Below are positions 1 through 64,000 of a stretch of DNA of 64,000 nt, one piece after another. Below the pieces are notes generated by a model. It worked only from the letters and a program-made list of their open reading frames with translations. It was not told the DNA's origin and ran no database searches. Position 1 is the stretch's first letter. Every line of letters begins with the position of its first letter. Source of the stretch: Clostridium sp. K13 (GTDB lineage: Bacteria > Bacillota > Clostridia > Clostridiales > Clostridiaceae); contig NZ_JAASHM010000014.1 of assembly GCF_019734195.1 (NCBI RefSeq), positions 1 to 64,000 on the forward strand, written 5' to 3'. Both the position numbers and the translations under genes were made by a program.

Positions 1-30
1 TTAGTGTATAAAATTTTGAACAATTAAAAA

Positions 31-86
31 GGAGTTGTATTCAGACTGAATTTATTAATTCAATCTGATACAGCTCCATTTTTTAT
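31..86. terminator. Bidirectional Rho-independent terminator
   Basis: A long imperfect inverted repeat (left arm 31-52, right arm about 57-76) is flanked by an A-run on the left and a T-run on the right, so it can terminate in both directions. It lies just 3' of the minus-strand Crp/Fnr gene and would end that transcript as well as any transcript entering from the left edge. Confidence 0.75.
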
Positions 87-87
87 T

Positions 88-759
88 TTATGTAATAAGA
101 GAATTAGATGAAACTTTCTCTAAATAGGAGCGATCTATAATTTTATAGAACTTACCGTTTTTAACTAATTTATTTGTGCTACAAAATAAATTAATTATTC
201 TTAATAAATGTCTATAGCTTGTACATAAAAGTTCGGCACATTCTGTTAAGTTGTAAGAGAAAATTCCATCTTTTTCAGTTTTTAATATAAAAGAGGCTAA
301 CCTACTTTCTAATGATTCATAAAGGTTGATACATGTAGTATTATTCATATAGCTAAGTCTTTCACCTAGGTTTTGACAAATATATCTTAAGAATATCACA
401 TCATTTAAAAGCAAATCCCTATATTTCATTGATATACCAATACAATAAGCTTTGGAGGTGGCTTGAACTGAGGCTGTAGGAGGTTTATTCCATAAACTAC
501 AGGTTTCGCCTACGATTTCAAAAGAATTAAAAAGAGTTATAGACATTATTTTACCTGAAGTTGAGTGAGAAAAAACTTTTAGTTTTCCACTTACTAAAAA
601 ATATAGATAATCAGAACATTCACCTTCATTAATTAAAAAATCTCCTTTATTTAAAGAAAAAAGTTCTAATAAGTTAGTAATATCTTGTGAAAATAGTTCA
701 GAAATACCGGTATTATTAACATATGTATCTAATAATTCTTGGTTTTTAACATTTATCAT
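88..759 (-). CDS. Crp/Fnr family transcriptional regulator
   Basis: About 223 residues. The N-terminal cyclic-nucleotide-binding-like beta barrel (about 20-120) contains the typical GDFLINEGE and YLYFLVSGKLKVF strands. A dimerisation helix follows, then a C-terminal winged helix (about 155-215). No FNR-type cysteine cluster for a 4Fe-4S centre is obvious, so the effector is unknown; the layout is like YeiL/ArcR-type members. A TTG codon further upstream would lie inside the Shine-Dalgarno, so the ATG at 759 is preferred, although its GGAGGA spacing is short. It is divergent from the ABC importer operon, and a perfect dyad of Crp/Fnr style lies in the shared intergenic region, which suggests it controls that operon. 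Confidence 0.85.
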   Translation of the reverse strand: MINVKNQELLDTYVNNTGISELFSQDITNLLELFSLNKGDFLINEGECSDYLYFLVSGKLKVFSHSTSGKIMSITLFNSFEIVGETCSLWNKPPTASVQATSKAYCIGISMKYRDLLLNDVIFLRYICQNLGERLSYMNNTTCINLYESLESRLASFILKTEKDGIFSYNLTECAELLCTSYRHLLRIINLFCSTNKLVKNGKFYKIIDRSYLEKVSSNSLIT

Positions 760-1030
760 AGTTCCTCCCAATAAGTGAGTAAATTAATAATATTGTTCGT
801 TTATTTATATTCATAATTTTAACATACAGAAAAATATATAACAATAAGTTCTAAAACTAAGAAAAATAAGGAAATACATAAAGTTTGTAAAAATAAAATT
901 TTACAAATACCCAATTAATATTTAGTAAAATATTAAATTAGTTTATATAATTTATCTAGATAAAATGGAATTATTTAAGAAAAAACGAATATTAACATAG
1001 AAAACTAAAAAAATATACAGTTTTTTCGTC

Positions 1031-1077
1031 AAAATATGACTTATGTCATATTTTTTAATGTATATAATTATTATAAT
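1031..1077 (+). promoter_or_regulatory. Crp/Fnr-type operator and promoter of the BMP importer operon
   Basis: In the 350-bp gap between the divergent genes, 1031-1054 is a perfect 10-bp inverted repeat around a 4-bp centre (core ATATGAC-TTAT-GTCATAT). A TATAAT box lies at 1072-1077. If transcription starts seven bases after that box, the dyad is centred at -41.5, the classic class II activator position. No good -35 box is present, which fits an activator-dependent promoter. An alternative TATAAT at 1063-1068 would move the centre to about -32. The rest of the gap (760-1030) is AT-rich with nothing else recognised. Confidence 0.6.
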
Positions 1078-1110
1078 TAAATTAACAAATGAACTATAGG
1101 AGATGAAATA

Positions 1111-2169
1111 ATGAAAAAAATAATAACTTCTTTACTACTTATTATGACAACATTTCTTTTTGCTGGATGTTCTAATTCAGGAAATGATAAATCAGCAGGA
1201 AGTCAAGGTACTGATGGAGATTATTCAAAATTAAATATAGCTTTAATTTCAGATACAATTGGGACAGAACAATTTATTCTTCAAGCATACGAAGCTTTAG
1301 AAGAAGCAAGTGAAACTTATGGATTCAATATGACATCTATTGAATGTACAGATACTGCTGCATGGGAAGAAAATACTCTTGCTGCATCTAATGAAGGATA
1401 TGATTTAATTATAGGAATTGGATGGCAAGCTGCTGATCCATTTAGTGATGCTGCAGATAAATTTCCAAATACAAAATATGCTGTAATTGATACAACTGCA
1501 TCTAATGAAAAGGTAACAAGTTTTGGATTTGATGAAGCACAAGGAGCATACGTTTTAGGAGTAATGGTTGGAACAGCCTTCCCTAATGAAAGCTTATATG
1601 GATATATTGCATCATTCCAAACACAAGCAACTTACAAATATAGATACGGATTTTCTGAAGGTGTAAAATCTGTTAATCCAAATGCTAACTTTATGTATAA
1701 CTATATTAACTCATATAATGATACAAACTTAGCTTATGAATATACATTACAACAAAAGGCGGCAGGAGCTAACTTTATATTTGGTGGAGTATCTGCTAGT
1801 GCAAATTCAGGTATATATCAAGCAGCTCAAGAGTTAAGTAAAAAGGGTACACCAATATACACAACTGGATTAAGTATTGACCAAACAACTTCTGAAAACC
1901 CAAGTATTATTAGTGGATTATTAAAGAATACTGGTGCTGTTATGAATACTATAATTGATGAATTCTTAGCTGGTGAATTAAATGGTGGTTCACAAGTTCT
2001 TGGATTAAAAGAAGGAGCATTTGGAGTTGTTGGTGTTTCTCCAGAAGAAATGAATTATAGAAATACTGAAATTATAACTGATGAAGTTATAGCAGCTGGT
2101 AAGGCAGCAGCAGAAAAGATTATTTCAGGCGAAATAGTAATAGAAGTTCCTGAAGAGTCTGCAAACTAA
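1111..2169 (+). CDS. BMP family ABC transporter substrate-binding lipoprotein
   Basis: A 352-residue lipoprotein with a lipobox ending at Cys20 (FLFAGC), so it is exported and anchored to the outer face of the membrane. The body is a BMP/PnrA-like periplasmic-binding fold; this family usually binds purine nucleosides in related systems (Bmp/PnrA, NupA). It starts the operon with the ATPase and two permeases that follow. A start 7 bases after AGGAGA is well supported. The hairpin immediately downstream may allow more of this mRNA than of the transporter genes. The exact ligand cannot be read from the sequence. Confidence 0.85.
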   Translation: MKKIITSLLLIMTTFLFAGCSNSGNDKSAGSQGTDGDYSKLNIALISDTIGTEQFILQAYEALEEASETYGFNMTSIECTDTAAWEENTLAASNEGYDLIIGIGWQAADPFSDAADKFPNTKYAVIDTTASNEKVTSFGFDEAQGAYVLGVMVGTAFPNESLYGYIASFQTQATYKYRYGFSEGVKSVNPNANFMYNYINSYNDTNLAYEYTLQQKAAGANFIFGGVSASANSGIYQAAQELSKKGTPIYTTGLSIDQTTSENPSIISGLLKNTGAVMNTIIDEFLAGELNGGSQVLGLKEGAFGVVGVSPEEMNYRNTEIITDEVIAAGKAAAEKIISGEIVIEVPEESAN

Positions 2170-2210
2170 TTAGGGTATAATTTATATTTAGTGTACTTAA
2201 TATAAGGGGC

Positions 2211-2234
2211 AGAGGCAATTTTTGCTTTGCCTCT
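2211..2234 (+). other. Intercistronic hairpin after the binding-protein gene
   Basis: Arms AGAGGCAA (2211-2218) and TTGCCTCT (2227-2234) pair perfectly. No T-run follows, so this is probably a partial terminator or mRNA-stabilising stem. Such stems are common between a binding-protein gene and its less abundant transporter genes. Confidence 0.5.
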
Positions 2235-2275
2235 TATTATATTCCAGATTAATTTAGAAAAGGAGTAACTTTGAC

Positions 2276-3784
2276 ATGCTTTTAGAAATGAAAAATATTG
2301 TTAAAACCTATGGTAATGTAGTAGCTAACAACAAGGTTAATATTAATCTTAATAAAGGAGAGATACTAGCTGTTGTTGGAGAGAATGGTGCAGGAAAGTC
2401 TACTATAATGAAGATACTTTATGGATTAGAAAAGCCAGACTCAGGAGAAATATTTATAGATGGTAAGAAGATGAATTTTCATAATCCATCAGATGCAATG
2501 AAACAGGGAATAGGAATGGTTCAACAACATTTTATGCTTTTTGAATCAATGACTGTTGCAGAAAATATTGTATATAAAAATGAAATGAAAAAAGGAATAT
2601 TTTTTGATTATAAAAAGAATATTCAAATGGTAGAAGAGCTTTCAAAGCGTTATATGTTAGATGTAGATCCAAATGCTATTGTTGAGGAATGTCCTGTTGG
2701 CCTTCAACAACGTGTTGAAATATTAAAAACTCTTTATCAAAATGCAGATATTATAATTTTTGATGAACCTTCTGCAGTTCTTACTCCTATTGAAGTGGAC
2801 GAGCTTTTAAAAACTATGAAACAGTTAGCTAAATTAGGTAAAAGCTTAATAATTATAACTCATAAGCTTCATGAAGTTATGGAAGTTGCAGATAGAGTAG
2901 TAGTAATGAGACTTGGAGAAGTTGTTGCTGAAAAATTAAAGAAAGATACAAGTATAGAAGAGTTATCTTATTTAATGGTAGGAAGACAAATCGCTAATAG
3001 AGTAATTCCTGAAAAGGAAGCTAAAGAACAGCTTTTAGAGGTTAAAAATTTAACTTTAAAGGGTGAACATAATAAAAACATCTTAAATAATGTTAACTTA
3101 CATATTAAAAAAGGTGAAATAGTAGGTATTGCAGGTGTATCTGGTAACGGTCAATCTGAGCTTATTAGATGTATAACAGGATTAGATAAGGTTGATAGTG
3201 GTAATGTAATTATTAATAAAAAGGATATCACAAATAATACTGTAATGGGTATAAGAGAAGCCGGTATTGCTCATATTCCAGAGGATAGATATATGTGGGG
3301 AAGTGCACCGGAGGCAACACTTGCTGAGAATGCATTAATGGGATATGAAGATAGTGAAGAATTCTCTAAAAAAGGAATTTTAAATATTAATAAAGTTACA
3401 AAGCATGCTGTAGAGTTAATTTCAAAATTTAGAGTTAAAGCTGATTCACATACACAAAAAATAAAAGAGCTTTCAGGTGGAAATGCACAAAAACTTATCG
3501 TTGCAAGAGAAATGTCTATGGAGACTCCACTTATTATTGCTTGTGAACCTACAAGAGGGATTGATATAGGAGCAATAGAGTTTATTCATGATCAACTTGT
3601 TGCAAAGAGAAATAAAGGAGATAGTGTATTATTGGTATCTTCAGAATTAAGTGAGATTATGGACTTAAGTGATAGAATTTATGTAATTTATGATGGGGAA
3701 ATTGTTGGTGAATTTAAAAGAGGAAGTATTGATGAAAAGGCATTAGGTCTTTTAATGGTAGGAGGTAAAAATAATGAAAAGTAA
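2276..3784 (+). CDS. BMP-type (nucleoside/sugar-like) ABC transporter, dual ATPase subunit
   Basis: A 502-residue protein with two tandem ABC domains, as in RbsA/NupB-type ATPases. The first domain has Walker [10 protein letters not shown] (about residues 37-45) and a degenerate signature (CPVGLQQRVEI). The second has a weakened P-loop (GVSGNGQSE) but a good signature LSGGNAQKLIVARE, followed by CEPTRGID. This asymmetry is normal for the family. It powers uptake together with the two permeases downstream; the last codons overlap the next gene by 11 bases, showing translational coupling. Confidence 0.88.
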   Translation: MLLEMKNIVKTYGNVVANNKVNINLNKGEILAVVGENGAGKSTIMKILYGLEKPDSGEIFIDGKKMNFHNPSDAMKQGIGMVQQHFMLFESMTVAENIVYKNEMKKGIFFDYKKNIQMVEELSKRYMLDVDPNAIVEECPVGLQQRVEILKTLYQNADIIIFDEPSAVLTPIEVDELLKTMKQLAKLGKSLIIITHKLHEVMEVADRVVVMRLGEVVAEKLKKDTSIEELSYLMVGRQIANRVIPEKEAKEQLLEVKNLTLKGEHNKNILNNVNLHIKKGEIVGIAGVSGNGQSELIRCITGLDKVDSGNVIINKKDITNNTVMGIREAGIAHIPEDRYMWGSAPEATLAENALMGYEDSEEFSKKGILNINKVTKHAVELISKFRVKADSHTQKIKELSGGNAQKLIVAREMSMETPLIIACEPTRGIDIGAIEFIHDQLVAKRNKGDSVLLVSSELSEIMDLSDRIYVIYDGEIVGEFKRGSIDEKALGLLMVGGKNNEK

Positions 3785-4877
3785 AAGCTCGTTATCAGGA
3801 AGTATTACAAGAAGTAAACTTTCAACTATATTTGAACCATTAAAACATCCTCTACAAGCTATTGTTGTTGGATTATTAATAGGTGGTGTAATTATTGCAC
3901 TTTCTGGATTTAATCCTTTTGAAGCAATTATAGGAATGTTTAAAGGTGGATTTGGCTCAACTTATTATTTAACTACAACCTTAACACGTTCTATTCCTAT
4001 TATATTTGCTGGACTTTCTGGTGCATTAGCTTGGGGATCTGGTTATTCTAGTTTAGGTGCTGCAGGGCAGATGGTTTTAGGTGCCTTTACTTCATCAGTT
4101 GTAGCTGTAATATGTCCAGGGGCACCAGCATTTGTTGTTATAATATCTATTATTAGTGGTGCTTTAGTAGGGATTTTATATTCACTTATTTCAGCATATG
4201 TAAGTGAAAGATTTAAGTTGGATTTACTTATTATAACTCTTATGATGAACTATGTTGCTGATTACATAGCATCTTACTTTACAACATATGTTGTAAAAGA
4301 CCCATTAGGTTTAGACTCATCAGCAATTCAAACTCAAAAGTTAACTGATAATATTTTACCTAAAATGTTTGAAGGATATTCATTACATTGGGGATTTGTA
4401 ATTGCAATTATTTGTGTCTTAATTGTACTTTTTATAATGAAGAGAACAAGTTTTGGATATAAAGCAAAGATGGGTGGATTAAATCCTAACTTTGCTAATT
4501 ATGGTGGTGTTAACAGTACTAAGATGATGTACTATGTATTAATGTTAAGTGGTGCATTAGCTGGTATTGGTGGTGCATGTGAAGTTTTAGGAACAAGATA
4601 TCGTTATGTTGATAATATGATTACATCTCCAGGATATGCATGGACTGGTATTATAGCTTCATTAATGTCAAGCAATCATCCAGTTGGTATTTTAGTAAGT
4701 AGTATTTTCTTAGCTGGTCTTACAACAGGGGGAAGTACTATCGAACGTAGTATGGGAGTACCATCTGAAGTAACAACGATTATTCAAGGAATTATCACCT
4801 TATTAATTACTGCAAAATTTGCTGTGAAGTGGTATAAGAAAAAACAAAATACAACAGATAAGAAGGGAGTACAATAA
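3774..4877 (+). CDS. BMP-type ABC transporter permease 1 (NupP/YufP-like)
   Basis: A 367-residue polytopic membrane protein with about ten hydrophobic segments of the BPD_transp_2 family, including the cytoplasmic loop and GALAGIGGACEVLG coupling region. It overlaps both neighbours (11 bases with the ATPase, stop/start overlap with permease 2). Paired with the next gene it would form the heterodimeric channel of a purine-nucleoside-like importer. The specificity is inferred from the binding protein family only. Confidence 0.85.
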   Translation: MKSKSSLSGSITRSKLSTIFEPLKHPLQAIVVGLLIGGVIIALSGFNPFEAIIGMFKGGFGSTYYLTTTLTRSIPIIFAGLSGALAWGSGYSSLGAAGQMVLGAFTSSVVAVICPGAPAFVVIISIISGALVGILYSLISAYVSERFKLDLLIITLMMNYVADYIASYFTTYVVKDPLGLDSSAIQTQKLTDNILPKMFEGYSLHWGFVIAIICVLIVLFIMKRTSFGYKAKMGGLNPNFANYGGVNSTKMMYYVLMLSGALAGIGGACEVLGTRYRYVDNMITSPGYAWTGIIASLMSSNHPVGILVSSIFLAGLTTGGSTIERSMGVPSEVTTIIQGIITLLITAKFAVKWYKKKQNTTDKKGVQ

Positions 4878-5794
4878 TGGAGTTAAGTGTAGATTATTTA
4901 GCAGTGGTAGCTAATTCCACTCTTCGTATGATGACACCTATTTTATTAGTTACATTAGCTGCAGCTATATGTTCTAAGGTACGTATTTTTAATATTGCAA
5001 TGGAAGGAACTATGCTAACAGGCGCATTTTTCAGTATTGTTGCAAATTATTACACTCATAATGTATTTTTATCTGTTCTTGCAGGTGCAATTAGTGGAAT
5101 GATAGTATCTGCTATTGTAGGATTTTGTATAATTAAATTAAAAGCATCTCCTGTTGTTGTTGGTATGGCAACTAATACTATGATGGGAGGAGTTACAACA
5201 TATTTACTTTATATAATTTTTAAAACAAAGGGAGTATTTACTGACCCTAGTTTAGTAAGTCTTCCAAAAATTGATTTACCTATTATTAAGGATATTCCTG
5301 TATTAGGGACTATTTTTTCAGGATTAACATTTGTTGATTATTTAGCATTTATACTAGCTATAGGAATGTATATATTCTTATATAAGACAGTATTAGGATA
5401 TAGATTACGTGCTATAGGTATAAATAAAGAAGCTGCAAGAAGTCTTGGTACTCCAGTAGAAAAGTATCAATTCCTTACAATAAGTTTATCAGGAATATTA
5501 TGTGGATTAGGTGGAGTTCTTCTTTCTATGGGAACTGTAACACTATTTATGCAAAACATGACTTCAGGACGTGGATATATTGCTATGGCTGCTAATAATT
5601 TAGGAAAGTCTCATCCAATAGGGGTTCTTTTATCAAGTTTATTCTTTGGATTCTCACAAGCAGCAGGAAATGTACTTCAGAATACATCTTTAAAAACACA
5701 AATTACAGCTTCTATTCCTTATGTAGCAACAATTGTTGCACTTATATTATTTAGTATACAAACTAAAAGAAATAAGAAAAAGAAGATTAAGTAG
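4877..5794 (+). CDS. BMP-type ABC transporter permease 2 (NupQ/YufQ-like)
   Basis: A 305-residue integral membrane protein of the same permease family as its upstream partner, with about nine hydrophobic segments and the coupling motif SGILCGLGGVLLSMG. Its ATG overlaps the stop of permease 1. Together with the 502-residue ATPase and the lipoprotein it completes a four-gene importer. The positively charged tail (KRNKKKKIK) is on the cytoplasmic side. Confidence 0.85.
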   Translation: MELSVDYLAVVANSTLRMMTPILLVTLAAAICSKVRIFNIAMEGTMLTGAFFSIVANYYTHNVFLSVLAGAISGMIVSAIVGFCIIKLKASPVVVGMATNTMMGGVTTYLLYIIFKTKGVFTDPSLVSLPKIDLPIIKDIPVLGTIFSGLTFVDYLAFILAIGMYIFLYKTVLGYRLRAIGINKEAARSLGTPVEKYQFLTISLSGILCGLGGVLLSMGTVTLFMQNMTSGRGYIAMAANNLGKSHPIGVLLSSLFFGFSQAAGNVLQNTSLKTQITASIPYVATIVALILFSIQTKRNKKKKIK

Positions 5795-5803
5795 GTGTAG
5801 AAT

Positions 5804-6601
5804 ATGAAGTTTTTACATTTATCAGATATTCACTTTTTAAGAGAGTATCCAAAAGCTGAAAAAGGTTATAATTCTATTTTTAATAATATGACAAGTCCTT
5901 TAATACAGATAAGAAAATCTTTAGAACAAATAGACTTAAGTAAAATAGATTTTGTTATTATAACTGGAGATTTAGTGGAATCAGGAACTTATGAAGATTA
6001 TGTAATTTTAAAAAGTGAATTAGAAAAATTATTAGGTAATACTCCATATATACTTACTTTAGGAAATCATGATAATAAAGAGGCTTTTTATAAGGGCTGG
6101 TTTAATAAAGAATGTAATGCTCCTTATAATACTGTTAATGAAATAGGTGAATTAAGAATAATTAGTTTTGATAATTCACAGTATAAAAATAGTGATGGAT
6201 TTATTTCAGATGAGCAGTATGAGTGGTTAGAAAATCAATTAAAGGGTAGCACTAAAAAAGATACTATTTTAATGCTTCATCATCATCTTATAAAAGATCA
6301 ATTTACTACACCAGCTGTTAGTTATGATGATAGATTTGAAAATATAATAAGAGAAAGTTCTATAATTGGAATTTTTGCTGGTCATACTCATCATCCTTTT
6401 AAAGGTTGTTTTGCAGAGAAGCCTTATTTCTCTACAGGTAGTCTTAGTTTTATAGGATATGATGAGAGTAATGGTATTGTAAGGTTTGAGGAAAGTGCCA
6501 AGTTTAGTCTTTGTACCTATGAAAATGGTGAAATATCAGTAGAGGTAATTTCGGCTTTAGATGATAATAAGTTATTAGGAGTAGTTAATTTTAGAGAATA
6601 A
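5804..6601 (+). CDS. Metallophosphoesterase, 3',5'-cAMP phosphodiesterase-like
   Basis: A 265-residue calcineurin-like phosphoesterase with all dimetal motifs in order: HLSDIHF near the N-terminus, GDLVESG, LGNHDN, HHHLI and GHTHHPF. There is no signal peptide, so it is cytosolic. The layout resembles CpdA/Icc-type enzymes. It starts nine bases after the second permease gene, so it is in the same operon; with a nucleoside-type importer and a Crp/Fnr regulator nearby, a nucleotide or cyclic-nucleotide substrate is an attractive but unproven guess. A terminator follows. Confidence 0.8.
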   Translation: MKFLHLSDIHFLREYPKAEKGYNSIFNNMTSPLIQIRKSLEQIDLSKIDFVIITGDLVESGTYEDYVILKSELEKLLGNTPYILTLGNHDNKEAFYKGWFNKECNAPYNTVNEIGELRIISFDNSQYKNSDGFISDEQYEWLENQLKGSTKKDTILMLHHHLIKDQFTTPAVSYDDRFENIIRESSIIGIFAGHTHHPFKGCFAEKPYFSTGSLSFIGYDESNGIVRFEESAKFSLCTYENGEISVEVISALDDNKLLGVVNFRE

Positions 6602-6620
6602 AATATAAATTAATATTTAA

Positions 6621-6662
6621 AAAAGATGATTTCTAATATTAAATAGGAATCATCTTTTTTTT
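6621..6662 (+). terminator. Terminator of the BMP importer operon
   Basis: Arms AAAAGATGATTTCT (6621-6634) and AGGAATCATCTTTT (6645-6658) form a stem, with a long T-run following directly. It closes the transcript after the phosphoesterase. Confidence 0.85.
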
Positions 6663-6677
6663 AGTATATTATAATAA

Positions 6678-6717
6678 TTGACATTATCAATTATTAGAGT
6701 ATAATTGATAGTATCAA
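6678..6717 (+). promoter_or_regulatory. Promoter with two MarR-like operators
   Basis: TTGACA (6678-6683), a 16-base spacer and TATAAT (6700-6705) form a good sigma-A promoter. Two 13-bp near-palindromes, TTGACATTATCAA (6678-6690) and TTGATAGTATCAA (6705-6717), cover the -35 box and the bases just after the -10 box. Between them a perfect inverted repeat TATCAATTAT/ATAATTGATA (6685-6694 and 6701-6710) is also visible. This is the expected layout for repression by a MarR dimer, most likely the product of the second gene of this unit. Confidence 0.7.
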
Positions 6718-6737
6718 GTATTTAAGAGGTGTTTTTT

Positions 6738-7298
6738 ATGAATAAATTAGATAAGTTTATAAATGAATTATGTGGAACATTTAATAATGATAGGCAAATA
6801 AATGATGAGTTAGAATCAGGAGAGTTAAAACATCCAAAGGCAAAGCATATAAATGGTGTTTGTAATGATAAGATAATTAATTTGCCAAATGATTTTTCAG
6901 GATATTTTGTTATTGAAGAAAGTTATTATGAACAAGGAAAATTTAAAAATATTCTTCCGCACCTATTCTTATTTACAGTTAATGAAGATGATAATATAGT
7001 TTTAACTTCTTATGAAATTCCAAGTAATATCTCAAAAGAAGAATTTAGAAATGATAATGAAAACTTAACCATGGATTATAAAGAACTTAAAGTTTCTTCT
7101 AAGTTTACTCCTATGGTTTACAAAGAAAAAAATAATGCGTATGAAGGAGAAAGTATTAGTAATTTTACACCAGAAACTGAATTTACTTTAAGGGAGAAAA
7201 TTGAAAATGGTAAAATGTATGTAAGTGAAGTTTTTAGAAAGAATGGTAAAATTACTTTTGGATTTGTTGATCCAATAGTTTATGAAAAAATAAGTTAA
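6738..7298 (+). CDS. Conserved hypothetical protein, possibly CpcT/CpeT-like
   Basis: About 186 residues with no signal peptide or membrane segment. I do not recognise it securely. The order of an N-terminal FNNDRQ, a central EESYYEQG and a beta-rich remainder recalls the CpcT/CpeT (lipocalin-like barrel) family, but similarity is weak. The ATG at 6738 is chosen because it sits 7 bases after AAGAGGTG; an upstream GTG lies inside that site. It is the first gene of a two-gene unit with the MarR regulator behind tandem MarR-like operators, so it is probably the regulator's main target. Confidence 0.55.
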   Translation: MNKLDKFINELCGTFNNDRQINDELESGELKHPKAKHINGVCNDKIINLPNDFSGYFVIEESYYEQGKFKNILPHLFLFTVNEDDNIVLTSYEIPSNISKEEFRNDNENLTMDYKELKVSSKFTPMVYKEKNNAYEGESISNFTPETEFTLREKIENGKMYVSEVFRKNGKITFGFVDPIVYEKIS

Positions 7299-7319
7299 TA
7301 TTAGAAAAGAGGAATATGA

Positions 7320-7733
7320 TTGTCATATAAAATATTAGGTAAATATTTATCAGATTTAAATAGAGACTTTATAAGATATTCTGAATCAAATCTATCGGAA
7401 TATGGATTAACTCTTAATATGTGGCGTTGCATGATAATAATAGAAAATAATAGAGGCTGCAATTTGAAAGACATAGCAAAAGCATTAAATGTAGATAGTG
7501 CAATTATAACAAGAAATATAAAAAAGCTTGAAGATTTAAATTATGTTATAAAAGTAAAAAGGGATAATGATAATAGATTTTTTGATTTATGCCTTACTGA
7601 TAAAGGATTAGATATTCTTAAGTTAATTAATGAATATCATGATAAATGGTATGAAAAAATAACTCATAATTTTAATGAAGAGGAAGTTAGTAATTTAATT
7701 AATCTACTTAATAAGCTTTGTAGTAATATTTAA
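7320..7733 (+). CDS. MarR family transcriptional regulator
   Basis: A 137-residue winged-helix protein with the MarR layout: N-terminal dimerisation helix, the helix-turn-helix around NLKDIAKALNVDSAIITRNIKKLED and the beta-wing VKRDNDNRFFDLCLTDKG. It begins with TTG preceded by AGAGGA six bases upstream; no in-frame ATG fits better. It is co-transcribed with the gene before it, and the two 13-bp palindromes at that promoter are its probable autoregulatory sites. The ligand is unknown. Confidence 0.85.
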   Translation: MSYKILGKYLSDLNRDFIRYSESNLSEYGLTLNMWRCMIIIENNRGCNLKDIAKALNVDSAIITRNIKKLEDLNYVIKVKRDNDNRFFDLCLTDKGLDILKLINEYHDKWYEKITHNFNEEEVSNLINLLNKLCSNI

Positions 7734-7754
7734 AATAAAAAAAATTAGATAAAG

Positions 7755-7785
7755 AGTCCAGTGACAAATGTTACTGGACTTTATT
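7755..7785 (+). terminator. Hairpin terminator after the marR unit
   Basis: Arms AGTCCAGTGAC (7755-7765) and GTTACTGGACT (7770-7780) pair with one G-T wobble. The T-run is short (TTATT), so termination may be partial. It separates the MarR unit from the ABC-F gene. Confidence 0.6.
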
Positions 7786-7859
7786 CGTAATGTAGAAAAT
7801 TAAAGATTATTAATAAGAATTTTGCACAAACTTTTTATAGGAGTAATTGGAGGTGTAAA

Positions 7860-9518
7860 ATGAAACTTGCAACAATTAAAAATTTAAAAAAGTATTATGG
7901 AGATAGATTAATATTAGATATAGATAAATTTGAAATAGAAGAAAAAGATAAGATAGGGGTTGTAGGTGAAAACGGAGCGGGAAAAACAACATTATTGAAA
8001 ATTTTACTTGGAGAAATAAAAGCTGATGAAGGTTTGGTAAATTTAACAGATAGTTATTCATATATAAGCCAAATAGATGAGGGATATACTATTTGTAATA
8101 ATAGTAAGGTGAAAAAAGTTTTTAGTGCTCCTGATGAATATGAAGACTATTTATCTGGAGGAGAAAAAGTAAAAATTAGAGTAGTGAGTGCATTAGAAGA
8201 AAATACAAGCCTTATTATAGCAGATGAACCTACTTCTAATTTAGATAGTGAAAGTATTAAAGTTTTAGATAATATGTTTAAAAAGTATAAGGGAGCATTA
8301 TTAATAGTTTCACATGATAGAAAATTTTTAGATGATGTATGTAATGAAATTGTAGAGATAGAAGAGGGAAGATTAAAAATATATAAGGGTAATTATAGCA
8401 AATATTTAACTTTAAAAGAAGAAAATCATAAGAAACAAAAAAGAGAATATGAAAAATATATACATGAAAAAGATAGATTAGAGCGTGTAATAAATGAAAA
8501 AGAAGTACTTAGAGATAGAATAAAAAAGGCACCTAAAGGAATGGGAAAATCAGAAGCAAAAACTATTAAAATGGGAGAGCAAAGAGGAAAAAAACATATT
8601 GAAAACAATATAAAATCAATAGAAAAAAGAATAGAGCATATGGAAGTTAAGGCACCACCTAAGAAGAAAGAAAGGATTATAATTAATATAAATAAAGGTA
8701 CTGAAATTGCTACTAAAAATTTAATAGAAATTAAGAAATTAAAGTTACTAGTAGAAGATAAAATTTTAGTGAATGAAATTAATTTAAATATAAGAAATGG
8801 AGCTAAAATTGCACTAATTGGAGCTAATGGGTGTGGGAAAACCACTTTATTAAGACGAATTTTAAGCAATGATTCAAAAGAAATAAATATATCAAGTAAT
8901 GTTAAAATAGGATACTTTGATCAAAAACAAGATATTTTAAATAATGAAAAGAGTATTTTAGAAAATATAAAAGAAGATTCTAAGTGGGATGATAGCTTTA
9001 TAAGAATAAATTTAAGTGAGTTTGGGTTTAAGAAAGACTCTGTAAATAAAATGGTAAGTGAATTATCGGGTGGAGAAAGAGTCAAAGTAGCTATATGTAA
9101 AATAATATTATCTGACAATAACTTATTAATATTAGATGAACCAACTAATTATTTAGATATAAAAACTATAGAAGCATTAGAAAATGCTTTAGTTAATACT
9201 AATAAAACTTTATTATTGGTATCACATGATATAGAGTTTATCTCTAATGTATGTAACCACATAATTGAGATTAAGGATAAAGAGATAAAGGAATTTGCAG
9301 GAACTTATACTGAATATATTAAGAGTTTTAAAAGTATTAGAAAGAATTCAGAAAATAAACATTTAGATGATGAAATATTACTTCTTGAGAATAAATTATC
9401 GGAGGTGCTTTCTCTTTTATCAATAGAAACTAAAGAAGATAAAAAGGAGAAACTTAATAAAGAGTATTTAGAGCTTATAAATTCTTTAAGAGAAGTAAAA
9501 TTAAAAAGAGAATCATAA
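7860..9518 (+). CDS. ABC-F family ATPase, antibiotic-resistance (ribosome protection) type
   Basis: A 552-residue soluble protein with two ABC domains and no membrane segments. Domain 1 has GENGAGKTT and LSGGEKVKI; domain 2 has GANGCGKTT and LSGGERVKVAICK. Between them a charged helical linker contains APKGMGKSEAKTIKMGE, which resembles the linker of Lsa/Vga/Msr-type proteins that reach into the ribosomal exit-site region and displace antibiotics. It also has a C-terminal charged extension. A housekeeping EttA-type role is less likely because the linker differs. It is a single gene; AGGTG lies shortly before the ATG. Which drug class it affects cannot be read from the sequence. Confidence 0.8.
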   Translation: MKLATIKNLKKYYGDRLILDIDKFEIEEKDKIGVVGENGAGKTTLLKILLGEIKADEGLVNLTDSYSYISQIDEGYTICNNSKVKKVFSAPDEYEDYLSGGEKVKIRVVSALEENTSLIIADEPTSNLDSESIKVLDNMFKKYKGALLIVSHDRKFLDDVCNEIVEIEEGRLKIYKGNYSKYLTLKEENHKKQKREYEKYIHEKDRLERVINEKEVLRDRIKKAPKGMGKSEAKTIKMGEQRGKKHIENNIKSIEKRIEHMEVKAPPKKKERIIININKGTEIATKNLIEIKKLKLLVEDKILVNEINLNIRNGAKIALIGANGCGKTTLLRRILSNDSKEINISSNVKIGYFDQKQDILNNEKSILENIKEDSKWDDSFIRINLSEFGFKKDSVNKMVSELSGGERVKVAICKIILSDNNLLILDEPTNYLDIKTIEALENALVNTNKTLLLVSHDIEFISNVCNHIIEIKDKEIKEFAGTYTEYIKSFKSIRKNSENKHLDDEILLLENKLSEVLSLLSIETKEDKKEKLNKEYLELINSLREVKLKRES

Positions 9519-9617
9519 TTTAGGATAATATTACAAAACACTAATGTTATATTGTCTTATTTATCTTTATAAATTATACTGAATTTATAAAATATATGAA
9601 TATATAAAAGGGAAATA

Positions 9618-10262
9618 ATGATGATGGAAGAAAAAGTGAAAAACAAGATTTCAATCCCTCGATATCAACAAATAGCAATTGAAATTGCTTCGAGGATTTC
9701 TAGTGGACAATATAAGGTTGGAGAAAAGATATATGCACGTTCATCTATAGCCAGTCAATATGGGGTTTCTTCGGAAACCGCAAGGCGTGCAATTTGTATA
9801 TTATGCGATTTAGAAATTGTTACATCAGAAAAGGGAAGTGGAGTTATAATTAAATCATATGAAAATGCGGTTAACTTCATTAAGCAATATAGTAAGCGTC
9901 AAACTATTGATACTATAAAAGAAAATTTACTAAAAAGCATAGCACGTCAGCAAAAAGAAATGGATACTTTAAATGAATGTTTATCTGATTTAATTGCAGC
10001 ATCAGAACATTTTAGATCAATGAATCCATTTATGCCATTTGAAGTAAAGATAACTGCAGAATGTTCTTATTTAAATAAGACTGTATCAGAAATTCAATTT
10101 TGGCAACACACAGGAGCTACTGTGCTTGCCATTGGTAGAAATGGAAATGTAATTAAATCACCAGGACCATATGCTATATTATTAGAAAATGATATTATAT
10201 ATTTTCTATCACAAGATGATTCCTCACAAAGAGTGAAGGAGTTTTTATATCCTATAAAATAA
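9618..10262 (+). CDS. busR: GntR-family regulator with C-terminal RCK_C (TrkA-C) domain, BusR-like
   Basis: A 214-residue protein: GntR-type winged helix (about 10-80, RYQQIAIEIASRISSGQYKV), a coiled-coil segment (about 95-130), and a C-terminal RCK_C fold (about 140-210, TVSEIQFWQHTGATVLAIGR). This combination is diagnostic of BusR, the c-di-AMP-dependent repressor of the glycine-betaine importer busAAB in lactic streptococci (established for that family). The gene next door is exactly such an importer, with inverted repeats across its promoter. Three ATGs in a row make the exact start uncertain; the first is 5 bases after AAAGGGA. A terminator separates it from the importer. Confidence 0.82.
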   Translation: MMMEEKVKNKISIPRYQQIAIEIASRISSGQYKVGEKIYARSSIASQYGVSSETARRAICILCDLEIVTSEKGSGVIIKSYENAVNFIKQYSKRQTIDTIKENLLKSIARQQKEMDTLNECLSDLIAASEHFRSMNPFMPFEVKITAECSYLNKTVSEIQFWQHTGATVLAIGRNGNVIKSPGPYAILLENDIIYFLSQDDSSQRVKEFLYPIK

Positions 10263-10279
10263 TAAGAGAGTTTTAAAGT

Positions 10280-10311
10280 GCTCAAGGCTAAAAATAGTCT
10301 TGGGCATTTTT
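10280..10311 (+). terminator. Terminator of the busR-like gene
   Basis: Arms GCTCAAGGCTA (10280-10290) and TAGTCTTGGGC (10295-10305) enclose an AAAA loop and are followed by a T-run. The regulator and importer are therefore mainly separate transcripts. Confidence 0.8.
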
Positions 10312-10318
10312 CTATTAT

Positions 10319-10360
10319 TTGACAAAGTAACAACTTTGTAATAAAATGAGGTTGTTACTT
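10319..10360 (+). promoter_or_regulatory. Promoter and bipartite inverted-repeat operator of the osmolyte importer
   Basis: TTGACA (10319-10324), 17 bases, TAAAAT (10342-10347): a strong sigma-A promoter. The perfect inverted repeat AAGTAACAAC (10325-10334) and GTTGTTACTT (10351-10360) places one half between the boxes and the other at the predicted start site. A second dyad ACAAAGT-AACA-ACTTTGT covers 10322-10339. BusR is reported to bind bipartite sites, so these arms are the candidate BusR operator; occupancy would block RNA polymerase. Confidence 0.7.
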
Positions 10361-10378
10361 GGTAAAAGGAGGAATAAA

Positions 10379-11514
10379 ATGATTAGATTTGAAAATGTCA
10401 CAAAAAGATACAAAGCAAAACAAGTACTAAAAGAAATTAATTTAACAATTGAAAAAGGAAAGCTTGTCACAATTATTGGAGAAAGTGGTTGTGGGAAAAC
10501 TACTTTATTAAAAATGATAAATAGATTAATTAAACCTTCTAGTGGATTTATTTATATTAATAATAAAAAATACAATCAATTGATGAAGTCATGCTAAGGA
10601 GAAATATAGGTTATGTTATACAGCAGACTGGCTTATTTCCTCATATGACTATTAGAGAAAATATAGAGCTTATTCCTAAGTTGCAAAAAGTTGATTCAGA
10701 AAAGATTATTGAAAACACTAAAAAATTAATGCAGATGGTAGGTTTAAATTGTGAAGAATTTTTAGATCGTTATCCAACAGAATTAAGTGGTGGACAACAA
10801 CAACGGGTCGGTGTAGCTAGAGCATTTGCTAATGATCCAGATATTATTCTTATGGACGAGCCTTTTTCAGCTCTAGATCCAATGACAAGATCAGATTTGC
10901 AGGATGAGCTTGTTGAATTACAATCTAAATTAAAAAAGACTATTGTATTTGTTACACATGATATGGATGATGCCATTAAAATTTCAGATATGATTTGTAT
11001 AATGAAAGATGGAGAAGTATTACAATACGATACTCCAGAAAATATATTGAGGAATCCAGTTGATGAATTTGTTTCTAATTTTGTAGGTAAGAATAGAATA
11101 TGGTCATCTCCAGAATATATAAAAATTTCAGATATAATGATTGATAAGCCAATTACATCATATAAAAATTTATCTGTTTTTAAATGTATTGATAAAATGC
11201 GTCAAAAAAAGGTGGACAGCCTTCTTATAATTGAGCCTAATGATCATAAACTAATTGGTATTGTAAAAGCAAGTAAGCTTAGGGGAATTGAAGATAAAAC
11301 TCAGCCTGTAGAAAAGTTTATGAATAAAAATTTCTCAACTCTTCTCATAGATGAATGTATTTTAGATGCTTTAAAGGTGGTTACAGAAGAGCATATATCT
11401 ACTGTTCCAGTTGTTGATGATGATTCGCATTTAGTAGGTCTAGTCACAAGAAGTAGCCTAGTTACAACATTAAGTCAACAATATTTTGATTATGAGGAGG
11501 ATGAAATTATATGA
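10379..11514 (+). pseudogene. OpuCA/BusAA-type ABC ATPase gene, split by a one-base frameshift
   Basis: Two reading frames together encode one glycine-betaine/carnitine/choline ATPase. The 5' piece (10379-10597) has IGESGCGKTT and stops at TAA; the 3' piece (10591-11514, ATG of its own) continues with LRRNIGYVIQQTGLFPHM, signature LSGGQQQRVGVARA, Walker B MDEPFSALD and two CBS domains at the C-terminus. An A6 run at 10565-10570 is the probable site: seven A's would restore an uninterrupted 378-residue protein reading NNKKIQSIDEVMLRRNIG. It is a real mutation, a slippage-dependent gene or an assembly error; the rest of the gene shows no decay. It starts 6 bases after AAAGGAGG. Confidence 0.8.
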
Positions 11515-13073
11515 GTTTATTGCAATATGTAATTGATAATCAAGCACAAATATTATCATTATTAATAGAGCATATAAAACTGACAGCAATTTCTGTTGGA
11601 GTAGCAATTTTAATTGGAGTACCTCTAGGGATTTTCATTTCATATGCATCTAAAGCTAGTAAGCCTATTTTATGTATAGCAAATATTATACAAGCTATAC
11701 CCAGTATGGCTCTCCTTGGATTTATGATACCGCTTTTAGGAATAGGAACAGTACCTGCTATAGTTGCAGTTGTTCTTTACTCACTTCTTCCTATTATAAA
11801 AAATACCTATACTGGAATTCAGAATATTAATGAGCAGACTCTTGAGGCTGCAAAAGGTATTGGGCTTACGCCATTTCAGGTATTAACTAAAGTACAAATA
11901 CCTTTAGCTCTTCCAGTGATTATGGCAGGGGTACGTATTGCATCAGTAACTGCCGTAGGACTTATGACTATGGCTGCATTTATAGGGGCTGGTGGTTTGG
12001 GTTATCTTGTCTTTTCAGGTATTCGTACAGTAAATAATAATCAAATATTAGCAGGAGCTATTCCAGCATGTTTATTAGCTTTATTAGTAGATTTCTTAAT
12101 TGGATTGGTAGAAAACCTAGTTATGCCTATTAGTCTTCAAAAAGGTAATATAAAATCTAAAAAGAAAAAACGTACAACACAAAAGGCAATATTGAGTATT
12201 TCAGCATTGGTTCTTGTAATTATTTTTGTTGTAACTTCTTTTGGAAATACAGGAAATGAGCAGCGTACAATTACTATTGGATCTAAAGATTATACTGAAC
12301 AAGCTGTTTTAGGAAATTTAGTTGCTGATTTAATAGAGGCAAAGACAGATATAAAAGTAAATAGAAAATTAGATTTGGGTGGAACTCAAGTTTGTTTTGG
12401 AGCACTTCAAAGTGGTGATATAGATATGTATGTTGAATATAGTGGAACAGCTTATAGTGATACACTAAAGCATACTCCAATTAATGATGTAGATGAAGTT
12501 TATAATACAGTAAAAAAAGAGTTTAAAGAACTTTATGATATCGAAGTATTAAAGCAAATGAGTTTTAATAATACTTGGGTTTTAGCAGTAACTGAAGAAA
12601 CCGCTGAAAAATATAATTTAGAGACAATAAGCGATTTAGCTAAAGTTGCTGGATCTATGAAAGCAGGAGTTGTTTTTGAATTTGCAAATCGTGAAGATGG
12701 GTTGCCAGGATTGCAAAAGGCATATAATTTTAAAATGGGTGAGGTGTTAACATTAGATGGAGCACCAAGGTATACGGCTTTAGTTAACGATGAAGTAGAA
12801 GTAGTTGATGCATTTGCAACTGATGGATTATTAAAAAAGTTTAATTTAAAAACATTAAGTGATGATAAGGGATTTTTTCCACCATATTATGCAATGCCTA
12901 TTATCAGTTCGGATAAATTAGAAGAGTTTCCAGAAATAGAAGGAATTTTAGAGGAACTTGGATCTGTTCTTACAAATGAAGTTATGATGGAGCTAAATTA
13001 TAAGGTAGATGAGTTGCAAGAGTCACCATCAAAAGTTGCAAGAGATTTTCTTGAAAGTAAGGGCATGATATAA
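11511..13073 (+). CDS. OpuC/BusAB-type ABC transporter, fused permease and substrate-binding protein
   Basis: A 520-residue fusion. Residues 1-215 form a membrane domain of about six helices with the BPD_transp_1 coupling loop (EAAKGIGLTPFQVLTKVQIPLALP). After one more hydrophobic segment, residues about 245-520 form an OpuAC/ProX-type binding domain (IGSKDYTEQAVLGNLVADLI, MYVEYSGTAY) displayed outside the cell. Such fusions import glycine betaine, carnitine or choline; the related EgtUBC takes ergothioneine, so the ligand is not certain. Its ATG overlaps the stop of the ATPase gene, so the two are translationally coupled. Choline import would feed the CutC locus downstream, which is inference. 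Confidence 0.85.
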   Translation: MSLLQYVIDNQAQILSLLIEHIKLTAISVGVAILIGVPLGIFISYASKASKPILCIANIIQAIPSMALLGFMIPLLGIGTVPAIVAVVLYSLLPIIKNTYTGIQNINEQTLEAAKGIGLTPFQVLTKVQIPLALPVIMAGVRIASVTAVGLMTMAAFIGAGGLGYLVFSGIRTVNNNQILAGAIPACLLALLVDFLIGLVENLVMPISLQKGNIKSKKKKRTTQKAILSISALVLVIIFVVTSFGNTGNEQRTITIGSKDYTEQAVLGNLVADLIEAKTDIKVNRKLDLGGTQVCFGALQSGDIDMYVEYSGTAYSDTLKHTPINDVDEVYNTVKKEFKELYDIEVLKQMSFNNTWVLAVTEETAEKYNLETISDLAKVAGSMKAGVVFEFANREDGLPGLQKAYNFKMGEVLTLDGAPRYTALVNDEVEVVDAFATDGLLKKFNLKTLSDDKGFFPPYYAMPIISSDKLEEFPEIEGILEELGSVLTNEVMMELNYKVDELQESPSKVARDFLESKGMI

Positions 13074-13228
13074 AATTTAGTTGTTAATTTTTAATGTGGA
13101 TATTTATTATACTTTTATTTAGTTTTATTAAAATAATAATTGTAATATAACAAAATTTAAGAACAATCAGCAATTCACCTCTTTTCAATAATAGAATACT
13201 ATATTAGAGGAAGGGAGGTGATTAAAGG

Positions 13229-13594
13229 GTGTCATTAGAAGTTGTAGGATTTTATAGAGATTCAGAATCATTATATGATGAGTGTAAAAGGTGTATATCT
13301 TATTATTCTCTTGTAACTATGAGTAATGGAAGTATGTTAGAGGGAATTATCGAAGAAGTAAATAATGATAGTGTTAATATATTAGTTGCTGAATATGTAT
13401 ATGAGGATGATTATAAAGAGGAAATGAATAGGCAACAATCGATGGAATATAGGCAACGAGGTGGATTTAGGAGATTTGGAAGAAGAAATTTTCCAATTAA
13501 CAATATAAATAGGGTAAGGCCAGTAAGGTTCCCATATATAATACCATTTTATCCATACCCATACCCTTATCCATATCCGTATTTTCCTTATTAA
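13229..13594 (+). CDS. Small protein with Sm-like segment and Pro/Tyr repeat tail
   Basis: A 121-residue protein starting at GTG, 7 bases after an excellent GGGAGGTGAT. I do not recognise the family. The segment LVTMSNGSMLEGIIEEVNND resembles a small Sm/SH3-like barrel. It is followed by a Gln/Arg/Gly-rich stretch and a tail of alternating Pro and Tyr (PYPYPYPYPYFPY). Similar tails occur on spore-coat and surface proteins of Firmicutes, so a spore-coat role is possible. It stands alone, with the importer operon before it and a convergent TetR gene after it. Confidence 0.6.
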   Translation: MSLEVVGFYRDSESLYDECKRCISYYSLVTMSNGSMLEGIIEEVNNDSVNILVAEYVYEDDYKEEMNRQQSMEYRQRGGFRRFGRRNFPINNINRVRPVRFPYIIPFYPYPYPYPYPYFPY

Positions 13595-13718
13595 ATATAG
13601 TTATATGACATAAAAATAGAGTAATATTTTTTAGTTGAAAATAAGTATAATTTTTACATTTATGCACATACTTTTTTGAGGTTTTCATTAAAGATGTGCA
13701 TTTATTTTTATGAAGGAT

Positions 13719-13743
13719 AGGCTACTGATTAAATTAGTAGCCT
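13719..13743. terminator. Hairpin between convergent genes
   Basis: AGGCTACT (13719-13726) pairs with AGTAGCCT (13736-13743). It lies between the convergent 13229 gene and the TetR gene and probably ends one or both transcripts. T-runs on either side are weak. Confidence 0.4.
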
Positions 13744-13772
13744 TATTAAACTATATATTTATAATAAAATTT

Positions 13773-14339
13773 TTAAAGCAAAAAATACTTATTAATATCA
13801 GAAGATAATTTTAATATGCCATTAATATCATCTTTATTTTGGTTAACTGAAATCCAACGTATAGAATTCATAATAATAAATGTGTATATTTGAGCTATAT
13901 AGGCATTTCCAAGATTATATTTATCTACTCTATTAGTACGTTCAAGATAATCAAAGCAACGGTTATATATAATATTAGTTAGTTGATTGAATAAGTCCAA
14001 ATTTTGCTCGTTTAACTCAAGAAAAGTCTTGAATATATCAGCATTTTCGTATACATAATTAAGAAGTTCTCCGGCTGTTTCTATTTTTAATGTCATAGAC
14101 TTATCACAAAAATAGTTAGTAGCAACAGCTGTAAAGTTAGAAATTAGCTTATCAAAGAAATATTCCAGTAAGTCATATTTATCCTTATAGTGGGAGTAAA
14201 AGGTAGAACGGCTTATCATAGCCTCATCACAAATATCCTTTATTGTAATATTAACAAAAGATTTTTCTTTTAAAAGATGTAAAAAGGTATCTTCAATATT
14301 TTTTATAGTCTTTTGAACACGTATATCTTTTGATTCCAT
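13773..14339 (-). CDS. TetR family transcriptional regulator
   Basis: A 188-residue regulator with an N-terminal TetR helix-turn-helix (about residues 25-50, ITIKDICDEAMISRSTFYSH) and a helical C-terminal region resembling the TetR_C_8/DhaS-like group. It starts at ATG with GAGG about 7 bases upstream. It is divergent from the degV-family gene, and the dyad in the shared region (14446-14469) is its candidate operator, so it likely represses itself and/or degV. The ligand is unknown. Confidence 0.85.
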   Translation of the reverse strand: MESKDIRVQKTIKNIEDTFLHLLKEKSFVNITIKDICDEAMISRSTFYSHYKDKYDLLEYFFDKLISNFTAVATNYFCDKSMTLKIETAGELLNYVYENADIFKTFLELNEQNLDLFNQLTNIIYNRCFDYLERTNRVDKYNLGNAYIAQIYTFIIMNSIRWISVNQNKDDINGILKLSSDINKYFLL

Positions 14340-14445
14340 TATAAAACCTCAATTTATATAATTTAGATAATAGTATATAATAAGAAATTAGTATATATTT
14401 CAATTATAATTATACATTAATTAAATGAAAACTACATTATTAATA

Positions 14446-14469
14446 AAAGTGTACGAAAAACTACACTTT
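14446..14469. promoter_or_regulatory. Inverted repeat, candidate TetR operator
   Basis: AAAGTGTA (14446-14453) and TACACTTT (14462-14469) form a perfect 8-bp dyad with an 8-base centre, between the divergent TetR and DegV genes. A TATAAT at 14469-14474 abuts it, so binding would block transcription toward degV. Confidence 0.55.
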
Positions 14470-14549
14470 ATAATTTATTGTAAGTTGAACAATGATAAGG
14501 TTAAATATAAAATATGAACTAGAATAAAAAAGTTTAGAGAGGAAAAGAT

Positions 14550-15410
14550 ATGAATAAAAGTATTGGAGTTGTAACAGATAGTAATAGTGGAATAACATCA
14601 AGTCAAGCTAAGGAATGGGGAATAACAGTTATTCCTATGCCTTTTTACATAAATAGTGAACTTTATTATGAAGGATTAACTTTAAATTCAGAAGAATTCT
14701 ATAAATTTTTAGCAAGTAATGCAGAGGTAAATACTTCACAGCCAGCACCTGGAGAAGTAATAAGTACTTGGGAGGATTTACTTAAAGATAAAGAGAGTAT
14801 TGTATATATACCGATGTCTAGTTCATTAAGTAGCAGTTGTGAAACAGCAACAGTATTATCTAATGAATACGAAGGAAGAGTTTTTGTTGTTAATAATAGA
14901 AGAATATCTGTAACTCAATTACAGTCAGTTAAAGATGCAATAAATCTTGTTAATAAAGGTAAATCTGCTAAGGAAATAAAAGAAATATTAGAATATAGAC
15001 AGTATAAATCAAGTATTTACATAGTTCCTGATACATTAGATTATCTAAAAAAAGGGGGAAGGCTTACTCCTGCTGTAGCTTCATTTGCAAAGGTGTTAAA
15101 TATTAAGCCAGTTTTACAAATTCAAGGTGAAAAATTAGATGCTTTCAAGAAAGTAAGAGGTATGAAACAAGCAAAGAGAACTATGAAGGAAGCAATAGCT
15201 GATGATATTAAAAATAGATTTTCTGATATTCCAAGTATGAAAATATATGCAGCTTATACAGGCGAGAAAGAAATAGGAGATGCATGGAAACTTGAATTAG
15301 AAGAAGCATTTCCAAGCTATAATATTGAAGCTTATCCACTATCTTTAAGTGTTAGTTGCCATATTGGTCCTGGAGCTCTTGGGATAGCGTGTGTAGAAGA
15401 GTTAATATAA
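14550..15410 (+). CDS. DegV family fatty-acid-binding protein
   Basis: A 286-residue DegV (EDD fold) protein: GVVTDSNSGI near the N-terminus, the SSSLSSSCETA stretch, LDYLKKGGRLTPA and a C-terminal HIGPGALGIA loop are family hallmarks. Members bind fatty acids, and in several Firmicutes deliver them to the fatty-acid kinase FakA (known for the family); no fakA is seen here. RBS GAGAGG precedes the ATG. An IS1595-type element is inserted at its 3' end, with the stop codon inside the duplicated target so that the protein is intact. Confidence 0.85.
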   Translation: MNKSIGVVTDSNSGITSSQAKEWGITVIPMPFYINSELYYEGLTLNSEEFYKFLASNAEVNTSQPAPGEVISTWEDLLKDKESIVYIPMSSSLSSSCETATVLSNEYEGRVFVVNNRRISVTQLQSVKDAINLVNKGKSAKEIKEILEYRQYKSSIYIVPDTLDYLKKGGRLTPAVASFAKVLNIKPVLQIQGEKLDAFKKVRGMKQAKRTMKEAIADDIKNRFSDIPSMKIYAAYTGEKEIGDAWKLELEEAFPSYNIEAYPLSLSVSCHIGPGALGIACVEELI

Positions 15411-15411
15411 T
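15404..15411. repeat. Left target-site duplication of the IS1595-type element
   Basis: AATATAAT directly precedes the left terminal repeat and is repeated exactly after the right one at 18001-18008. It includes the degV stop codon. Intact duplications show a single insertion and no later rearrangement. Confidence 0.85.
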
Positions 15412-15440
15412 GGCTTTGTTTTAAAATAGTGTTGAAATTA
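15412..15440 (+). repeat. Left terminal inverted repeat (IRL)
   Basis: Begins GGCTTTGTTTTA and ends GTTGAAATTA. It matches the reverse complement of 17972-18000 at 25 of 29 positions, with mismatches at positions 14, 16, 18 and 29. Confidence 0.88.
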
Positions 15441-15449
15441 GCATAACAT

Positions 15450-15477
15450 AATAGGATGTCCAAATGGACATCCTATT
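15450..15477. terminator. Hairpin inside the left end of the element
   Basis: AATAGGATGTCC (15450-15461) and GGACATCCTATT (15466-15477) form a perfect 12-bp stem with an AAAT loop. It lies just inside the left terminal repeat and would end the passenger transcripts (minus strand) and shield the element from degV read-through. T-runs are weak. Confidence 0.6.
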
Positions 15478-15534
15478 TGAATCGTAATATACTAAAATTA
15501 TTCATCAAATCGATTTGATACTTATATAGTTTGA

Positions 15535-16002
15535 CTATATACCATTACATTCTAATTGGTTATCATAAATATCAACTTCAAAATAGCTATTACATTTTTC
15601 GCAGGTATATGATATTATGGTTCTTTTTTTGTATAAATAATCACACCCATTTTTATTATGTATACACTCATTAGAGCTTGAATAATTTAATTCACCTATA
15701 TTTAATAGTTTTTCTTTTAATACACCACCACAATCACATATTATATTGTTAGTATTTTGTGATGAAAAAGCTTTATTATATTGTGATTCAAAGTCTTCTT
15801 TATGTTGTTTAAATGAAATTCCACAATTACATTTAGCAATTCCTTTCTCATCATTAAAGCCTTGTAATGATGCTATAATATAGTATTTATCACCTTTTTC
15901 ATTAATTAAAGCACTACTAATATGATTATTTCCTAATGCTAATATAAAAGTACCGCTTAACATAAATGTTAAAACTATTTTTTTCAATTTTATATTTTTC
16001 AT
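15535..16002 (-). CDS. Small secreted Cys-rich protein (IS passenger)
   Basis: About 155 residues starting at the ATG at 16002, 5 bases after GGGGAGGG; the longer reading frame start is inside that site. An N-terminal signal peptide (KKIVLTFMLSGTFILALG) suggests export. The body has three Cys pairs, CNCG, CDCGG and a C-terminal SYTCEKCNSYFEV, of zinc-ribbon character. I do not recognise a family. It lies inside the IS1595-type element, so it travels with the transposase; a role in element maintenance or competition is only a guess. Confidence 0.65.
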   Translation of the reverse strand: MKNIKLKKIVLTFMLSGTFILALGNNHISSALINEKGDKYYIIASLQGFNDEKGIAKCNCGISFKQHKEDFESQYNKAFSSQNTNNIICDCGGVLKEKLLNIGELNYSSSNECIHNKNGCDYLYKKRTIISYTCEKCNSYFEVDIYDNQLECNGI

Positions 16003-16244
16003 AAATTCCCTCCCCAATAATTAACTATTAAATCTCAATTCAGTGTAATAAAACTATTCTTTGCTTATTTAATACTATATTAACATAAATTTCAATATAA
16101 TTCCAAAGGTTTTCCCCACATATTAACATGTATATATAAAATACTTCTTTGCCATAAATTAAAGAAGATACTTCTTTTACAAAATAAATTATTAAATTAA
16201 TATTACTTATTGAAATCTAATTCTTTAATTTATCACATAATAGA

Positions 16245-16724
16245 TTAAAACTCCTCAATCAATTCTTTTAAATTAATAAATTCTAATTCTTTTTCAGCTT
16301 TTAATTTTGAACTATAAAATATAATTTCATTGTATGGTTCAAGATGATTTTTCCAGTTATCAGTTCTTTCTAAGAAATTCTTAAAATCATTTGCAATGAG
16401 AAAACATTTTTTATTTTTATTTATATAGCATATTGGTGAATTACTTTCTAAATCTGTTATTGAACCAACAGTTCCAATTAATCCACCTTCACTATCTGTT
16501 GCAAAAACATCTACTTGAGGAACTGTATAAAATGATAATTTAGGAATATTATCATCAAAAATAAAATGTATATCATATTCATCAGCATATTGTTGATAAT
16601 TTTCATTTTTTTCACTTAAACTTAAATAATAAACAGTAGTACCTGCTGGAATAATCTCTTTATCTTCTACAAATATACATAAACCATTTTCTAACCCTGT
16701 TACATCTAAATATACTTTATTCAT
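16245..16724 (-). CDS. Hypothetical protein, possibly SMI1/KNR4 (SUKH)-like (IS passenger)
   Basis: A 159-residue soluble protein with GGAGG a few bases before the ATG. No membrane segment or signal is seen. The central VDVFATDSEGGLIGTVGSIT followed by a KCFLIANDFKNFLE helix recalls the SUKH fold of immunity proteins, but the resemblance is partial. It is the second passenger of the IS1595-type element, upstream of the secreted-protein gene in the same orientation. No partner toxin is visible. Confidence 0.6.
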   Translation of the reverse strand: MNKVYLDVTGLENGLCIFVEDKEIIPAGTTVYYLSLSEKNENYQQYADEYDIHFIFDDNIPKLSFYTVPQVDVFATDSEGGLIGTVGSITDLESNSPICYINKNKKCFLIANDFKNFLERTDNWKNHLEPYNEIIFYSSKLKAEKELEFINLKELIEEF

Positions 16725-16855
16725 TCACCCTCCATAAATTACTAATTTAGTCTGGTAGTTAAAAAATCAAACTACCTCGAATAATAATACAATTGTTCAT
16801 CAATCATTATATTTATTGTACACTAAAAATAGTAAAATTAAAACAAATTTTACCT

Positions 16856-17911
16856 TTATACATATATTGGTCTTCTAATCTTAAAATCCTTTATTAAAGA
16901 TACAGAATGTGTTGAATTAGCATGAATAAAGAACTTTTTAGGTTTATTCCTTTCCATTTCTGTTTTAAATAATTGGGTCCATTTATACCAAAATAGGTAG
17001 TTTGTTAGGAACTTGGTTGAAACACCATTAAACTTTCTTATCCATCTTTTTAAGCTACTATGAAAAGCATTGACTCTTTGAATATTATAAATATCCACAG
17101 TTTTTCTCCCGCCCCTAATTTGATGTAATTCAAAATTATGTTGAGCCGCAAATGGGATATAACTCCTATGTTTATCAGTACATAAAATAGAATTTTCTTC
17201 AACAACCTCTGATAAAGCCCTATTTATATCAGTATAGTTAGGTCTGCCATCACATATTAAACCAGTATATATATTTCCTAATCTATCTACACCACATAAT
17301 ACACAGGCAAATTCCTTTGATATACCTCTTGTATTTATTTCTTTACCACGCTTTCTTGCTTCCCTTGGCATAGTAAAATTAGAACTTTTACTATGATTCC
17401 CCTTATAGCTAAGAGCAAAGTAGGTTTCATCGAGTTCAATAACACCTCCAAGAGAACCATAGCCAACAAACTTTCTAATAGCGTCTATAATTTTATGTCT
17501 CCAAAAGAAAGCTGTTGCAATATTAATCTCAACAATTTCGGCACATTGCCTAATAGTGTTACCATTTATCATACATTGAGCATATAGTAGCCATTTATCT
17601 AATCCCTTTTTACTACTTGAAACTGGGGATTTAGAAAAATCATTGAAAGTTTTTTTGCACTCTGGATTTTGGCATTTATACCTTTGTTTAACGCCATTCT
17701 TACCATGATATTTTCCATACTTAGATATTTTATCATGATTGCAAAAAGGACAGCACTTCCCCTTGTTAAATCTATTTTCAGCGATTTCTTCATCTATAGA
17801 GTTAGTTATTCCATTTGACATCAATACAGTCTTTAAAAAATCAAATACCTTCTCTTGCTCATATGTATTTAATTGTGAAACTTGCTGAATAACATTATTA
17901 ACTCTTGGCAT
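16856..17911 (-). CDS. IS1595-family (ISXO2-like) transposase
   Basis: A 351-residue transposase. An N-terminal helical region (1-45) is followed by a zinc ribbon (CPFCNHDKISKYG with CQNPECKKTF, about 54-87), a helix-turn-helix (about 100-135) and an RNase-H-like DDE core: GVIELDETYFA, CTDKHRSY and the VNAFHSSLKRWI helix of the ISXO2 group. The gene looks intact and begins 6 bases after AGGAGG. It lies near the right end of an element with intact ends, so the element may still be mobile. Confidence 0.88.
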   Translation of the reverse strand: MPRVNNVIQQVSQLNTYEQEKVFDFLKTVLMSNGITNSIDEEIAENRFNKGKCCPFCNHDKISKYGKYHGKNGVKQRYKCQNPECKKTFNDFSKSPVSSSKKGLDKWLLYAQCMINGNTIRQCAEIVEINIATAFFWRHKIIDAIRKFVGYGSLGGVIELDETYFALSYKGNHSKSSNFTMPREARKRGKEINTRGISKEFACVLCGVDRLGNIYTGLICDGRPNYTDINRALSEVVEENSILCTDKHRSYIPFAAQHNFELHQIRGGRKTVDIYNIQRVNAFHSSLKRWIRKFNGVSTKFLTNYLFWYKWTQLFKTEMERNKPKKFFIHANSTHSVSLIKDFKIRRPIYV

Positions 17912-17971
17912 AAAAAACCTCCTAAATAGTAGTTATATTATATATTATAACCATATTTATAGAGGTTAATC

Positions 17972-18000
17972 AAATTTCAACAGTTTATTAAAACAAAGCC
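17972..18000 (-). repeat. Right terminal inverted repeat (IRR)
   Basis: The 29-bp inverted copy of 15412-15440, ending AAAACAAAGCC. Directly followed by the second AATATAAT duplication. Confidence 0.88.
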
Positions 18001-18008
18001 AATATAAT
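18001..18008. repeat. Right target-site duplication of the IS1595-type element
   Basis: AATATAAT, identical to 15404-15411. Confidence 0.85.
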
Positions 18009-18050
18009 GTAATAAGAGTTTTTTAGTAACTAAATTAATCAAAAAAATAA

Positions 18051-18079
18051 TTGAAAGTTTAACAATTTAAAAGTATAAT
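18051..18079 (+). promoter_or_regulatory. hisS: Promoter of the hisS leader transcript
   Basis: TTGAAA (18051-18056), a 17-base spacer and TATAAT (18074-18079) form a near-consensus promoter. The start site near 18086 lies about 22 bases before the leader-peptide ATG. It is 42 bases past the IS target duplication. Confidence 0.75.
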
Positions 18080-18107
18080 AATATTAATTTATTTTTGGAG
18101 GAAAATT

Positions 18108-18158
18108 ATGAGAGCACTTAATATAAGTAAGCAAAATAAAATACATCATCATTACTAG
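18108..18158 (+). CDS. Histidine leader peptide (attenuator peptide)
   Basis: A 16-residue ORF, MRALNISKQNKIHHHY, with GGAGG 6-7 bases before its ATG. Three consecutive CAT His codons (18144-18152) lie one codon before the Tyr and the TAG stop. Such peptides sense charged tRNA-His by ribosome stalling in enterobacterial his operons (established). Alternative hairpins and a terminator follow, and the next gene is a histidyl-tRNA synthetase, so the logic fits. The gene is too short for routine callers. Confidence 0.8.
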   Translation: MRALNISKQNKIHHHY

Positions 18159-18284
18159 AGACTTGGTCTGCAAAACTACAGATACAAGTCTATCAGCGTA
18201 GGCTTGTATCTCTGGTAATGATAAGTTAAGTGAAATCATAATTTATTTTAAGCCATGTGGGATATATGCCTACATGGCTTTTTT
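18159..18284 (+). promoter_or_regulatory. His attenuator: alternative hairpins of the hisS leader
   Basis: Mutually exclusive stems can be drawn. B:C pairs AGACTTGGTCTG (18159-18170) with CAGATACAAGTCT (about 18179-18191). C:D pairs 18180-18192 with 18199-18211 (13 bp, strong). D:E pairs GGCTT (18201-18205) plus neighbours with the left terminator arm AAGCC (18250-18254). E:F is the terminator. A stall on the His codons leaves B free, so B:C and D:E form and transcription continues. A ribosome at the stop covers B, so C:D and the terminator form. The His-codon region (18148-18160) can also pair with 18210-18222. Confidence 0.7.
18250..18284 (+). terminator. Attenuator terminator upstream of hisS
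   Basis: Arms AAGCCATGTGGG (18250-18261) and CCTACATGGCTT (18269-18280) form a 12-bp stem with one G-T pair, followed by a T6 run. It sits 105 bases before the hisS start and in the middle of the leader transcript. Confidence 0.8.
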
Positions 18285-18389
18285 GTATATAAATTTAATT
18301 ATTGGCTATGGAAGTGTCAGTTGTTATATTTTAGGAAGTTTTAAAACATCTAACCATCAAATAAAATTATTATAGGAGTGATTAATAAG

Positions 18390-19685
18390 ATGAAAAAAAA
18401 TATTATAAAACCAAGTATATTGCCAGGATTCATGGAATTATTACCAGAGGAGCAACAGATATTTAATGATATAGTATCAAAAATAACAAAAGTATATGAG
18501 GATAATGGATGCTTAGCAATAGATACGCCAATAATAGAAAAAGCAGAGGTACTACTTGCAAAAAGTGGAGGTGAAACAGAAAAACAAGTTTATAGTTTCC
18601 AAAAAGGAAAAAATAATTTAGCCTTAAGATTTGATTTAACAGTACCATTTGCAAGGTATGTAGCTCAATATTATAATGATCTAGTTTTTCCATTTAAAAG
18701 ATATCAAATAGGAAAAGTATATAGAGGGGAAAGAAATCAAAAGGGAAGATATAGAGAATTTTATCAATGTGATATTGATGTTATTGGAAAAGGACAACTA
18801 AGTATAGATAATGATGCTTGGGTTATAAGTTTAGCATCTAAGGCTTTCAAATCAATAGGATTAACTAATTATAGATTTCAAATAAGTAATAGAAAAATAC
18901 TAAAAGGTATATTAAGTGAATTAAAAATAGAAAATGTTAATGAGGTAATGATACTAATTGATAAGTATGACAAGGTTGGTAAAGATATATTTAATGAAGA
19001 AATAAATAAAATTATAGGAATTGAGAAAGGAAATTATCTTAGTAAAATAATAAATATTAGTGGTTCAACTGAAGAAGTATTAGAAAAACTTTCTAACCTT
19101 GATGTTGAAAATGATTATTTTATTGAAGGAGTAAATGAGCTAAAGAAAGTTAGTTTAATATTAGGTGTATTAGGTGTAGAGAAAAATGAATTTGAAATCA
19201 ATTTAAAAATTATAAGAGGATTAGATTATTATACAGGAACGGTATTTGAAACAATATTAGTTGAAAATGAAAGTTATGGATCAATTTGTTCTGGTGGAAG
19301 ATATGATAATTTAGCAGAAAATTATAGTAATAATATATTACCAGGAGTAGGTATATCTATAGGAATTACTAGGCTATTTTTTGTATTAAAAGAAATTGGA
19401 TTTATAAATAAATATAATATAGGAAATAAGTTGGATTATTTAATATTACAAATTGGAGATACAATAGAATATTCTGGTGAAGTATTAAGTTATTTGCAAA
19501 GTAAGGGATATAAGGTAAGTTTATATTTTGAGGAGAATTCATTAAAGAAAAAAATGAATTATGCTAATAAAATAGGAGTTAATAATGTAATTTTAATTGG
19601 AGAAGAGGAAGTTAGAGAGAATAAAATTAAGATTAAGAATATGAATTTAGGAGAAACTAAGATTATTAATTACCTAGAACTATAA
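18390..19685 (+). CDS. hisS: Histidyl-tRNA synthetase
   Basis: A 431-residue class II synthetase. Motif 2 (KVYRGERNQKGRYREFYQCD), the His-specific RGLDYYTGTVFE and motif 3 (PGVGISIGITRLF) are present, plus a C-terminal anticodon-binding domain (about 335-431), so it is an enzyme and not HisZ. The REFYQCDIDVIG stretch is closer to the archaeal/eukaryal-type HisRS than to the common bacterial form, so it may be a second, acquired HisRS. The ATG lies 11 bases after AGGAG. A GTG inside that site is rejected. Its expression is predicted to be controlled by the His leader peptide. Confidence 0.87.
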   Translation: MKKNIIKPSILPGFMELLPEEQQIFNDIVSKITKVYEDNGCLAIDTPIIEKAEVLLAKSGGETEKQVYSFQKGKNNLALRFDLTVPFARYVAQYYNDLVFPFKRYQIGKVYRGERNQKGRYREFYQCDIDVIGKGQLSIDNDAWVISLASKAFKSIGLTNYRFQISNRKILKGILSELKIENVNEVMILIDKYDKVGKDIFNEEINKIIGIEKGNYLSKIINISGSTEEVLEKLSNLDVENDYFIEGVNELKKVSLILGVLGVEKNEFEINLKIIRGLDYYTGTVFETILVENESYGSICSGGRYDNLAENYSNNILPGVGISIGITRLFFVLKEIGFINKYNIGNKLDYLILQIGDTIEYSGEVLSYLQSKGYKVSLYFEENSLKKKMNYANKIGVNNVILIGEEEVRENKIKIKNMNLGETKIINYLEL

Positions 19686-19730
19686 AGAGTTTTAAGAAAG
19701 TAGTTAATATAATGATATAAATTTATAAAT

Positions 19731-19776
19731 GGATGTTTTTAAGTTTATTTTATATGCTTGAAAACATCCTTTTTTA
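19731..19776 (+). terminator. Terminator of hisS
   Basis: GGATGTTTTTAAG (19731-19743) pairs with CTTGAAAACATCC (19757-19769), and a T-run follows. Confidence 0.85.
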
Positions 19777-19817
19777 TAACAAAAGTAATTGAAATATAAA
19801 ATAAAATAACAAAACTA

Positions 19818-19880
19818 TTGCAAAACGTTTACATAGGGTGTATTATATAGTTAACCGATTCAGTAAACCGATTCAGTAAA
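19818..19880 (+). promoter_or_regulatory. Ribose operon promoter, LacI/CcpA-type operator and tandem 13-bp repeat
   Basis: TTGCAA (19818-19823), 17 bases and TATTAT (19841-19846) form the promoter. The sequence TTGCAAAACGTTTACAT (19818-19834), with an AAACGTTT core palindrome, overlaps the -35 box; it fits both a CcpA cre site and a LacI-type RbsR operator. Downstream, CCGATTCAGTAAA is tandemly repeated at 19855-19867 and 19868-19880, and a hairpin GATTC/GAATC can form at 19870-19885. The repeats may be further regulatory sites in the 5' leader. Confidence 0.6.
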
Positions 19881-19913
19881 GAATCAGTGGGGATAAATAG
19901 AGGAGATGAATTT

Positions 19914-20843
19914 ATGAATAAAGTATGTGTACTTGGAAGTATGAATATGGATTTAGTTGTAAAAGTAAATAATATACCAAGAGTAGGAGAAACTATTTTA
20001 TCAAAATCATTTGAAAAGATAGCGGGGGGAAAAGGAGCAAATCAGGCTGTTGCAGCTAAAAGGTGTGGCGCTGAAGTTGCTATGATAGCCAAAATAGGGA
20101 AAGATGAGAACGGACAAATTCTAAAAGGTAAATTAGAAGAAGATAATATAAATGTAAAATATGTTTTTGAAGATAAAAAAGAAGCAACTGGAATGGCTCT
20201 TATCATGGTCAATGAAAATGGAAATAACTCAATAATAGTTGTATCAGGTTCAAATATGACAATTGATGAGTATGAAATTGAAGCTTCAGTAGAAAAAATT
20301 AAAGAATCAGATATATTAATATCTCAATTTGAAACATCAGAAGAAATGACGTTAAAAGCATTTAAGAGAGCTAAAGAGTTTGAAAAAATAACAATATTAA
20401 ATCCAGCTCCAGCAAAGAAAATAAATGAGGAACTTTTAAAAGTAACAGATATTATAGTGCCTAATGAAACAGAGGCTGAAGTATTAACAGGAATAACAGT
20501 TGAAACTTTAGAAGATGCAAATAAGGCAGGACAAGTATTCTTAGAAAAGGGAGTTAAATTTGCAGTAATTACTCTAGGAGCTAAAGGAGCAGCAGTAATA
20601 GGAAAAGATTTCTGTGAATTAGTACCAGCATATAAAGTAAATGCAATAGATACAACAGCAGCAGGGGATAGTTTTATTGGAGGATTAAGTTCAAAGTTAG
20701 ATTTTAAAAATATTAATAAAGAAAATTTAATAAAGGCAGTTAACTTTGGAAATAAGGTTTCATCAATATCAGTTCAAAGAAAAGGTGCACAACCATCAAT
20801 TCCATATTTAAAAGAAATAGAAGAAATTTATGGGGAGGATTAA
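19914..20843 (+). CDS. rbsK: Ribokinase
   Basis: About 309 residues of the PfkB sugar kinase family. It phosphorylates ribose to ribose 5-phosphate with ATP. Seen: the N-terminal [21 protein letters not shown] at about residues 40-50, and the catalytic-base motif [12 protein letters not shown] near 250. The ATG at 19914 is chosen because AGGAGATG lies just before it. First gene of rbsKDACB. The frame before the ATG overlaps the ribosome site. Confidence 0.92.
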
Positions 20844-20845
20844 TC

Positions 20846-21241
20846 ATGAGAAAAACATCACTATTAAATAGTAATTTAAGTTCAGTAATTTCAAAAATGG
20901 GGCATACAGATATGTTAGCCATAGGAGATTGTGGATTACCTATACCAAATGAAACTGAAAGAATAGATTTAGCATTAGTTGCTGGTATTCCAACATTTTT
21001 AGAAACATTAAAAGTAACTCTTATGGAGTTAGAGGTAGAAGAAGTACTAATAGCACAAGAAACTAAAGAAGTTAGTCCTAATACACTTAATGAAATAAAA
21101 AATATTATAGGTGATGTAAAAATAACATTTATATCACATGAGGAATTAAAGGGTAAATTAAAAGAATGTAAAGCGGTAGTGAGAACTGGTGAACAAACAC
21201 CATATGCAAATATAATTTTAAAATCAGGAGTTGTATTTTAG
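20846..21241 (+). CDS. rbsD: D-ribose pyranase
   Basis: A 131-residue RbsD/FucU-family protein. It interconverts beta-pyranose and beta-furanose ribose so that ribokinase can use the sugar. The expected catalytic His20 lies in SKMGHTD near the N-terminus, and the C-terminal [13 protein letters not shown] motif is present. It begins 2 bases after rbsK and is in the same operon. Confidence 0.93.
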
Positions 21242-21260
21242 TTAAAGGGAGGTATTTAAT

Positions 21261-22763
21261 ATGGATAAAAAAATACCAATGCTTAAGATGGAGGGAGTAT
21301 CAAAAATATTCCCTGGTGTTAAGGCATTAGATAATGTGCACATAACAGCTTATGGAGGCGAAGTTACAGCCTTAATGGGTGAAAATGGAGCTGGTAAATC
21401 TACATTAATGAAAATATTAAGTGGAGTTTATCAAAAAGATGAAGGTAAGATATTCATAGATGGTCAAGAAGCTAAAATAAAAGGAATAAAATCAGCTGAA
21501 GAGTATGGTGTTACAATAATACATCAGGAAATGAGTGTTATTAATAACTTGACAGTTGCACAAAATATATTTTTAGGAAATGAAAAGTTTAATAAGGCTA
21601 CCGGAAGAATTAATAAAAAATTATTAGTAGAGAGAAGTAAGCTTTTCCTAGAACAAATAGGGTGTAATATAGATCCAAATAGATTGGTAAGTAGTATTAA
21701 CGTTGGTGAAAAACAAATGGTTGAAATTGCAAAGGCATTAACTAAAAATGCAAGAGTAATAATAATGGACGAGCCAACTACTGCATTAACAGAAGTAGAA
21801 ACAAAAAGTTTATTTAAAGTTATAGATAACTTAAAGAAAAAAGGGATTGCTATAATTTACATATCTCATAGAATGGAAGAAATATTTGAAATTTGTGATA
21901 GGGTTGAAGTTTTGAGAGATGGTAAATATGCTGGAAATGCATTAATAAAAGACATTGATAATGATAAATTAATTTCAATGATGGTTGGAAGAACTATAGA
22001 AGATCAATTCCCTTATAGAGAAACTAAAAAAGGAAGTAAAATACTTGAAGTTTTAAATGTAACTTCAAGAGCGGGTGTTAATGATGCAAGCTTTAGTGTA
22101 AGAGAAGGAGAAATATTAGGGGTTGCAGGACTTATGGGTTCAGGAAGAACTGAACTTGCAAAAGTAATATTTGGAGAATATAAAAGGGATAAAGGAACAG
22201 TTAAATTAAAAGGAAAAGAAATAAATATTAAAAGCGTTCAAGAAGCTATAGATTATGGTATTTGCTATTTATCAGAGGATAGAAAAAAAGAAGGATGTGT
22301 TCTTGGATTATCAGTAGCTGATAATATGGTATTATCAAATCTTAAAAAATATGAAAATTCATTTAAGTCTATTAATATGAAAAAAGCTAATGATGATGTT
22401 GATTATTATATTAAAAAAATAAATATAAAAACTCCAAATAGAAATCAACTAATCAAAAATCTTAGTGGAGGAAATCAACAAAAGGTAATTTTGGCTAAAT
22501 GGCTTATGTTATCACCAGAAGTTCTTATAATAGATGAGCCAACAAGAGGTATAGATGTAGGTGCTAAAAAGGAAATATATGAATTATTGAACGATCTTAA
22601 AGCATCAGGTAAAGCAATAATAATGATATCATCAGATTTACCAGAGGTTTTAGGAATAAGTGATAGAATTATGGTAATGAGCGAAGGGAAAATATCAGGT
22701 GAGCTAAGTAGAGAAGAAGCTTCACAAGAAACTATTATGAAATTAGCAGTAGGTATGAATTAA
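21261..22763 (+). CDS. rbsA: Ribose ABC transporter ATP-binding protein
   Basis: A 500-residue dual ABC ATPase: GENGAGKST in domain 1 and a second domain with [15 protein letters not shown] and [10 protein letters not shown], typical of RbsA. It energises ribose uptake with RbsC and RbsB. RBS GGGAGG precedes the ATG. It sits between rbsD and rbsC with short gaps. Confidence 0.93.
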
Positions 22764-22782
22764 TAGGTGGGAGGAATTTAAA

Positions 22783-23721
22783 ATGAATAACAAATTTAAG
22801 GAAAATTTAGATAAATATAAATCTCTTATAGGATTAGTTTTACTATGCGTAGTAATAACTTTTGTATCACCAGCATTTATGACTTTATCAAATATAACTA
22901 ATGTTTTTACTCAAGTTTCAACTAATGCAATAATTGCCGTTGGTATGACTTTTGTTATCTTAACTGGTGGAATAGACTTATCAGTAGGTTCAACAGTTGC
23001 TATAAGTGGTGCATTTGCAGCATCTATAATTAAATCAACTAACAATGTATTTTTAGCAGTTTTAGCAGCAGGTATAGTTGGTATAGTAATAGGATTAATT
23101 AATGGTCTTTTAATATCAAAAGGTAAATTACAAGCATTTATCGCAACACTTGCAACAATGACAATATTTAGGGGAGCAACATTAGTATTTACAAATGGTA
23201 CACCAATATCTAAATTACCAGAAAATTTCGTAAACATAGGTAACGGAAAGTTAGGATTCATTCCAATCCCAGTTATCATTACTGTAATAGTTTTAGTAAT
23301 AGCTATATATGTTTTAACACAAACAAGATTTGGAAGATATTTATATGCTTTAGGTGGAAATGAAGATTCAGCAAGATTATCAGGTATAAATACAACTAAA
23401 ATAAAAACACTTGTATATGTTATTTCAGGGTTTGCATCATCAATTGCAGGGGTTATCATAGCAAGTAGAATAGGATCAGCTTCACCAAATGCAGGAACAG
23501 GTTTTGAATTAGATGCAATAGCAGCTGTTGTTATTGAAGGAACATCATTAGCAGGTGGCGAAGGAAGAATAACAGGAACTTTAATAGGTGCACTTATTAT
23601 AGGTGTATTAAACAATGGATTAAACTTAATGAATGTATCACCATTCTATCAATCAATAGTAAAAGGACTAGTTATTTTAATAGCTGTATTATTAGATAAA
23701 AAGAGCAGAAAGAAAGCATAG
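22783..23721 (+). CDS. rbsC: Ribose ABC transporter permease
   Basis: A 312-residue membrane protein with about 8-10 hydrophobic helices of the BPD_transp_2 family. GGIDLSVGSTVAISG and the ALGGNEDSARLSGI coupling loop match RbsC. It forms the homodimeric channel for ribose. It lies 19 bases after rbsA. Confidence 0.93.
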   Translation: MNNKFKENLDKYKSLIGLVLLCVVITFVSPAFMTLSNITNVFTQVSTNAIIAVGMTFVILTGGIDLSVGSTVAISGAFAASIIKSTNNVFLAVLAAGIVGIVIGLINGLLISKGKLQAFIATLATMTIFRGATLVFTNGTPISKLPENFVNIGNGKLGFIPIPVIITVIVLVIAIYVLTQTRFGRYLYALGGNEDSARLSGINTTKIKTLVYVISGFASSIAGVIIASRIGSASPNAGTGFELDAIAAVVIEGTSLAGGEGRITGTLIGALIIGVLNNGLNLMNVSPFYQSIVKGLVILIAVLLDKKSRKKA

Positions 23722-23745
23722 GCTACAGATTAAGGAGGACATACT

Positions 23746-24651
23746 ATGAAAAGTATAAAGAAGATATTAGCTTTAGGGTTAGTAACTGTTATGGCAATGA
23801 GTTCATTTATGGGCTGCTCGAAAACTGAAAATAGTAAAAAGGTAGGTATAGTATTATCAACTTTAAATAATCCTTTCTTTGTAAGCATGAAAAATGGAGC
23901 TGAAAAGGAAGCAGAAAAATTAGGATATGAATTAATAGTTTTAGATTCACAAGATGATCCTGTTAAGGAAAGATCTAATGTTGAAGATTTAATACAATTA
24001 GGAGTTGTAGCATTATTAATAAATCCAACAGATAGTGATGCTGTTATTAAAGCAGTAGAAATTGCAAATGAAAGTAATATTCCAGTAATAACATTAGATA
24101 GACAAGCTAATGGAGGAGAAGTAACAAGTCATATAGCTTCAGATAATATTAAAGGTGGAGCTATGGCAGCTGAATTTGCTTTGGAACAATTAGGTGCTAC
24201 AGAAAATATTAATGTAGTAGAGCTTCAAGGTATTCCAGGAGCCTCAGCTACAAGAGATAGAGGTGCAGGTTTCCATAGTGTTTTAGATGACAAGTCAAAT
24301 GTAAATTTTGTATCAAGTCAAGCAGCTGATTTTGATAGACAAAAAGGTCTTTCAGTTATGGAAAATATAATACAAGGTAATAAGGATATACAAGTAGTAT
24401 TTGCTCATAATGATGAAATGGCATTAGGTGCAGCTAAGGCTATAAAATCTAGTAATATAAATGCAATGGTTATAGGATTTGATGGTGGAGATGATGCTTT
24501 AGATGCTATTGAAAAAGGTGAAATGAAAGCAACGGTAGCGCAACAGCCAGACTTAATTGGAGCACTTGGAGTACAGCTTGCAGAAAAAATATATAATGGA
24601 GAATCCGTAGATAAAGAAATTGCAGCAGACCTTAAGGTTGTAAGTAAATAA
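23746..24651 (+). CDS. rbsB: Ribose-binding lipoprotein
   Basis: A 301-residue lipoprotein with lipobox ending at Cys24 (SSFMGC). The Peripla_BP_4 fold includes STLNNPFFVSMKNGAE and the ligand-contacting region DRQANGG. It captures ribose outside the cell. It is the last transporter gene of the operon; a highly structured region follows directly after the stop. Confidence 0.92.
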   Translation: MKSIKKILALGLVTVMAMSSFMGCSKTENSKKVGIVLSTLNNPFFVSMKNGAEKEAEKLGYELIVLDSQDDPVKERSNVEDLIQLGVVALLINPTDSDAVIKAVEIANESNIPVITLDRQANGGEVTSHIASDNIKGGAMAAEFALEQLGATENINVVELQGIPGASATRDRGAGFHSVLDDKSNVNFVSSQAADFDRQKGLSVMENIIQGNKDIQVVFAHNDEMALGAAKAIKSSNINAMVIGFDGGDDALDAIEKGEMKATVAQQPDLIGALGVQLAEKIYNGESVDKEIAADLKVVSK

Positions 24652-24955
24652 AATTGCGAAGTAAAATAAAAGTTAAGGGCCTAACGGACAAGTTAAAGCG
24701 ATTAATATGGCTTTCGCTAATTAATCACGGGTAAATGTTTGCTAAAGCAAACGGTAAAAAGTTAAGGAGGAAATTGCTTTGTAATTTATTTGAATATATA
24801 TATTTTATGAAATTTCGTAAGAAGTTTCTTCACTAACTAGGCGAAGGGCTTTTAACGTTAAAATAGTCAACATTTACCTTTTTGAAGTAGCAAAGTAATG
24901 TTCAAAAACTTTACCTGGCCGAAGACCTTTAACTTAATAAATTGATTCGCAATTT
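24651..24955. repeat. Large structured inverted-repeat element between rbsB and rbsR
   Basis: This 305-bp stretch holds no gene. Its ends are inverted copies: AAATTGCGAA (24651-24660) and TTCGCAATTT (24946-24955), with AGTTAA (24671-24676) and TTAACT (24929-24934) further inside. Nested pairs include GGTAAATGTT (24730-24739) with AACATTTACC (24869-24878), GGTAAAAAGTT with AACTTTACC (24753-24763, 24907-24915), and local hairpins GTTTGCT/AGCAAAC (24737-24752). The degree of nested pairing is well above what AT-rich DNA shows by chance. It may be a MITE-like relic, or a structured RNA that sets rbsB/rbsR expression. Confidence 0.6.
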
Positions 24956-25013
24956 ATTAAAATAGTGTAATATAAGGTGTAGGGGATAATAGTAAAAGTA
25001 TGAGGTGTAGATT

Positions 25014-26015
25014 ATGAGTAAAACAACCCTATTAGATATTGCAAAAGAGGTAGGTTTATCGAAAACGACAGTATCTATGGTATTAAATAAAAAAGATATA
25101 AATGTATCAGAAGAAACGCGAAATAGAATATTTGAAGCAGCAAAAAGGTTAAATTATATACCTAATTCACTAGCTAGAAGTCTTAGTACTAAGAAAAGTT
25201 ACACTATTGGTTTTATAATTCCAGATATAGAAAATCCATTTTTCTCAGAGATGGCAAAGGCAATTGAGGCAGAGGCAGAAAAGTATGGGTATAGTATGAT
25301 ACTTTGTAATACTTTTAATAGTGGAAGTAAGGAAGATGAATACGTAAAGCTGCTTATAAGTAAGCTTATAGATGGAGTAGTAATTGCATCAAGTGGAGAA
25401 AAAAACAAATCAACAGAGTTATTAAAAAATAACGATATTCCTTTTGTAATTTTAGATAGACAGGTTGATGAACAAGATAATATTAACGGTGTATTTTGTG
25501 ATAATAAAAATGGAATTAAGCTTGGTGTAAAGTACCTAATTGAAAAGGGATATAAAAATATAGCTTTTGTTGGAGGAAGTAATAAGGGAGTACTAGCTAA
25601 TTCAAGATTGAAGTACTTTTGTGAGACAGCAAAGGAAAATAATATATTTAATGAAGAGCTTGTATTAGAAGAGGAGTTTTCATTAGAAGGTGGAATAAGA
25701 GCAACAGAAAAATTAATAAATGAAAATAAAACAATTGATGCTATATTTTATAGCAGTGATGTTATGGCTATTGGTGGTATGAAATACCTACTAAGGCAAG
25801 GATATTCTATACCCGATGATATAGGAATATTAGGATATGATAATATAGGAATTTGTTCTTTTATTGAACCTGAATTAACTACTATAGCCCAGCCTATATA
25901 TAAGATGGGAGAAGAAGCTTGTAAATTATTAATGAATGAAATAAATAAGAAAAATAAATCAAATCAAATAATTAATTTAACTCCATATTTAGTTGAAAGA
26001 AAAACAATAAGATAG
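25014..26015 (+). CDS. rbsR: LacI-family repressor of the ribose operon
   Basis: A 333-residue LacI-type regulator: N-terminal HTH (TLLDIAKEVGLSKTTVSMVL) with hinge PNSLARSLSTKKS, then a Peripla_BP sugar-binding core. Context makes ribose or a phosphorylated derivative the likely effector; the AAACGTTT-containing operator at the rbsK promoter is the candidate target. It lies between the rbs transport genes and the split transketolase genes, so all probably belong to one regulon. Confidence 0.85.
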   Translation: MSKTTLLDIAKEVGLSKTTVSMVLNKKDINVSEETRNRIFEAAKRLNYIPNSLARSLSTKKSYTIGFIIPDIENPFFSEMAKAIEAEAEKYGYSMILCNTFNSGSKEDEYVKLLISKLIDGVVIASSGEKNKSTELLKNNDIPFVILDRQVDEQDNINGVFCDNKNGIKLGVKYLIEKGYKNIAFVGGSNKGVLANSRLKYFCETAKENNIFNEELVLEEEFSLEGGIRATEKLINENKTIDAIFYSSDVMAIGGMKYLLRQGYSIPDDIGILGYDNIGICSFIEPELTTIAQPIYKMGEEACKLLMNEINKKNKSNQIINLTPYLVERKTIR

Positions 26016-26032
26016 ATTGGTTGGTGGATAAA

Positions 26033-26845
26033 ATGAATAAGGAAATGTTAATTTCTAAATCAAAAGATGTTAGAACAAATATTATAGAAATGTTATATGA
26101 ATCAAAATCAGGTCATCCGGGTGGATCATTATCTTGTGCTGATATAATTACATATCTTTATTATGAAAAGATGAATGTAGATGCAAATAATCCTAAGGAT
26201 GAAAATAGGGATAGATTTGTATTAAGTAAAGGTCATGCAGCTCCAGCTCTTTATGCAGTCCTTGCTGAAAAAGGATTCTTTTCTAAGGATGAATTAAAGA
26301 ATTTAAGAAAAATTGGAGCAATGCTTCAAGGACATCCGGATGCTAAAAAAATATCAGGGGTTGATGTTTCAACAGGTTCGTTAGGGCAGGGGGTATCAAA
26401 TGCTGTTGGAATGGCATTAGGACTTAAATATAAGAAAAATCCAGCTAAGGTATATACTGTTTTAGGTGATGGTGAACTTCAAGAAGGATTAGTATGGGAA
26501 GCTGCTATGGCAGCAGCACATTACAAATTAGATAATTTAGTAATTATTATAGATAATAATGGACTTCAAATTGACGGAAATAATGAAGAGGTAATGGGAA
26601 TAAATCCTTTGGATGAAAAATTTAAAAGTTTTGGATTCAATGTAATTACTTGTGATGGTCATGATTTTGATGAAATACATGAAGCTATGAATATAATAGA
26701 CAGAATTCAAGGAAAGCCAAGTGTAATAATTGCAAAAACAGTAAAAGGTAAAGGCGTAAGTTTTATGGAAAATGAAGCAGGATGGCATGGACAAGCTCCT
26801 AATAATGAACAAAGAGAAAAAGCATTAATGGATATAAATGGGTAG
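26033..26845 (+). CDS. Transketolase, N-terminal subunit
   Basis: About 270 residues carrying the thiamine-diphosphate binding half: SGHPGGSLS, SKGHAAPALYA, GDGELQEGLVWEAAMAAA and DNNGLQ. It pairs with the C-terminal subunit downstream to transfer two-carbon ketol units and move ribose 5-phosphate into glycolysis. The ATG at 26033 follows GGTGG; the upstream TTG is rejected. Split transketolases are common in Firmicutes. Confidence 0.9.
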   Translation: MNKEMLISKSKDVRTNIIEMLYESKSGHPGGSLSCADIITYLYYEKMNVDANNPKDENRDRFVLSKGHAAPALYAVLAEKGFFSKDELKNLRKIGAMLQGHPDAKKISGVDVSTGSLGQGVSNAVGMALGLKYKKNPAKVYTVLGDGELQEGLVWEAAMAAAHYKLDNLVIIIDNNGLQIDGNNEEVMGINPLDEKFKSFGFNVITCDGHDFDEIHEAMNIIDRIQGKPSVIIAKTVKGKGVSFMENEAGWHGQAPNNEQREKALMDING

Positions 26846-26857
26846 GAGGATCTAAAA

Positions 26858-27784
26858 ATGGGAAAAGCAACAAGAGAATCATATGGAATGGCACTAGTTG
26901 AATTAGGAAGAGAAAATAATAATGTTGTAGTATTAGATGCGGATCTTTCTAAATCAACAAAAACAGCAGACTTTAAGAAAGAATTTGGTGAAAGATTTTT
27001 CAATGTTGGAATAGCTGAACAAAATTTAATGGGAATGGCAGCAGGACTTGCTAATGTGGGATGTGTACCATTTGCTAGTACATTTGCAGTTTTTGCAACA
27101 GGAAGAGCTTTTGAAATAATTAGAAACTCAATATGTTATCCAAAGGTTAATGTAAAAATAGCAGCAACTCATGCTGGTATAACAGTAGGGGAGGATGGTG
27201 GATCACACCAATCAGTTGAAGATATAGCTTTAATGAATTCACTTCCAAATATGACTGTTATAGTACCAGCAGATCATAGAGAAACTATGCAAGCGACAAA
27301 GGCAGCAGCAGAAATGTATGGCCCAGTTTATTTAAGATTTGGAAGATGCAATACTGAAGATATATTTGGTGATGATTATAAGTTTGAAATAGGAAAAGGA
27401 ACAGAGATTAGAGCCGGAAATGATGTAACAGTAATTGCTACAGGAATGATGGTTCAAAAAGCTATAGAAGCATCAAAAGCTTTAGAAATTGAAGGTATTA
27501 ATGTAAGAGTTATTAATATGTCAACAATTAAGCCTATAGATAGAGAAATAATAATAAAAGCAGCAAAGGAAACTAAGGGAATAGTAACAGCAGAAGAGCA
27601 CTCTATAATAGGAGGCCTTGGTGCAATGGTTTCACAAGTAGTATGTAATGAGTGTCCAACTAAGGTCAAGATGGTGGGAATTCAAGATACATTTGGTGAA
27701 TCAGGAACTCCTAATGAATTAATGGAGAAGTATGGATTAACAGCTGAAAAAATTATTGAGGAAATAAGAAATATAATTGGATAA
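26858..27784 (+). CDS. Transketolase, C-terminal subunit
   Basis: A 308-residue protein with the pyrimidine-binding domain (DADLSKSTKTADF, FFNVGIAEQNLMGMAAGLA) and the C-terminal domain (TAEEHSIIGGLGAMV). It forms the active enzyme with the preceding subunit, 12 bases upstream. Completes the ribose catabolic set; a terminator follows. Confidence 0.92.
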   Translation: MGKATRESYGMALVELGRENNNVVVLDADLSKSTKTADFKKEFGERFFNVGIAEQNLMGMAAGLANVGCVPFASTFAVFATGRAFEIIRNSICYPKVNVKIAATHAGITVGEDGGSHQSVEDIALMNSLPNMTVIVPADHRETMQATKAAAEMYGPVYLRFGRCNTEDIFGDDYKFEIGKGTEIRAGNDVTVIATGMMVQKAIEASKALEIEGINVRVINMSTIKPIDREIIIKAAKETKGIVTAEEHSIIGGLGAMVSQVVCNECPTKVKMVGIQDTFGESGTPNELMEKYGLTAEKIIEEIRNIIG

Positions 27785-27821
27785 TATTATTTAAAGGGAA
27801 AATTTATAGATAGCTAGAAAA

Positions 27822-27866
27822 GGATATTTCCAAGTGAATGTTAATTGCTTGTAAATATCTTTTTTT
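27822..27866 (+). terminator. Terminator of the ribose/transketolase unit
   Basis: GGATATTTCCAAG (27822-27834) pairs with CTTGTAAATATCT (27848-27860) with one mismatch, followed by T7. The 280-bp gap from here to the alcohol dehydrogenase is otherwise AT-rich; TTGATT (27939) with TAAAAT (27961) is a possible promoter. Confidence 0.75.
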
Positions 27867-28064
27867 ATAGTTATTAGTTATTTACTATTAAAAAAGATAA
27901 ATAAAATAAACTTTACTAAATATGATTATAAAAATATATTGATTACATTTCATAAATGGGTAAAATATGATAGAATATAATTAATAAATTTTGTCAAATT
28001 ATTAGAATAGAAATTAGATAGCTTATTTACATCTTTGAATTTATAAAATAAGGAGAATGTAAAT

Positions 28065-29213
28065 ATGAAAGAATTTAGTATAAATACTAAGATATATTTT
28101 GGAGATAAAGCATTAGATAAATTAAGTGAAATATCTAATAAAAAGGTTCTTATTATCTGTGATAATTTTATGAAAACTAGTGGAATAGCTGATAAGGTTG
28201 CTAGTAAGTTAGATAATTGTGAAGTTTCAATTTACAGCGATATTGTTCCAGATCCAAGTGTACAGATTGTAGCTTTTGGAGTTCAAAAGTTAAGAAAGTT
28301 AGGAGCAGATATTATTATTGCTTTAGGTGGAGGCTCATCAATAGATGGAGCAAAAGCCATTAGAGAGTATTACAAAAATTTATTTAAGGCAGATTATAGG
28401 GATATTAAATTTTATGCAATACCAACTACGAGTGGTACAGGCTCAGAAGTAACTGAGTATGCAGTAATTACAAATAAAGAAGAAAATTTAAAATATGCTT
28501 TAGCCGATAAATCACTACTTCCCGATGTAGCAATATTAGATCCAGAACTTGTAAAATCAGTTCCGAAAAGCATTACAGCTGATACAGGTATGGATGTTAT
28601 TACTCATGCAATTGAAGCTTATGTTTCAAATACAGCAACTGATTTTTCAGATGCATTAGCTGAGAAAGCCTTAACATTAGCTTATAATAATATTTTAAGG
28701 GCTTATAATAATGGAAATGATATTGAAGCAAGGGAAGGACTTCATAATGCTTCATGCCTTGCTGGAATGGCTTTTAATTCATCAGGACTTGGAATTACTC
28801 ATAGTTTAGCTCATGCTATAGGAGGAAAGCTTCACATTCCACATGGTAAAGCAAATGCAATAATACTACCTTATGTTATGGAGTTTAATTCAGGATTAGA
28901 TAATAAACTATATATGCAAGAATGCAGTGAAGTTGCGAAAAAGTATTCAAGACTTGCAAAACTTTTAGATATGAATGCAAATAGTACAGTTATTGGGGTA
29001 AATAATTTAATTAAAAATATATTTGAACTTCAAAAAAAATTAAATATTCCACAAACTTTAATGGAACTTGGTGTAGATATAAATATTGTTTTAGGCGCAA
29101 AAGAGGAAATATTAAATGCTGCTTTAAAAGATATTTGTACAAAGGCAAATCCAGTAGATGTTTCAAGAGAAGATTTAGAAAAATTATTAGATAGAATTAT
29201 AGGAAATAAATAA
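28065..29213 (+). CDS. Iron-containing alcohol dehydrogenase
   Basis: A 382-residue group III alcohol dehydrogenase: GGGSSIDGAKAI nucleotide loop, IPTTSGTGSEVT, and iron-ligand region HAIEAYVSNTATDF with GLGITHSLAHAIGGKLHIPHG. Similar to PduQ and EutG. It reduces acetaldehyde to ethanol and regenerates NAD+ consumed by the aldehyde dehydrogenase. It precedes the MerR gene and the cut operon and probably belongs to the choline pathway, but it sits outside the main operon. Confidence 0.88.
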   Translation: MKEFSINTKIYFGDKALDKLSEISNKKVLIICDNFMKTSGIADKVASKLDNCEVSIYSDIVPDPSVQIVAFGVQKLRKLGADIIIALGGGSSIDGAKAIREYYKNLFKADYRDIKFYAIPTTSGTGSEVTEYAVITNKEENLKYALADKSLLPDVAILDPELVKSVPKSITADTGMDVITHAIEAYVSNTATDFSDALAEKALTLAYNNILRAYNNGNDIEAREGLHNASCLAGMAFNSSGLGITHSLAHAIGGKLHIPHGKANAIILPYVMEFNSGLDNKLYMQECSEVAKKYSRLAKLLDMNANSTVIGVNNLIKNIFELQKKLNIPQTLMELGVDINIVLGAKEEILNAALKDICTKANPVDVSREDLEKLLDRIIGNK

Positions 29214-29220
29214 TATATAT

Positions 29221-29284
29221 ACGTAAAATAGGTTGCAGTGCGAATGATTTAAGGTTATTTTAGCAGAATGCAGCTTATTTTCGT
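29221..29284 (+). other. Imperfect inverted repeat after the alcohol dehydrogenase
   Basis: Left arm 29221-29237 (ACGTAAAATAGGTTGCA) pairs imperfectly with 29269-29284 (TGCAGCTTATTTTCGT), enclosing about 30 bases. There is no clear T-run, so it may be a weak terminator or a stabilising stem. Confidence 0.45.
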
Positions 29285-29388
29285 TTATCAAATATTAAAG
29301 TATTAATAAAAAATAATTGTAAGAAATTCATATATTAAAGAAAGTTAAAAATATAACATAGTTAGTTAAAGTTCTAGGGGGTAGACAT

Positions 29389-30213
29389 ATGAATAGTGAA
29401 ATGTATTATATTGGCAAAGTGGAGAAAACCTGTAGAATCAGTAAAAAGACATTAAGATACTATGATAAGCTTGGTATTTTATCACCAGATGAAATTTGTC
29501 ATGAAAATGGATATAGGTATTATAGTAAAAAGAATATGTTATCGATACCGGTTATAAAGTATTATAAGCAAAGTGGATTTAAACTTGAGGAAATTAAAAA
29601 TTTAATTTATAAATCTGAATGCAAGGAAATAGAGGAAAGTTTTAGAGAAAAGATTGAGGAGCTAGAGGAGTTAGAAAAAAAATTAGTATTAAAGAAAAAA
29701 TCAATTAAGGACTGGCATTCTTTAGTTAAAGAAGCCAAAATGGTAATTGATAATAATCTTTGTGAAGTATCTGCAAAATATATTGAAAAAAATGAAATGT
29801 TATTTTTAGATCAAAAGTTTAGCTATGATTATATGGATTCCATAATAAATATTGAATTTACTAATTATATTGAGAGTATAGGAAATGCCATAACAGGACC
29901 TGTTATTATTCAATTTCCATCATATAAGTGTAAGATGAAGGGAAGTTGTAAAAGCATGAGAATAATTCAAAAAGGTCTTTTAAAAACTGATGAAGCAAGG
30001 ACTATAGAGTTTGGAGATATATTTGTGGCATCTTGCTATCATATAGGATCTCACGATAATATTTTAGATACTTATAATAAAATATTAGATTGGATAGAAA
30101 GACATGGCTATGAAGCTGAAGATAGTTGCTATGAAAGATATGTAGTAGATTATTGGACAAGTAAGGATTCGAATAATTATGTTACAGAAGTTATGATTAA
30201 AATTAAGAGTTAA
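29389..30213 (+). CDS. MerR family activator, likely regulator of the cut locus
   Basis: A 274-residue protein: N-terminal MerR helix-turn-helix (KTLRYYDKLGILSPD, ENGYRYYSKKNM), a long dimerisation coiled coil (about 75-115), and a C-terminal effector-binding region resembling GyrI-like/BmrR domains. Directly upstream of the microcompartment operon, whose main promoter has the 20-bp spacer typical of MerR targets. It is likely an inducer-dependent activator; choline or acetaldehyde are only guesses. A terminator separates it from the operon. Confidence 0.82.
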   Translation: MNSEMYYIGKVEKTCRISKKTLRYYDKLGILSPDEICHENGYRYYSKKNMLSIPVIKYYKQSGFKLEEIKNLIYKSECKEIEESFREKIEELEELEKKLVLKKKSIKDWHSLVKEAKMVIDNNLCEVSAKYIEKNEMLFLDQKFSYDYMDSIINIEFTNYIESIGNAITGPVIIQFPSYKCKMKGSCKSMRIIQKGLLKTDEARTIEFGDIFVASCYHIGSHDNILDTYNKILDWIERHGYEAEDSCYERYVVDYWTSKDSNNYVTEVMIKIKS

Positions 30214-30303
30214 AATATATGAATTATAATGAATAAAAAAATTAATAGCTATTAATTATTAAAGTTAAAAGCAAACCTTAAATCTAAGGGGAAGGTTTTA
30301 AAG

Positions 30304-30339
30304 GGAGGTTCAATTTAGAGTTGAACCTTCTTTTTTTTT
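30304..30339 (+). terminator. Terminator of the merR gene
   Basis: GGAGGTTCAA (30304-30313) and TTGAACCTTC (30321-30330) form the stem, followed by T9. A second inverted repeat AAACCTT/AAGGTTT (30273-30298) lies just before and may compete with it. Confidence 0.85.
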
Positions 30340-30497
30340 ACATTAATATTACACGAAGAAAATCGTCAAAAAATTACAAAAAAACGAATGTGAAATTAAT
30401 GTAAATATAACATAATATTATTTTTTTTGGGGATATAATTAAATTTAATTATAAATATGTAAACGAATAATAAATAAAAGTTAATAAAAAATTAATA

Positions 30498-30529
30498 TTG
30501 ACATTGAACTTAGGGGGAGGGATTATAAT
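30498..30529 (+). promoter_or_regulatory. Cut microcompartment operon promoter with a 20-bp spacer
   Basis: TTGACA (30498-30503) and TATAAT (30524-30529) are perfect boxes, but they are 20 bases apart rather than 17. That is the hallmark of promoters that MerR proteins activate by twisting DNA. A clear dyad was not found in the spacer, which contains CTTAGGGGGAGGG. A merR gene lies 285 bp upstream. Confidence 0.6.
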
Positions 30530-30764
30530 TTAGTTGAAAATACCAGAGAGAAAAATAAGATTATCTAATATTCTAATATGACAAAAAATTGACAAAAGTT
30601 TAAAGGGTTTATTTAAAAGTTAAACCTCAACCTTTATGTAAGCGTTTAATTTAATGTTTTGCATATTTTATGAAAATAAAATGATTACTTAAATAGAATA
30701 AAAAATCTTTTGAGTAATTCAATTTATTAAATATAAATTTAATAAAAAGGAGGAGAATTGCTTT
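30530..30764 (+). other. Long 5' leader of the cut operon
   Basis: About 235 bases without a gene. A second TTGACA is at 30589-30594 with no good -10. Inverted repeat GGTTTA (30606-30611)/TAAACC (30621-30626) and a cre-like TGTAAGCGTTTAAT (from 30637) may add regulation, including carbon catabolite control. No riboswitch is recognised. Confidence 0.4.
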
Positions 30765-31880
30765 ATGACGGATATTTCTGTAGGAGTTGATTCTAAAATG
30801 AATAGCAAAGAAAGAACTGCTAGAGCTTTAGAATTAAAAGCAAAAATGAAAAGTAATTTTTTTAAGAAAGGAATAGCGATTGCGTTATTTTCGGGTGTTT
30901 CATATGGATTCTACACAGCATTCTTAACTATGGGTATGAGTAAGGGTGTTTGGGCAGATTGGTATGGTGCAAACAAAGCAGGACTTTCAACATTTGTAAT
31001 TGTATATTTACTTGCAGCTCTTGGAAATGCAATAAATGATAGCTGTAGTGCTGTTTGGGCAATTGGAAATTCATTAGTACAAGGTAAGTTTAAAGATTTT
31101 TTAAGATGTTTAAATAGTAAGCCAGGAAGAACAATTATATTGGCAGCACTTTTAGGAGGGCCAATTGCAGGGACAGCATATGTTGTAGCACTTCAAATGG
31201 CAGGGCCTATAATAGTTCCAATATCAGCTCTTTGTCCAGCAATAGCTGCAATACTTGGAAAAATATTATATAAACAAGAAATTACGAAACGTATGTCTGT
31301 AGGAATTGTAATTTGTGTATGTGCAAGTTTCTTAATTGGAAGCACAGGATTTTCAGGAGGCGTTTCAGATGGATTCATACTTGGAATTTTAATAGCAATA
31401 ATTGCAGCCTTAGGATGGGGATTTGAAGGATGTGTTGCTGGATATGCATCAACTATGGTTGATCCTCAAATCGGAATTTGTATTCGTCAATTATCATCAG
31501 GTATAGCAAATTTATTTATAGTAGTTCCTATAATGGGTGTAATGGCTGGTGGAATTGGTATTTCAAATAAATTAGTAATAGAAGCTTTTACTAGTGGCCC
31601 AGCAATGATTTGGTTCGTTTTAAGTGGATTATTAACATTCTTAACTTTCATGACTTGGTATAAAGGAAATAGTATGTGTGGAGCTGGACTTGGAACAGCT
31701 TGTAATGGAACATATTCATTCTTTGGACCATTTGCTTGTTACTTAATTTTAGGAGTTGCAGCTGGTATGGAAGGATGGACAATCCCTGCAATAGCATGGG
31801 TAGGAGCTATAATCATGATGTTTGGTATATTGACTATTGCAATGAATCCTTTAGATTTATTTAGAAAGAAGGAGGCATAA
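30765..31880 (+). CDS. DMT/EamA-type membrane transporter of the cut locus
   Basis: A 371-residue integral membrane protein with about ten hydrophobic segments arranged as two five-helix halves, like the drug/metabolite transporter superfamily. A short charged N-terminus faces the cytoplasm. It is the first gene of the choline microcompartment operon, so it may import choline or expel trimethylamine or ethanol. No experimental match is known to me. It starts 11 bases after GGAGG. Confidence 0.7.
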   Translation: MTDISVGVDSKMNSKERTARALELKAKMKSNFFKKGIAIALFSGVSYGFYTAFLTMGMSKGVWADWYGANKAGLSTFVIVYLLAALGNAINDSCSAVWAIGNSLVQGKFKDFLRCLNSKPGRTIILAALLGGPIAGTAYVVALQMAGPIIVPISALCPAIAAILGKILYKQEITKRMSVGIVICVCASFLIGSTGFSGGVSDGFILGILIAIIAALGWGFEGCVAGYASTMVDPQIGICIRQLSSGIANLFIVVPIMGVMAGGIGISNKLVIEAFTSGPAMIWFVLSGLLTFLTFMTWYKGNSMCGAGLGTACNGTYSFFGPFACYLILGVAAGMEGWTIPAIAWVGAIIMMFGILTIAMNPLDLFRKKEA

Positions 31881-31884
31881 GAAT

Positions 31885-32151
31885 ATGAAACCACTTAACT
31901 ATGCTATTTTAAAATACTTTACAACAGTTGAAGAGGCTTCTGTTAATAATGTTATGGAAGATCTGAAAGATGATTATAAAAGTTTAAGAACATTTAATAA
32001 GAATGAAATAATAAATGCATTACTTACAGCGGAAGCAAATGGATTAATTGAAGAAACTAGAGTAGATTTAGATAAAAATGATGATCTTGAAATTTTCTAT
32101 CATGCTACTGAAGAAAGTAAGGCAGCAATTAATAGCTATATAAAAGATTAA
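31885..32151 (+). CDS. Small winged-helix-like protein of the cut operon
   Basis: An 88-residue soluble protein. Its pattern (ILKYFTTVEEASVNNVMEDL, then FNKNEIINALLTAEANGLIEET) resembles a small winged helix. I do not recognise a family. AAGGAGG of the preceding gene's end is its RBS. Its fixed place between the transporter and the shell genes suggests a local role, either regulatory or in shell assembly. Confidence 0.55.
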   Translation: MKPLNYAILKYFTTVEEASVNNVMEDLKDDYKSLRTFNKNEIINALLTAEANGLIEETRVDLDKNDDLEIFYHATEESKAAINSYIKD

Positions 32152-32184
32152 ATTTTAGGATATTTAAAATAGGAGGTATTTTAA

Positions 32185-32481
32185 ATGAAATATTATGGTG
32201 ATGAAGCTTTAGGATTAGTAGAAACGATTGGCTTAGTTCCGGCCCTTGAGGCAGCGGATAAAATGCTAAAAGCCGCAAATGTTGAATTAGTTTCATATGA
32301 AAATATAGGTTCAACTTTAGTTACTATAATGGTAAAAGGTGATGTTGCAGCCGTAAAGGCAGCAGTTGAGGTTGGGGCAGAGGCAGCCGCTGCAATTGGA
32401 AAGCTTACAGCTAAAAATGTAATGCCAAGACCGATTAGAGAAGTTGGAAAAATAGTATCAGTACATGATATAGATGAGTAA
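32185..32481 (+). CDS. BMC-H microcompartment shell protein
   Basis: A 98-residue single BMC domain ([35 protein letters not shown]) of the PduA/EutM/CcmK class. It forms hexamers that tile the facets of the shell and whose central pore passes small molecules. Preceded by TAGGAGG. It is the first of several shell proteins in the operon. Confidence 0.93.
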
Positions 32482-32498
32482 GAGGGGAAGAGTTAATT

Positions 32499-32798
32499 AT
32501 GATTAGACATGAAGCCATAGGATTAATTGAAACTTTCGGATTAGTTTTTGCTTTAGAAGCAGCAGACGCTATGTGTAAAGCAGCAGATGTTGAATTAGTT
32601 GGATATGAAAATGTAGCATCTGGATATATTTCAGTAATAGTAACTGGTGATGTTGGAGCTTGTAGAGCAGCTGTAGATACAGGGGTTAGAGCCGTTCAAG
32701 AGATGGAAGGTGGAAATCTTTATAGTTCAGTAGTTATTGCAAGGCCACATAATGATTTGCAAAAAATCATTGATAAGTATGCTATAGAATCAATATAA
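32499..32798 (+). CDS. BMC-H microcompartment shell protein, paralogue
   Basis: A 99-residue BMC domain (AIGLIETFGLVFALEAADAMC, CRAAVDTGVRAVQEM, IARPHNDL) clearly different from its neighbour, including two Cys residues. It forms hexamers of the same class. Eighteen bases separate it from the upstream BMC-H gene; RBS is AGAGGGGAAG. Confidence 0.92.
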   Translation: MIRHEAIGLIETFGLVFALEAADAMCKAADVELVGYENVASGYISVIVTGDVGACRAAVDTGVRAVQEMEGGNLYSSVVIARPHNDLQKIIDKYAIESI

Positions 32799-32822
32799 AA
32801 ATTATGAAGAGGGGAGAAGAGA

Positions 32823-34328
32823 ATGAATATTATAGACAATGATTTACTCTCCATGCAAGAAGCTAGAATACTTGTCGAGAATGCAAGGGAAGCTCAAAAA
32901 AAATTAGCTACTTTTTCACAAGAAAAATTAGATGAAATTTCATATAGAATTCTTGAGGTGGTAGAAGAATATGTAAATGAATTAGCTAGACTTTCATTTG
33001 AAGAAACTGACTTAGGCAAAGTTGAAGACAAGCTAGTAAAAGATAAGTTTGTAATAACTTATTTAAGAAATCGATTAAAGGATATGAAATGTGTAGGAGT
33101 TATTGGAACAGATGAAAAAAATAAAACTATGGATATAGGAGTTCCAATAGGGGTTATTGCAGCATTCTGTCCTGAGACAAGCCCTGTTTCAACAATAATT
33201 TATAAGGCTACAATAGCCATAAAATCAGGAAATGCAATTGTTTTTTCTCTTAATCCAAGAGCTAAAAAAGTTATGAAGAGAACTTTGGATATTTTAATTA
33301 GAGCTGCAGAAGGTTATGGACTTCCAGAGGGAGCTTTATCATATTTAAGTGTTGTTTCAGATAGTGGGTCATACGAGCTTATGAAACATAAGGATACTTC
33401 ATTAATTATGAATACAGGTGTTGATGAAATTTTAGAGTATGCTAAAAAATCAGGAAAACCAATGATTTATGGTGGAAATGGAAATGGACCAGCTTTTATA
33501 GAAAGAACTGCTGATATATCAAAAGCGGTTAAGGATATTATTGATAGCAAAAGTTTTGACTATGGAGTAGTATCTGGCGCAGAGCAGTCAATAGTTGTTG
33601 ACAGTATAATTGCTAAAGATGTTAAAGATGAGCTTATTAAAAAAGGGGCTTACTTTATGACTGATGAAGAATCTAAAGCTTTAGGAAAGTTGCTATTTAA
33701 TAAAGATGGAAGCTTTGTAAAAGAGTTTTTAGGAAAGTCACCACAAATTTTAGCAAAAAGAGCAGGTTTTAGAGTTGCATCTAATATAAAAGTTTTAATT
33801 TCTAATGAAAAATATGTTTCTTTAGATAATCCACATTCTAGAGAAAGATTATGTCCAGTTCTTTCTTTCTACATAGAAGATGATTGGATGCATGCTTGTG
33901 AAAAGTGTATAGAACTTCTTTTAAGTGAGAGGCAAGGTCATACACTTGTAATTCACTCAAATGATAATGAAGTAATAAAACAATTTGCATTAAAGAAACC
34001 AGTTGGAAGAATACTGGTAAATACTTCTGGTGTTTTTGGAAGTATGGGTGGAACTACAAATTTATTTCCATCAATGACATTAGGAAGTGGATCAGTGGGG
34101 AAAGGTATGACATCAGATAATGTTTCTCCAATGAATTTAGTTTATATAAGAAAAGTTGGTTTCGAGGTTAGAAATAAAGAAGAACTTTTAAAAAGTATTG
34201 GAGTAAATGAGAATATAATTCTAGATTTAGAAGATACAAAAAAAGAAGAATCTTTAGATAATGTTAAATTATTAAAAAATATATTAAAAGAGATTTTAAA
34301 AGAAAAGAATAAATATGAAAAGGAGTAA
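32823..34328 (+). CDS. Aldehyde dehydrogenase homologue lacking the catalytic cysteine
   Basis: A 501-residue member of the CoA-acylating aldehyde dehydrogenase family (PduP/EutE-like). The essential Cys, seen at 251 in the paralogue at 42223 (DNGTICASEQS), is Ser251 here ([11 protein letters not shown]; codon 33573-33575). The nucleotide-loop region is also altered (NTGVDEIL instead of TGGPGM). It is therefore probably inactive as a dehydrogenase. A C-terminal amphipathic helix ([15 protein letters not shown]) may be an encapsulation tag. It could scaffold or regulate the active enzyme; the whole frame is intact, so it looks selected. Confidence 0.8.
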
Positions 34329-34332
34329 AGAA

Positions 34333-36876
34333 ATGGATATTTGTGAATTTTCCAATAAATTTATGGAAGCTACTCAAAATATGTCAGAACAAGAAAGAGC
34401 TGCATTACTAAAAATGTTTGAGAGCGTTTCAGATGAAATAAAAAAGGAAGATAAAAAAACGATAGAGCCAGTTGCTTGTAAAAATGATGGGAAAGTACCA
34501 GAAGGTATTACAGAGCGTTTAGCTATGCTTAAAGAAAATTACTTAAAACATGTACCATCAATTACAACTCATAGAGCAAGAGCTATTACTGAAATAGCTA
34601 AACAAAATCCAGGAACACCAAAGTCAATATTAAGAGGTAAATGCTTTAAACATTGTTGTGAAACTGCTCCTCTTGTAATTCAAGATCATGAGCTTATAGT
34701 TGGGGCTCCAAATGGTGCACCAAGAGCTGGAGCATTCTCTCCTGATATAGCTTGGAGATGGATGGTTGATGAAATAGATACAATTGGGGAAAGACCACAA
34801 GACCCATTCTATATCTCAGAAGAAGATAAGAAGTTTATGAGAGAAGAGTTATTCCCATTTTGGGAAGGTAAATCAGTAGATGAGTATTGTGAAGATCAAT
34901 ATAGAGAAGCTGGAGTTTGGGAATTATCAGGGGAATCTTTTGTTTCTGATTGTTCATACCATGCAGTAAATGGTGGAGGAGACTCAAATCCGGGATATGA
35001 TGTTATCTTAATGAAAAAAGGTATGCTTGATGTAGTAAAAGAAGCTGAAGAAAAATTAAAAAATCTTAACTACGCAAATCCAGAAGATATCGAAAAAATA
35101 TACTTCTATAAATCAATTATAGACACAGCTGAAGGTGTAATTATTTATGCTAAGCGTATGTCTGAATATGCTAAAGAATTAGCTGAAAAAGAAACAGATC
35201 CAAAGAGAAAAGCTGAATTATTAAAAATTTCAGAAGTAAATGCAAAGGTTCCAGCTCATAAACCTGAAACTTTCTGGGAAGCTATTCAAGCTGTTTGGAC
35301 AATAGAATCACTTTTAGTAGTTGAAGAAAATCAAACAGGTATGTCAATTGGACGTGTTGACCAGTATATGTATCCATTCTTTAAAGCTGATTTAGAAGCT
35401 GGTAGAATGACTGAATTTGAGGCATTCGAACTTGCGGGTTGTATGTTAATTAAAATGTCTGAAATGATGTGGATTACAAGTGAAGGCGGATCAAAATTCT
35501 TTGCGGGATATCAACCATTTGTAAATATGTGTGTTGGTGGAGTGACAAGAGAAGGTAGAGATGCAACTAACGAATTAACTTATTTATTAATGGATGCAGT
35601 TAGACATGTTAAAATTTATCAACCATCATTAGCTTGTCGTATTCATAAATCATCACCACAAGAGTACTTAAAGAAAATTGTTCAAGTAATTAGAGCAGGA
35701 ATGGGATTCCCAGCTTGTCACTTTGATGATGTTCATATAAAAATGATGCTTGCAAAGGGTGTATCAATTGAAGATGCTAGAGATTACTGCTTAATGGGAT
35801 GTGTTGAACCACAAAAATCAGGAAGATTATATCAATGGACTTCAACAGCATATACTCAATGGCCAATATGTATAGAGCTTGCTCTTAATAATGGTGTACC
35901 ACTATGGTACGGAAAGCAAGTATGCCCAGATTTAGGGGATATAGATAATTTTAAAACTTATGAACAGTTTGAAGAAGCTGTTAAAGCGCAAATTAAATAT
36001 ATAACTAAGTGGACAAGTGTTGCTACAGTAATTTCACAAAGAGTTCATAAGGAGCTTGCACCAAAACCACTTATGTCAATTATGTATGAAGGTTGCATGG
36101 AAAAAGGAAGAGGTGTAGAAGCTGGAGGAGCAATGTATAACTTCGGACCTGGGGTTGTATGGAGTGGACTTGCAACTTACATTGATTCAATGGCAGCAAT
36201 TAAAAAATTAGTATTTGAAGAAAAGAAATATACATTAAGAGAAATAAATGAAGCTTTAAAAGCAGATTTTGTTGGATATGAAAGATTAAGAAAAGATTGT
36301 TTAGAAGCACCAAAATACGGTAATGATGATGATTATGCTGATTATATTGGAGCAGAATTAATTCATTTTACAGAAATGGAACATAGAAAATATAAAACGT
36401 TATATTCAGTGTTAAGTCATGGAACACTATCAATTTCAAATAATACACCATTTGGTCAATTAACAGGAGCAACTGCAAATGGACGTAGAGCTTGGACACC
36501 ATTATCAGATGGTATAAGTCCAACTCAAGGAGCTGATGTTAAAGGTCCAACAGCTATTATTAAATCAGTTTCAAAAATGGCTTGTGACAATATGAATATA
36601 GGAATGGTTCATAACTTCAAATTAATATCAGGATTACTTGATACTCCAGAAGGAGAGCAAGGACTTATAACATTATTAAGAAGTGCTTGTGCTTTACAAT
36701 TAGGAGAAGTTCAATTCAATTATTTAGATAATAATACATTAATTGAAGCTCAAAAGAATCCAGAAAAGTATAGAGATTTAATAGTTAGAGTTGCCGGTTA
36801 TAGTGCATACTTTGTTGAGTTATGTAAGGATGTTCAAGATGAAATTATAAGTAGAACAATGCTTACACATTTTTAA
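34333..36876 (+). CDS. cutC: Choline trimethylamine-lyase, glycyl-radical enzyme CutC
   Basis: An 847-residue glycyl radical enzyme that cleaves choline to trimethylamine and acetaldehyde. Every residue known to define choline lyases is present one position later than in the D. alaskensis enzyme: Tyr209, Asp217, Phe396, Cys490 and Glu492 (GCVEPQ), Thr503, Tyr507, and the radical Gly822 in RVAGYSAYF. An N-terminal amphipathic helix ([20 protein letters not shown]) before residue 40 probably targets it to the shell. The shorter length fits the type II CutC group. Start at 34333 follows AAGGAG. Confidence 0.95.
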
Positions 36877-36941
36877 TAAAACCATAGATCATGTAGAAGA
36901 GTAATTTCTACATGACTTCAAGAAAGCTTAGGAGTTTAGAT

Positions 36942-37895
36942 ATGAGTAATAATACAAATGGAATTATTGAAAGGAAGGCAAGAATTTTCAATATACAAAA
37001 ATACAATATGTATGATGGACCTGGAGTTAGAACTATAGTTTTCTTTCAAGGATGTCCGTTACGTTGTAAATGGTGTGCAAATCCAGAGGGGATGATGAAG
37101 AAAAATAGAGTTATGTTAAAGAGCAATCTTTGCTTAGATTGTGGAGAATGTACAGAAGTTTGTCCAGTTGGAATTCACACAATAAACAGTTTAACTAATA
37201 AGCATGAGATTAATAGGAGTATTGATTGTTTAGGATGTAAAAGATGTGCAGATATTTGTACTCAATCAGCAATTGATATTTTAGGTGAGGAAAAAACTAT
37301 ATCAGAGCTTTTAGAAGTAATTGAAGAGGATAGAACTTTTTATGAGATGTCTGGTGGTGGAGTTACATTAGGTGGAGGAGAAGTTTTAATGCAGCCTGAA
37401 GCTGCAAGAAGTCTACTTATGGCATGTAAAAATGCAGGAATAAATACTGCAATAGAAACATCAGGTTATACAACTACTGAAAATATCTTAAAAGTTGCAG
37501 AATATACTGATTTATTCTTATTTGATATTAAACATATGAACTCAGATGAGCATCTTAAATGGACAGGTGTTAGAAACGAGCAGATTTTAGAAAACTTAAA
37601 AACATTACTTCAAAATAAGTATAACGTACAAATACGTATGCCATTATTAAAGGGAGTTAATGATTATGAAAAGGCTATAAAAAAAGCTATGGAATTTCTA
37701 GCACCGTATAAAGATTATAAAAACTTTAAGGGAATTGATCTTTTACCTTATCACAAGATGGGTGTAAATAAATATAACCAATTAGGTATTGAATATCAAG
37801 TTTATGATGATCCAAGTCTGTCAAATGAGGATTTAGATAGAATAGAATCTTATATTAAAGAGTATGATATGCCAGCTAGGGTAGTTAGGCATTAA
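36942..37895 (+). CDS. cutD: CutC-activating radical SAM enzyme
   Basis: About 317 residues. The radical SAM cluster motif CPLRCKWC lies near residue 40, and two further ferredoxin-like cysteine sets (CLDCGECTEVCP, CLGCKRCADIC) define a glycyl-radical-enzyme activase. It uses S-adenosylmethionine to install the radical on Gly822 of CutC. The ATG at 36942 follows AGGAG; a longer frame start at 36912 has no good ribosome site. Confidence 0.93.
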   Translation: MSNNTNGIIERKARIFNIQKYNMYDGPGVRTIVFFQGCPLRCKWCANPEGMMKKNRVMLKSNLCLDCGECTEVCPVGIHTINSLTNKHEINRSIDCLGCKRCADICTQSAIDILGEEKTISELLEVIEEDRTFYEMSGGGVTLGGGEVLMQPEAARSLLMACKNAGINTAIETSGYTTTENILKVAEYTDLFLFDIKHMNSDEHLKWTGVRNEQILENLKTLLQNKYNVQIRMPLLKGVNDYEKAIKKAMEFLAPYKDYKNFKGIDLLPYHKMGVNKYNQLGIEYQVYDDPSLSNEDLDRIESYIKEYDMPARVVRH

Positions 37896-37909
37896 AGAAG
37901 GTTTAAAGT

Positions 37910-38263
37910 ATGGAAGGTTTAAAGGATAGAAATATCCAAAGAGTAATACAGGAATCAGTACCAGGAAAGCAAATTACAATATCTCATATTATAGCGTCAC
38001 CTATGCCAGATATATATGAAAGACTAGGAGTAGATGAAAAAGGAGCAATAGGAATCTTAACCTTAACACCTTATGAAACTGCAATAATAGCAGCAGACAT
38101 TGCAACTAAGATAGCGGATGTTGAAATTGGATTCTTAGATAGGTTTACAGGATCTGTATTGATAAATGGCGATGTTGATAGCGTTTATACAGCACTTGAG
38201 GGAGTAAATGAAACATTTAAAAATATGTTAGGTTTTACAGTATGTCCTATAACTAGAACATGA
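37910..38263 (+). CDS. eutS: Circularly permuted BMC shell protein, EutS/PduU-like
   Basis: A 117-residue BMC protein with the EutS/PduU pattern: an N-terminal beta strand RVIQESVPGKQITISHIIASP before the BMC core (GAIGILTLTPYETAIIAADIA). It assembles as hexamers with a partly capped pore. It overlaps the GTPase gene by four bases. Confidence 0.9.
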   Translation: MEGLKDRNIQRVIQESVPGKQITISHIIASPMPDIYERLGVDEKGAIGILTLTPYETAIIAADIATKIADVEIGFLDRFTGSVLINGDVDSVYTALEGVNETFKNMLGFTVCPITRT

Positions 38264-38697
38264 GAAAGAAAAGAATAATGGTTGTTGGACCTAGTAGGTC
38301 AGGGAAAACTACAATTGTTAACTATTTAAATAATTATAATGGACCTTTAAAGAGAACAGCTGATGTTATTTATGGTGAAAATACTATGGATATTCCAAGT
38401 TCATACATTGAAAATACAGGGATGTATAAGCATATAATTGCCTTAGCACAGGATGCTTCTAAAATAGTAATTATTGTAGATTATGAAAATCCAAATGAAG
38501 TTTATTCAGATGGATTTGGACTTTCATTTAATAATGAGATTATAGGAGTCATTAATAAAGTAGATAATGATTTTAATAATCTTGAAAAGTGCAAAAAACA
38601 ATTAAAAAGAATCGGTGTTAAAGAACCTTACTTTTTAATTAGTAAAAATGATGAAGTAGGTATTAAGGAGCTAAAAGAATACCTACTAAATAGGTAG
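38260..38697 (+). CDS. eutP: EutP/PduV family GTPase-like protein
   Basis: A 145-residue P-loop protein with Walker A GPSRSGKTT and NKVD base-recognition motif, a small Ras-like fold. Members help microcompartment positioning or may have acetate kinase activity in some Eut systems; the exact role here is not known. Overlaps eutS (ATGA). Confidence 0.88.
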   Translation: MRKKRIMVVGPSRSGKTTIVNYLNNYNGPLKRTADVIYGENTMDIPSSYIENTGMYKHIIALAQDASKIVIIVDYENPNEVYSDGFGLSFNNEIIGVINKVDNDFNNLEKCKKQLKRIGVKEPYFLISKNDEVGIKELKEYLLNR

Positions 38698-38710
38698 GTG
38701 AATAAAGAAC

Positions 38711-39340
38711 ATGCTTAAGTTTATTACTGAAGAGTATTTGAAGGATTTATATAGAAAAGAGCCCTTTATAAATTTTGATTTAAAAACTAATGAGAGACTT
38801 ACGCCTGGTGGGAGACAGTATTTATTAGATAAAGGGATAAAAATGAATAGTAATTTGCCTACAGATAACCAAGAAGCTTTAAAAAAACAAGACGTTGAAG
38901 CTGAAAAAATAAAAAGTGATGAAAATTTAAAGGAAAAAAAGTTACTTTATAAATTAAAGGCTTTAGAAGCATTGTTCTTAAGCTCTGCTAGTGAAATGTT
39001 AAATGAGGATATTAAATTAACTCAAAAAATAATTGATTTGGGAAGGCATATTAGAGGTATCAGAGAGTTTATAGAAGGAACCTGTGAATTAGAAATTACA
39101 ACTCCTAAAAATAGTAATAAAAATTTTGCTGATATTGAGGTTACAGATGTTTATATACATCTAGAAAATAGTAAAGAGTTATTAAACTTATACTATTTGT
39201 TTTGTAAACTTGAAGAATTTAAATATGAAGTTATCCTTGATTTTGAGGGAGCTGAGGTTTTAGAAGGTATATTAAAAAATATCTATGAAATAGAGGCAAC
39301 ATTATCTGGAATGATTAAAAAAGAAGCAGGTGAAATATAA
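38711..39340 (+). CDS. Degenerate EutT-like protein (cobalamin adenosyltransferase homologue)
   Basis: A 209-residue protein beginning FITEEYLKDLYR...RLTPGGRQYLLDKGIKM, the EutT N-terminal signature. The helical body is related, but the metal-binding His/Cys cluster (HX11CCX2C) typical of EutT is not found; only two scattered Cys residues are present. CutC needs no cobalamin, so an adenosyltransferase would have no obvious job here. It may have been kept for a structural or assembly role. It may also be an N-terminal relation of EutQ, whose start is similar. Confidence 0.7.
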   Translation: MLKFITEEYLKDLYRKEPFINFDLKTNERLTPGGRQYLLDKGIKMNSNLPTDNQEALKKQDVEAEKIKSDENLKEKKLLYKLKALEALFLSSASEMLNEDIKLTQKIIDLGRHIRGIREFIEGTCELEITTPKNSNKNFADIEVTDVYIHLENSKELLNLYYLFCKLEEFKYEVILDFEGAEVLEGILKNIYEIEATLSGMIKKEAGEI

Positions 39341-39341
39341 A

Positions 39342-40187
39342 GTGGCAGAAAATAAAAATATATTTGAGTATTGTGATGAATTAGTAGATCAGTTTGAAAA
39401 GGTTATAGAAAAGCCAATCTTAGAGAAGTCTAAAATATATTACACGGGAGTGGATCTCGGAACAGCATGTGTAGTACTAGCAGTTTTAGATGAAAATAAA
39501 AGACCAGTTGCAGGTGCTTATAGATATGCTGATGTAGTAAAAGATGGAATGGTAGTTGATTATATAGGAGCTATAAGAATTGTAAGAGAATTAAAAAACG
39601 AAATAGAAGAAAAGCTTGGAGAAGAGCTTTTATATGCGGCAGCAGCAATACCACCTGGTACAGAATCAATTGATGGTGGAGCTATTAAAAATGTAGTACA
39701 AGCAGCAGGATTTGAATTAACAAATCTTTTAGATGAGCCGACAGCAGCAAATGAAGTGTTAAAGATTCAAAATGGAGCTGTGGTTGATATTGGAGGTGGT
39801 ACTACTGGAACATCGATAATAAAAGATGGGAAGGTAGTTTATGTTGCTGATGAACCAACAGGTGGAACTCATTTTTCATTAGTTGTAGCTGGTGCTTATG
39901 GAATAAACTTTGATGATGCAGATAAGTTTAAAAGAAATAAAAAGAATCATAAAGAGTTGCTTCCAATATTAAAACCAGTAATTGAAAAGGTTGGATCTAT
40001 TATAAATATTCATGTTAAAGATCATTATGTTAAAGAAATTTCATTGGTAGGTGGAACAGCTTGTCTTGAAGGAATTGAGGAAGTAATTGAAAAGCAAACT
40101 AAAATATATACCTATAAGCCAAAGAACCCTATGTTTGTAACTCCTCTAGGTATAGCCCTTAGTTGTACTGATAAGATTATTGATTAG
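39342..40187 (+). CDS. eutJ: EutJ-like Hsp70/actin-fold chaperone
   Basis: About 281 residues. An actin/Hsp70-type ATPase fold: GVDLGTACVVLAVLD, VVDIGGGTTGTSII and the ELTNLLDEPTAAN region. EutJ-type proteins are thought to help fold or load enzymes into microcompartments. The GTG at 39342 is chosen because AGGTG lies 9 bases before it; an earlier GTG at 39330 would overlap the preceding gene. Confidence 0.87.
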   Translation: MAENKNIFEYCDELVDQFEKVIEKPILEKSKIYYTGVDLGTACVVLAVLDENKRPVAGAYRYADVVKDGMVVDYIGAIRIVRELKNEIEEKLGEELLYAAAAIPPGTESIDGGAIKNVVQAAGFELTNLLDEPTAANEVLKIQNGAVVDIGGGTTGTSIIKDGKVVYVADEPTGGTHFSLVVAGAYGINFDDADKFKRNKKNHKELLPILKPVIEKVGSIINIHVKDHYVKEISLVGGTACLEGIEEVIEKQTKIYTYKPKNPMFVTPLGIALSCTDKIID

Positions 40188-40203
40188 ATGGAGATGATGA
40201 TGT

Positions 40204-40506
40204 ATGGATTTTAAATTAATAAAATCACCAACAGATGGAGTAAAGCGTGCGCTCAGCAAGAGAATGGGAGCAGAGGGAAGAGCTGTATTAGAAGAAGTTT
40301 CTGCAATTGGACTTATGCAAGGTAAATTAATAGAAATGATTTATGCAATAGATATAGCCGAAAAATCAGCGGGTGTATTAGTTGAAGATATTAAGGGAGT
40401 CTGCCCTCAGCATATGACTTCAATCGCTATTTTAGGAGATACATCATCAGTGCAGTCTGCAATAGAGGAGATTAAATTAAAAATGAAAGAAGGAAATAGC
40501 TTATGA
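40204..40506 (+). CDS. Divergent BMC-domain-like protein
   Basis: A 100-residue protein whose second half (EVSAIGLMQGKLIEMIYAID, TSIAILGDTSSVQSAIEEIK) follows the BMC fold but diverges strongly, after a 35-residue N-terminal extension. It may be a minor shell or inner-surface protein. It overlaps the eutN gene by four bases. Confidence 0.65.
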   Translation: MDFKLIKSPTDGVKRALSKRMGAEGRAVLEEVSAIGLMQGKLIEMIYAIDIAEKSAGVLVEDIKGVCPQHMTSIAILGDTSSVQSAIEEIKLKMKEGNSL

Positions 40507-40766
40507 TAACTGCTAGGTTAATTGATAGTATTTGGGCAACTAGAAAAGCGGATAGTCTTCAAGGCTTAAAGTTTATGTTAGCAGAAGAAATAGGTGGAAG
40601 CTCACAAGGGAGAAGGCTTATAGTGGTAGATAATATTGGCGCTGGAATTGGAGATAGAGTTATTGTAAGTACAGGCTCAGCAGCTAGAAGGATGCTTGGA
40701 AATGATGATATACCAGTTGATGCAGCGGTAATTGGAATCATAGATGAGGATTGTAACTTTAGGTAA
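40503..40766 (+). CDS. eutN: BMC-P pentameric vertex protein (EutN/CcmL)
   Basis: An 87-residue EutN/CcmL protein (ARLIDSIWATRKADSLQGLK, VDNIGAGIGDRVIVSTGSAAR) that caps the twelve vertices of the shell as pentamers. It is the only such protein here, so it must close the compartment. The start overlaps the upstream stop. Confidence 0.93.
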   Translation: MITARLIDSIWATRKADSLQGLKFMLAEEIGGSSQGRRLIVVDNIGAGIGDRVIVSTGSAARRMLGNDDIPVDAAVIGIIDEDCNFR

Positions 40767-40797
40767 GGTTTTAAATCCATTGAAAGGATGTGAGAGT

Positions 40798-41454
40798 GTG
40801 AAGAAACTAATTTGTGCTAAAGACATGGAAGAATTTTTGGAGACTAATGAAAAAGTATTCTTTATTGAAGGAAATACTATTTTAACACCATCTGCTAAAG
40901 ATATAGCAAAAAATAATGGAATAGAGATTACTACAAATAAGATTACTGAGAAAAAAGAAGTAGCTACTTCTAATATTACTGAAAATTTAGATAGCCAAAA
41001 ATTACTTCAAATGTTTAAGACTATTATAAATGAAGGATTACTTCAAGAGATGCTACAAATATTAGCAAATTCCAATATGGCTAAGTTTAACGCAGAGTGT
41101 GATGAAAGTGGATTAAAGGTTGTTAGAGGAAATACCGTGAAGATGGATTACTTTGATACTGGAAATCCCGATAACAAGGTCTACTTTCAAGAATTAGTTA
41201 ATAAAGATGAATCTAAAATGAGTGCTGGATTTTTAACTATTGAAAACTCAAATTTTGAATGGCAATTAACATATGAAGAAATTGATTATGTTATTGAAGG
41301 AACTATAACTGTTGAAATTAATGGTAAAACGTATACAGCTAATGAAGGCGACGTTTTATTTGTTCCAAAGAACTCAAAAGTAGTTTGGGGATCACCTAAT
41401 AAGGCAAGATTATTCTATGCAACTTATCCAGCAAATTGGGCAGATTTACTTTAA
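40798..41454 (+). CDS. eutQ: EutQ-like cupin protein
   Basis: About 218 residues. The N-terminal part (KKLICAKDMEEFL) and the C-terminal cupin barrel (EIDYVIEGTITVEINGKTY, GDVLFVPKNSKVVWG) define EutQ. EutQ has been described as an acetate kinase in one Eut system, which could convert PduL's acetyl phosphate to acetate and ATP. The GTG at 40798 follows AAAGGATG; an earlier in-frame ATG lies inside eutN. Confidence 0.87.
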   Translation: MKKLICAKDMEEFLETNEKVFFIEGNTILTPSAKDIAKNNGIEITTNKITEKKEVATSNITENLDSQKLLQMFKTIINEGLLQEMLQILANSNMAKFNAECDESGLKVVRGNTVKMDYFDTGNPDNKVYFQELVNKDESKMSAGFLTIENSNFEWQLTYEEIDYVIEGTITVEINGKTYTANEGDVLFVPKNSKVVWGSPNKARLFYATYPANWADLL

Positions 41455-41474
41455 TACTTAAGGAGGTCGTATAG

Positions 41475-42197
41475 ATGCAAGCTATAGGAATGATAGAAAC
41501 TAAAGGATTACTAGCGTCAATTGAGGCAGCAGATGCAATGGTTAAGTCTGCAAATGTTAATATCCTTGAAAAAGTCTATATAGGTGGTGGATATGTTTCA
41601 ATTACTATAACTGGTGATATTGGTGCTGTTAAATCAGCTGTTGATGCTGGAGTATCAGCAGTAAATAGGTTAAATGAAAAGAGTTTAGTTTCACATCATG
41701 TAATTGCAAGACCACATTACGATTTAGAGAGCATAATAGAAACTACACCGGCAATAGATAGAAAAGAAAAAGATTCTAAACAAGTAATTTCTGAGGAAAT
41801 AGCTTCAGAAGATAGTTATGATAAGGGAAAATTACCTATAGAAGAAATTGATAAGATTGATAAGAATATAGAAGAAAAATCTTTAGTAAATATGGTTGAA
41901 AAAGCAGTAAATGAAGTATTACAAAATGAAATAATTGAAGATTTAGAAATTGAATCTTTAGATAATGAAGATAATGGCGAAGAGCTTGAGGCTGATTTAA
42001 ATAAAGAAGAAATAGATAAGATGGTAGATGAAAAGGGATTAGAAGAAGCCATAGGACTACTGAATAACTTAAAAATTTCTAAGGTCAGAAAATTAGTAAG
42101 AGAGTATAAAGAGCTTGAATTAACTAATAAGACAATTTCTAAAATGGATAAAAAAACATTAATTAGTAAGTTAAAAGAAAATTATAAAAAGAAATGA
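41475..42197 (+). CDS. BMC-H shell protein with long C-terminal extension
   Basis: A 240-residue protein: a normal BMC domain (1-95, [20 protein letters not shown]), an acidic low-complexity linker (about 95-185) and a basic helical end (about 190-240, LKISKVRKLVREYKELEL and ISKMDKKTLISKLKEN) that recalls SAP/helix-extension-helix modules. EutK and PduK are other BMC proteins with C-terminal extensions. The tail could recruit cargo, nucleic acid or the cell cytoskeleton. RBS is AAGGAGG. Confidence 0.85.
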   Translation: MQAIGMIETKGLLASIEAADAMVKSANVNILEKVYIGGGYVSITITGDIGAVKSAVDAGVSAVNRLNEKSLVSHHVIARPHYDLESIIETTPAIDRKEKDSKQVISEEIASEDSYDKGKLPIEEIDKIDKNIEEKSLVNMVEKAVNEVLQNEIIEDLEIESLDNEDNGEELEADLNKEEIDKMVDEKGLEEAIGLLNNLKISKVRKLVREYKELELTNKTISKMDKKTLISKLKENYKKK

Positions 42198-42222
42198 TTC
42201 TAGCTAAAGGGGAGAGTTATTA

Positions 42223-43821
42223 ATGGAAAATTTTGATAAGGACTTACAATCAATACAACAAGCGAGAAATTTAGCAAGGCGTGGAAAAGTGGCAGCTAAT
42301 AAAATTGCTAATTTCACAGAAGAACAAATTGATAAAATTATAAGAAATATGGTTAAGGTTGCAAGTGAGCATGAAGTTTGTCTTGCTGAAATGGCAGTAG
42401 AGGAAACTGGATTTGGAAAAGTTTGTGATAAAACTGTTAAAAATAATTTAGCATCTACAGTCTTATATGAAGAAATAAAAAACATGAAAACTATAGATGT
42501 TATTAATGAAGATAAGGAAAAAAAATTAATATCAATAGCAGAGCCAGTAGGTTTAGTAATGGGGATAGTTCCATCAACTAATCCAACATCAACTGCAATA
42601 TTCAAATCAATAATTGCAATAAAATCAAGAAATGCAATAGTATTTTCACCACATCCATCAGCAGTAAAATGTACATCTACAGCTGCAAAGTTAATGCACG
42701 ATGCAGCTGTAGAAGCAGGTGCACCAGAAGATATAATAACTTGTGTTGAATTAACTTCAATAGGAGCTACAAATGAATTGATGAAATCTCAAGAAGTTTC
42801 ATTGATTATTGCAACTGGAGGACCAGGAATGGTTAAAGCTGCTTATAGCTCAGGAAAACCAGCACTTGGAGTTGGAGCTGGAAATTCACCAGCTTATATA
42901 GAAAGAACTGCTGATGTTAAAAAAGCTATAAGAAATATTATAGCAAGTAAAACATTTGATAATGGTACAATATGTGCTTCTGAACAATCAATTATTTGTG
43001 AACACTGTAATGAAAAAGAAGTTATAGAGGAATTAAAGAATAATGGTGGATACTTTATGACAGAAGAGGAAACAGATAAAGTTTGTAAGCTTCTATTTAA
43101 ACAAGGACATGCTATGAATGCTGCATTTGTTGGAAGAGCAGCAGAAGTAATTGCAGAAGCAGCAGGATTTTATGTTCCTGCAGGAACTAAGGTGCTTATA
43201 GGAAGACAGGGTGGAGTTGGACCAAAATATCCACTTTCATATGAGAAACTTACAACAGTTCTTGGGTTCTATGTTGTTAATGATTGGCAAGAGGCTTGTG
43301 AATTAAGTATTGAACTTCTTCAAAATGGAATAGGTCATACAATGAGTATTCATACAGAAGATGTTGAAATAGTTAAAAAGTTTGCTAAAAAGCCAGCATC
43401 AAGAATATTAGTTAATACAGGTGGATCTTTTGGAGGAACAGGAGCTTCAACAGGACTTATGCCTTCATTTACTTTAGGATGTGGAACTTGGGGTGGAAGT
43501 TCAGTATCTGAAAATGTTACTCCAATGCATCTTTTAAACATAAAGAAGGTTGCTTATGGATTAATAGATTGCGATAAAATTGTTAAAGCTGATTGTGCTG
43601 TTGGAAATAAGGTTACTGAAAAGTGCAATACAGATAATGAAAAAGGTATAAGCAAAAAGGTAGAGGAATGTTTAAAATCTATTTTAGATTTAAGTCCAGC
43701 TGAGATTCAAAAGAAATCAACCTCAAATTGCGAAGTTAAATCTGAAGTAAATACAGATGAGTTAGATAATAAAGAAGTAGTAGATTTAGTAAGTCAAATT
43801 ATAGCAGCTATGAAAAAATAG
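42223..43821 (+). CDS. CoA-acylating acetaldehyde dehydrogenase (active form)
   Basis: A 532-residue PduP/EutE-type enzyme with the catalytic Cys251 in DNGTICASEQS and the nucleotide loop TGGPGM. It oxidises acetaldehyde from CutC to acetyl-CoA with NAD+ and CoA inside the shell. A C-terminal amphipathic helix after an acidic linker (NKEVVDLVSQIIAAMKK) is the likely encapsulation peptide. Its inactive-looking paralogue is at 32823. Confidence 0.92.
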   Translation: MENFDKDLQSIQQARNLARRGKVAANKIANFTEEQIDKIIRNMVKVASEHEVCLAEMAVEETGFGKVCDKTVKNNLASTVLYEEIKNMKTIDVINEDKEKKLISIAEPVGLVMGIVPSTNPTSTAIFKSIIAIKSRNAIVFSPHPSAVKCTSTAAKLMHDAAVEAGAPEDIITCVELTSIGATNELMKSQEVSLIIATGGPGMVKAAYSSGKPALGVGAGNSPAYIERTADVKKAIRNIIASKTFDNGTICASEQSIICEHCNEKEVIEELKNNGGYFMTEEETDKVCKLLFKQGHAMNAAFVGRAAEVIAEAAGFYVPAGTKVLIGRQGGVGPKYPLSYEKLTTVLGFYVVNDWQEACELSIELLQNGIGHTMSIHTEDVEIVKKFAKKPASRILVNTGGSFGGTGASTGLMPSFTLGCGTWGGSSVSENVTPMHLLNIKKVAYGLIDCDKIVKADCAVGNKVTEKCNTDNEKGISKKVEECLKSILDLSPAEIQKKSTSNCEVKSEVNTDELDNKEVVDLVSQIIAAMKK

Positions 43822-43874
43822 AGTGTGTAAGTTGTTTAATTGAAATATATATACTATGAAAAGGGAAAATAGAC

Positions 43875-44531
43875 ATGGATAATTTACAAGAAGTATTAAA
43901 ACTTTTACTTAAGGCCGTTAAGGAAAACGAAGAGAAGGAAAAAGTGGTTAAAGAATCTTATGAAATACCAGTAGGAATTTCAAATAGGCATATACATCTT
44001 TCAAGAAAGCATGTTGATATTCTTTTTGGTGAAGGATATGAGCTAACAAAAATAAAAGATCTTTCACAAAAGGGACAATATGCATGTAAAGAAACCATAA
44101 CAATATGTGGACCAAAGGGAGCTCTTGAAAAAGTAAGAGTTTTGGGACCTATAAGAAGTAAGTCTCAAGTTGAATTATCACTTGGAGATTGTAGAAAGAC
44201 AGGGGTTTCACCTTGTGTGAAATTATCTGGAGATTTAAAGGAAACTCCAGGGGTAACTTTAATTGGACCTAAAGGAAGTGTTCAATTAGAGGAGGGAGTA
44301 ATTGTTGCTCAAAGACATATCCATATGACATCTAAACATGCTGAGCATTTTGGCGTAAGTGATGGTGATCTTGTAGAAATTAGAGTTGAAGGTTTAAGAG
44401 GTGGAATCTTAAATAATGTAAGTATTAGAACTAATGATTTATTCACTCTTGAATGTCACTTAGATGTAGAAGAAGCAAATTCAATGGGAATTACCCCAAA
44501 AACAAAAATTAAAATTGTTAAATCTATTTAA
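43875..44531 (+). CDS. pduL: PduL-type phosphotransacylase
   Basis: A 218-residue PduL protein. Zinc-binding His motifs GISNRHIHLSRKH and VAQRHIHMTSKH and the ADDLSQKGQ-like KDLSQKGQYACK stretch are present. It converts acetyl-CoA and phosphate to acetyl phosphate and recycles CoA in the compartment. The N-terminal helix (DNLQEVLKLLLKAVKEN) is a probable encapsulation peptide. Confidence 0.93.
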   Translation: MDNLQEVLKLLLKAVKENEEKEKVVKESYEIPVGISNRHIHLSRKHVDILFGEGYELTKIKDLSQKGQYACKETITICGPKGALEKVRVLGPIRSKSQVELSLGDCRKTGVSPCVKLSGDLKETPGVTLIGPKGSVQLEEGVIVAQRHIHMTSKHAEHFGVSDGDLVEIRVEGLRGGILNNVSIRTNDLFTLECHLDVEEANSMGITPKTKIKIVKSI

Positions 44532-44590
44532 TAAATGCCATAAAATAATAAATTAATATAAAAAATAAAAATTTTTAGGAGGATTTTAAT

Positions 44591-44878
44591 ATGAAATACG
44601 ATGCTTTAGGAATGATTGAAACAAAAGGGTTAATAGGATCAATAGAGGCTGCAGACGCAATGGTTAAGGCTGCTAATGTTTATTTAATAGGAAAAGAATA
44701 TGTTGGAGGTGGACTTGTAACTGTAATGGTTAGAGGAGATGTTGGAGCTGTTAAAGCTGCCACAGATGCTGGAGCTGCTGCTGCACAAAGAGTTGGAGAA
44801 TTAATTTCTGTACATGTTATTCCAAGACCACACTCAGAGGTTGAAGTTATTTTACCAACTGCAAAAGAAGTAAAATAG
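44591..44878 (+). CDS. BMC-H microcompartment shell protein
   Basis: A 95-residue canonical BMC-H domain ([34 protein letters not shown]-like [16 protein letters not shown]), very close to PduA/EutM. It is the last gene of the choline microcompartment operon and probably a major facet hexamer. RBS TAGGAGG. Confidence 0.93.
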
Positions 44879-44909
44879 TAGTTTTTATTTAGAATAGATA
44901 TTAAAAAAT

Positions 44910-44952
44910 GGTACTCTAAATTGAATTTTATTCAGTTTAGAGTATCATTTTT
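44910..44952 (+). terminator. Terminator of the cut operon
   Basis: GGTACTCTAAATTGA (44910-44924) pairs with TCAGTTTAGAGTATC (44932-44946) through 15 positions with G-T wobbles, then T5. Confidence 0.85.
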
Positions 44953-45030
44953 AATTTTATGAAGAAATTTATTAGAATAATTTGTATATATAAACTTTAA
45001 ATAGAAAAAAATATAAGGGAGGTGATATAT

Positions 45031-46470
45031 ATGAAATCAATATGGAGCGAAAATTGCAAATTTAATAGAAGAGATGAATTAAATGGTGATGTAAAAACTG
45101 ATATTTTAATTATCGGAGCAGGAATAGCTGGAATATTAGTAGGATATTTGTTGAAGAAAAGTGGCAGAGAAGTAGTAGTAATTGATAAAGGTGAAATTGC
45201 TAGTGGAAACACAAGAAATACTACTGCTAAGATAACATCACAGCACGACTTAATTTATTATAAATTAATAGAAGAGTTTGGAGAAGAAAAAGCTAGGCAA
45301 TATGCTAAGGCAAATGAATTAGCTATAAAAATGTATAAAGAAATTATTGAAGAAAGAAAAATAAAATGTGATTTTGAAGAGGTTCCAGCCTACATTTATT
45401 CTTTAAATGATACAGAATTAATTAAGAAAGAAGTAGATGCAGCTAAAAATTTAGGCATAGAAGCAGAGTTTGTAGAGAATATTAATATTCCATTAGATAT
45501 TAAAGGTGCTGTTAAGTTTAATAATCAAGGTCAATTTAATCCACTAAAGTTTATAGAAGATATTTCAAAGGAATTAGTTATATATGAAAATACTAGAGCA
45601 ATAAAAATAGAAGACAATTTAGTAACCACTAATAGGGGAAAGATAGTTGCCAATCATATAGTGATAGCTACTCATTATCCAATAATGAATGCACCAGGAT
45701 ATTATTTTATGAAAATGCATCAAGAAAGATCTTATGTTATAGCTTTAGAAAATGCAGATAATATTGAAGGAATGTATATAGATTATGAAAAACAAGGTTA
45801 TTCATTTAGAAATTATAAGGGGTTACTACTATTAGGAGGAGTAAGTCAAAGAACTGGCGAAAATGAGTCTGGAGGAAGTTATGATAAATTAAGAGAAGTT
45901 GCAAAAGAGATATATCCAAAAGCAAGAGAAAAGTATCATTGGTCAGCACAAGATTGTATGACTATTGATGGTATACCTTATATAGGAAAGTATTCAGAGA
46001 GTACACCTAATATATATGTGGCTACAGGTTTCAATAAATGGGGAATGACTAGTGCTATGGTATCAGCTATGATAATATCGGATTTAATATTAGGAAAAGA
46101 AAATGATTTTTCTGATATATTTTCTCCCAAAAGGTTTGATTTATCATTATCAATTAGTAATATAGCTAAAGATTTAGCTACAACAACTAAGAATTTTATT
46201 GCACAAAAAATATATATTCCAAGTAGTGAGATAGGGCATATTAAAAATGGGCATGCAGGGGTTGTTGAGTACAAAGGACAAAAGGTTGGAGTATATAAAA
46301 ATGAAGAAGGAAAAGAATTTATTGTATCAACGAAATGTCCACATTTAGGTTGTGAACTTCATTGGAATGCAGATGAGTTAACATGGGATTGTCCATGTCA
46401 TGGTTCAAGATTTAATTACAAGGGAAAATTGATAGACAGTCCTTCTGTTAAAGATATTATAGAAAGTTAA
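45031..46470 (+). CDS. FAD-dependent oxidoreductase with C-terminal Rieske domain
   Basis: About 479 residues. N-terminal DAO/FAD fold with ILIIGAGIAGILVGYLL, and a C-terminal Rieske 2Fe-2S domain with CPHLGC and CPCHGSRF. It may oxidise an amine or amino acid and pass electrons to the iron-sulfur centre. GTG at 45022 is inside the RBS, so ATG 45031 (after GGGAGGTGAT) is preferred. It stands alone after the cut terminator; substrate unknown. Confidence 0.85.
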   Translation: MKSIWSENCKFNRRDELNGDVKTDILIIGAGIAGILVGYLLKKSGREVVVIDKGEIASGNTRNTTAKITSQHDLIYYKLIEEFGEEKARQYAKANELAIKMYKEIIEERKIKCDFEEVPAYIYSLNDTELIKKEVDAAKNLGIEAEFVENINIPLDIKGAVKFNNQGQFNPLKFIEDISKELVIYENTRAIKIEDNLVTTNRGKIVANHIVIATHYPIMNAPGYYFMKMHQERSYVIALENADNIEGMYIDYEKQGYSFRNYKGLLLLGGVSQRTGENESGGSYDKLREVAKEIYPKAREKYHWSAQDCMTIDGIPYIGKYSESTPNIYVATGFNKWGMTSAMVSAMIISDLILGKENDFSDIFSPKRFDLSLSISNIAKDLATTTKNFIAQKIYIPSSEIGHIKNGHAGVVEYKGQKVGVYKNEEGKEFIVSTKCPHLGCELHWNADELTWDCPCHGSRFNYKGKLIDSPSVKDIIES

Positions 46471-46592
46471 TATCTATAATAAGCAATCATAGAAATATTT
46501 ATAATAAAAAAATATAATCTCCAATTATGTAATTTAATAAAATGCATATACTAACAATATTGCAGTAGTAAACAAAGGAAGGAGATTATATT

Positions 46593-48518
46593 ATGAAGAA
46601 TAAATTGCCTAAGGAAGCTTATGGTGGCGTGCATGGAAAAGACTATGTTCCATATATAACTGATAAATCTAAAAAGGGAACTAATATTGCTGTAATGATA
46701 ATTGGAATAATATTAGCAACTATATTTGCAGCATCTACTGCTTATTCCGGAATGAAATCAGGTTTAACAGTAGCAGCAGGGATACCAGGTGCAATAATAG
46801 GGTCAATGTTTATAGGAGTATTTGCTAAAGGCAAAGGTATCCTAGGGAAAAACATAACACAAGGTATGTCAAGTGGAGGCGAATCTATCGCTAGCGGTAT
46901 GATTTATGTTTTACCAGCAATAATTTTAATAGGAAGTAATTTTACTTTTTTGGAAGGAATAAGTGTAGGAGTAGGTGGAGCCTTATTTGGAATAGGAGCT
47001 TTATCTTTAGTTTATAATTATTTAATAGTTGAAGAGCATGGAAAACTTATGTATCCAGAATCAATGGCAATATCTGAAACATTAGTTGCTTCAGAGGGTG
47101 GAGGAGATGCCATTAAATTTATGGGAATTGGATTTGGAATAAGTGGTATTATAAATGTTTTAACTGGATCTTTTTTAAATTTAATAAATAATACTGTAAC
47201 TTATATAGGAAGTAAGTTTTACAAATGGAAGTTTTCTATAGAAGTAAATCCATTATTATTAGGAATAGGTTTTATAGTTGGATTAGAAGTATCTTTAACT
47301 ATGCTTGCAGGCTCAATATTATCTAATTTTGGTATTGCACCATTAATAGGTTATTTTACTGATATGGTAGAAAAAAGTGCAAAATCTTGGAATGATACAA
47401 CATTACTTATTCATCAAATGGATGTAAATGCCATAACAGGAAGTTATGTTAAATATATAGGAGCAGGAATGATGCTTTGTGGTGGTGTAATTGGAGCTTT
47501 AAGGCTTATACCAACAATAATTGTTTCAATAAAGGAAACATTGAAAGCAAAATCAAGTAATGAAGGTAATGGAGAAAAAAGTTCAGGTGAAATGATAATA
47601 CTTTTAGCTGGTGTTATAATAGCATTCGTAGCAGGATTCTTTATTTCTCAAAGTATATTAATGGCTATAGTATCAGCAATTGTTTCATTAATATTATCTT
47701 TATTGTTTGTAATTGTTGCAGGACGTTTAACAGGAACAATAGGAACTTCTAACCTTCCAGTTTCAGGAATGACAATTGCATCATTAGTAATTTTAACATT
47801 AGTATTTGTAATAATGGGATGGAAAGGTCAAGCTGATAATAAATCATTGCTTTTATTTGCGGCATTTATGGTTGTAGCAATATCAGTAGCAGGGGGATAT
47901 AGCCAATCACAAAAGGTAACATACGTAATTGGTGGAAGTAAAAAAGAAATGCAAAATTACTTTGCAATAGCAAGTATAATAGGAGTACTTGTTACTACAG
48001 GAACTATATTAGTACTTTCTAGCCAATTAAGAATAACTGGAGCAGATGCACCATTTGCTCTTCCACAAGCAAATTTAATGTCTACGTTAACTTCTGGAAT
48101 TATGTCAGGAAATTTACCTTGGCCAATGATTATAGTAGGCGTTGTTATGGCATTATTCTTATTTTTATTAGATTTACCAATAATGACAATAGCAATAGGT
48201 TTTTACTTACCTATAGCAACAACAACTATTATTTTAGTTGGAGCATTAATACGTGTGTTTATTGAAAAAATGAGTAAAAGTGAAGAAGAGAAAGAAGTTA
48301 AAGTTGCAAATGGAATTAGTCTTTCTTCAGGGCTTGTTGCTGGAGGATCAATTATAGGATTATTAGGAATTATATTGCAAGTAACAGGAATTATAAAGCC
48401 AAGAACTCCATCTGGCTTTGCTGATAGCAATGTGATGGGAATAATATTATTAATTATTTTAGTTATAGCAACAACAATTCCAATTATGATGTCAAAGGTG
48501 AAAAATAATGGAGAGTAA
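46593..48518 (+). CDS. OPT family oligopeptide transporter
   Basis: A 641-residue protein with about 15 hydrophobic segments of the OPT superfamily (AYGGVHGKDYVPYI at the N-terminus, GMKSGLTVAAGIPGAIIGS, PESMAISETLVASEGGGDA). It imports oligopeptides or metal-chelator complexes with protons. It overlaps the PqqD-like gene by 11 bases, which is unusual. Confidence 0.88.
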   Translation: MKNKLPKEAYGGVHGKDYVPYITDKSKKGTNIAVMIIGIILATIFAASTAYSGMKSGLTVAAGIPGAIIGSMFIGVFAKGKGILGKNITQGMSSGGESIASGMIYVLPAIILIGSNFTFLEGISVGVGGALFGIGALSLVYNYLIVEEHGKLMYPESMAISETLVASEGGGDAIKFMGIGFGISGIINVLTGSFLNLINNTVTYIGSKFYKWKFSIEVNPLLLGIGFIVGLEVSLTMLAGSILSNFGIAPLIGYFTDMVEKSAKSWNDTTLLIHQMDVNAITGSYVKYIGAGMMLCGGVIGALRLIPTIIVSIKETLKAKSSNEGNGEKSSGEMIILLAGVIIAFVAGFFISQSILMAIVSAIVSLILSLLFVIVAGRLTGTIGTSNLPVSGMTIASLVILTLVFVIMGWKGQADNKSLLLFAAFMVVAISVAGGYSQSQKVTYVIGGSKKEMQNYFAIASIIGVLVTTGTILVLSSQLRITGADAPFALPQANLMSTLTSGIMSGNLPWPMIIVGVVMALFLFLLDLPIMTIAIGFYLPIATTTIILVGALIRVFIEKMSKSEEEKEVKVANGISLSSGLVAGGSIIGLLGIILQVTGIIKPRTPSGFADSNVMGIILLIILVIATTIPIMMSKVKNNGE

Positions 48519-48852
48519 TGAGGAAGTTCTAAATTTAAAATTTAAGGTTTGTGATAATATTGAATATAAAGTTGATGAGAATAGAATAGTAACAATTCTT
48601 GAAAAACAAGATCATAAAATACAAAGATTTTTTAGAAAGTTAAAATTTAAAATACCACTATATAAAGAAATAGATTTTGATGAAATTAGTAGTGAAGTAT
48701 TTTTACAAATAGATGGTGATAAAACTGTTAAAGAAATTGGTGATAATTTAGAGAAAAAGTATGGAGAGAAAGTAAATCCATTGTATGAAAGATTATTAAT
48801 TTTCTTAAATCATATATATATAAATTGTGAATATATTGAAAAAATAGATTAG
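48508..48852 (+). CDS. PqqD-family protein (RiPP recognition element-like)
   Basis: A 114-residue protein. The last ~80 residues follow the PqqD fold (EISSEVFLQIDGDKTVKEIG, LLIFLNHIY), used as peptide-binding RRE domains in RiPP systems. No radical SAM, cyclodehydratase or precursor peptide is nearby. It overlaps and is translationally coupled with the OPT transporter, so it may bind imported peptides or regulate transport. Confidence 0.75.
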   Translation: MESNEEVLNLKFKVCDNIEYKVDENRIVTILEKQDHKIQRFFRKLKFKIPLYKEIDFDEISSEVFLQIDGDKTVKEIGDNLEKKYGEKVNPLYERLLIFLNHIYINCEYIEKID

Positions 48853-49013
48853 ATTTTAAATCTGATAAAGAAGTGTTTTTGTATCATGATAGGAAATGGA
48901 TAGAGGAAGCTTTAAGCAATATAATAAAAAATGCTATAGGGCATACAGATATCAATGGGAAAATTGAGATAGGATTAGATATATTTATTAGTATAAATCT
49001 ACTTTGGAAGTAA
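48852..49013 (+). pseudogene. Histidine kinase remnant
   Basis: Without a start codon, this frame encodes DRKWIEEALSNIIKNAIGHT, the N-box of a sensor kinase ATPase domain, followed by a short tail and a stop. No dimerisation, G-box or response-regulator gene is nearby. It is the leftover of a deleted two-component gene. Confidence 0.75.
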
Positions 49014-49046
49014 GAGAGTACCTTACTTCCAAAGTAGATTTTTTTT
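48996..49046 (+). terminator. Strong terminator before the trehalose operon
   Basis: A perfect 19-bp stem, left arm 48996-49014 and right arm 49022-49040 with a 7-base loop, then T8. It overlaps the end of the kinase remnant and insulates the trehalose promoter. Confidence 0.9.
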
Positions 49047-49097
49047 CAATAAATAGGAAAGGATAAAATCAACTGTGAAAACTATTTCAGAAATTTG

Positions 49098-49157
49098 TTG
49101 ACAAACATATACGTACAAGTTATTATTAAAGCATAACATAAGATGTACGTACAAGTT
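49098..49157 (+). promoter_or_regulatory. Trehalose operon promoter with two operator copies
   Basis: TTGACA (49098-49103), 17 bases, TATTAT (49121-49126). The 12-bp sequence TACGTACAAGTT is present exactly at 49110-49121 (inside the spacer) and at 49146-49157 (about +14 onward), 36 bp apart. Each contains a TACGTA palindrome. Both are candidate TreR (GntR) sites that would block initiation. Confidence 0.7.
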
Positions 49158-49177
49158 TTGAATAAGGAGGAAAAGCG

Positions 49178-50584
49178 ATGGGAAAGTATATTGATGAATC
49201 AAAAAGATTGCTTGAATGTGTAGGAGGAAGAGAAAATATTGCTGCAGTTACACACTGTGTAACACGTATGAGATTTGTATTAAAAGATACAGCTAAAGCA
49301 AATAAAGAAGAGATTGAAAAAATAAAGTCTGTAAAAGGTACATTTATTCAAGCTGGACAATTCCAAGTAATTATAGGGAATACAGTAACAGATTTTTATA
49401 ACGATTTTGTAAAGGTGTCTGGAGTAGAAGGAACGAGTAAAGAAGATGCAAAAGATGCAGCAAAATCAAATATGTCCTTTATACAAAGATTGATGGCAAA
49501 CTTAGCAGAAATCTTTTCACCACTTATACCAGCAATTATTGTTGGAGGTTTAATATTAGGATTTAGAAATATAATTGGAGATGTTAAGTTCTTTGAAGAT
49601 GGAACAAAGAGTTTAATTGAAATATCACAGTTTTGGGCAGGAACACATAGTTTCTTATGGTTAATAGGGGAAGCTATATTCCACTTCTTACCTGTAGGAA
49701 TTACATGGGCAATAACTAAGAAGATGGGAACAACTCAAATACTAGGTATAGTATTAGGTATTACTTTAGTATCACCACAGCTTTTAAATGCTTATGCAGT
49801 TTCAGGTGGAACAGTAGCTCCAGTATGGGACTTTGGATTTGCACAAGTTAATATGATTGGATATCAAGCACAAGTTATTCCAGCGATACTTGCAGGATTT
49901 GTACTTGTATATTTAGAAAGATTCTTTAGAAAAATTTCACCAGCATCAATATCAATGATTACAGTTCCATTCTTTGCATTAGCACCAGCTGTACTTATTG
50001 CACATACAGTATTGGGTCCAATTGGTTGGACTATAGGATCATGGATTTCAACTATAGTTTATTCAGGGTTAACATCATCATTTAGTTGGTTATTTGCAGG
50101 TGTATTTGGATTTATATATGCACCACTAGTTATTACTGGATTACATCATATGACAAATGCAATAGATCTTCAATTAATGGCACAAGTAGGTGGAACATTA
50201 CTATGGCCAATGATAGCTTTATCTAATATAGCTCAAGGGTCAGCAGTTCTTGCAATGATATATTTACAAAGAAAAAATGAAGAAGAAAAACAAGTTTCAA
50301 TACCAGCATGTATTTCAGCATACTTAGGTGTAACTGAACCGGCATTATTTGGTGTTAACTTAAAATATGGATTCCCATTTATTTGTGGAATGATAGGTTC
50401 AGGTATAGCAGCAGTTATCTCTGTTGCAAGTGGAGTTATGGCAAATGCGATAGGTATTGGAGGTATTCCTGGAATCCTTTCAATTCAACCACAGCACATG
50501 CTAATGTTTGCTGTAGCAATGGTAGTAGCAATAGTTGTACCATTTGTATTAACAGTTGTAGTAGGTAAAAAGAAATTAGGCTAA
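49178..50584 (+). CDS. treB: Trehalose-type PTS transporter EIIBC component
   Basis: A 468-residue protein: EIIB domain (phosphorylated Cys in AVTHCVTRMRF, about residue 27) and EIIC domain with about ten membrane segments. It imports and phosphorylates trehalose. No EIIA domain is fused, so a separate glucose-type EIIA must donate phosphate. Trehalose specificity is from linkage to treC. RBS AAGGAGG. Confidence 0.9.
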   Translation: MGKYIDESKRLLECVGGRENIAAVTHCVTRMRFVLKDTAKANKEEIEKIKSVKGTFIQAGQFQVIIGNTVTDFYNDFVKVSGVEGTSKEDAKDAAKSNMSFIQRLMANLAEIFSPLIPAIIVGGLILGFRNIIGDVKFFEDGTKSLIEISQFWAGTHSFLWLIGEAIFHFLPVGITWAITKKMGTTQILGIVLGITLVSPQLLNAYAVSGGTVAPVWDFGFAQVNMIGYQAQVIPAILAGFVLVYLERFFRKISPASISMITVPFFALAPAVLIAHTVLGPIGWTIGSWISTIVYSGLTSSFSWLFAGVFGFIYAPLVITGLHHMTNAIDLQLMAQVGGTLLWPMIALSNIAQGSAVLAMIYLQRKNEEEKQVSIPACISAYLGVTEPALFGVNLKYGFPFICGMIGSGIAAVISVASGVMANAIGIGGIPGILSIQPQHMLMFAVAMVVAIVVPFVLTVVVGKKKLG

Positions 50585-50672
50585 AAATAGATTGAAATGG
50601 ATGATATAGATAAGTAATTTTAAGTTGCTTATCATATTGTCCTTTCTTGTTAAGAAAAAGGAGATAAATAAA

Positions 50673-52334
50673 ATGAAAGATTTTAAAGAAAGTGTAGTTT
50701 ATCAAATATATCCTAAATCATTTAATGATTCAAATGGAGATGGTATTGGAGATTTAAGAGGGATAATAGAAAAATTAGATTATTTAAAAGAATTAGGTAT
50801 TGATTACATATGGATGACACCATTTTACACTTCTCCACAAAATGATAATGGTTATGATATTGCAGATTATTATAATATAGATCCCCGATTTGGTGATATG
50901 AATGACTTTGAGGAGCTTGTAGAGGAAGCTAAAAAAAGAAACATAGATATAATGTTAGATATGGTATTTAATCATACTTCAACAGAACATCAATGGTTTA
51001 AAAATGCATTAAATGGAGAGAAAAAATATAAAGATTTCTACATTTTTAAAGAAGGTAAAGATGGAAAAGAGCCAACAAATTGGATTTCTAAGTTTGGTGG
51101 ATCAGCATGGAAGTATGTAGAAGAATTTAATGAATATTATTTACATTTATTTGATGTAACTCAAGGTGATTTAAATTGGGATAATGAAGAAGTAAGAAAC
51201 GAAATATTTAAGGTAGCTAATTTTTGGTTAGACAAGGGAGTAAAGGGATTTAGATTAGACGTTATAAACCTTATATCAAAACCAGAAAACTTTGAAGATG
51301 ATAATATAGGTGATGGTAGAAGATTTTATACTGATGGTCCTAATATTCATACGTATTTAAAGGAACTTAATAAAAATACCTTTGGTAAATATAAAGATGT
51401 AGTGACAGTTGGTGAAATGTCATCTACATCAATAGATAATTGTATTAAGTATTCAAATCCAGAAGAAAAAGAGCTTTCAATGGTGTTTAACTTCCATCAT
51501 TTAAAAGTTGACTATGAGAATGGTGATAAATGGACTTTGATGGATTTTGATTTTATGATGCTTAAAAATATATTTAGAGATTGGCAAGAAGGCATGGAAA
51601 AAGGAAATGGATGGAGTGCAGTATTTTGGTGCAATCATGACCAGCCAAGGGCTTTATCTAGATTTGGGGATGATAAAAAATATCCTAATGAAAGTGCAAA
51701 GATGTTAGCCACTACCATTCATATGATGAGAGGAACACCGTATATTTATCAAGGTGAAGAGTTTGGTATGACTAATCCTTACTTTAATAGTATAAATGAG
51801 TATAGAGATATTGAATCAATAAATTATTATAATATTTTAAAAGAACAAGAAGAGTCTGAAGATAGAATTTTAGAGATATTAAAAGCTAAATCTAGAGATA
51901 ATTCAAGAACTCCGATTCAATGGAATAATAGTGAAAATGCTGGATTTACAACTGGTACTCCATGGATACCAGTAGGTAAGTCTTATAAAGATATAAATGC
52001 AGAAAATGCACTTAAGGATAAAGAATCTATATTCTATTATTATAAAAAATTGATAGCATTAAGAAAAGAATATGATGTTATTTCAAAAGGTTCTTTTAAT
52101 ATGATATTAGAAGATAATAATAAAGTCCTTGGATATACTAGAAAGTATGAAAATAAGACTTTAATAGTATTAAATAATTTTTATGGAGAAGATGTAAAGG
52201 TAGATATTTCATCTAAATTAATGAAAAATAATAATTATAAGGTATTAATATCGAACTATTCTAATGAAAATAAATTGAATGAGGAAATAACTCTTAGACC
52301 ATATGAATCAGTAGTTTATTATATTGAGGAATAG
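50673..52334 (+). CDS. treC: Trehalose-6-phosphate hydrolase (alpha-glucosidase family GH13)
   Basis: About 553 residues. GH13 motifs: MDMVFNHT-like LDMVFNHTSTEH, GFRLDVINLI (nucleophile Asp), TVGEMS (acid Glu) and WCNHDQPR. It hydrolyses trehalose 6-phosphate to glucose and glucose 6-phosphate. A related oligo-1,6-glucosidase is possible but less likely beside a PTS. The ATG at 50673 follows AAAAAGGAG; an earlier in-frame ATG lacks a site. Confidence 0.88.
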   Translation: MKDFKESVVYQIYPKSFNDSNGDGIGDLRGIIEKLDYLKELGIDYIWMTPFYTSPQNDNGYDIADYYNIDPRFGDMNDFEELVEEAKKRNIDIMLDMVFNHTSTEHQWFKNALNGEKKYKDFYIFKEGKDGKEPTNWISKFGGSAWKYVEEFNEYYLHLFDVTQGDLNWDNEEVRNEIFKVANFWLDKGVKGFRLDVINLISKPENFEDDNIGDGRRFYTDGPNIHTYLKELNKNTFGKYKDVVTVGEMSSTSIDNCIKYSNPEEKELSMVFNFHHLKVDYENGDKWTLMDFDFMMLKNIFRDWQEGMEKGNGWSAVFWCNHDQPRALSRFGDDKKYPNESAKMLATTIHMMRGTPYIYQGEEFGMTNPYFNSINEYRDIESINYYNILKEQEESEDRILEILKAKSRDNSRTPIQWNNSENAGFTTGTPWIPVGKSYKDINAENALKDKESIFYYYKKLIALRKEYDVISKGSFNMILEDNNKVLGYTRKYENKTLIVLNNFYGEDVKVDISSKLMKNNNYKVLISNYSNENKLNEEITLRPYESVVYYIEE

Positions 52335-52370
52335 TATACTTATATGATAGAATTACTATGGTGATATAGA

Positions 52371-53081
52371 ATGGATAAAAAATATTTAAATATATATAAC
52401 ATTATAGTAAATAAAATAGAGAGCAAAGAGTATCAAACTAATGATAAATTGCCTTCAGAAAAAGAATTAATGGATCAATATAATGTATCAAGAGATACTG
52501 TTAGAAAATCATTAAATATGCTAGAGCAAAATGGATATATACAAAAAACTAAAGGTAAAGGATCTTTTGTTTTAGATATAAATAAGTTTAATTTTCCTGT
52601 ATCAGGAGTAGTTAGCTTTAAGGAACTTTCGCAGAAGTATGGTGGCAATATAGAAACTTTCGTTGAATTTTTAGATTGCATATCTCCAGAAAAAAATATA
52701 GCAAGAGGATTAGAAATAACTGAGGATGATAAAGTTTGGAAAATTGTTAGAACAAGGTCTTTTGATGGAGAAAAAGTAATATTAGATAAAGATTATATAC
52801 TGAAAAAGTTTGTTGATAATATTACATATGATGTATGTAAGGATTCTTTATATGAATATATAGAAAATATATTAGGATTAAAAATTGCATATGCAAAAAA
52901 AGAAATAACAGTACAAAATGCAACGGAAGAAGATAAAAAGTATTTAGATATGAAAGGCTTTGAAATGATAGTAGTAGTAAGAAGTTATACATATTTAGAT
53001 GATACAAGTTTATTTCAATATACTGAATCAAGACATAGACCAGATAAATTTGTATTTGTAGATTTTGCAAGAAGGCATTAA
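52371..53081 (+). CDS. treR: GntR-family trehalose operon repressor
   Basis: A 236-residue GntR/HutC regulator: winged helix (YQTNDKLPSEKELMDQYNVS) and C-terminal UTRA ligand domain (about 90-230). Expected effector is trehalose 6-phosphate. It closes the operon; its candidate operators are the repeats at the treB promoter. A weak Shine-Dalgarno (GGTGAT) precedes the ATG. Confidence 0.9.
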   Translation: MDKKYLNIYNIIVNKIESKEYQTNDKLPSEKELMDQYNVSRDTVRKSLNMLEQNGYIQKTKGKGSFVLDINKFNFPVSGVVSFKELSQKYGGNIETFVEFLDCISPEKNIARGLEITEDDKVWKIVRTRSFDGEKVILDKDYILKKFVDNITYDVCKDSLYEYIENILGLKIAYAKKEITVQNATEEDKKYLDMKGFEMIVVVRSYTYLDDTSLFQYTESRHRPDKFVFVDFARRH

Positions 53082-53091
53082 AGTTTGTATT

Positions 53092-53133
53092 ACAGATGAA
53101 ATTAAAAATAATATTTAATTTCATCTGTTTTTT
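53092..53133 (+). terminator. Terminator of the trehalose operon
   Basis: ACAGATGAAATTAAA (53092-53106) pairs perfectly with TTTAATTTCATCTGT (53114-53128), then a T-run. Confidence 0.88.
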
Positions 53134-53142
53134 ATTTATATA

Positions 53143-53173
53143 TTGACTTTTAGTAAGATTTAAGTTGTATACT
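53143..53173 (+). promoter_or_regulatory. Possible MATE gene promoter
   Basis: TTGACT (53143-53148) and TATACT (53168-53173) with a 19-base spacer. The long spacer makes this a weak or regulated promoter. Confidence 0.4.
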
Positions 53174-53208
53174 TATAAGTGGAAAAAAATTCTATAGGGG
53201 TATGTTAG

Positions 53209-54573
53209 ATGATAAATACAAAGGTAAATTTATTAAAAGGAAATATTTTAAAATCGTTAATAGTTTTTGCAATACCATTGCTTATTTCTAATTTGTTTCA
53301 ACAATTATATAATACAGTAGATATAATGATTGTTGGAAATTATTTAGGTGATACATCCTTAGCAGCAATAGGTGCTAGTACAGCTGTATATGATTTACTA
53401 GTAGGCTTTGCTTTAGGAATAGGAAATGGTCTTAGTATTGTTGTTGCAAGAAGTTATGGAGCTGACGATACAAAGTTATTAAGAAAGTCTGTTGCAGGTT
53501 CAATTATTATAGGAATTTTTATTACTATAATAATTATGGTTATATCAAAAGTTCTTTTAATGCCATTATTACGAATGTTAAATACACCAGTAAATATAAT
53601 AGAAGAATCATATTCTTATATATCAATGATTACCTTATTTGTTGGGGTTATGTTTGCATATAACTTATGTGCAGGATTGTTAAGAGCTATAGGCAATAGT
53701 TTCATGCCTCTAATATTTCTTATAATATCATCCTTGTTAAATATAGTTTTAGATATACTATTTATTACAAAGTTTAATATGGGAATTAAAGGAGCTGCAG
53801 TTGCAACAATTATAGCACAGGGAATTTCTGTTATATTATGTGTAATTTATATTTACTTAAAAACTAAAATCCTTATTCCTGATAAGAGGCATTTTAATGT
53901 AGGAAAAGAATTATATAAAGAGTTATTAGGGCAAGGACTTTCTATGGGACTTATGATGGCTATTGTATCTAGTGGTACTGTTATATTACAAACTGCAATA
54001 AATGGATTAGGGTATTTAACTATAGCTGGACATACTGCAGCAAGAAAGTTAAATAGCTTCTGTATGATGCCAATTGTGGCAATGTCTCAATCAGTGTCGA
54101 CATTTGTTTCTCAAAATAAGGGGGCAAATCAGGGTGAGAGAATTAGAAAATCAATATATTATTCTAATTTACTTGCTATTAGTTGGGGAATTGTTATTAC
54201 AGTTGTTTTATTTTTTATAGCACCATTATTAGTTAAAATTCTATCAGGTTCAAGTGAAGCTATAGTGATTAATAATGGAGCAAGGTATTTAAGAATAAAT
54301 TCACCTTTTTATGGTGTTTTAGGAATATTACTTAATTTAAGGTATTCACTGCAGGGATTAGGCAAAAAAATACTTCCGCTTATATCTAGTATTATAGAAT
54401 TTGTTGGAAAAATTATATTTGTTATATTAGTTATTCCAAGAATGAATTATTTAGGTGTAATTCTATGTGAGCCAATTATTTGGTGCTTTATGACAGCTCA
54501 ACTTATATATTCATTTTATAATAATCCTTATATTAAAAAGTTTAAACATAATAAGGCTTTTAATATTGCATAA
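53209..54573 (+). CDS. MATE family multidrug efflux transporter
   Basis: A 454-residue membrane protein with about twelve hydrophobic segments and two MatE halves (PLLISNLFQQLYNTVDIMIVG; second half MGLMMAIVSSGTVILQTAING). It exports cationic compounds or drugs using Na+ or H+. It stands alone. A terminator follows. Confidence 0.9.
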   Translation: MINTKVNLLKGNILKSLIVFAIPLLISNLFQQLYNTVDIMIVGNYLGDTSLAAIGASTAVYDLLVGFALGIGNGLSIVVARSYGADDTKLLRKSVAGSIIIGIFITIIIMVISKVLLMPLLRMLNTPVNIIEESYSYISMITLFVGVMFAYNLCAGLLRAIGNSFMPLIFLIISSLLNIVLDILFITKFNMGIKGAAVATIIAQGISVILCVIYIYLKTKILIPDKRHFNVGKELYKELLGQGLSMGLMMAIVSSGTVILQTAINGLGYLTIAGHTAARKLNSFCMMPIVAMSQSVSTFVSQNKGANQGERIRKSIYYSNLLAISWGIVITVVLFFIAPLLVKILSGSSEAIVINNGARYLRINSPFYGVLGILLNLRYSLQGLGKKILPLISSIIEFVGKIIFVILVIPRMNYLGVILCEPIIWCFMTAQLIYSFYNNPYIKKFKHNKAFNIA

Positions 54574-54677
54574 AAATAAAACATAAAAACCTTTACGATA
54601 CATAATATTGATATTATAATATTAATTGTAAAATATTATAAATTATGTTTATTGCTGCATGTAACCTTCGGGGCATT

Positions 54678-54714
54678 AGCTAATCTATATATTAATATAT
54701 AGATTAGCTTTTTT
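54678..54714 (+). terminator. Terminator between MATE and GH20 genes
   Basis: AGCTAATCTATATA (54678-54691) and TATATAGATTAGCT (54696-54709) form a perfect 14-bp stem, followed by T6. Confidence 0.88.
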
Positions 54715-54777
54715 GCGTTTTCAGTTTTTTTTATAGTTATAAACATAGATTTATAATTAAAAAAGGGGGAAAAATCT

Positions 54778-57700
54778 ATGAAAAAGAGAAACCAAAAGAT
54801 AGCTATATTAGCGTTAAGTACAATGCTTTTAAGTAATTCTTTTACGTATGTTAAAGCAGCTGAGGTTTTAAAAACAAATTTAGCTTTAGGGGATGGAGTA
54901 GTTGCAACATCTTCTGATAATGAAGCAGGTACTTTAGCTGCTGATAAAGCTATTGATGGAATTGTAGATTATCAAAAGGCAAATGGACAATCAAGATGGG
55001 CTAGTAATACAACATCACCAACACAAGATAACAAAAAATGGTTACAAGTAGACTTAGGGGAAGTAAAGACATTCAATGAAGTTGCTATTGAATGGGAAAG
55101 AAAGAATGCAACGAATTATATAATAGAACTTAGTGATAATGGTGAGGAGTGGAGAACTGTTAAGGAGTTTACAGCTACACCAAGTGATTATAGACAAGTT
55201 ATTTCATTTGATGAAGCACAAAGTGCTCGTTATGTACGTTTATCTATTGCAAGTTATAATGCTCAATCGGCAGTAAGGAATACTGATGGTAGTGAGAAAA
55301 CTATAACTTGGAATACAGTATCTGTTTTTGAATTAGAAGTAAATCAATATAAGAATATAGAAAATATTGCTCGTACAGGGACTGCAACAGCTAATGCATT
55401 TGAAGGAGGCGCATTAACTGCAAACAAGGTTAATGATGGTAATAAAGAAACAAGATGGGCAAGTGAAGTAAGAAGTGCAACAGCATCTAATCCTCATTGG
55501 GTTCAAATTGAATTGCCAGAGCCTAAAACAGTAGCTAGCTTTGCTATAGATTGGGAAAGAGATAATGTAATAAATTATGAAATTCAAGCTTCACAAGACG
55601 GAAGAGAATGGGAAACAGTTTGGTCAAGAAGTTCAAGAACTGAAGAAGTTAGAGAAAAGGGAAATTTTGCAGAACCAAAAACAGCTAAATATTTTAGAGT
55701 TAAAATAAATGATTTTAGTCAAACTGGTACAAATTCTTCAGGAACTACTAATACATGGAATACTGTCTCTATTTATGAGTTTGAATTGTTTGGTGAAAAG
55801 TTAGCCATGCCTGAACATACACTTGAATCAGTTACAAGTGGAATAGCAGTTACACCGATAAATAAGGGTGACACTCATATGGCTATGCCGGAAGTTCCGG
55901 AAGGATATGAAATAGAATTTGTTGGTGCTGATTATGAACAAATAATAGGGGCTGATAGAACAATACATCAACCTTTAATTGATACTGTAGTTGAAGTTAA
56001 CTTTACTGTAAAGAAAGGTGACAAAAGTAAAACAACAGCACCAATAAGAGTTACAGTACCAGGAAAATATCAAGCAAATGTAGGAAATGAAAAACCAAAA
56101 GTTATTCCAGAACTAGCTGAATGGTATGGAACAGAAGGAGACTTTACAATTACAGATTCAACTAAAATTATAGTTGATAGTGCTTATACAGAACAGTTAA
56201 ATGAAACAGCTAAAAAGTTCGCAGCAGATTATAAAGATATAGTAGGAAAAGACATAGTTATAGAGCAAGGAAGTGAAGCTGGTAATAATAATTTCTTCCT
56301 TACATTAGCAACCGATGATACTGGACTTTGTAATGAAGGTAACATAATAACAGTAGATAATTCTATTAAGATTGAAGCTAAGGCCGCACAAGGTGCTTAC
56401 TATGCAACTCGTTCAATACTACAAATTTTAAAGCAAACTGAGACAACAATTCCACAAGGTATTGTTAGAGACTATCCAAAGTATAAGGTTAGAGGGTTTG
56501 TTCTAGATGTTGCGAGAAAATCTTATGAACTAGAGTCTTTGAAGGAATTAGCTGAAACAATGGCATGGTATAAGCTAAATGACCTACAAGTTCACTTAAA
56601 TGATAACTATATATTCTTAGAAGAATACATTAATTCTGATAAATCTAATATGGAAGATGCTTATAATGCATATGAAGCCTTTAGATTAGAATCAGATGTT
56701 AGAAATGAACAAGGAGAAGGAATAACAGCTAAAGATTTATATTATACAAAGGATGATTTTAGAAGCTTTATTCAAGAATCAAGAGAGATAGGAGTAAATA
56801 TAGTTCCAGAAATAGATACCCCTGCTCATGCTATGTCTATAACTAAAGTGTTTAAGAATTTAGCACTTGAAGGATGGAATCCTAGAATAAATAGACGTCC
56901 AACAATAGATCATTTAGATTTAGGTAATCCAGAATCATTAGAATTTGTTAAGAACTTATTTAATGAATATATGGAAGGTGAAAATCCAGTATTTGATTTA
57001 GGTACTACAGTTCATGTTGGTACTGATGAATATGAAGCAAATGCAGAGCACTATAGAGCATTTACAGATGCTATGCTTGGACATGTTCAAGATACTGGTA
57101 GAACAGTTCGTATGTGGGGAGGATTAACTTGGCTTAGAGGAGAAACTCCTGTTAGATCTAATGATGTTCAAATAAATGTTTGGTCAAGAGATTGGGCAAA
57201 TCCAAAGGAAATGTTTGAAGCAGGATATGATTTAATTAATACCCTTGATTCAGATGTATATATAGTTCCAACAGCAGGATATTATGCAAACTACTTAAAT
57301 GCTCAAAGATTATATAATAACTGGGAGCCAAATAGTATTGGTGGCACGTATATTCCAGCAGGTGATGACCAAATGTTAGGTGGAGCTTATGCTATATGGA
57401 ATGATGCTATAGATAAGAGAGATGCTAAGGTTTCAGAGTATGATGTATTTGATCGTTTCTTTAAACCACTTCCTGCTTTAGCTGAAAAGATGTGGGGAGA
57501 TGGAGAAGATAAGACTTTTAATGAATTAAATGAATTATCTGCAATTACAGGTACTGCTCCAAATACTAATCCATATTATACTGTAGATTCAGTAGGATCA
57601 GAATATATAAAATATGATTTTGAAGAAGAAACTATAGCGGATAAATCAGGAAATAGTTATGATTCAATTTCAAAAGAGAATGTTTCATTTGAAAAAGGTA

Positions 57701-59664
57701 AAGTAGGTAAAGCTTTAAGACTTAATGGTGGAACTAGTTATGTAGAAACACCAATTAAGAAGGTTGGATTACCAAATTCAGTTTCATTCTGGATTAAGAA
57801 GGATGCAAATGCTCCAGAAGGAGAACAAATAATATTTGAATCTAAATCATTATCACAATTTGATGATTACGCTATAAAAGCTGTAGATAAGAATGGTAAA
57901 GTAGGATTTACGAGAGAAAGACAAGATTTCTCTTTTAATTATGAATTACCAGAAAATGAGTGGGTTCATTTAACATTTGCAAGTAAAAATGAAAAAGCTA
58001 TGTTATATGTAAATAATGAATTAGTTGATACTATAGGTAGTCGTCCAGCAGTAGGAACTATGTTAATACCTTTAGAAAAGATAGGAAGTGCTACAAATTC
58101 ATTTAAAGGATTAATAGATGAAATAATAGTTGGAAATGGTATTTTACCAGAAGATGAAACAGTTATAGATTCTAGTAACTTTACAGTAACTACAGATAAT
58201 GAAAATGCATTAGCAGGTGGAGGAATTGAAGGGCCGATAAGATTAGCATTTGATAATAATCCAGATACATGGTGGCATACAAACTATAGTCCACATCAAG
58301 CTTTACCAGCAACAGTTGAAGTTGATATGAAGGAAGTAAAAAATATTAATAAGATTACTTACATGCCAAGGCAAGATGGTAATGCAAATGGAAGAATTAC
58401 AGATTGTGATATTTATGTAAAAGCTAGCGAAAGTGATGAATATAAGCTTATTAGCAAATTCACTTGGGAAAATAATATGTCCAATAAATATGCTAAATTT
58501 GATGAAGTTGAAGCTAGATATATTAAGATAGTAGCAAATGCAGGAGCTGGAAACTTTGCAACTGCATCAGAATTCTTTATACATGAAGCTAAAGATACAC
58601 CTGTTTTACCAGAAGTTGATAAATCGGCTTTAAATGAATATTTAGCTGGACTTGAAAATGTAGTTGAAGATAATTATACAGCAGAATCATTTGAAGTATT
58701 TAGATTAGCTAAGGAAGCAGCAGAAGCTGTAGCAGCAAGTGCAGAAGCAACTCAAGAGGATGTTAATGCAGCACTTGAAGATTTAAAAGTAGCTTTTGAA
58801 TCCTTAGAAGAAAAACCATCAACACCAGATGTAGAAGTTTATAAGAAACATTTAGAAATAACTGTATCTATAGCTGAAGAAATTACAGAACAAGATCTTT
58901 CAAATGTTGTACCAGTAGTTGTTAATGAATTTAAGGCTGCATTACAAGAAGCTAAGGAATTATTAAGTGATGAAAATGCTACACAAGATCAAATAGATGC
59001 TTCCTTTAATAGATTAAGTGAAGTTATGCATATGTTATCATTTGAAAAAGGGGATAAGAAAGCATTAGAATCTTTGGTATCTAAGATTGAATCTTTAGAT
59101 AAAGCAGAATATATAAGCTCAACTTGGAATAAATTAAATGTTGTGTTAGAAAAAGCTAATAACGTTTTAGCTAATGAAAATGCAATGGAAGAAGAAGTTT
59201 CTAAAACTTATGATGAGTTATTAAGAGCATTCTTAGAGCTAAGACTAAAAGCAAATAAAGATAAATTACAAGATTTAATAAATAAGGTAGAAAGCTTAGA
59301 TAAAAATAAGTATACTAAGGAGTCTTGGGATAAATTAGAAGAAAAATTAGCTGCAGCTAAGGCTATTATATCAAATGAAGATGTAGAAAAAGATGAAGTT
59401 GATAGAGCAAGAGCTGAATTAGAAGTTGCTTTAGGTGAATTAGTTGCAAATGCAGATAATGAGAATAATGATAACTCAAATAATAATACAAATGGAGCTG
59501 AAAATAGTAATGGAGGTAACAACGGAACTAATAAGCCTGGAAATAATAATGGAAAAGGCGACGGAAGTTTACCTAAAACAGGAGGAACTTCAGCTGTAGC
59601 AGTAGGATTATTAGGATTAACTGCAATAGGTGGAGGTCTTATATTAAGAAGAAAAAAGAAGTAA
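54778..59664 (+). CDS. Wall-anchored multidomain beta-N-acetylhexosaminidase (GH20)
   Basis: A 1,628-residue exported protein. Signal peptide about 1-27; two F5/8-type (CBM32-like) domains (about 35-190 and 200-340); a bacterial Ig-like linker; GH20 N-terminal domain and catalytic barrel (about 430-900) with the acid pair Asp750-Glu751 in HVGTDEYEA; a LamG-like domain; a third F5/8 domain; three FIVAR-type repeats; an Asn-rich linker; and LPKTG (1598-1602) with a hydrophobic tail and basic end for sortase. It likely removes GlcNAc or GalNAc from host mucin or glycans at the cell surface. Lacto-N-biosidase activity is an alternative. Confidence 0.9.
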   Translation: MKKRNQKIAILALSTMLLSNSFTYVKAAEVLKTNLALGDGVVATSSDNEAGTLAADKAIDGIVDYQKANGQSRWASNTTSPTQDNKKWLQVDLGEVKTFNEVAIEWERKNATNYIIELSDNGEEWRTVKEFTATPSDYRQVISFDEAQSARYVRLSIASYNAQSAVRNTDGSEKTITWNTVSVFELEVNQYKNIENIARTGTATANAFEGGALTANKVNDGNKETRWASEVRSATASNPHWVQIELPEPKTVASFAIDWERDNVINYEIQASQDGREWETVWSRSSRTEEVREKGNFAEPKTAKYFRVKINDFSQTGTNSSGTTNTWNTVSIYEFELFGEKLAMPEHTLESVTSGIAVTPINKGDTHMAMPEVPEGYEIEFVGADYEQIIGADRTIHQPLIDTVVEVNFTVKKGDKSKTTAPIRVTVPGKYQANVGNEKPKVIPELAEWYGTEGDFTITDSTKIIVDSAYTEQLNETAKKFAADYKDIVGKDIVIEQGSEAGNNNFFLTLATDDTGLCNEGNIITVDNSIKIEAKAAQGAYYATRSILQILKQTETTIPQGIVRDYPKYKVRGFVLDVARKSYELESLKELAETMAWYKLNDLQVHLNDNYIFLEEYINSDKSNMEDAYNAYEAFRLESDVRNEQGEGITAKDLYYTKDDFRSFIQESREIGVNIVPEIDTPAHAMSITKVFKNLALEGWNPRINRRPTIDHLDLGNPESLEFVKNLFNEYMEGENPVFDLGTTVHVGTDEYEANAEHYRAFTDAMLGHVQDTGRTVRMWGGLTWLRGETPVRSNDVQINVWSRDWANPKEMFEAGYDLINTLDSDVYIVPTAGYYANYLNAQRLYNNWEPNSIGGTYIPAGDDQMLGGAYAIWNDAIDKRDAKVSEYDVFDRFFKPLPALAEKMWGDGEDKTFNELNELSAITGTAPNTNPYYTVDSVGSEYIKYDFEEETIADKSGNSYDSISKENVSFEKGKVGKALRLNGGTSYVETPIKKVGLPNSVSFWIKKDANAPEGEQIIFESKSLSQFDDYAIKAVDKNGKVGFTRERQDFSFNYELPENEWVHLTFASKNEKAMLYVNNELVDTIGSRPAVGTMLIPLEKIGSATNSFKGLIDEIIVGNGILPEDETVIDSSNFTVTTDNENALAGGGIEGPIRLAFDNNPDTWWHTNYSPHQALPATVEVDMKEVKNINKITYMPRQDGNANGRITDCDIYVKASESDEYKLISKFTWENNMSNKYAKFDEVEARYIKIVANAGAGNFATASEFFIHEAKDTPVLPEVDKSALNEYLAGLENVVEDNYTAESFEVFRLAKEAAEAVAASAEATQEDVNAALEDLKVAFESLEEKPSTPDVEVYKKHLEITVSIAEEITEQDLSNVVPVVVNEFKAALQEAKELLSDENATQDQIDASFNRLSEVMHMLSFEKGDKKALESLVSKIESLDKAEYISSTWNKLNVVLEKANNVLANENAMEEEVSKTYDELLRAFLELRLKANKDKLQDLINKVESLDKNKYTKESWDKLEEKLAAAKAIISNEDVEKDEVDRARAELEVALGELVANADNENNDNSNNNTNGAENSNGGNNGTNKPGNNNGKGDGSLPKTGGTSAVAVGLLGLTAIGGGLILRRKKK

Positions 59665-59738
59665 AATAATAAATGTTGTTATTATTAGATATTACAATTT
59701 AAATTATAGAATTGTATCAAAAAAATAGAAAAATTATT

Positions 59739-59778
59739 AAAAAAGGCTACTCTACTCATAAAGATGAATAGAGTAGCT
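59739..59778 (-). terminator. Terminator of the small secreted protein gene
   Basis: GCTACTCTACTCAT (59746-59759) and ATGAATAGAGTAGC (59764-59777) pair with one mismatch. The A-run at 59739-59744 is a T-run on the minus strand, so it ends the minus-strand gene and may also stop the GH20 transcript. Confidence 0.8.
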
Positions 59779-59783
59779 CTATG

Positions 59784-60140
59784 TTATTTTATAGCTTCAA
59801 TAAAAAATTCACCATCACCATAAACAATTATAATATCTCCCTCTAATAGAGTTCCTGAATTAAATAATGCATCTTTTTGATTTTCTAAATCTGTAGAATC
59901 ATATCTTTTGGAATATCTTTGAATATTATCTTTATCAATTATATAAACATAACAAGTAGAATTCTTTGATATAAATCTAAAATTATATTGTCCAGGCTCA
60001 AAATCGCCATGGTTTGAGGATACTTTATAAGTTCCTTGAGTAAAAATATTGTTTAGTGGAGCAGCAAATGCTTTTTTTGTATTCGTAGAAAATAATGTAA
60101 CTACTATAATAAGAATAATAAAAAAATGTGATATTTTCAT
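59784..60140 (-). CDS. Small secreted protein of unknown function
   Basis: A 118-residue protein with a clear signal peptide (FFIILIIVVTLFSTNTKKAFA). The mature part is about 90 residues, beta-rich, with the pattern GTYKVSSNHGDFEPGQYNFRF and a C-terminal GDIIIVYGDGEFF. No family is recognised. It is opposite to the genes on both sides. Confidence 0.7.
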   Translation of the reverse strand: MKISHFFIILIIVVTLFSTNTKKAFAAPLNNIFTQGTYKVSSNHGDFEPGQYNFRFISKNSTCYVYIIDKDNIQRYSKRYDSTDLENQKDALFNSGTLLEGDIIIVYGDGEFFIEAIK

Positions 60141-60356
60141 AATGTTATAGTTTCCTTAAAAAATCATCACAATTAGTTTGTGCTAGTTTAAGTTATTCTA
60201 TTAAATTTTTAATAGTTTTTATGTAGATGTAATTCATTTATCCATATTTAAAGTTGGATGTATTATATATCTTCATAAAAAATCCCTCTTAAATATCATT
60301 TAGATAATATGATAATCATATAAATCTAATAAGTAGAATATTTAGGAGGAGTATTA

Positions 60357-62141
60357 GTGGATGAAAATAGATTCTGTGACAAATATTTAGATGAAAATTA
60401 TTTTCATTATGTAATTGAGTATAGAGGGGATTTTCAAGAAAAGGTAGATAAATTAGATTATGTATGTGGAGTTGCTATTATGGATACTTTAGGAGTAGTA
60501 GCTGTACAAGAAAAAGATTTGCCAAAGTTAAGACAAGAAGTCCCAGAAATTATATTTGTTGAAGCAAGAAGTGTTTATACTTTACAAGATATAGATCCTT
60601 CTAATGTTGATAATATTAATAGTGTTAAGATAAATCCATACTTAAACTTAACTGGAAAAGGTATATTGGTAGGTATGATTGATAGTGGTATAAATTATTT
60701 AAATGAAGAGTTTATAAGAGAGGATGATACATCTAGAATAATTAGTATATGGGATCAGAATATGATTTCAGAAAAAAGTAATTTTAAATATGGATTTGTA
60801 TATAATAATGAAAAAATAAATGAAGCAATTAAAGTGTATAAATCAGGGGGAGATCCATATAGTATAGTGAATACTAAGGATGAAATAGATCATGGAACTA
60901 AAATGGCAGGAATAATTGGTGCTAGAGGCTATAATGGCAAAATGCAAGGAATAGCAAAAGATTGTGATTTTTTAGTAGTGAAATTATTACAATCACCTAA
61001 TTATAAAAAGCTTTTAAAAGATAACAATCTTCCTGAAGTACCGGTATATAGTAATGCAGAGGTTTTATCAGCGATTGAATTTTTGAGAGAATCGGCAAAA
61101 GAATTACAAAGACCCTTAATAATATTTATTGGAGTAGGAAGTCAAGAAGGTAGTCATGATGGATATAACATAACAGCAAGATTTATAAGTTCACTTGCAA
61201 GTAGAGAGGGAATAATTTTTGTAAGTGGAACTGGAAACTTAGGGGATGCAGAAGGGCATGCTTCAAATTTTATTAAGAATGTAGGAGAAGTAGATACTGT
61301 AGAATTAAGTGTATCTAAAAATATGAAGAGTTTAGAATTCTATGTTTGGGTTCAAAAGCCAGATGAGATGTCAATAAGTGTAATAGATCCAGCTGGAGAA
61401 GATACAGGGTTTTATAATCCTAAAATATACTCTATAGAAAGAAAGGATTTTTATTTATTAAATACTCAGCTTGAGATAAGAGGTTATAATCCTGAAAATT
61501 TTACTGGGCATCAAATCTTTATTTTAAATTTTAATAATATTAAAAATGGAGTATGGAAAATTAGATTAAGAGGAGATTATATTACTAGAGGAAGATATGA
61601 TATATGGTTACCAGATAAAAAATTATTACCTGAAGGAACTAAATTTTTAAAGGTAGATCCATATACAACATTAACAATACCATCTACAGCAAGAAGTGTT
61701 GTAACGGTAGCTTATTATAATAGTAACAATAATTCTATTGTTGCATCTTCTGGAAGGGGATACAATTCAAATTATTTAATTAATCCAGATTTAGCTGTAG
61801 GTGGAATAAATATTTTAACAACATCAGGAACAGATAATAAGATAGTTGCAGTTAGTGGAAGTTCACCAGCAACAGCAATAGTAACAGGAGCGGTTTGTCT
61901 TTTAGCTCAATGGCAATTTGCGGATATTAAATACTCTGGACTTTATTCAACTAAAATAAGAAGTTTATTAATTTATAGTGCTACAAGGGAGCGAAATTAT
62001 GTTTATCCAAATGAGGATTTAGGATATGGAAAATTAAATTTATTAGATGTATTTACTATATTGGGAGGGCGTTATAGAGGAAAGGAAGAATATATTGAGT
62101 ATTTTGTTGGAAAGTTATTTGTAAGATATCCAATTAATTAA
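60357..62141 (+). CDS. Csp-type subtilisin-like germination protease (first copy)
   Basis: A 594-residue S8 serine protease of the Csp group that cleaves pro-SleC during spore germination in clostridia. The triad is Asp109 (GMIDSGINYL), His179 (DHGTKMAG) and Ser503 (SGSSPATA), all present. A prodomain lies before about residue 80, and the jelly-roll-type insert after the catalytic His region fits Csp. No signal peptide. GTG start follows AGGAGGAG. The 216-bp gap before it has no other gene. Confidence 0.88.
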   Translation: MDENRFCDKYLDENYFHYVIEYRGDFQEKVDKLDYVCGVAIMDTLGVVAVQEKDLPKLRQEVPEIIFVEARSVYTLQDIDPSNVDNINSVKINPYLNLTGKGILVGMIDSGINYLNEEFIREDDTSRIISIWDQNMISEKSNFKYGFVYNNEKINEAIKVYKSGGDPYSIVNTKDEIDHGTKMAGIIGARGYNGKMQGIAKDCDFLVVKLLQSPNYKKLLKDNNLPEVPVYSNAEVLSAIEFLRESAKELQRPLIIFIGVGSQEGSHDGYNITARFISSLASREGIIFVSGTGNLGDAEGHASNFIKNVGEVDTVELSVSKNMKSLEFYVWVQKPDEMSISVIDPAGEDTGFYNPKIYSIERKDFYLLNTQLEIRGYNPENFTGHQIFILNFNNIKNGVWKIRLRGDYITRGRYDIWLPDKKLLPEGTKFLKVDPYTTLTIPSTARSVVTVAYYNSNNNSIVASSGRGYNSNYLINPDLAVGGINILTTSGTDNKIVAVSGSSPATAIVTGAVCLLAQWQFADIKYSGLYSTKIRSLLIYSATRERNYVYPNEDLGYGKLNLLDVFTILGGRYRGKEEYIEYFVGKLFVRYPIN

Positions 62142-62167
62142 ATATCTTGAGAATAAGAGGGGATTTA

Positions 62168-63946
62168 ATGGAGAGTAAGATAGATAAAAATAATGAATAT
62201 ATTTTTAATAGCCCTAATTACGTTCATATAATGATTGAATATTTAGGGAAAGTTACTGGCGATAAAAAAAATGAAGAAGGCGTATTTATAACATTTATAA
62301 ATAATGAATATGCTATTGCATCTATTAAACTTGATATTTTAAGAGCAAATAATAAACTTGATGAGAGTAATCAAGATATTAATTACATAAGAGGAATAAT
62401 AACATCATATATTGATTCTAGTGAGTTTAAAGTAATATATGTACTTCCATCACAACTATATACATTACAAGAAATATCAGCTATTGAAGCGGCTCAAGTA
62501 AATCTTTTAGAAGATAACCCACAATTGAATTTAAATGGGGATGGCGTAATAATTGGAATAATTGATACAGGAATAGATTATTTAAATGAGGAGTTTATGG
62601 ATAGTGATGGAAAAAGTAGAGTGCTTTATATTTGGGATCAAACAATTAATTCTGATAGTAATAATAATTATGAGGTGCCATTTGGAACGTTATATACAAA
62701 TGAACAAATTAATAAAGCCATAGAAATATATAATTCAGGCGGGAATCCATATGATGTAGTTCCAAGTAAGGATAATTATGGGCATGGTACTGGAATGGCG
62801 GGGATTGTAGGGGCTACAGGTAAAAATAAGGAGATTAAGGGTATAGCACCAGAATGTAAGTTTGTTATAGTAAAATTAAGTGAAGCAAAATATACACAGG
62901 AAAGTTTAGGCGTTGATATGCCTATATTTTCATTAGTAACTATTTTTTCAGCAATAGAATATTTAAGAAAAGTTTTATTTAATGAAAAGAAACCAGTAGT
63001 TATTTTACTACCCTTAGGTACTAATAATGGTAATCATAAGGGAAATAATATATTTGATAATTTTCTAGAAAGTATATCTAGTAATGTTGGAGTTGTATTA
63101 GTTACTGGATCTGGAAACCAAGGGAATGTAGATGGACATGTGTCGGGAAGTATTAAGGATAAAAATACTATAGAAGTTATTGAAATGTTAATTGCAGAGA
63201 ATCAAAAGTATATGGGTTTAGAAATGTGGGTTGATTTACCAGATATTGTTGAAGTCAATTTAATATCACCATCTGGAGAGGAAACTGGTTTTATACAGGC
63301 GGGGACACAGATAGATAAGTTAAGTAATTTCGTTTTTGAAAAAACTATAGCAAAAATAAGCTATTTTATACCAGAAGCATATACTGGAGAAGAAAAGGTA
63401 AATATATACTTTGCTAATTTAGTACCTGGAATATGGCAATTAAAACTAAGAATTAGAGAAGGAGAAATGGCAAGGTATAATGCTTGGTTATGGCAATCGG
63501 GATTAGCCCTTCCAGGAACAAGGCTTACACCAAGCAATCCATATGGAACTTTAACAGTCCCAGGAGATTCAGACTTTGTTGTTACAGTTGCTGCTTATAA
63601 TCAAAATAATAATAATTTATTAAGCTATTCAGGGGTAGCATTTAGAGATGAATATATGGATAAAATAGACTTTGCGGCAGGAGGAGTTAATACTTTAACA
63701 GTTGGATTAAATAATTCTACACAAGTTATTAGTGGAACTAGTTTAGCTGCAGCTATTGGAGCTGGGGCTTGTGCTTTGCTTTTTCAATGGGGAATTGTTC
63801 AAGGAAATTATCCATACATGTATTCTCAAAGCATAAAAACCTTTCTAAGAAGAGGTGTTATTAAGAGAGGAAAAGATATTTATCCTAATCCACAGTGGGG
63901 ATACGGAATAATAAATTTTTATAAAATATTTGAGAAAATGCTTTAA
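62168..63946 (+). CDS. Csp-type subtilisin-like germination protease (second copy)
   Basis: About 592 residues and homologous to the preceding gene, with triad Asp133 (GIIDTGIDYL), His206 (GHGTGMAG) and Ser525 (SGTSLAAA). It starts at the ATG at 62168 after AGAGGGGA; an earlier frame start is inside the spacer. In C. perfringens three csp genes are tandem; only two fit here before the window's end, and a hairpin follows, so the set may be two. Confidence 0.88.
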   Translation: MESKIDKNNEYIFNSPNYVHIMIEYLGKVTGDKKNEEGVFITFINNEYAIASIKLDILRANNKLDESNQDINYIRGIITSYIDSSEFKVIYVLPSQLYTLQEISAIEAAQVNLLEDNPQLNLNGDGVIIGIIDTGIDYLNEEFMDSDGKSRVLYIWDQTINSDSNNNYEVPFGTLYTNEQINKAIEIYNSGGNPYDVVPSKDNYGHGTGMAGIVGATGKNKEIKGIAPECKFVIVKLSEAKYTQESLGVDMPIFSLVTIFSAIEYLRKVLFNEKKPVVILLPLGTNNGNHKGNNIFDNFLESISSNVGVVLVTGSGNQGNVDGHVSGSIKDKNTIEVIEMLIAENQKYMGLEMWVDLPDIVEVNLISPSGEETGFIQAGTQIDKLSNFVFEKTIAKISYFIPEAYTGEEKVNIYFANLVPGIWQLKLRIREGEMARYNAWLWQSGLALPGTRLTPSNPYGTLTVPGDSDFVVTVAAYNQNNNNLLSYSGVAFRDEYMDKIDFAAGGVNTLTVGLNNSTQVISGTSLAAAIGAGACALLFQWGIVQGNYPYMYSQSIKTFLRRGVIKRGKDIYPNPQWGYGIINFYKIFEKML

Positions 63947-63971
63947 CTTTATTAAGTAACAAAATAAGACC

Positions 63972-64000
63972 ATTAAAAGCTGTAAGAATGTTTTTAATGG
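63972..64000 (+). terminator. Hairpin after the second csp gene (cut by the window edge)
   Basis: CCATTAAAA and TTTTTAATGG can pair near the right edge. Any T-run would lie beyond the window. It suggests that the csp operon ends here. Confidence 0.5.

Follow-up and report, generated by a model that had tools for sequence, protein, structure and literature searches.

The window analysed here, a stretch of 64,000 nucleotides from the genome of Clostridium sp. K13, carries a second gene for histidyl-tRNA synthetase (hisS2). Its product matched the TIGR00442 profile with 379.7 bits (cut-off 286.75), and both the HisRS core and the anticodon-binding domain are present. By their appearance, the same genome also holds a canonical-looking hisS of 415 aa, 32% identical to hisS2, and a hisZ-like gene with a hisG-like gene behind it. 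Upstream of hisS2 lie a putative promoter, a mini-ORF of 16 codons whose product ends in HHHY, a series of complementary segments and an intrinsic terminator; hisS2 starts about 100 nt beyond the end of the terminator (Table 1). The promoter was located by a consensus scan over 2 kb that returned 24 promoter-like sites, where 16 were expected. The region from 18086 to 18300 folds at -65.3 kcal/mol, far more stably than its shuffles (-37.4 kcal/mol, sd 4.28; z -6.5).

Two neighbouring features may be recorded here. A gene that looks like a transposase gene (16856-17911, minus strand) runs divergently just upstream of the leader region. On the other side, two 13-nt direct repeats (AGTWAACCGATTC, 19849-19874), possibly repressor sites, stand ahead of ribokinase-like and sugar ABC transporter-like genes.

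Table 1 Features of the hisS2 leader region, in window coordinates
Feature	Position	Strand	Basis or pairing partner
Putative sigma70-like promoter, TTGAAA-17-TATAAT	18051..18079	+	consensus scan, 11/12 matches
Shine-Dalgarno sequence of leader ORF, GGAGG	18097..18101	+	sequence
Leader ORF, MRALNISKQNKIHHHY and stop	18108..18158	+	sequence; His codons 18144-18152, stop 18156-18158
Segment 1	18159..18170	+	directly after leader stop codon; pairs with segment 2
Segment 2	18179..18192	+	pairs with segment 1 or 3
Segment 3	18198..18212	+	pairs with segment 2 (terminator state) or 4 (antiterminator)
Segment 3b	18210..18222	+	pairs with His-codon/stop region 18148-18160
Linker	18225..18244	+	predicted fold: pairs with leader start region 18103-18122
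Intrinsic terminator and U tract	18250..18286	+	fold (hairpin 18250-18280); 98.5% of alignment cells paired
Segment 4	18259..18273	+	3' arm of the terminator with its loop; pairs with segment 3 in the antiterminator
Second hisS (hisS2), 431 aa	18390..19685	+	TIGR00442 and HisRS domains

Conservation of the His leader

At an E-value of up to 1e-100, hisS2 was found in 36 of 68 genomes of the genus. An SD-like stretch was required when leaders were called in these relatives, and 31 of the 36 loci keep an SD-led leader of 14-17 codons with HHH, HYH or HHCH at its end; five loci (L029 and L217-L220) showed no such leader in the roughly 330 nt upstream. The N-terminal part of the peptide varies across the genus, and the His run is constant. 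The His-codon ORF that the first-pass annotation had placed before hisS is thus confirmed by the sequence and by its relatives. One genome (locus L074) has an intact HHHY leader in front of what remains of hisS2, an N-terminal part that ends at an early stop; an oxidoreductase-like gene comes next. Here the leader has outlived its gene. A survey of hisS in named genomes, in which the matches listed were mostly distant hisS genes, gave His-run leaders at L097-L099 (65-74% identical) and at the distant L107, among the 80 loci listed.

A model built from the hisS2 leaders was also run against 391 genomes of the class, with eight candidates scored per genome, and matched in six of them. K13 itself and one other genome (G067) contributed hisS2 leaders. 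Two matches, L285 (HHHH) and L286 (HHHHH), are leaders ahead of hisZ-like genes, a third (L283) is an HHH leader, and L284 has no His-run leader. His leaders on the same RNA core stand before hisZ-like genes at L078 (HHH), L285 and L286, and before an amino-acid ABC transporter at L207. A hisG-like gene comes next in L078 and L285, and all three hisZ-like loci are probably his operons. At L207, in a genome (G014) that has a hisS2 leader as well, the leader and core precede genes for a family-3 substrate-binding protein and a permease-like protein, likely those of a histidine ABC transporter.

T-boxes are frequent on synthetase genes of Firmicutes, and the K13 genome has 25 T-box matches, 21 above and 4 below the cut-off, which makes a T-box missed by the models worth weighing at hisS2. 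None of these matches, however, lies at the three hisS-type genes. The Rfam scan of the whole window gave no family at its gathering score, and the six matches that appeared in 17900-18420 at E up to 5 include neither a T-box (RF00230) nor the enterobacterial His_leader (RF00514). At 17 hisS2 loci and at L002 and L003 no T-box reached the gathering score either, the only match being a purine riboswitch in L020. An overlooked T-box is extremely unlikely, and the original remark that none is seen here holds.

Alternative pairings in the leader RNA

To the leader we fitted an alignment of 33 distinct sequences, which includes L074 and the transporter leader L207 and leaves out the copies L097, L098 and L215. 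Two competing hairpins follow the mini-ORF, 18159-18170:18179-18191 (1:2) and 18180-18192:18199-18211 (2:3). In 1:2, 98.3% of cells are paired; double changes occur at four pairs (nine cells), and no shuffle of 500 reached its covariation, while its pair types are ordinary (117/500 shuffles as good). In 2:3, 95.8% of cells are paired and covariation is weak (double-change pairs, 115/500 shuffles; score, 1/500). The terminator has 19 double-change cells. The two competing stems and the strong terminator had already been drawn in the first-pass annotation (18159-18191, 18180-18211) and are present as drawn. Its antiterminator, a short D:E pairing of 18201-18205 with 18250-18254, did not survive: it shows no covariation, its score was reached by 478/500 shuffles, and we dropped it. 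The antiterminator that comparison supports is 18198-18212:18259-18273 (3:4), with 85.5% of cells paired, five double-change pairs (3/500 shuffles) and a covariation score reached by none of 500.

Two further pairings involve the mini-ORF itself. The region of the His codons and stop codon pairs with segment 3b (18148-18160:18210-18222) in 89.5% of cells, with 20 double-change cells (0/500 shuffles); by double-change pairs (219/500) and pair types (315/500) this pairing was no better than shuffles. When partners were exchanged between leaders, native partners gave better duplex energies than swapped ones for leader start:linker, His codons:3b, 1:2, 2:3 and 3:4 (0 to 19 of 2000 permutations). 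Three unrelated control pairings showed no advantage of native over swapped partners; a fourth showed a small native excess (0 to 1/2000), and its segment overlaps the linker by eight bases. The pairing of the leader start region with the linker is kept by this measure (native -13.65, swapped -10.66 kcal/mol; 0/2000 permutations) and could shut off leader translation in the terminated RNA.

Folding energies and a proposed mechanism

Taken singly, the named helices have energies of -12.7 (1:2), -16.4 (2:3) and -16.5 kcal/mol (3:4), and the His-codon pairing extends 2:3 to -24.4 kcal/mol. For RNA ending at 18273, the named helices alone give -29.2 kcal/mol for 1:2 with 3:4 and -20.3 for 2:3 with the partial terminator; counting the His-codon pairing brings the latter to -28.3, nearly equal to the former. 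At full length, 2:3 with the terminator (-35.0 kcal/mol, named helices) beats 1:2 with 3:4 (-30.4). With 1:2 enforced, the optimal fold is the same as with 3:4 enforced. Equilibrium folding in six cases, one without a ribosome and five with a ribosome at different positions, always returned 2:3 and the terminator, with no switch. With a ribosome of assumed footprint on the first His codon and all pairings allowed, 2:3 folds lay 1.7 to 5.7 kcal/mol below 1:2 folds for RNAs ending from 18212 to 18280. Since equilibrium and constrained folds both favour 2:3, the switch would have to be kinetic, with 1:2 forming first and then persisting. A first hairpin that has to form early and persist is usual for attenuators. 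Comparison and energies together describe an antiterminator and a terminator that exclude each other, with the equilibrium folds on the side of the terminator.

Very probably, then, the K13 hisS2 leader is a ribosome-mediated transcription attenuator. The ORF, its Shine-Dalgarno sequence and codons, the alternative pairings, the terminator, their conservation and the agreement between codons and gene can be read from the sequence and its relatives; from these we infer that the leader is translated, how much RNA the ribosome covers, that it stalls and in which direction the system responds. The transcript would start near 18086. When charged tRNA-His is plentiful, the ribosome would reach the stop codon, which adjoins segment 1, and cover that segment; 2:3 would then pair and the terminator would form before hisS2. 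A shortage of charged tRNA-His would stall the ribosome 12 to 6 nt earlier, at the His codons, leaving segment 1 free and breaking the His-codon:3b pairing. In this stalled state 1:2 would pair and release segment 3, which could then pair with segment 4, and with no terminator formed hisS2 would be transcribed. Without a ribosome, leader start:linker and His-codon:3b would lengthen 2:3, so that the default state would be off. The arrangement suggests a role for the second HisRS in these clostridia, that of an inducible spare for times when charging of tRNA-His fails; K13 probably turns the gene on when a ribosome stalls at the three His codons.

Relationship to the trpB motif

The RNA part of the leader is very probably a divergent relative of Rfam family RF04312, the trpB motif, which would be the same device with other codons. 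RF04312, the one Rfam signal of note, matched the window at 18175-18289 with 40.1 bits (E 1.7e-4), below its gathering score of 59; relatives of the hisS2 leader score up to 53.8 bits, and a hisZ leader 57.6. Elsewhere in the K13 genome there are five weaker matches (24-32 bits); at the two inspected for a leader (L042, L043) no fitting one is present. P1, the antiterminator shoulder and the terminator come in the same order in the window and in RF04312, and at a similar distance from the stop codon of the mini-ORF: the gap between stop codon and motif is 16 nt in the window and ranges from 15 to 28 nt across 24 His leaders and from 5 to 30 nt across 76 Trp leaders.

The trpB motif (SRC-39-1) was presented in 2024 as a strong orphan riboswitch candidate with more than 900 representatives in Firmicutes and Fusobacteria, seen most often upstream of an uncharacterised ABC transporter; the authors allowed that it might be a classic attenuator (PMC11109978). 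In 2015 the similar gbs1262 element of Streptococcus agalactiae had been described as a new riboswitch, and RNA-seq revealed short and long transcripts, with premature termination (PMC4448216). Because of the genes that they share, we infer that the gbs1262 element is RF04312.

Under strict filters, and with nine candidates scored per genome, RF04312 matched in two of 398 genomes of the phylum, and the further searches were therefore centred on the best one (G311). In all we collected 156 matches, two of them overlapping: 50 from 67 genomes of the genus (E up to 0.01), 27 more from 194 genomes of the family (E up to 1e-4), 19 from 29 genomes of G311's family (E up to 1e-5) and a further 60 from 295 genomes across its order (E up to 1e-6). 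A leader was defined as an SD-led ORF of 8-40 codons with its end close to the motif. To pass the codon rule, its last ten residues had to include at least three His, Phe, Tyr or Leu, or four Phe plus Tyr, or two Trp.

An SD-led mini-ORF accompanies 149 of the 156 matches (89/96 in the first sets, 60/60 in the order-level set), and 129 pass the codon rule (82/96 and 47/60). Among controls drawn from the first 96 loci, the rule was passed by 87 of 2807 random positions (3.1%) and 42 of 4800 shuffles. All 60 order-level leaders have at least one Trp among their last ten residues. A fitting leader is missing at nine of the 156 matches, namely L200 (a second, overlapping match), L069, L203, L072, L204, L205, L190, L191 and, as a doubtful case, L073.

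These leaders bear on the published reading, by which RF04312 and the similar gbs1262 element are metabolite-binding riboswitches and the mini-ORF is incidental. That reading has been proposed in two papers (PMC11109978; PMC4448216) and agrees with the strong conservation of P1 (AGAUAC/GUAUCU). Yet every match above the cut-off in this collection, 54 of 54 and all from one order, has a Trp leader, with Trp within the last ten residues; two or more Trp are present in 14/14 and 34/40 of them. In the weaker matches the codons switch to His, Phe, Tyr or Leu along with the gene. Moreover, segment 1, which the Rfam model does not cover, pairs with the 5' arm of P1, and in each of the Trp, His, Leu and Phe/Tyr groups the native partners do better than swapped ones (0/2000 in each). 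The 3:4 pairing is stronger than with letter-shuffled partners in all four groups; native exceeds swapped for Trp (1/2000) and His (0/2000), and the difference is not clear for Leu (238/2000) and Phe/Tyr (158/2000). We consider a riboswitch very unlikely.

The link was also followed from the His side. Run on 57 of 79 loci of the Trp order, the model built from hisS2 leaders alone matched the motif in 22 (E up to 10), in four of them at E up to 0.01; the best score was 35.2 bits, 12 scored above the best control, and five further matches fell elsewhere or on the other strand. In 47 control loci the best score was 19.5 bits, at L107, which itself has a His leader, and the next 18.8. Of 36 loci from the family and the genus, covering every codon type, the same model matched 34 at the motif and on the right strand (the exceptions being L055 and L081), in a total of 73 matches. 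In joining the His and Trp branches, the shared architecture and the intermediates weigh more than any one score.

One could also suppose that the leader peptide works by translation coupling, or that the leader yields a stable small RNA, rather than by termination. The leader start region can indeed pair with the linker, and a leader-derived trpL sRNA is known elsewhere (cited in PMC8546594). But the terminator and U tract are conserved with covariation and end well before hisS2, and the gbs1262 RNA-seq (PMC4448216) speaks of premature termination, provided that this element is RF04312. We rate these possibilities together as very improbable. A codon-swappable leader-peptide attenuator, and not a riboswitch, is most likely what the trpB motif represents.

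Leader codons and downstream genes

We compared the codons of each leader with the gene behind it. Genes were classed by a looser sequence-signature classification, widened after a first look, with representatives checked; the leader sequences are related to one another, and the counts below are not independent events. The 76 Trp leaders precede TrpX-like genes (70), trpB (3) and genes outside the signature classes (3). By profile, the product at L183 is TrpX (NF041285, 449 bits, cut-off 390) and that at L178 is TrpB (612, cut-off 392). Another trpB locus, L255, was binned as Leu through a second called ORF, its other ORF being a Trp leader. Of the 24 His leaders, 22 stand before hisS2 (the L074 remnant included), one before a hisZ-like gene (L078; its product reaches 218 bits where the hisZ cut-off is 272) and one before an amino-acid ABC transporter. 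Sodium symporters follow 12 of 18 Phe leaders, the others preceding BrnQ-like carriers (3) and TrpY-like permeases (3); they also follow 14 of 16 Tyr leaders (one BrnQ-like, one doubtful, L073) and all eight Leu leaders. Five leaders are mixed Phe/Tyr, and 8 of the 156 matches are entered as having no fitting leader. Synonymous codons are used in His, Phe, Tyr and Leu leaders; the 24 His leaders matched by RF04312 have CAT 64 and CAC 12 times. This points to the peptide rather than the nucleotides as what matters.

Two small groups of transporters were seen on the way. Phe leaders stand ahead of a TrpY-like ABC permease at L082, L094 and L211, which suggests a phenylalanine version of the TrpXYZ transporter. 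BrnQ-like 'branched-chain' carriers follow Phe or Tyr leaders at L051, L053, L054, L065, L081 and L087, and these carriers may have an aromatic substrate.

Discussion

The same RNA switch that in K13 carries His codons is found in related bacteria with Trp, Phe, Tyr or Leu codons, where it is listed as a riboswitch candidate. With good confidence we read the trpB motif as the RNA part of an old attenuator, ribosome-mediated and modular, in which the amino-acid specificity has changed by exchange of mini-ORF codons (Trp, His, Phe, Tyr or Leu). In this reading it is used in Bacillota where T-boxes would be expected, and tells the likely substrate of many transporters. For an orphan riboswitch class this is a testable answer: no ligand would have to be sought, because the sensor would be the translating ribosome. 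It would also describe a Gram-positive family of leader-peptide attenuators in which one RNA core is kept and the codons are swapped, as T-boxes swap their specifier codons. Substrates can be predicted from it as well: sets of sodium symporters would carry Phe, Tyr or Leu, some BrnQ-like carriers aromatic amino acids, a TrpXYZ-like ABC transporter Phe, and one polar amino-acid ABC transporter His. His leaders in Firmicutes had already been predicted, and the main gain from the K13 element is this family reading of the trpB motif. In the literature searched we found no account of the motif as a leader-peptide attenuator, codon-swappable or otherwise, and no His leader before a clostridial hisS. 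On the latter point the first-pass annotation, which knew of no such arrangement, stands; there are precedents before hisS* and hisZ in bacilli and before some clostridial his operons, described below.

Comparison with known systems

The leader of the enterobacterial his operon couples translation to termination through a run of His codons. The window shares the His-codon run and, in our proposal, the coupling. The first-pass annotation had gone further and drawn the K13 leader exactly as in proteobacterial his operons. Its core, His leader-peptide attenuation before a hisS without a T-box, is well supported by comparison; the exact likeness is not, since RF00514 finds no match, the antiterminator pairs differently and the RNA resembles RF04312, an element of Bacillota.

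Closer in gene content are the His leaders predicted in bacilli before hisS* and hisZ (Naville and Gautheret 2010, PMC2965389). As in the window, a second hisS or a hisZ is preceded there by a mini-ORF containing a His-codon run and by a terminator; the host group differs, and the likeness is drawn from ORF and terminator. His attenuators have also been predicted before his operons of C. difficile relatives, Erysipelotrichales and the B. cereus group (Ashniev 2022, PMC9413887). They too belong to Firmicutes and combine 3-5 His codons with a terminator and an antiterminator, but they precede biosynthetic operons, and the main text of that paper does not mention hisS. In Rhodobacterales a leader-peptide attenuator has been predicted for another synthetase gene, cysS (uORFC-8-2, PMC8632094); there the amino acid is Cys and the hosts are alphaproteobacteria, and the likeness is drawn from the architecture.

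The nearest relative at the level of RNA is RF04312 with gbs1262. It shares with the window the P1 hairpin AGAUAC/GUAUCU, an antiterminator in the right shoulder of P1, the terminator and a similar distance to the stop codon of the mini-ORF. The window differs in having His instead of Trp codons, in its score below the cut-off and in an antiterminator that uses the loop and 3' arm of the terminator.
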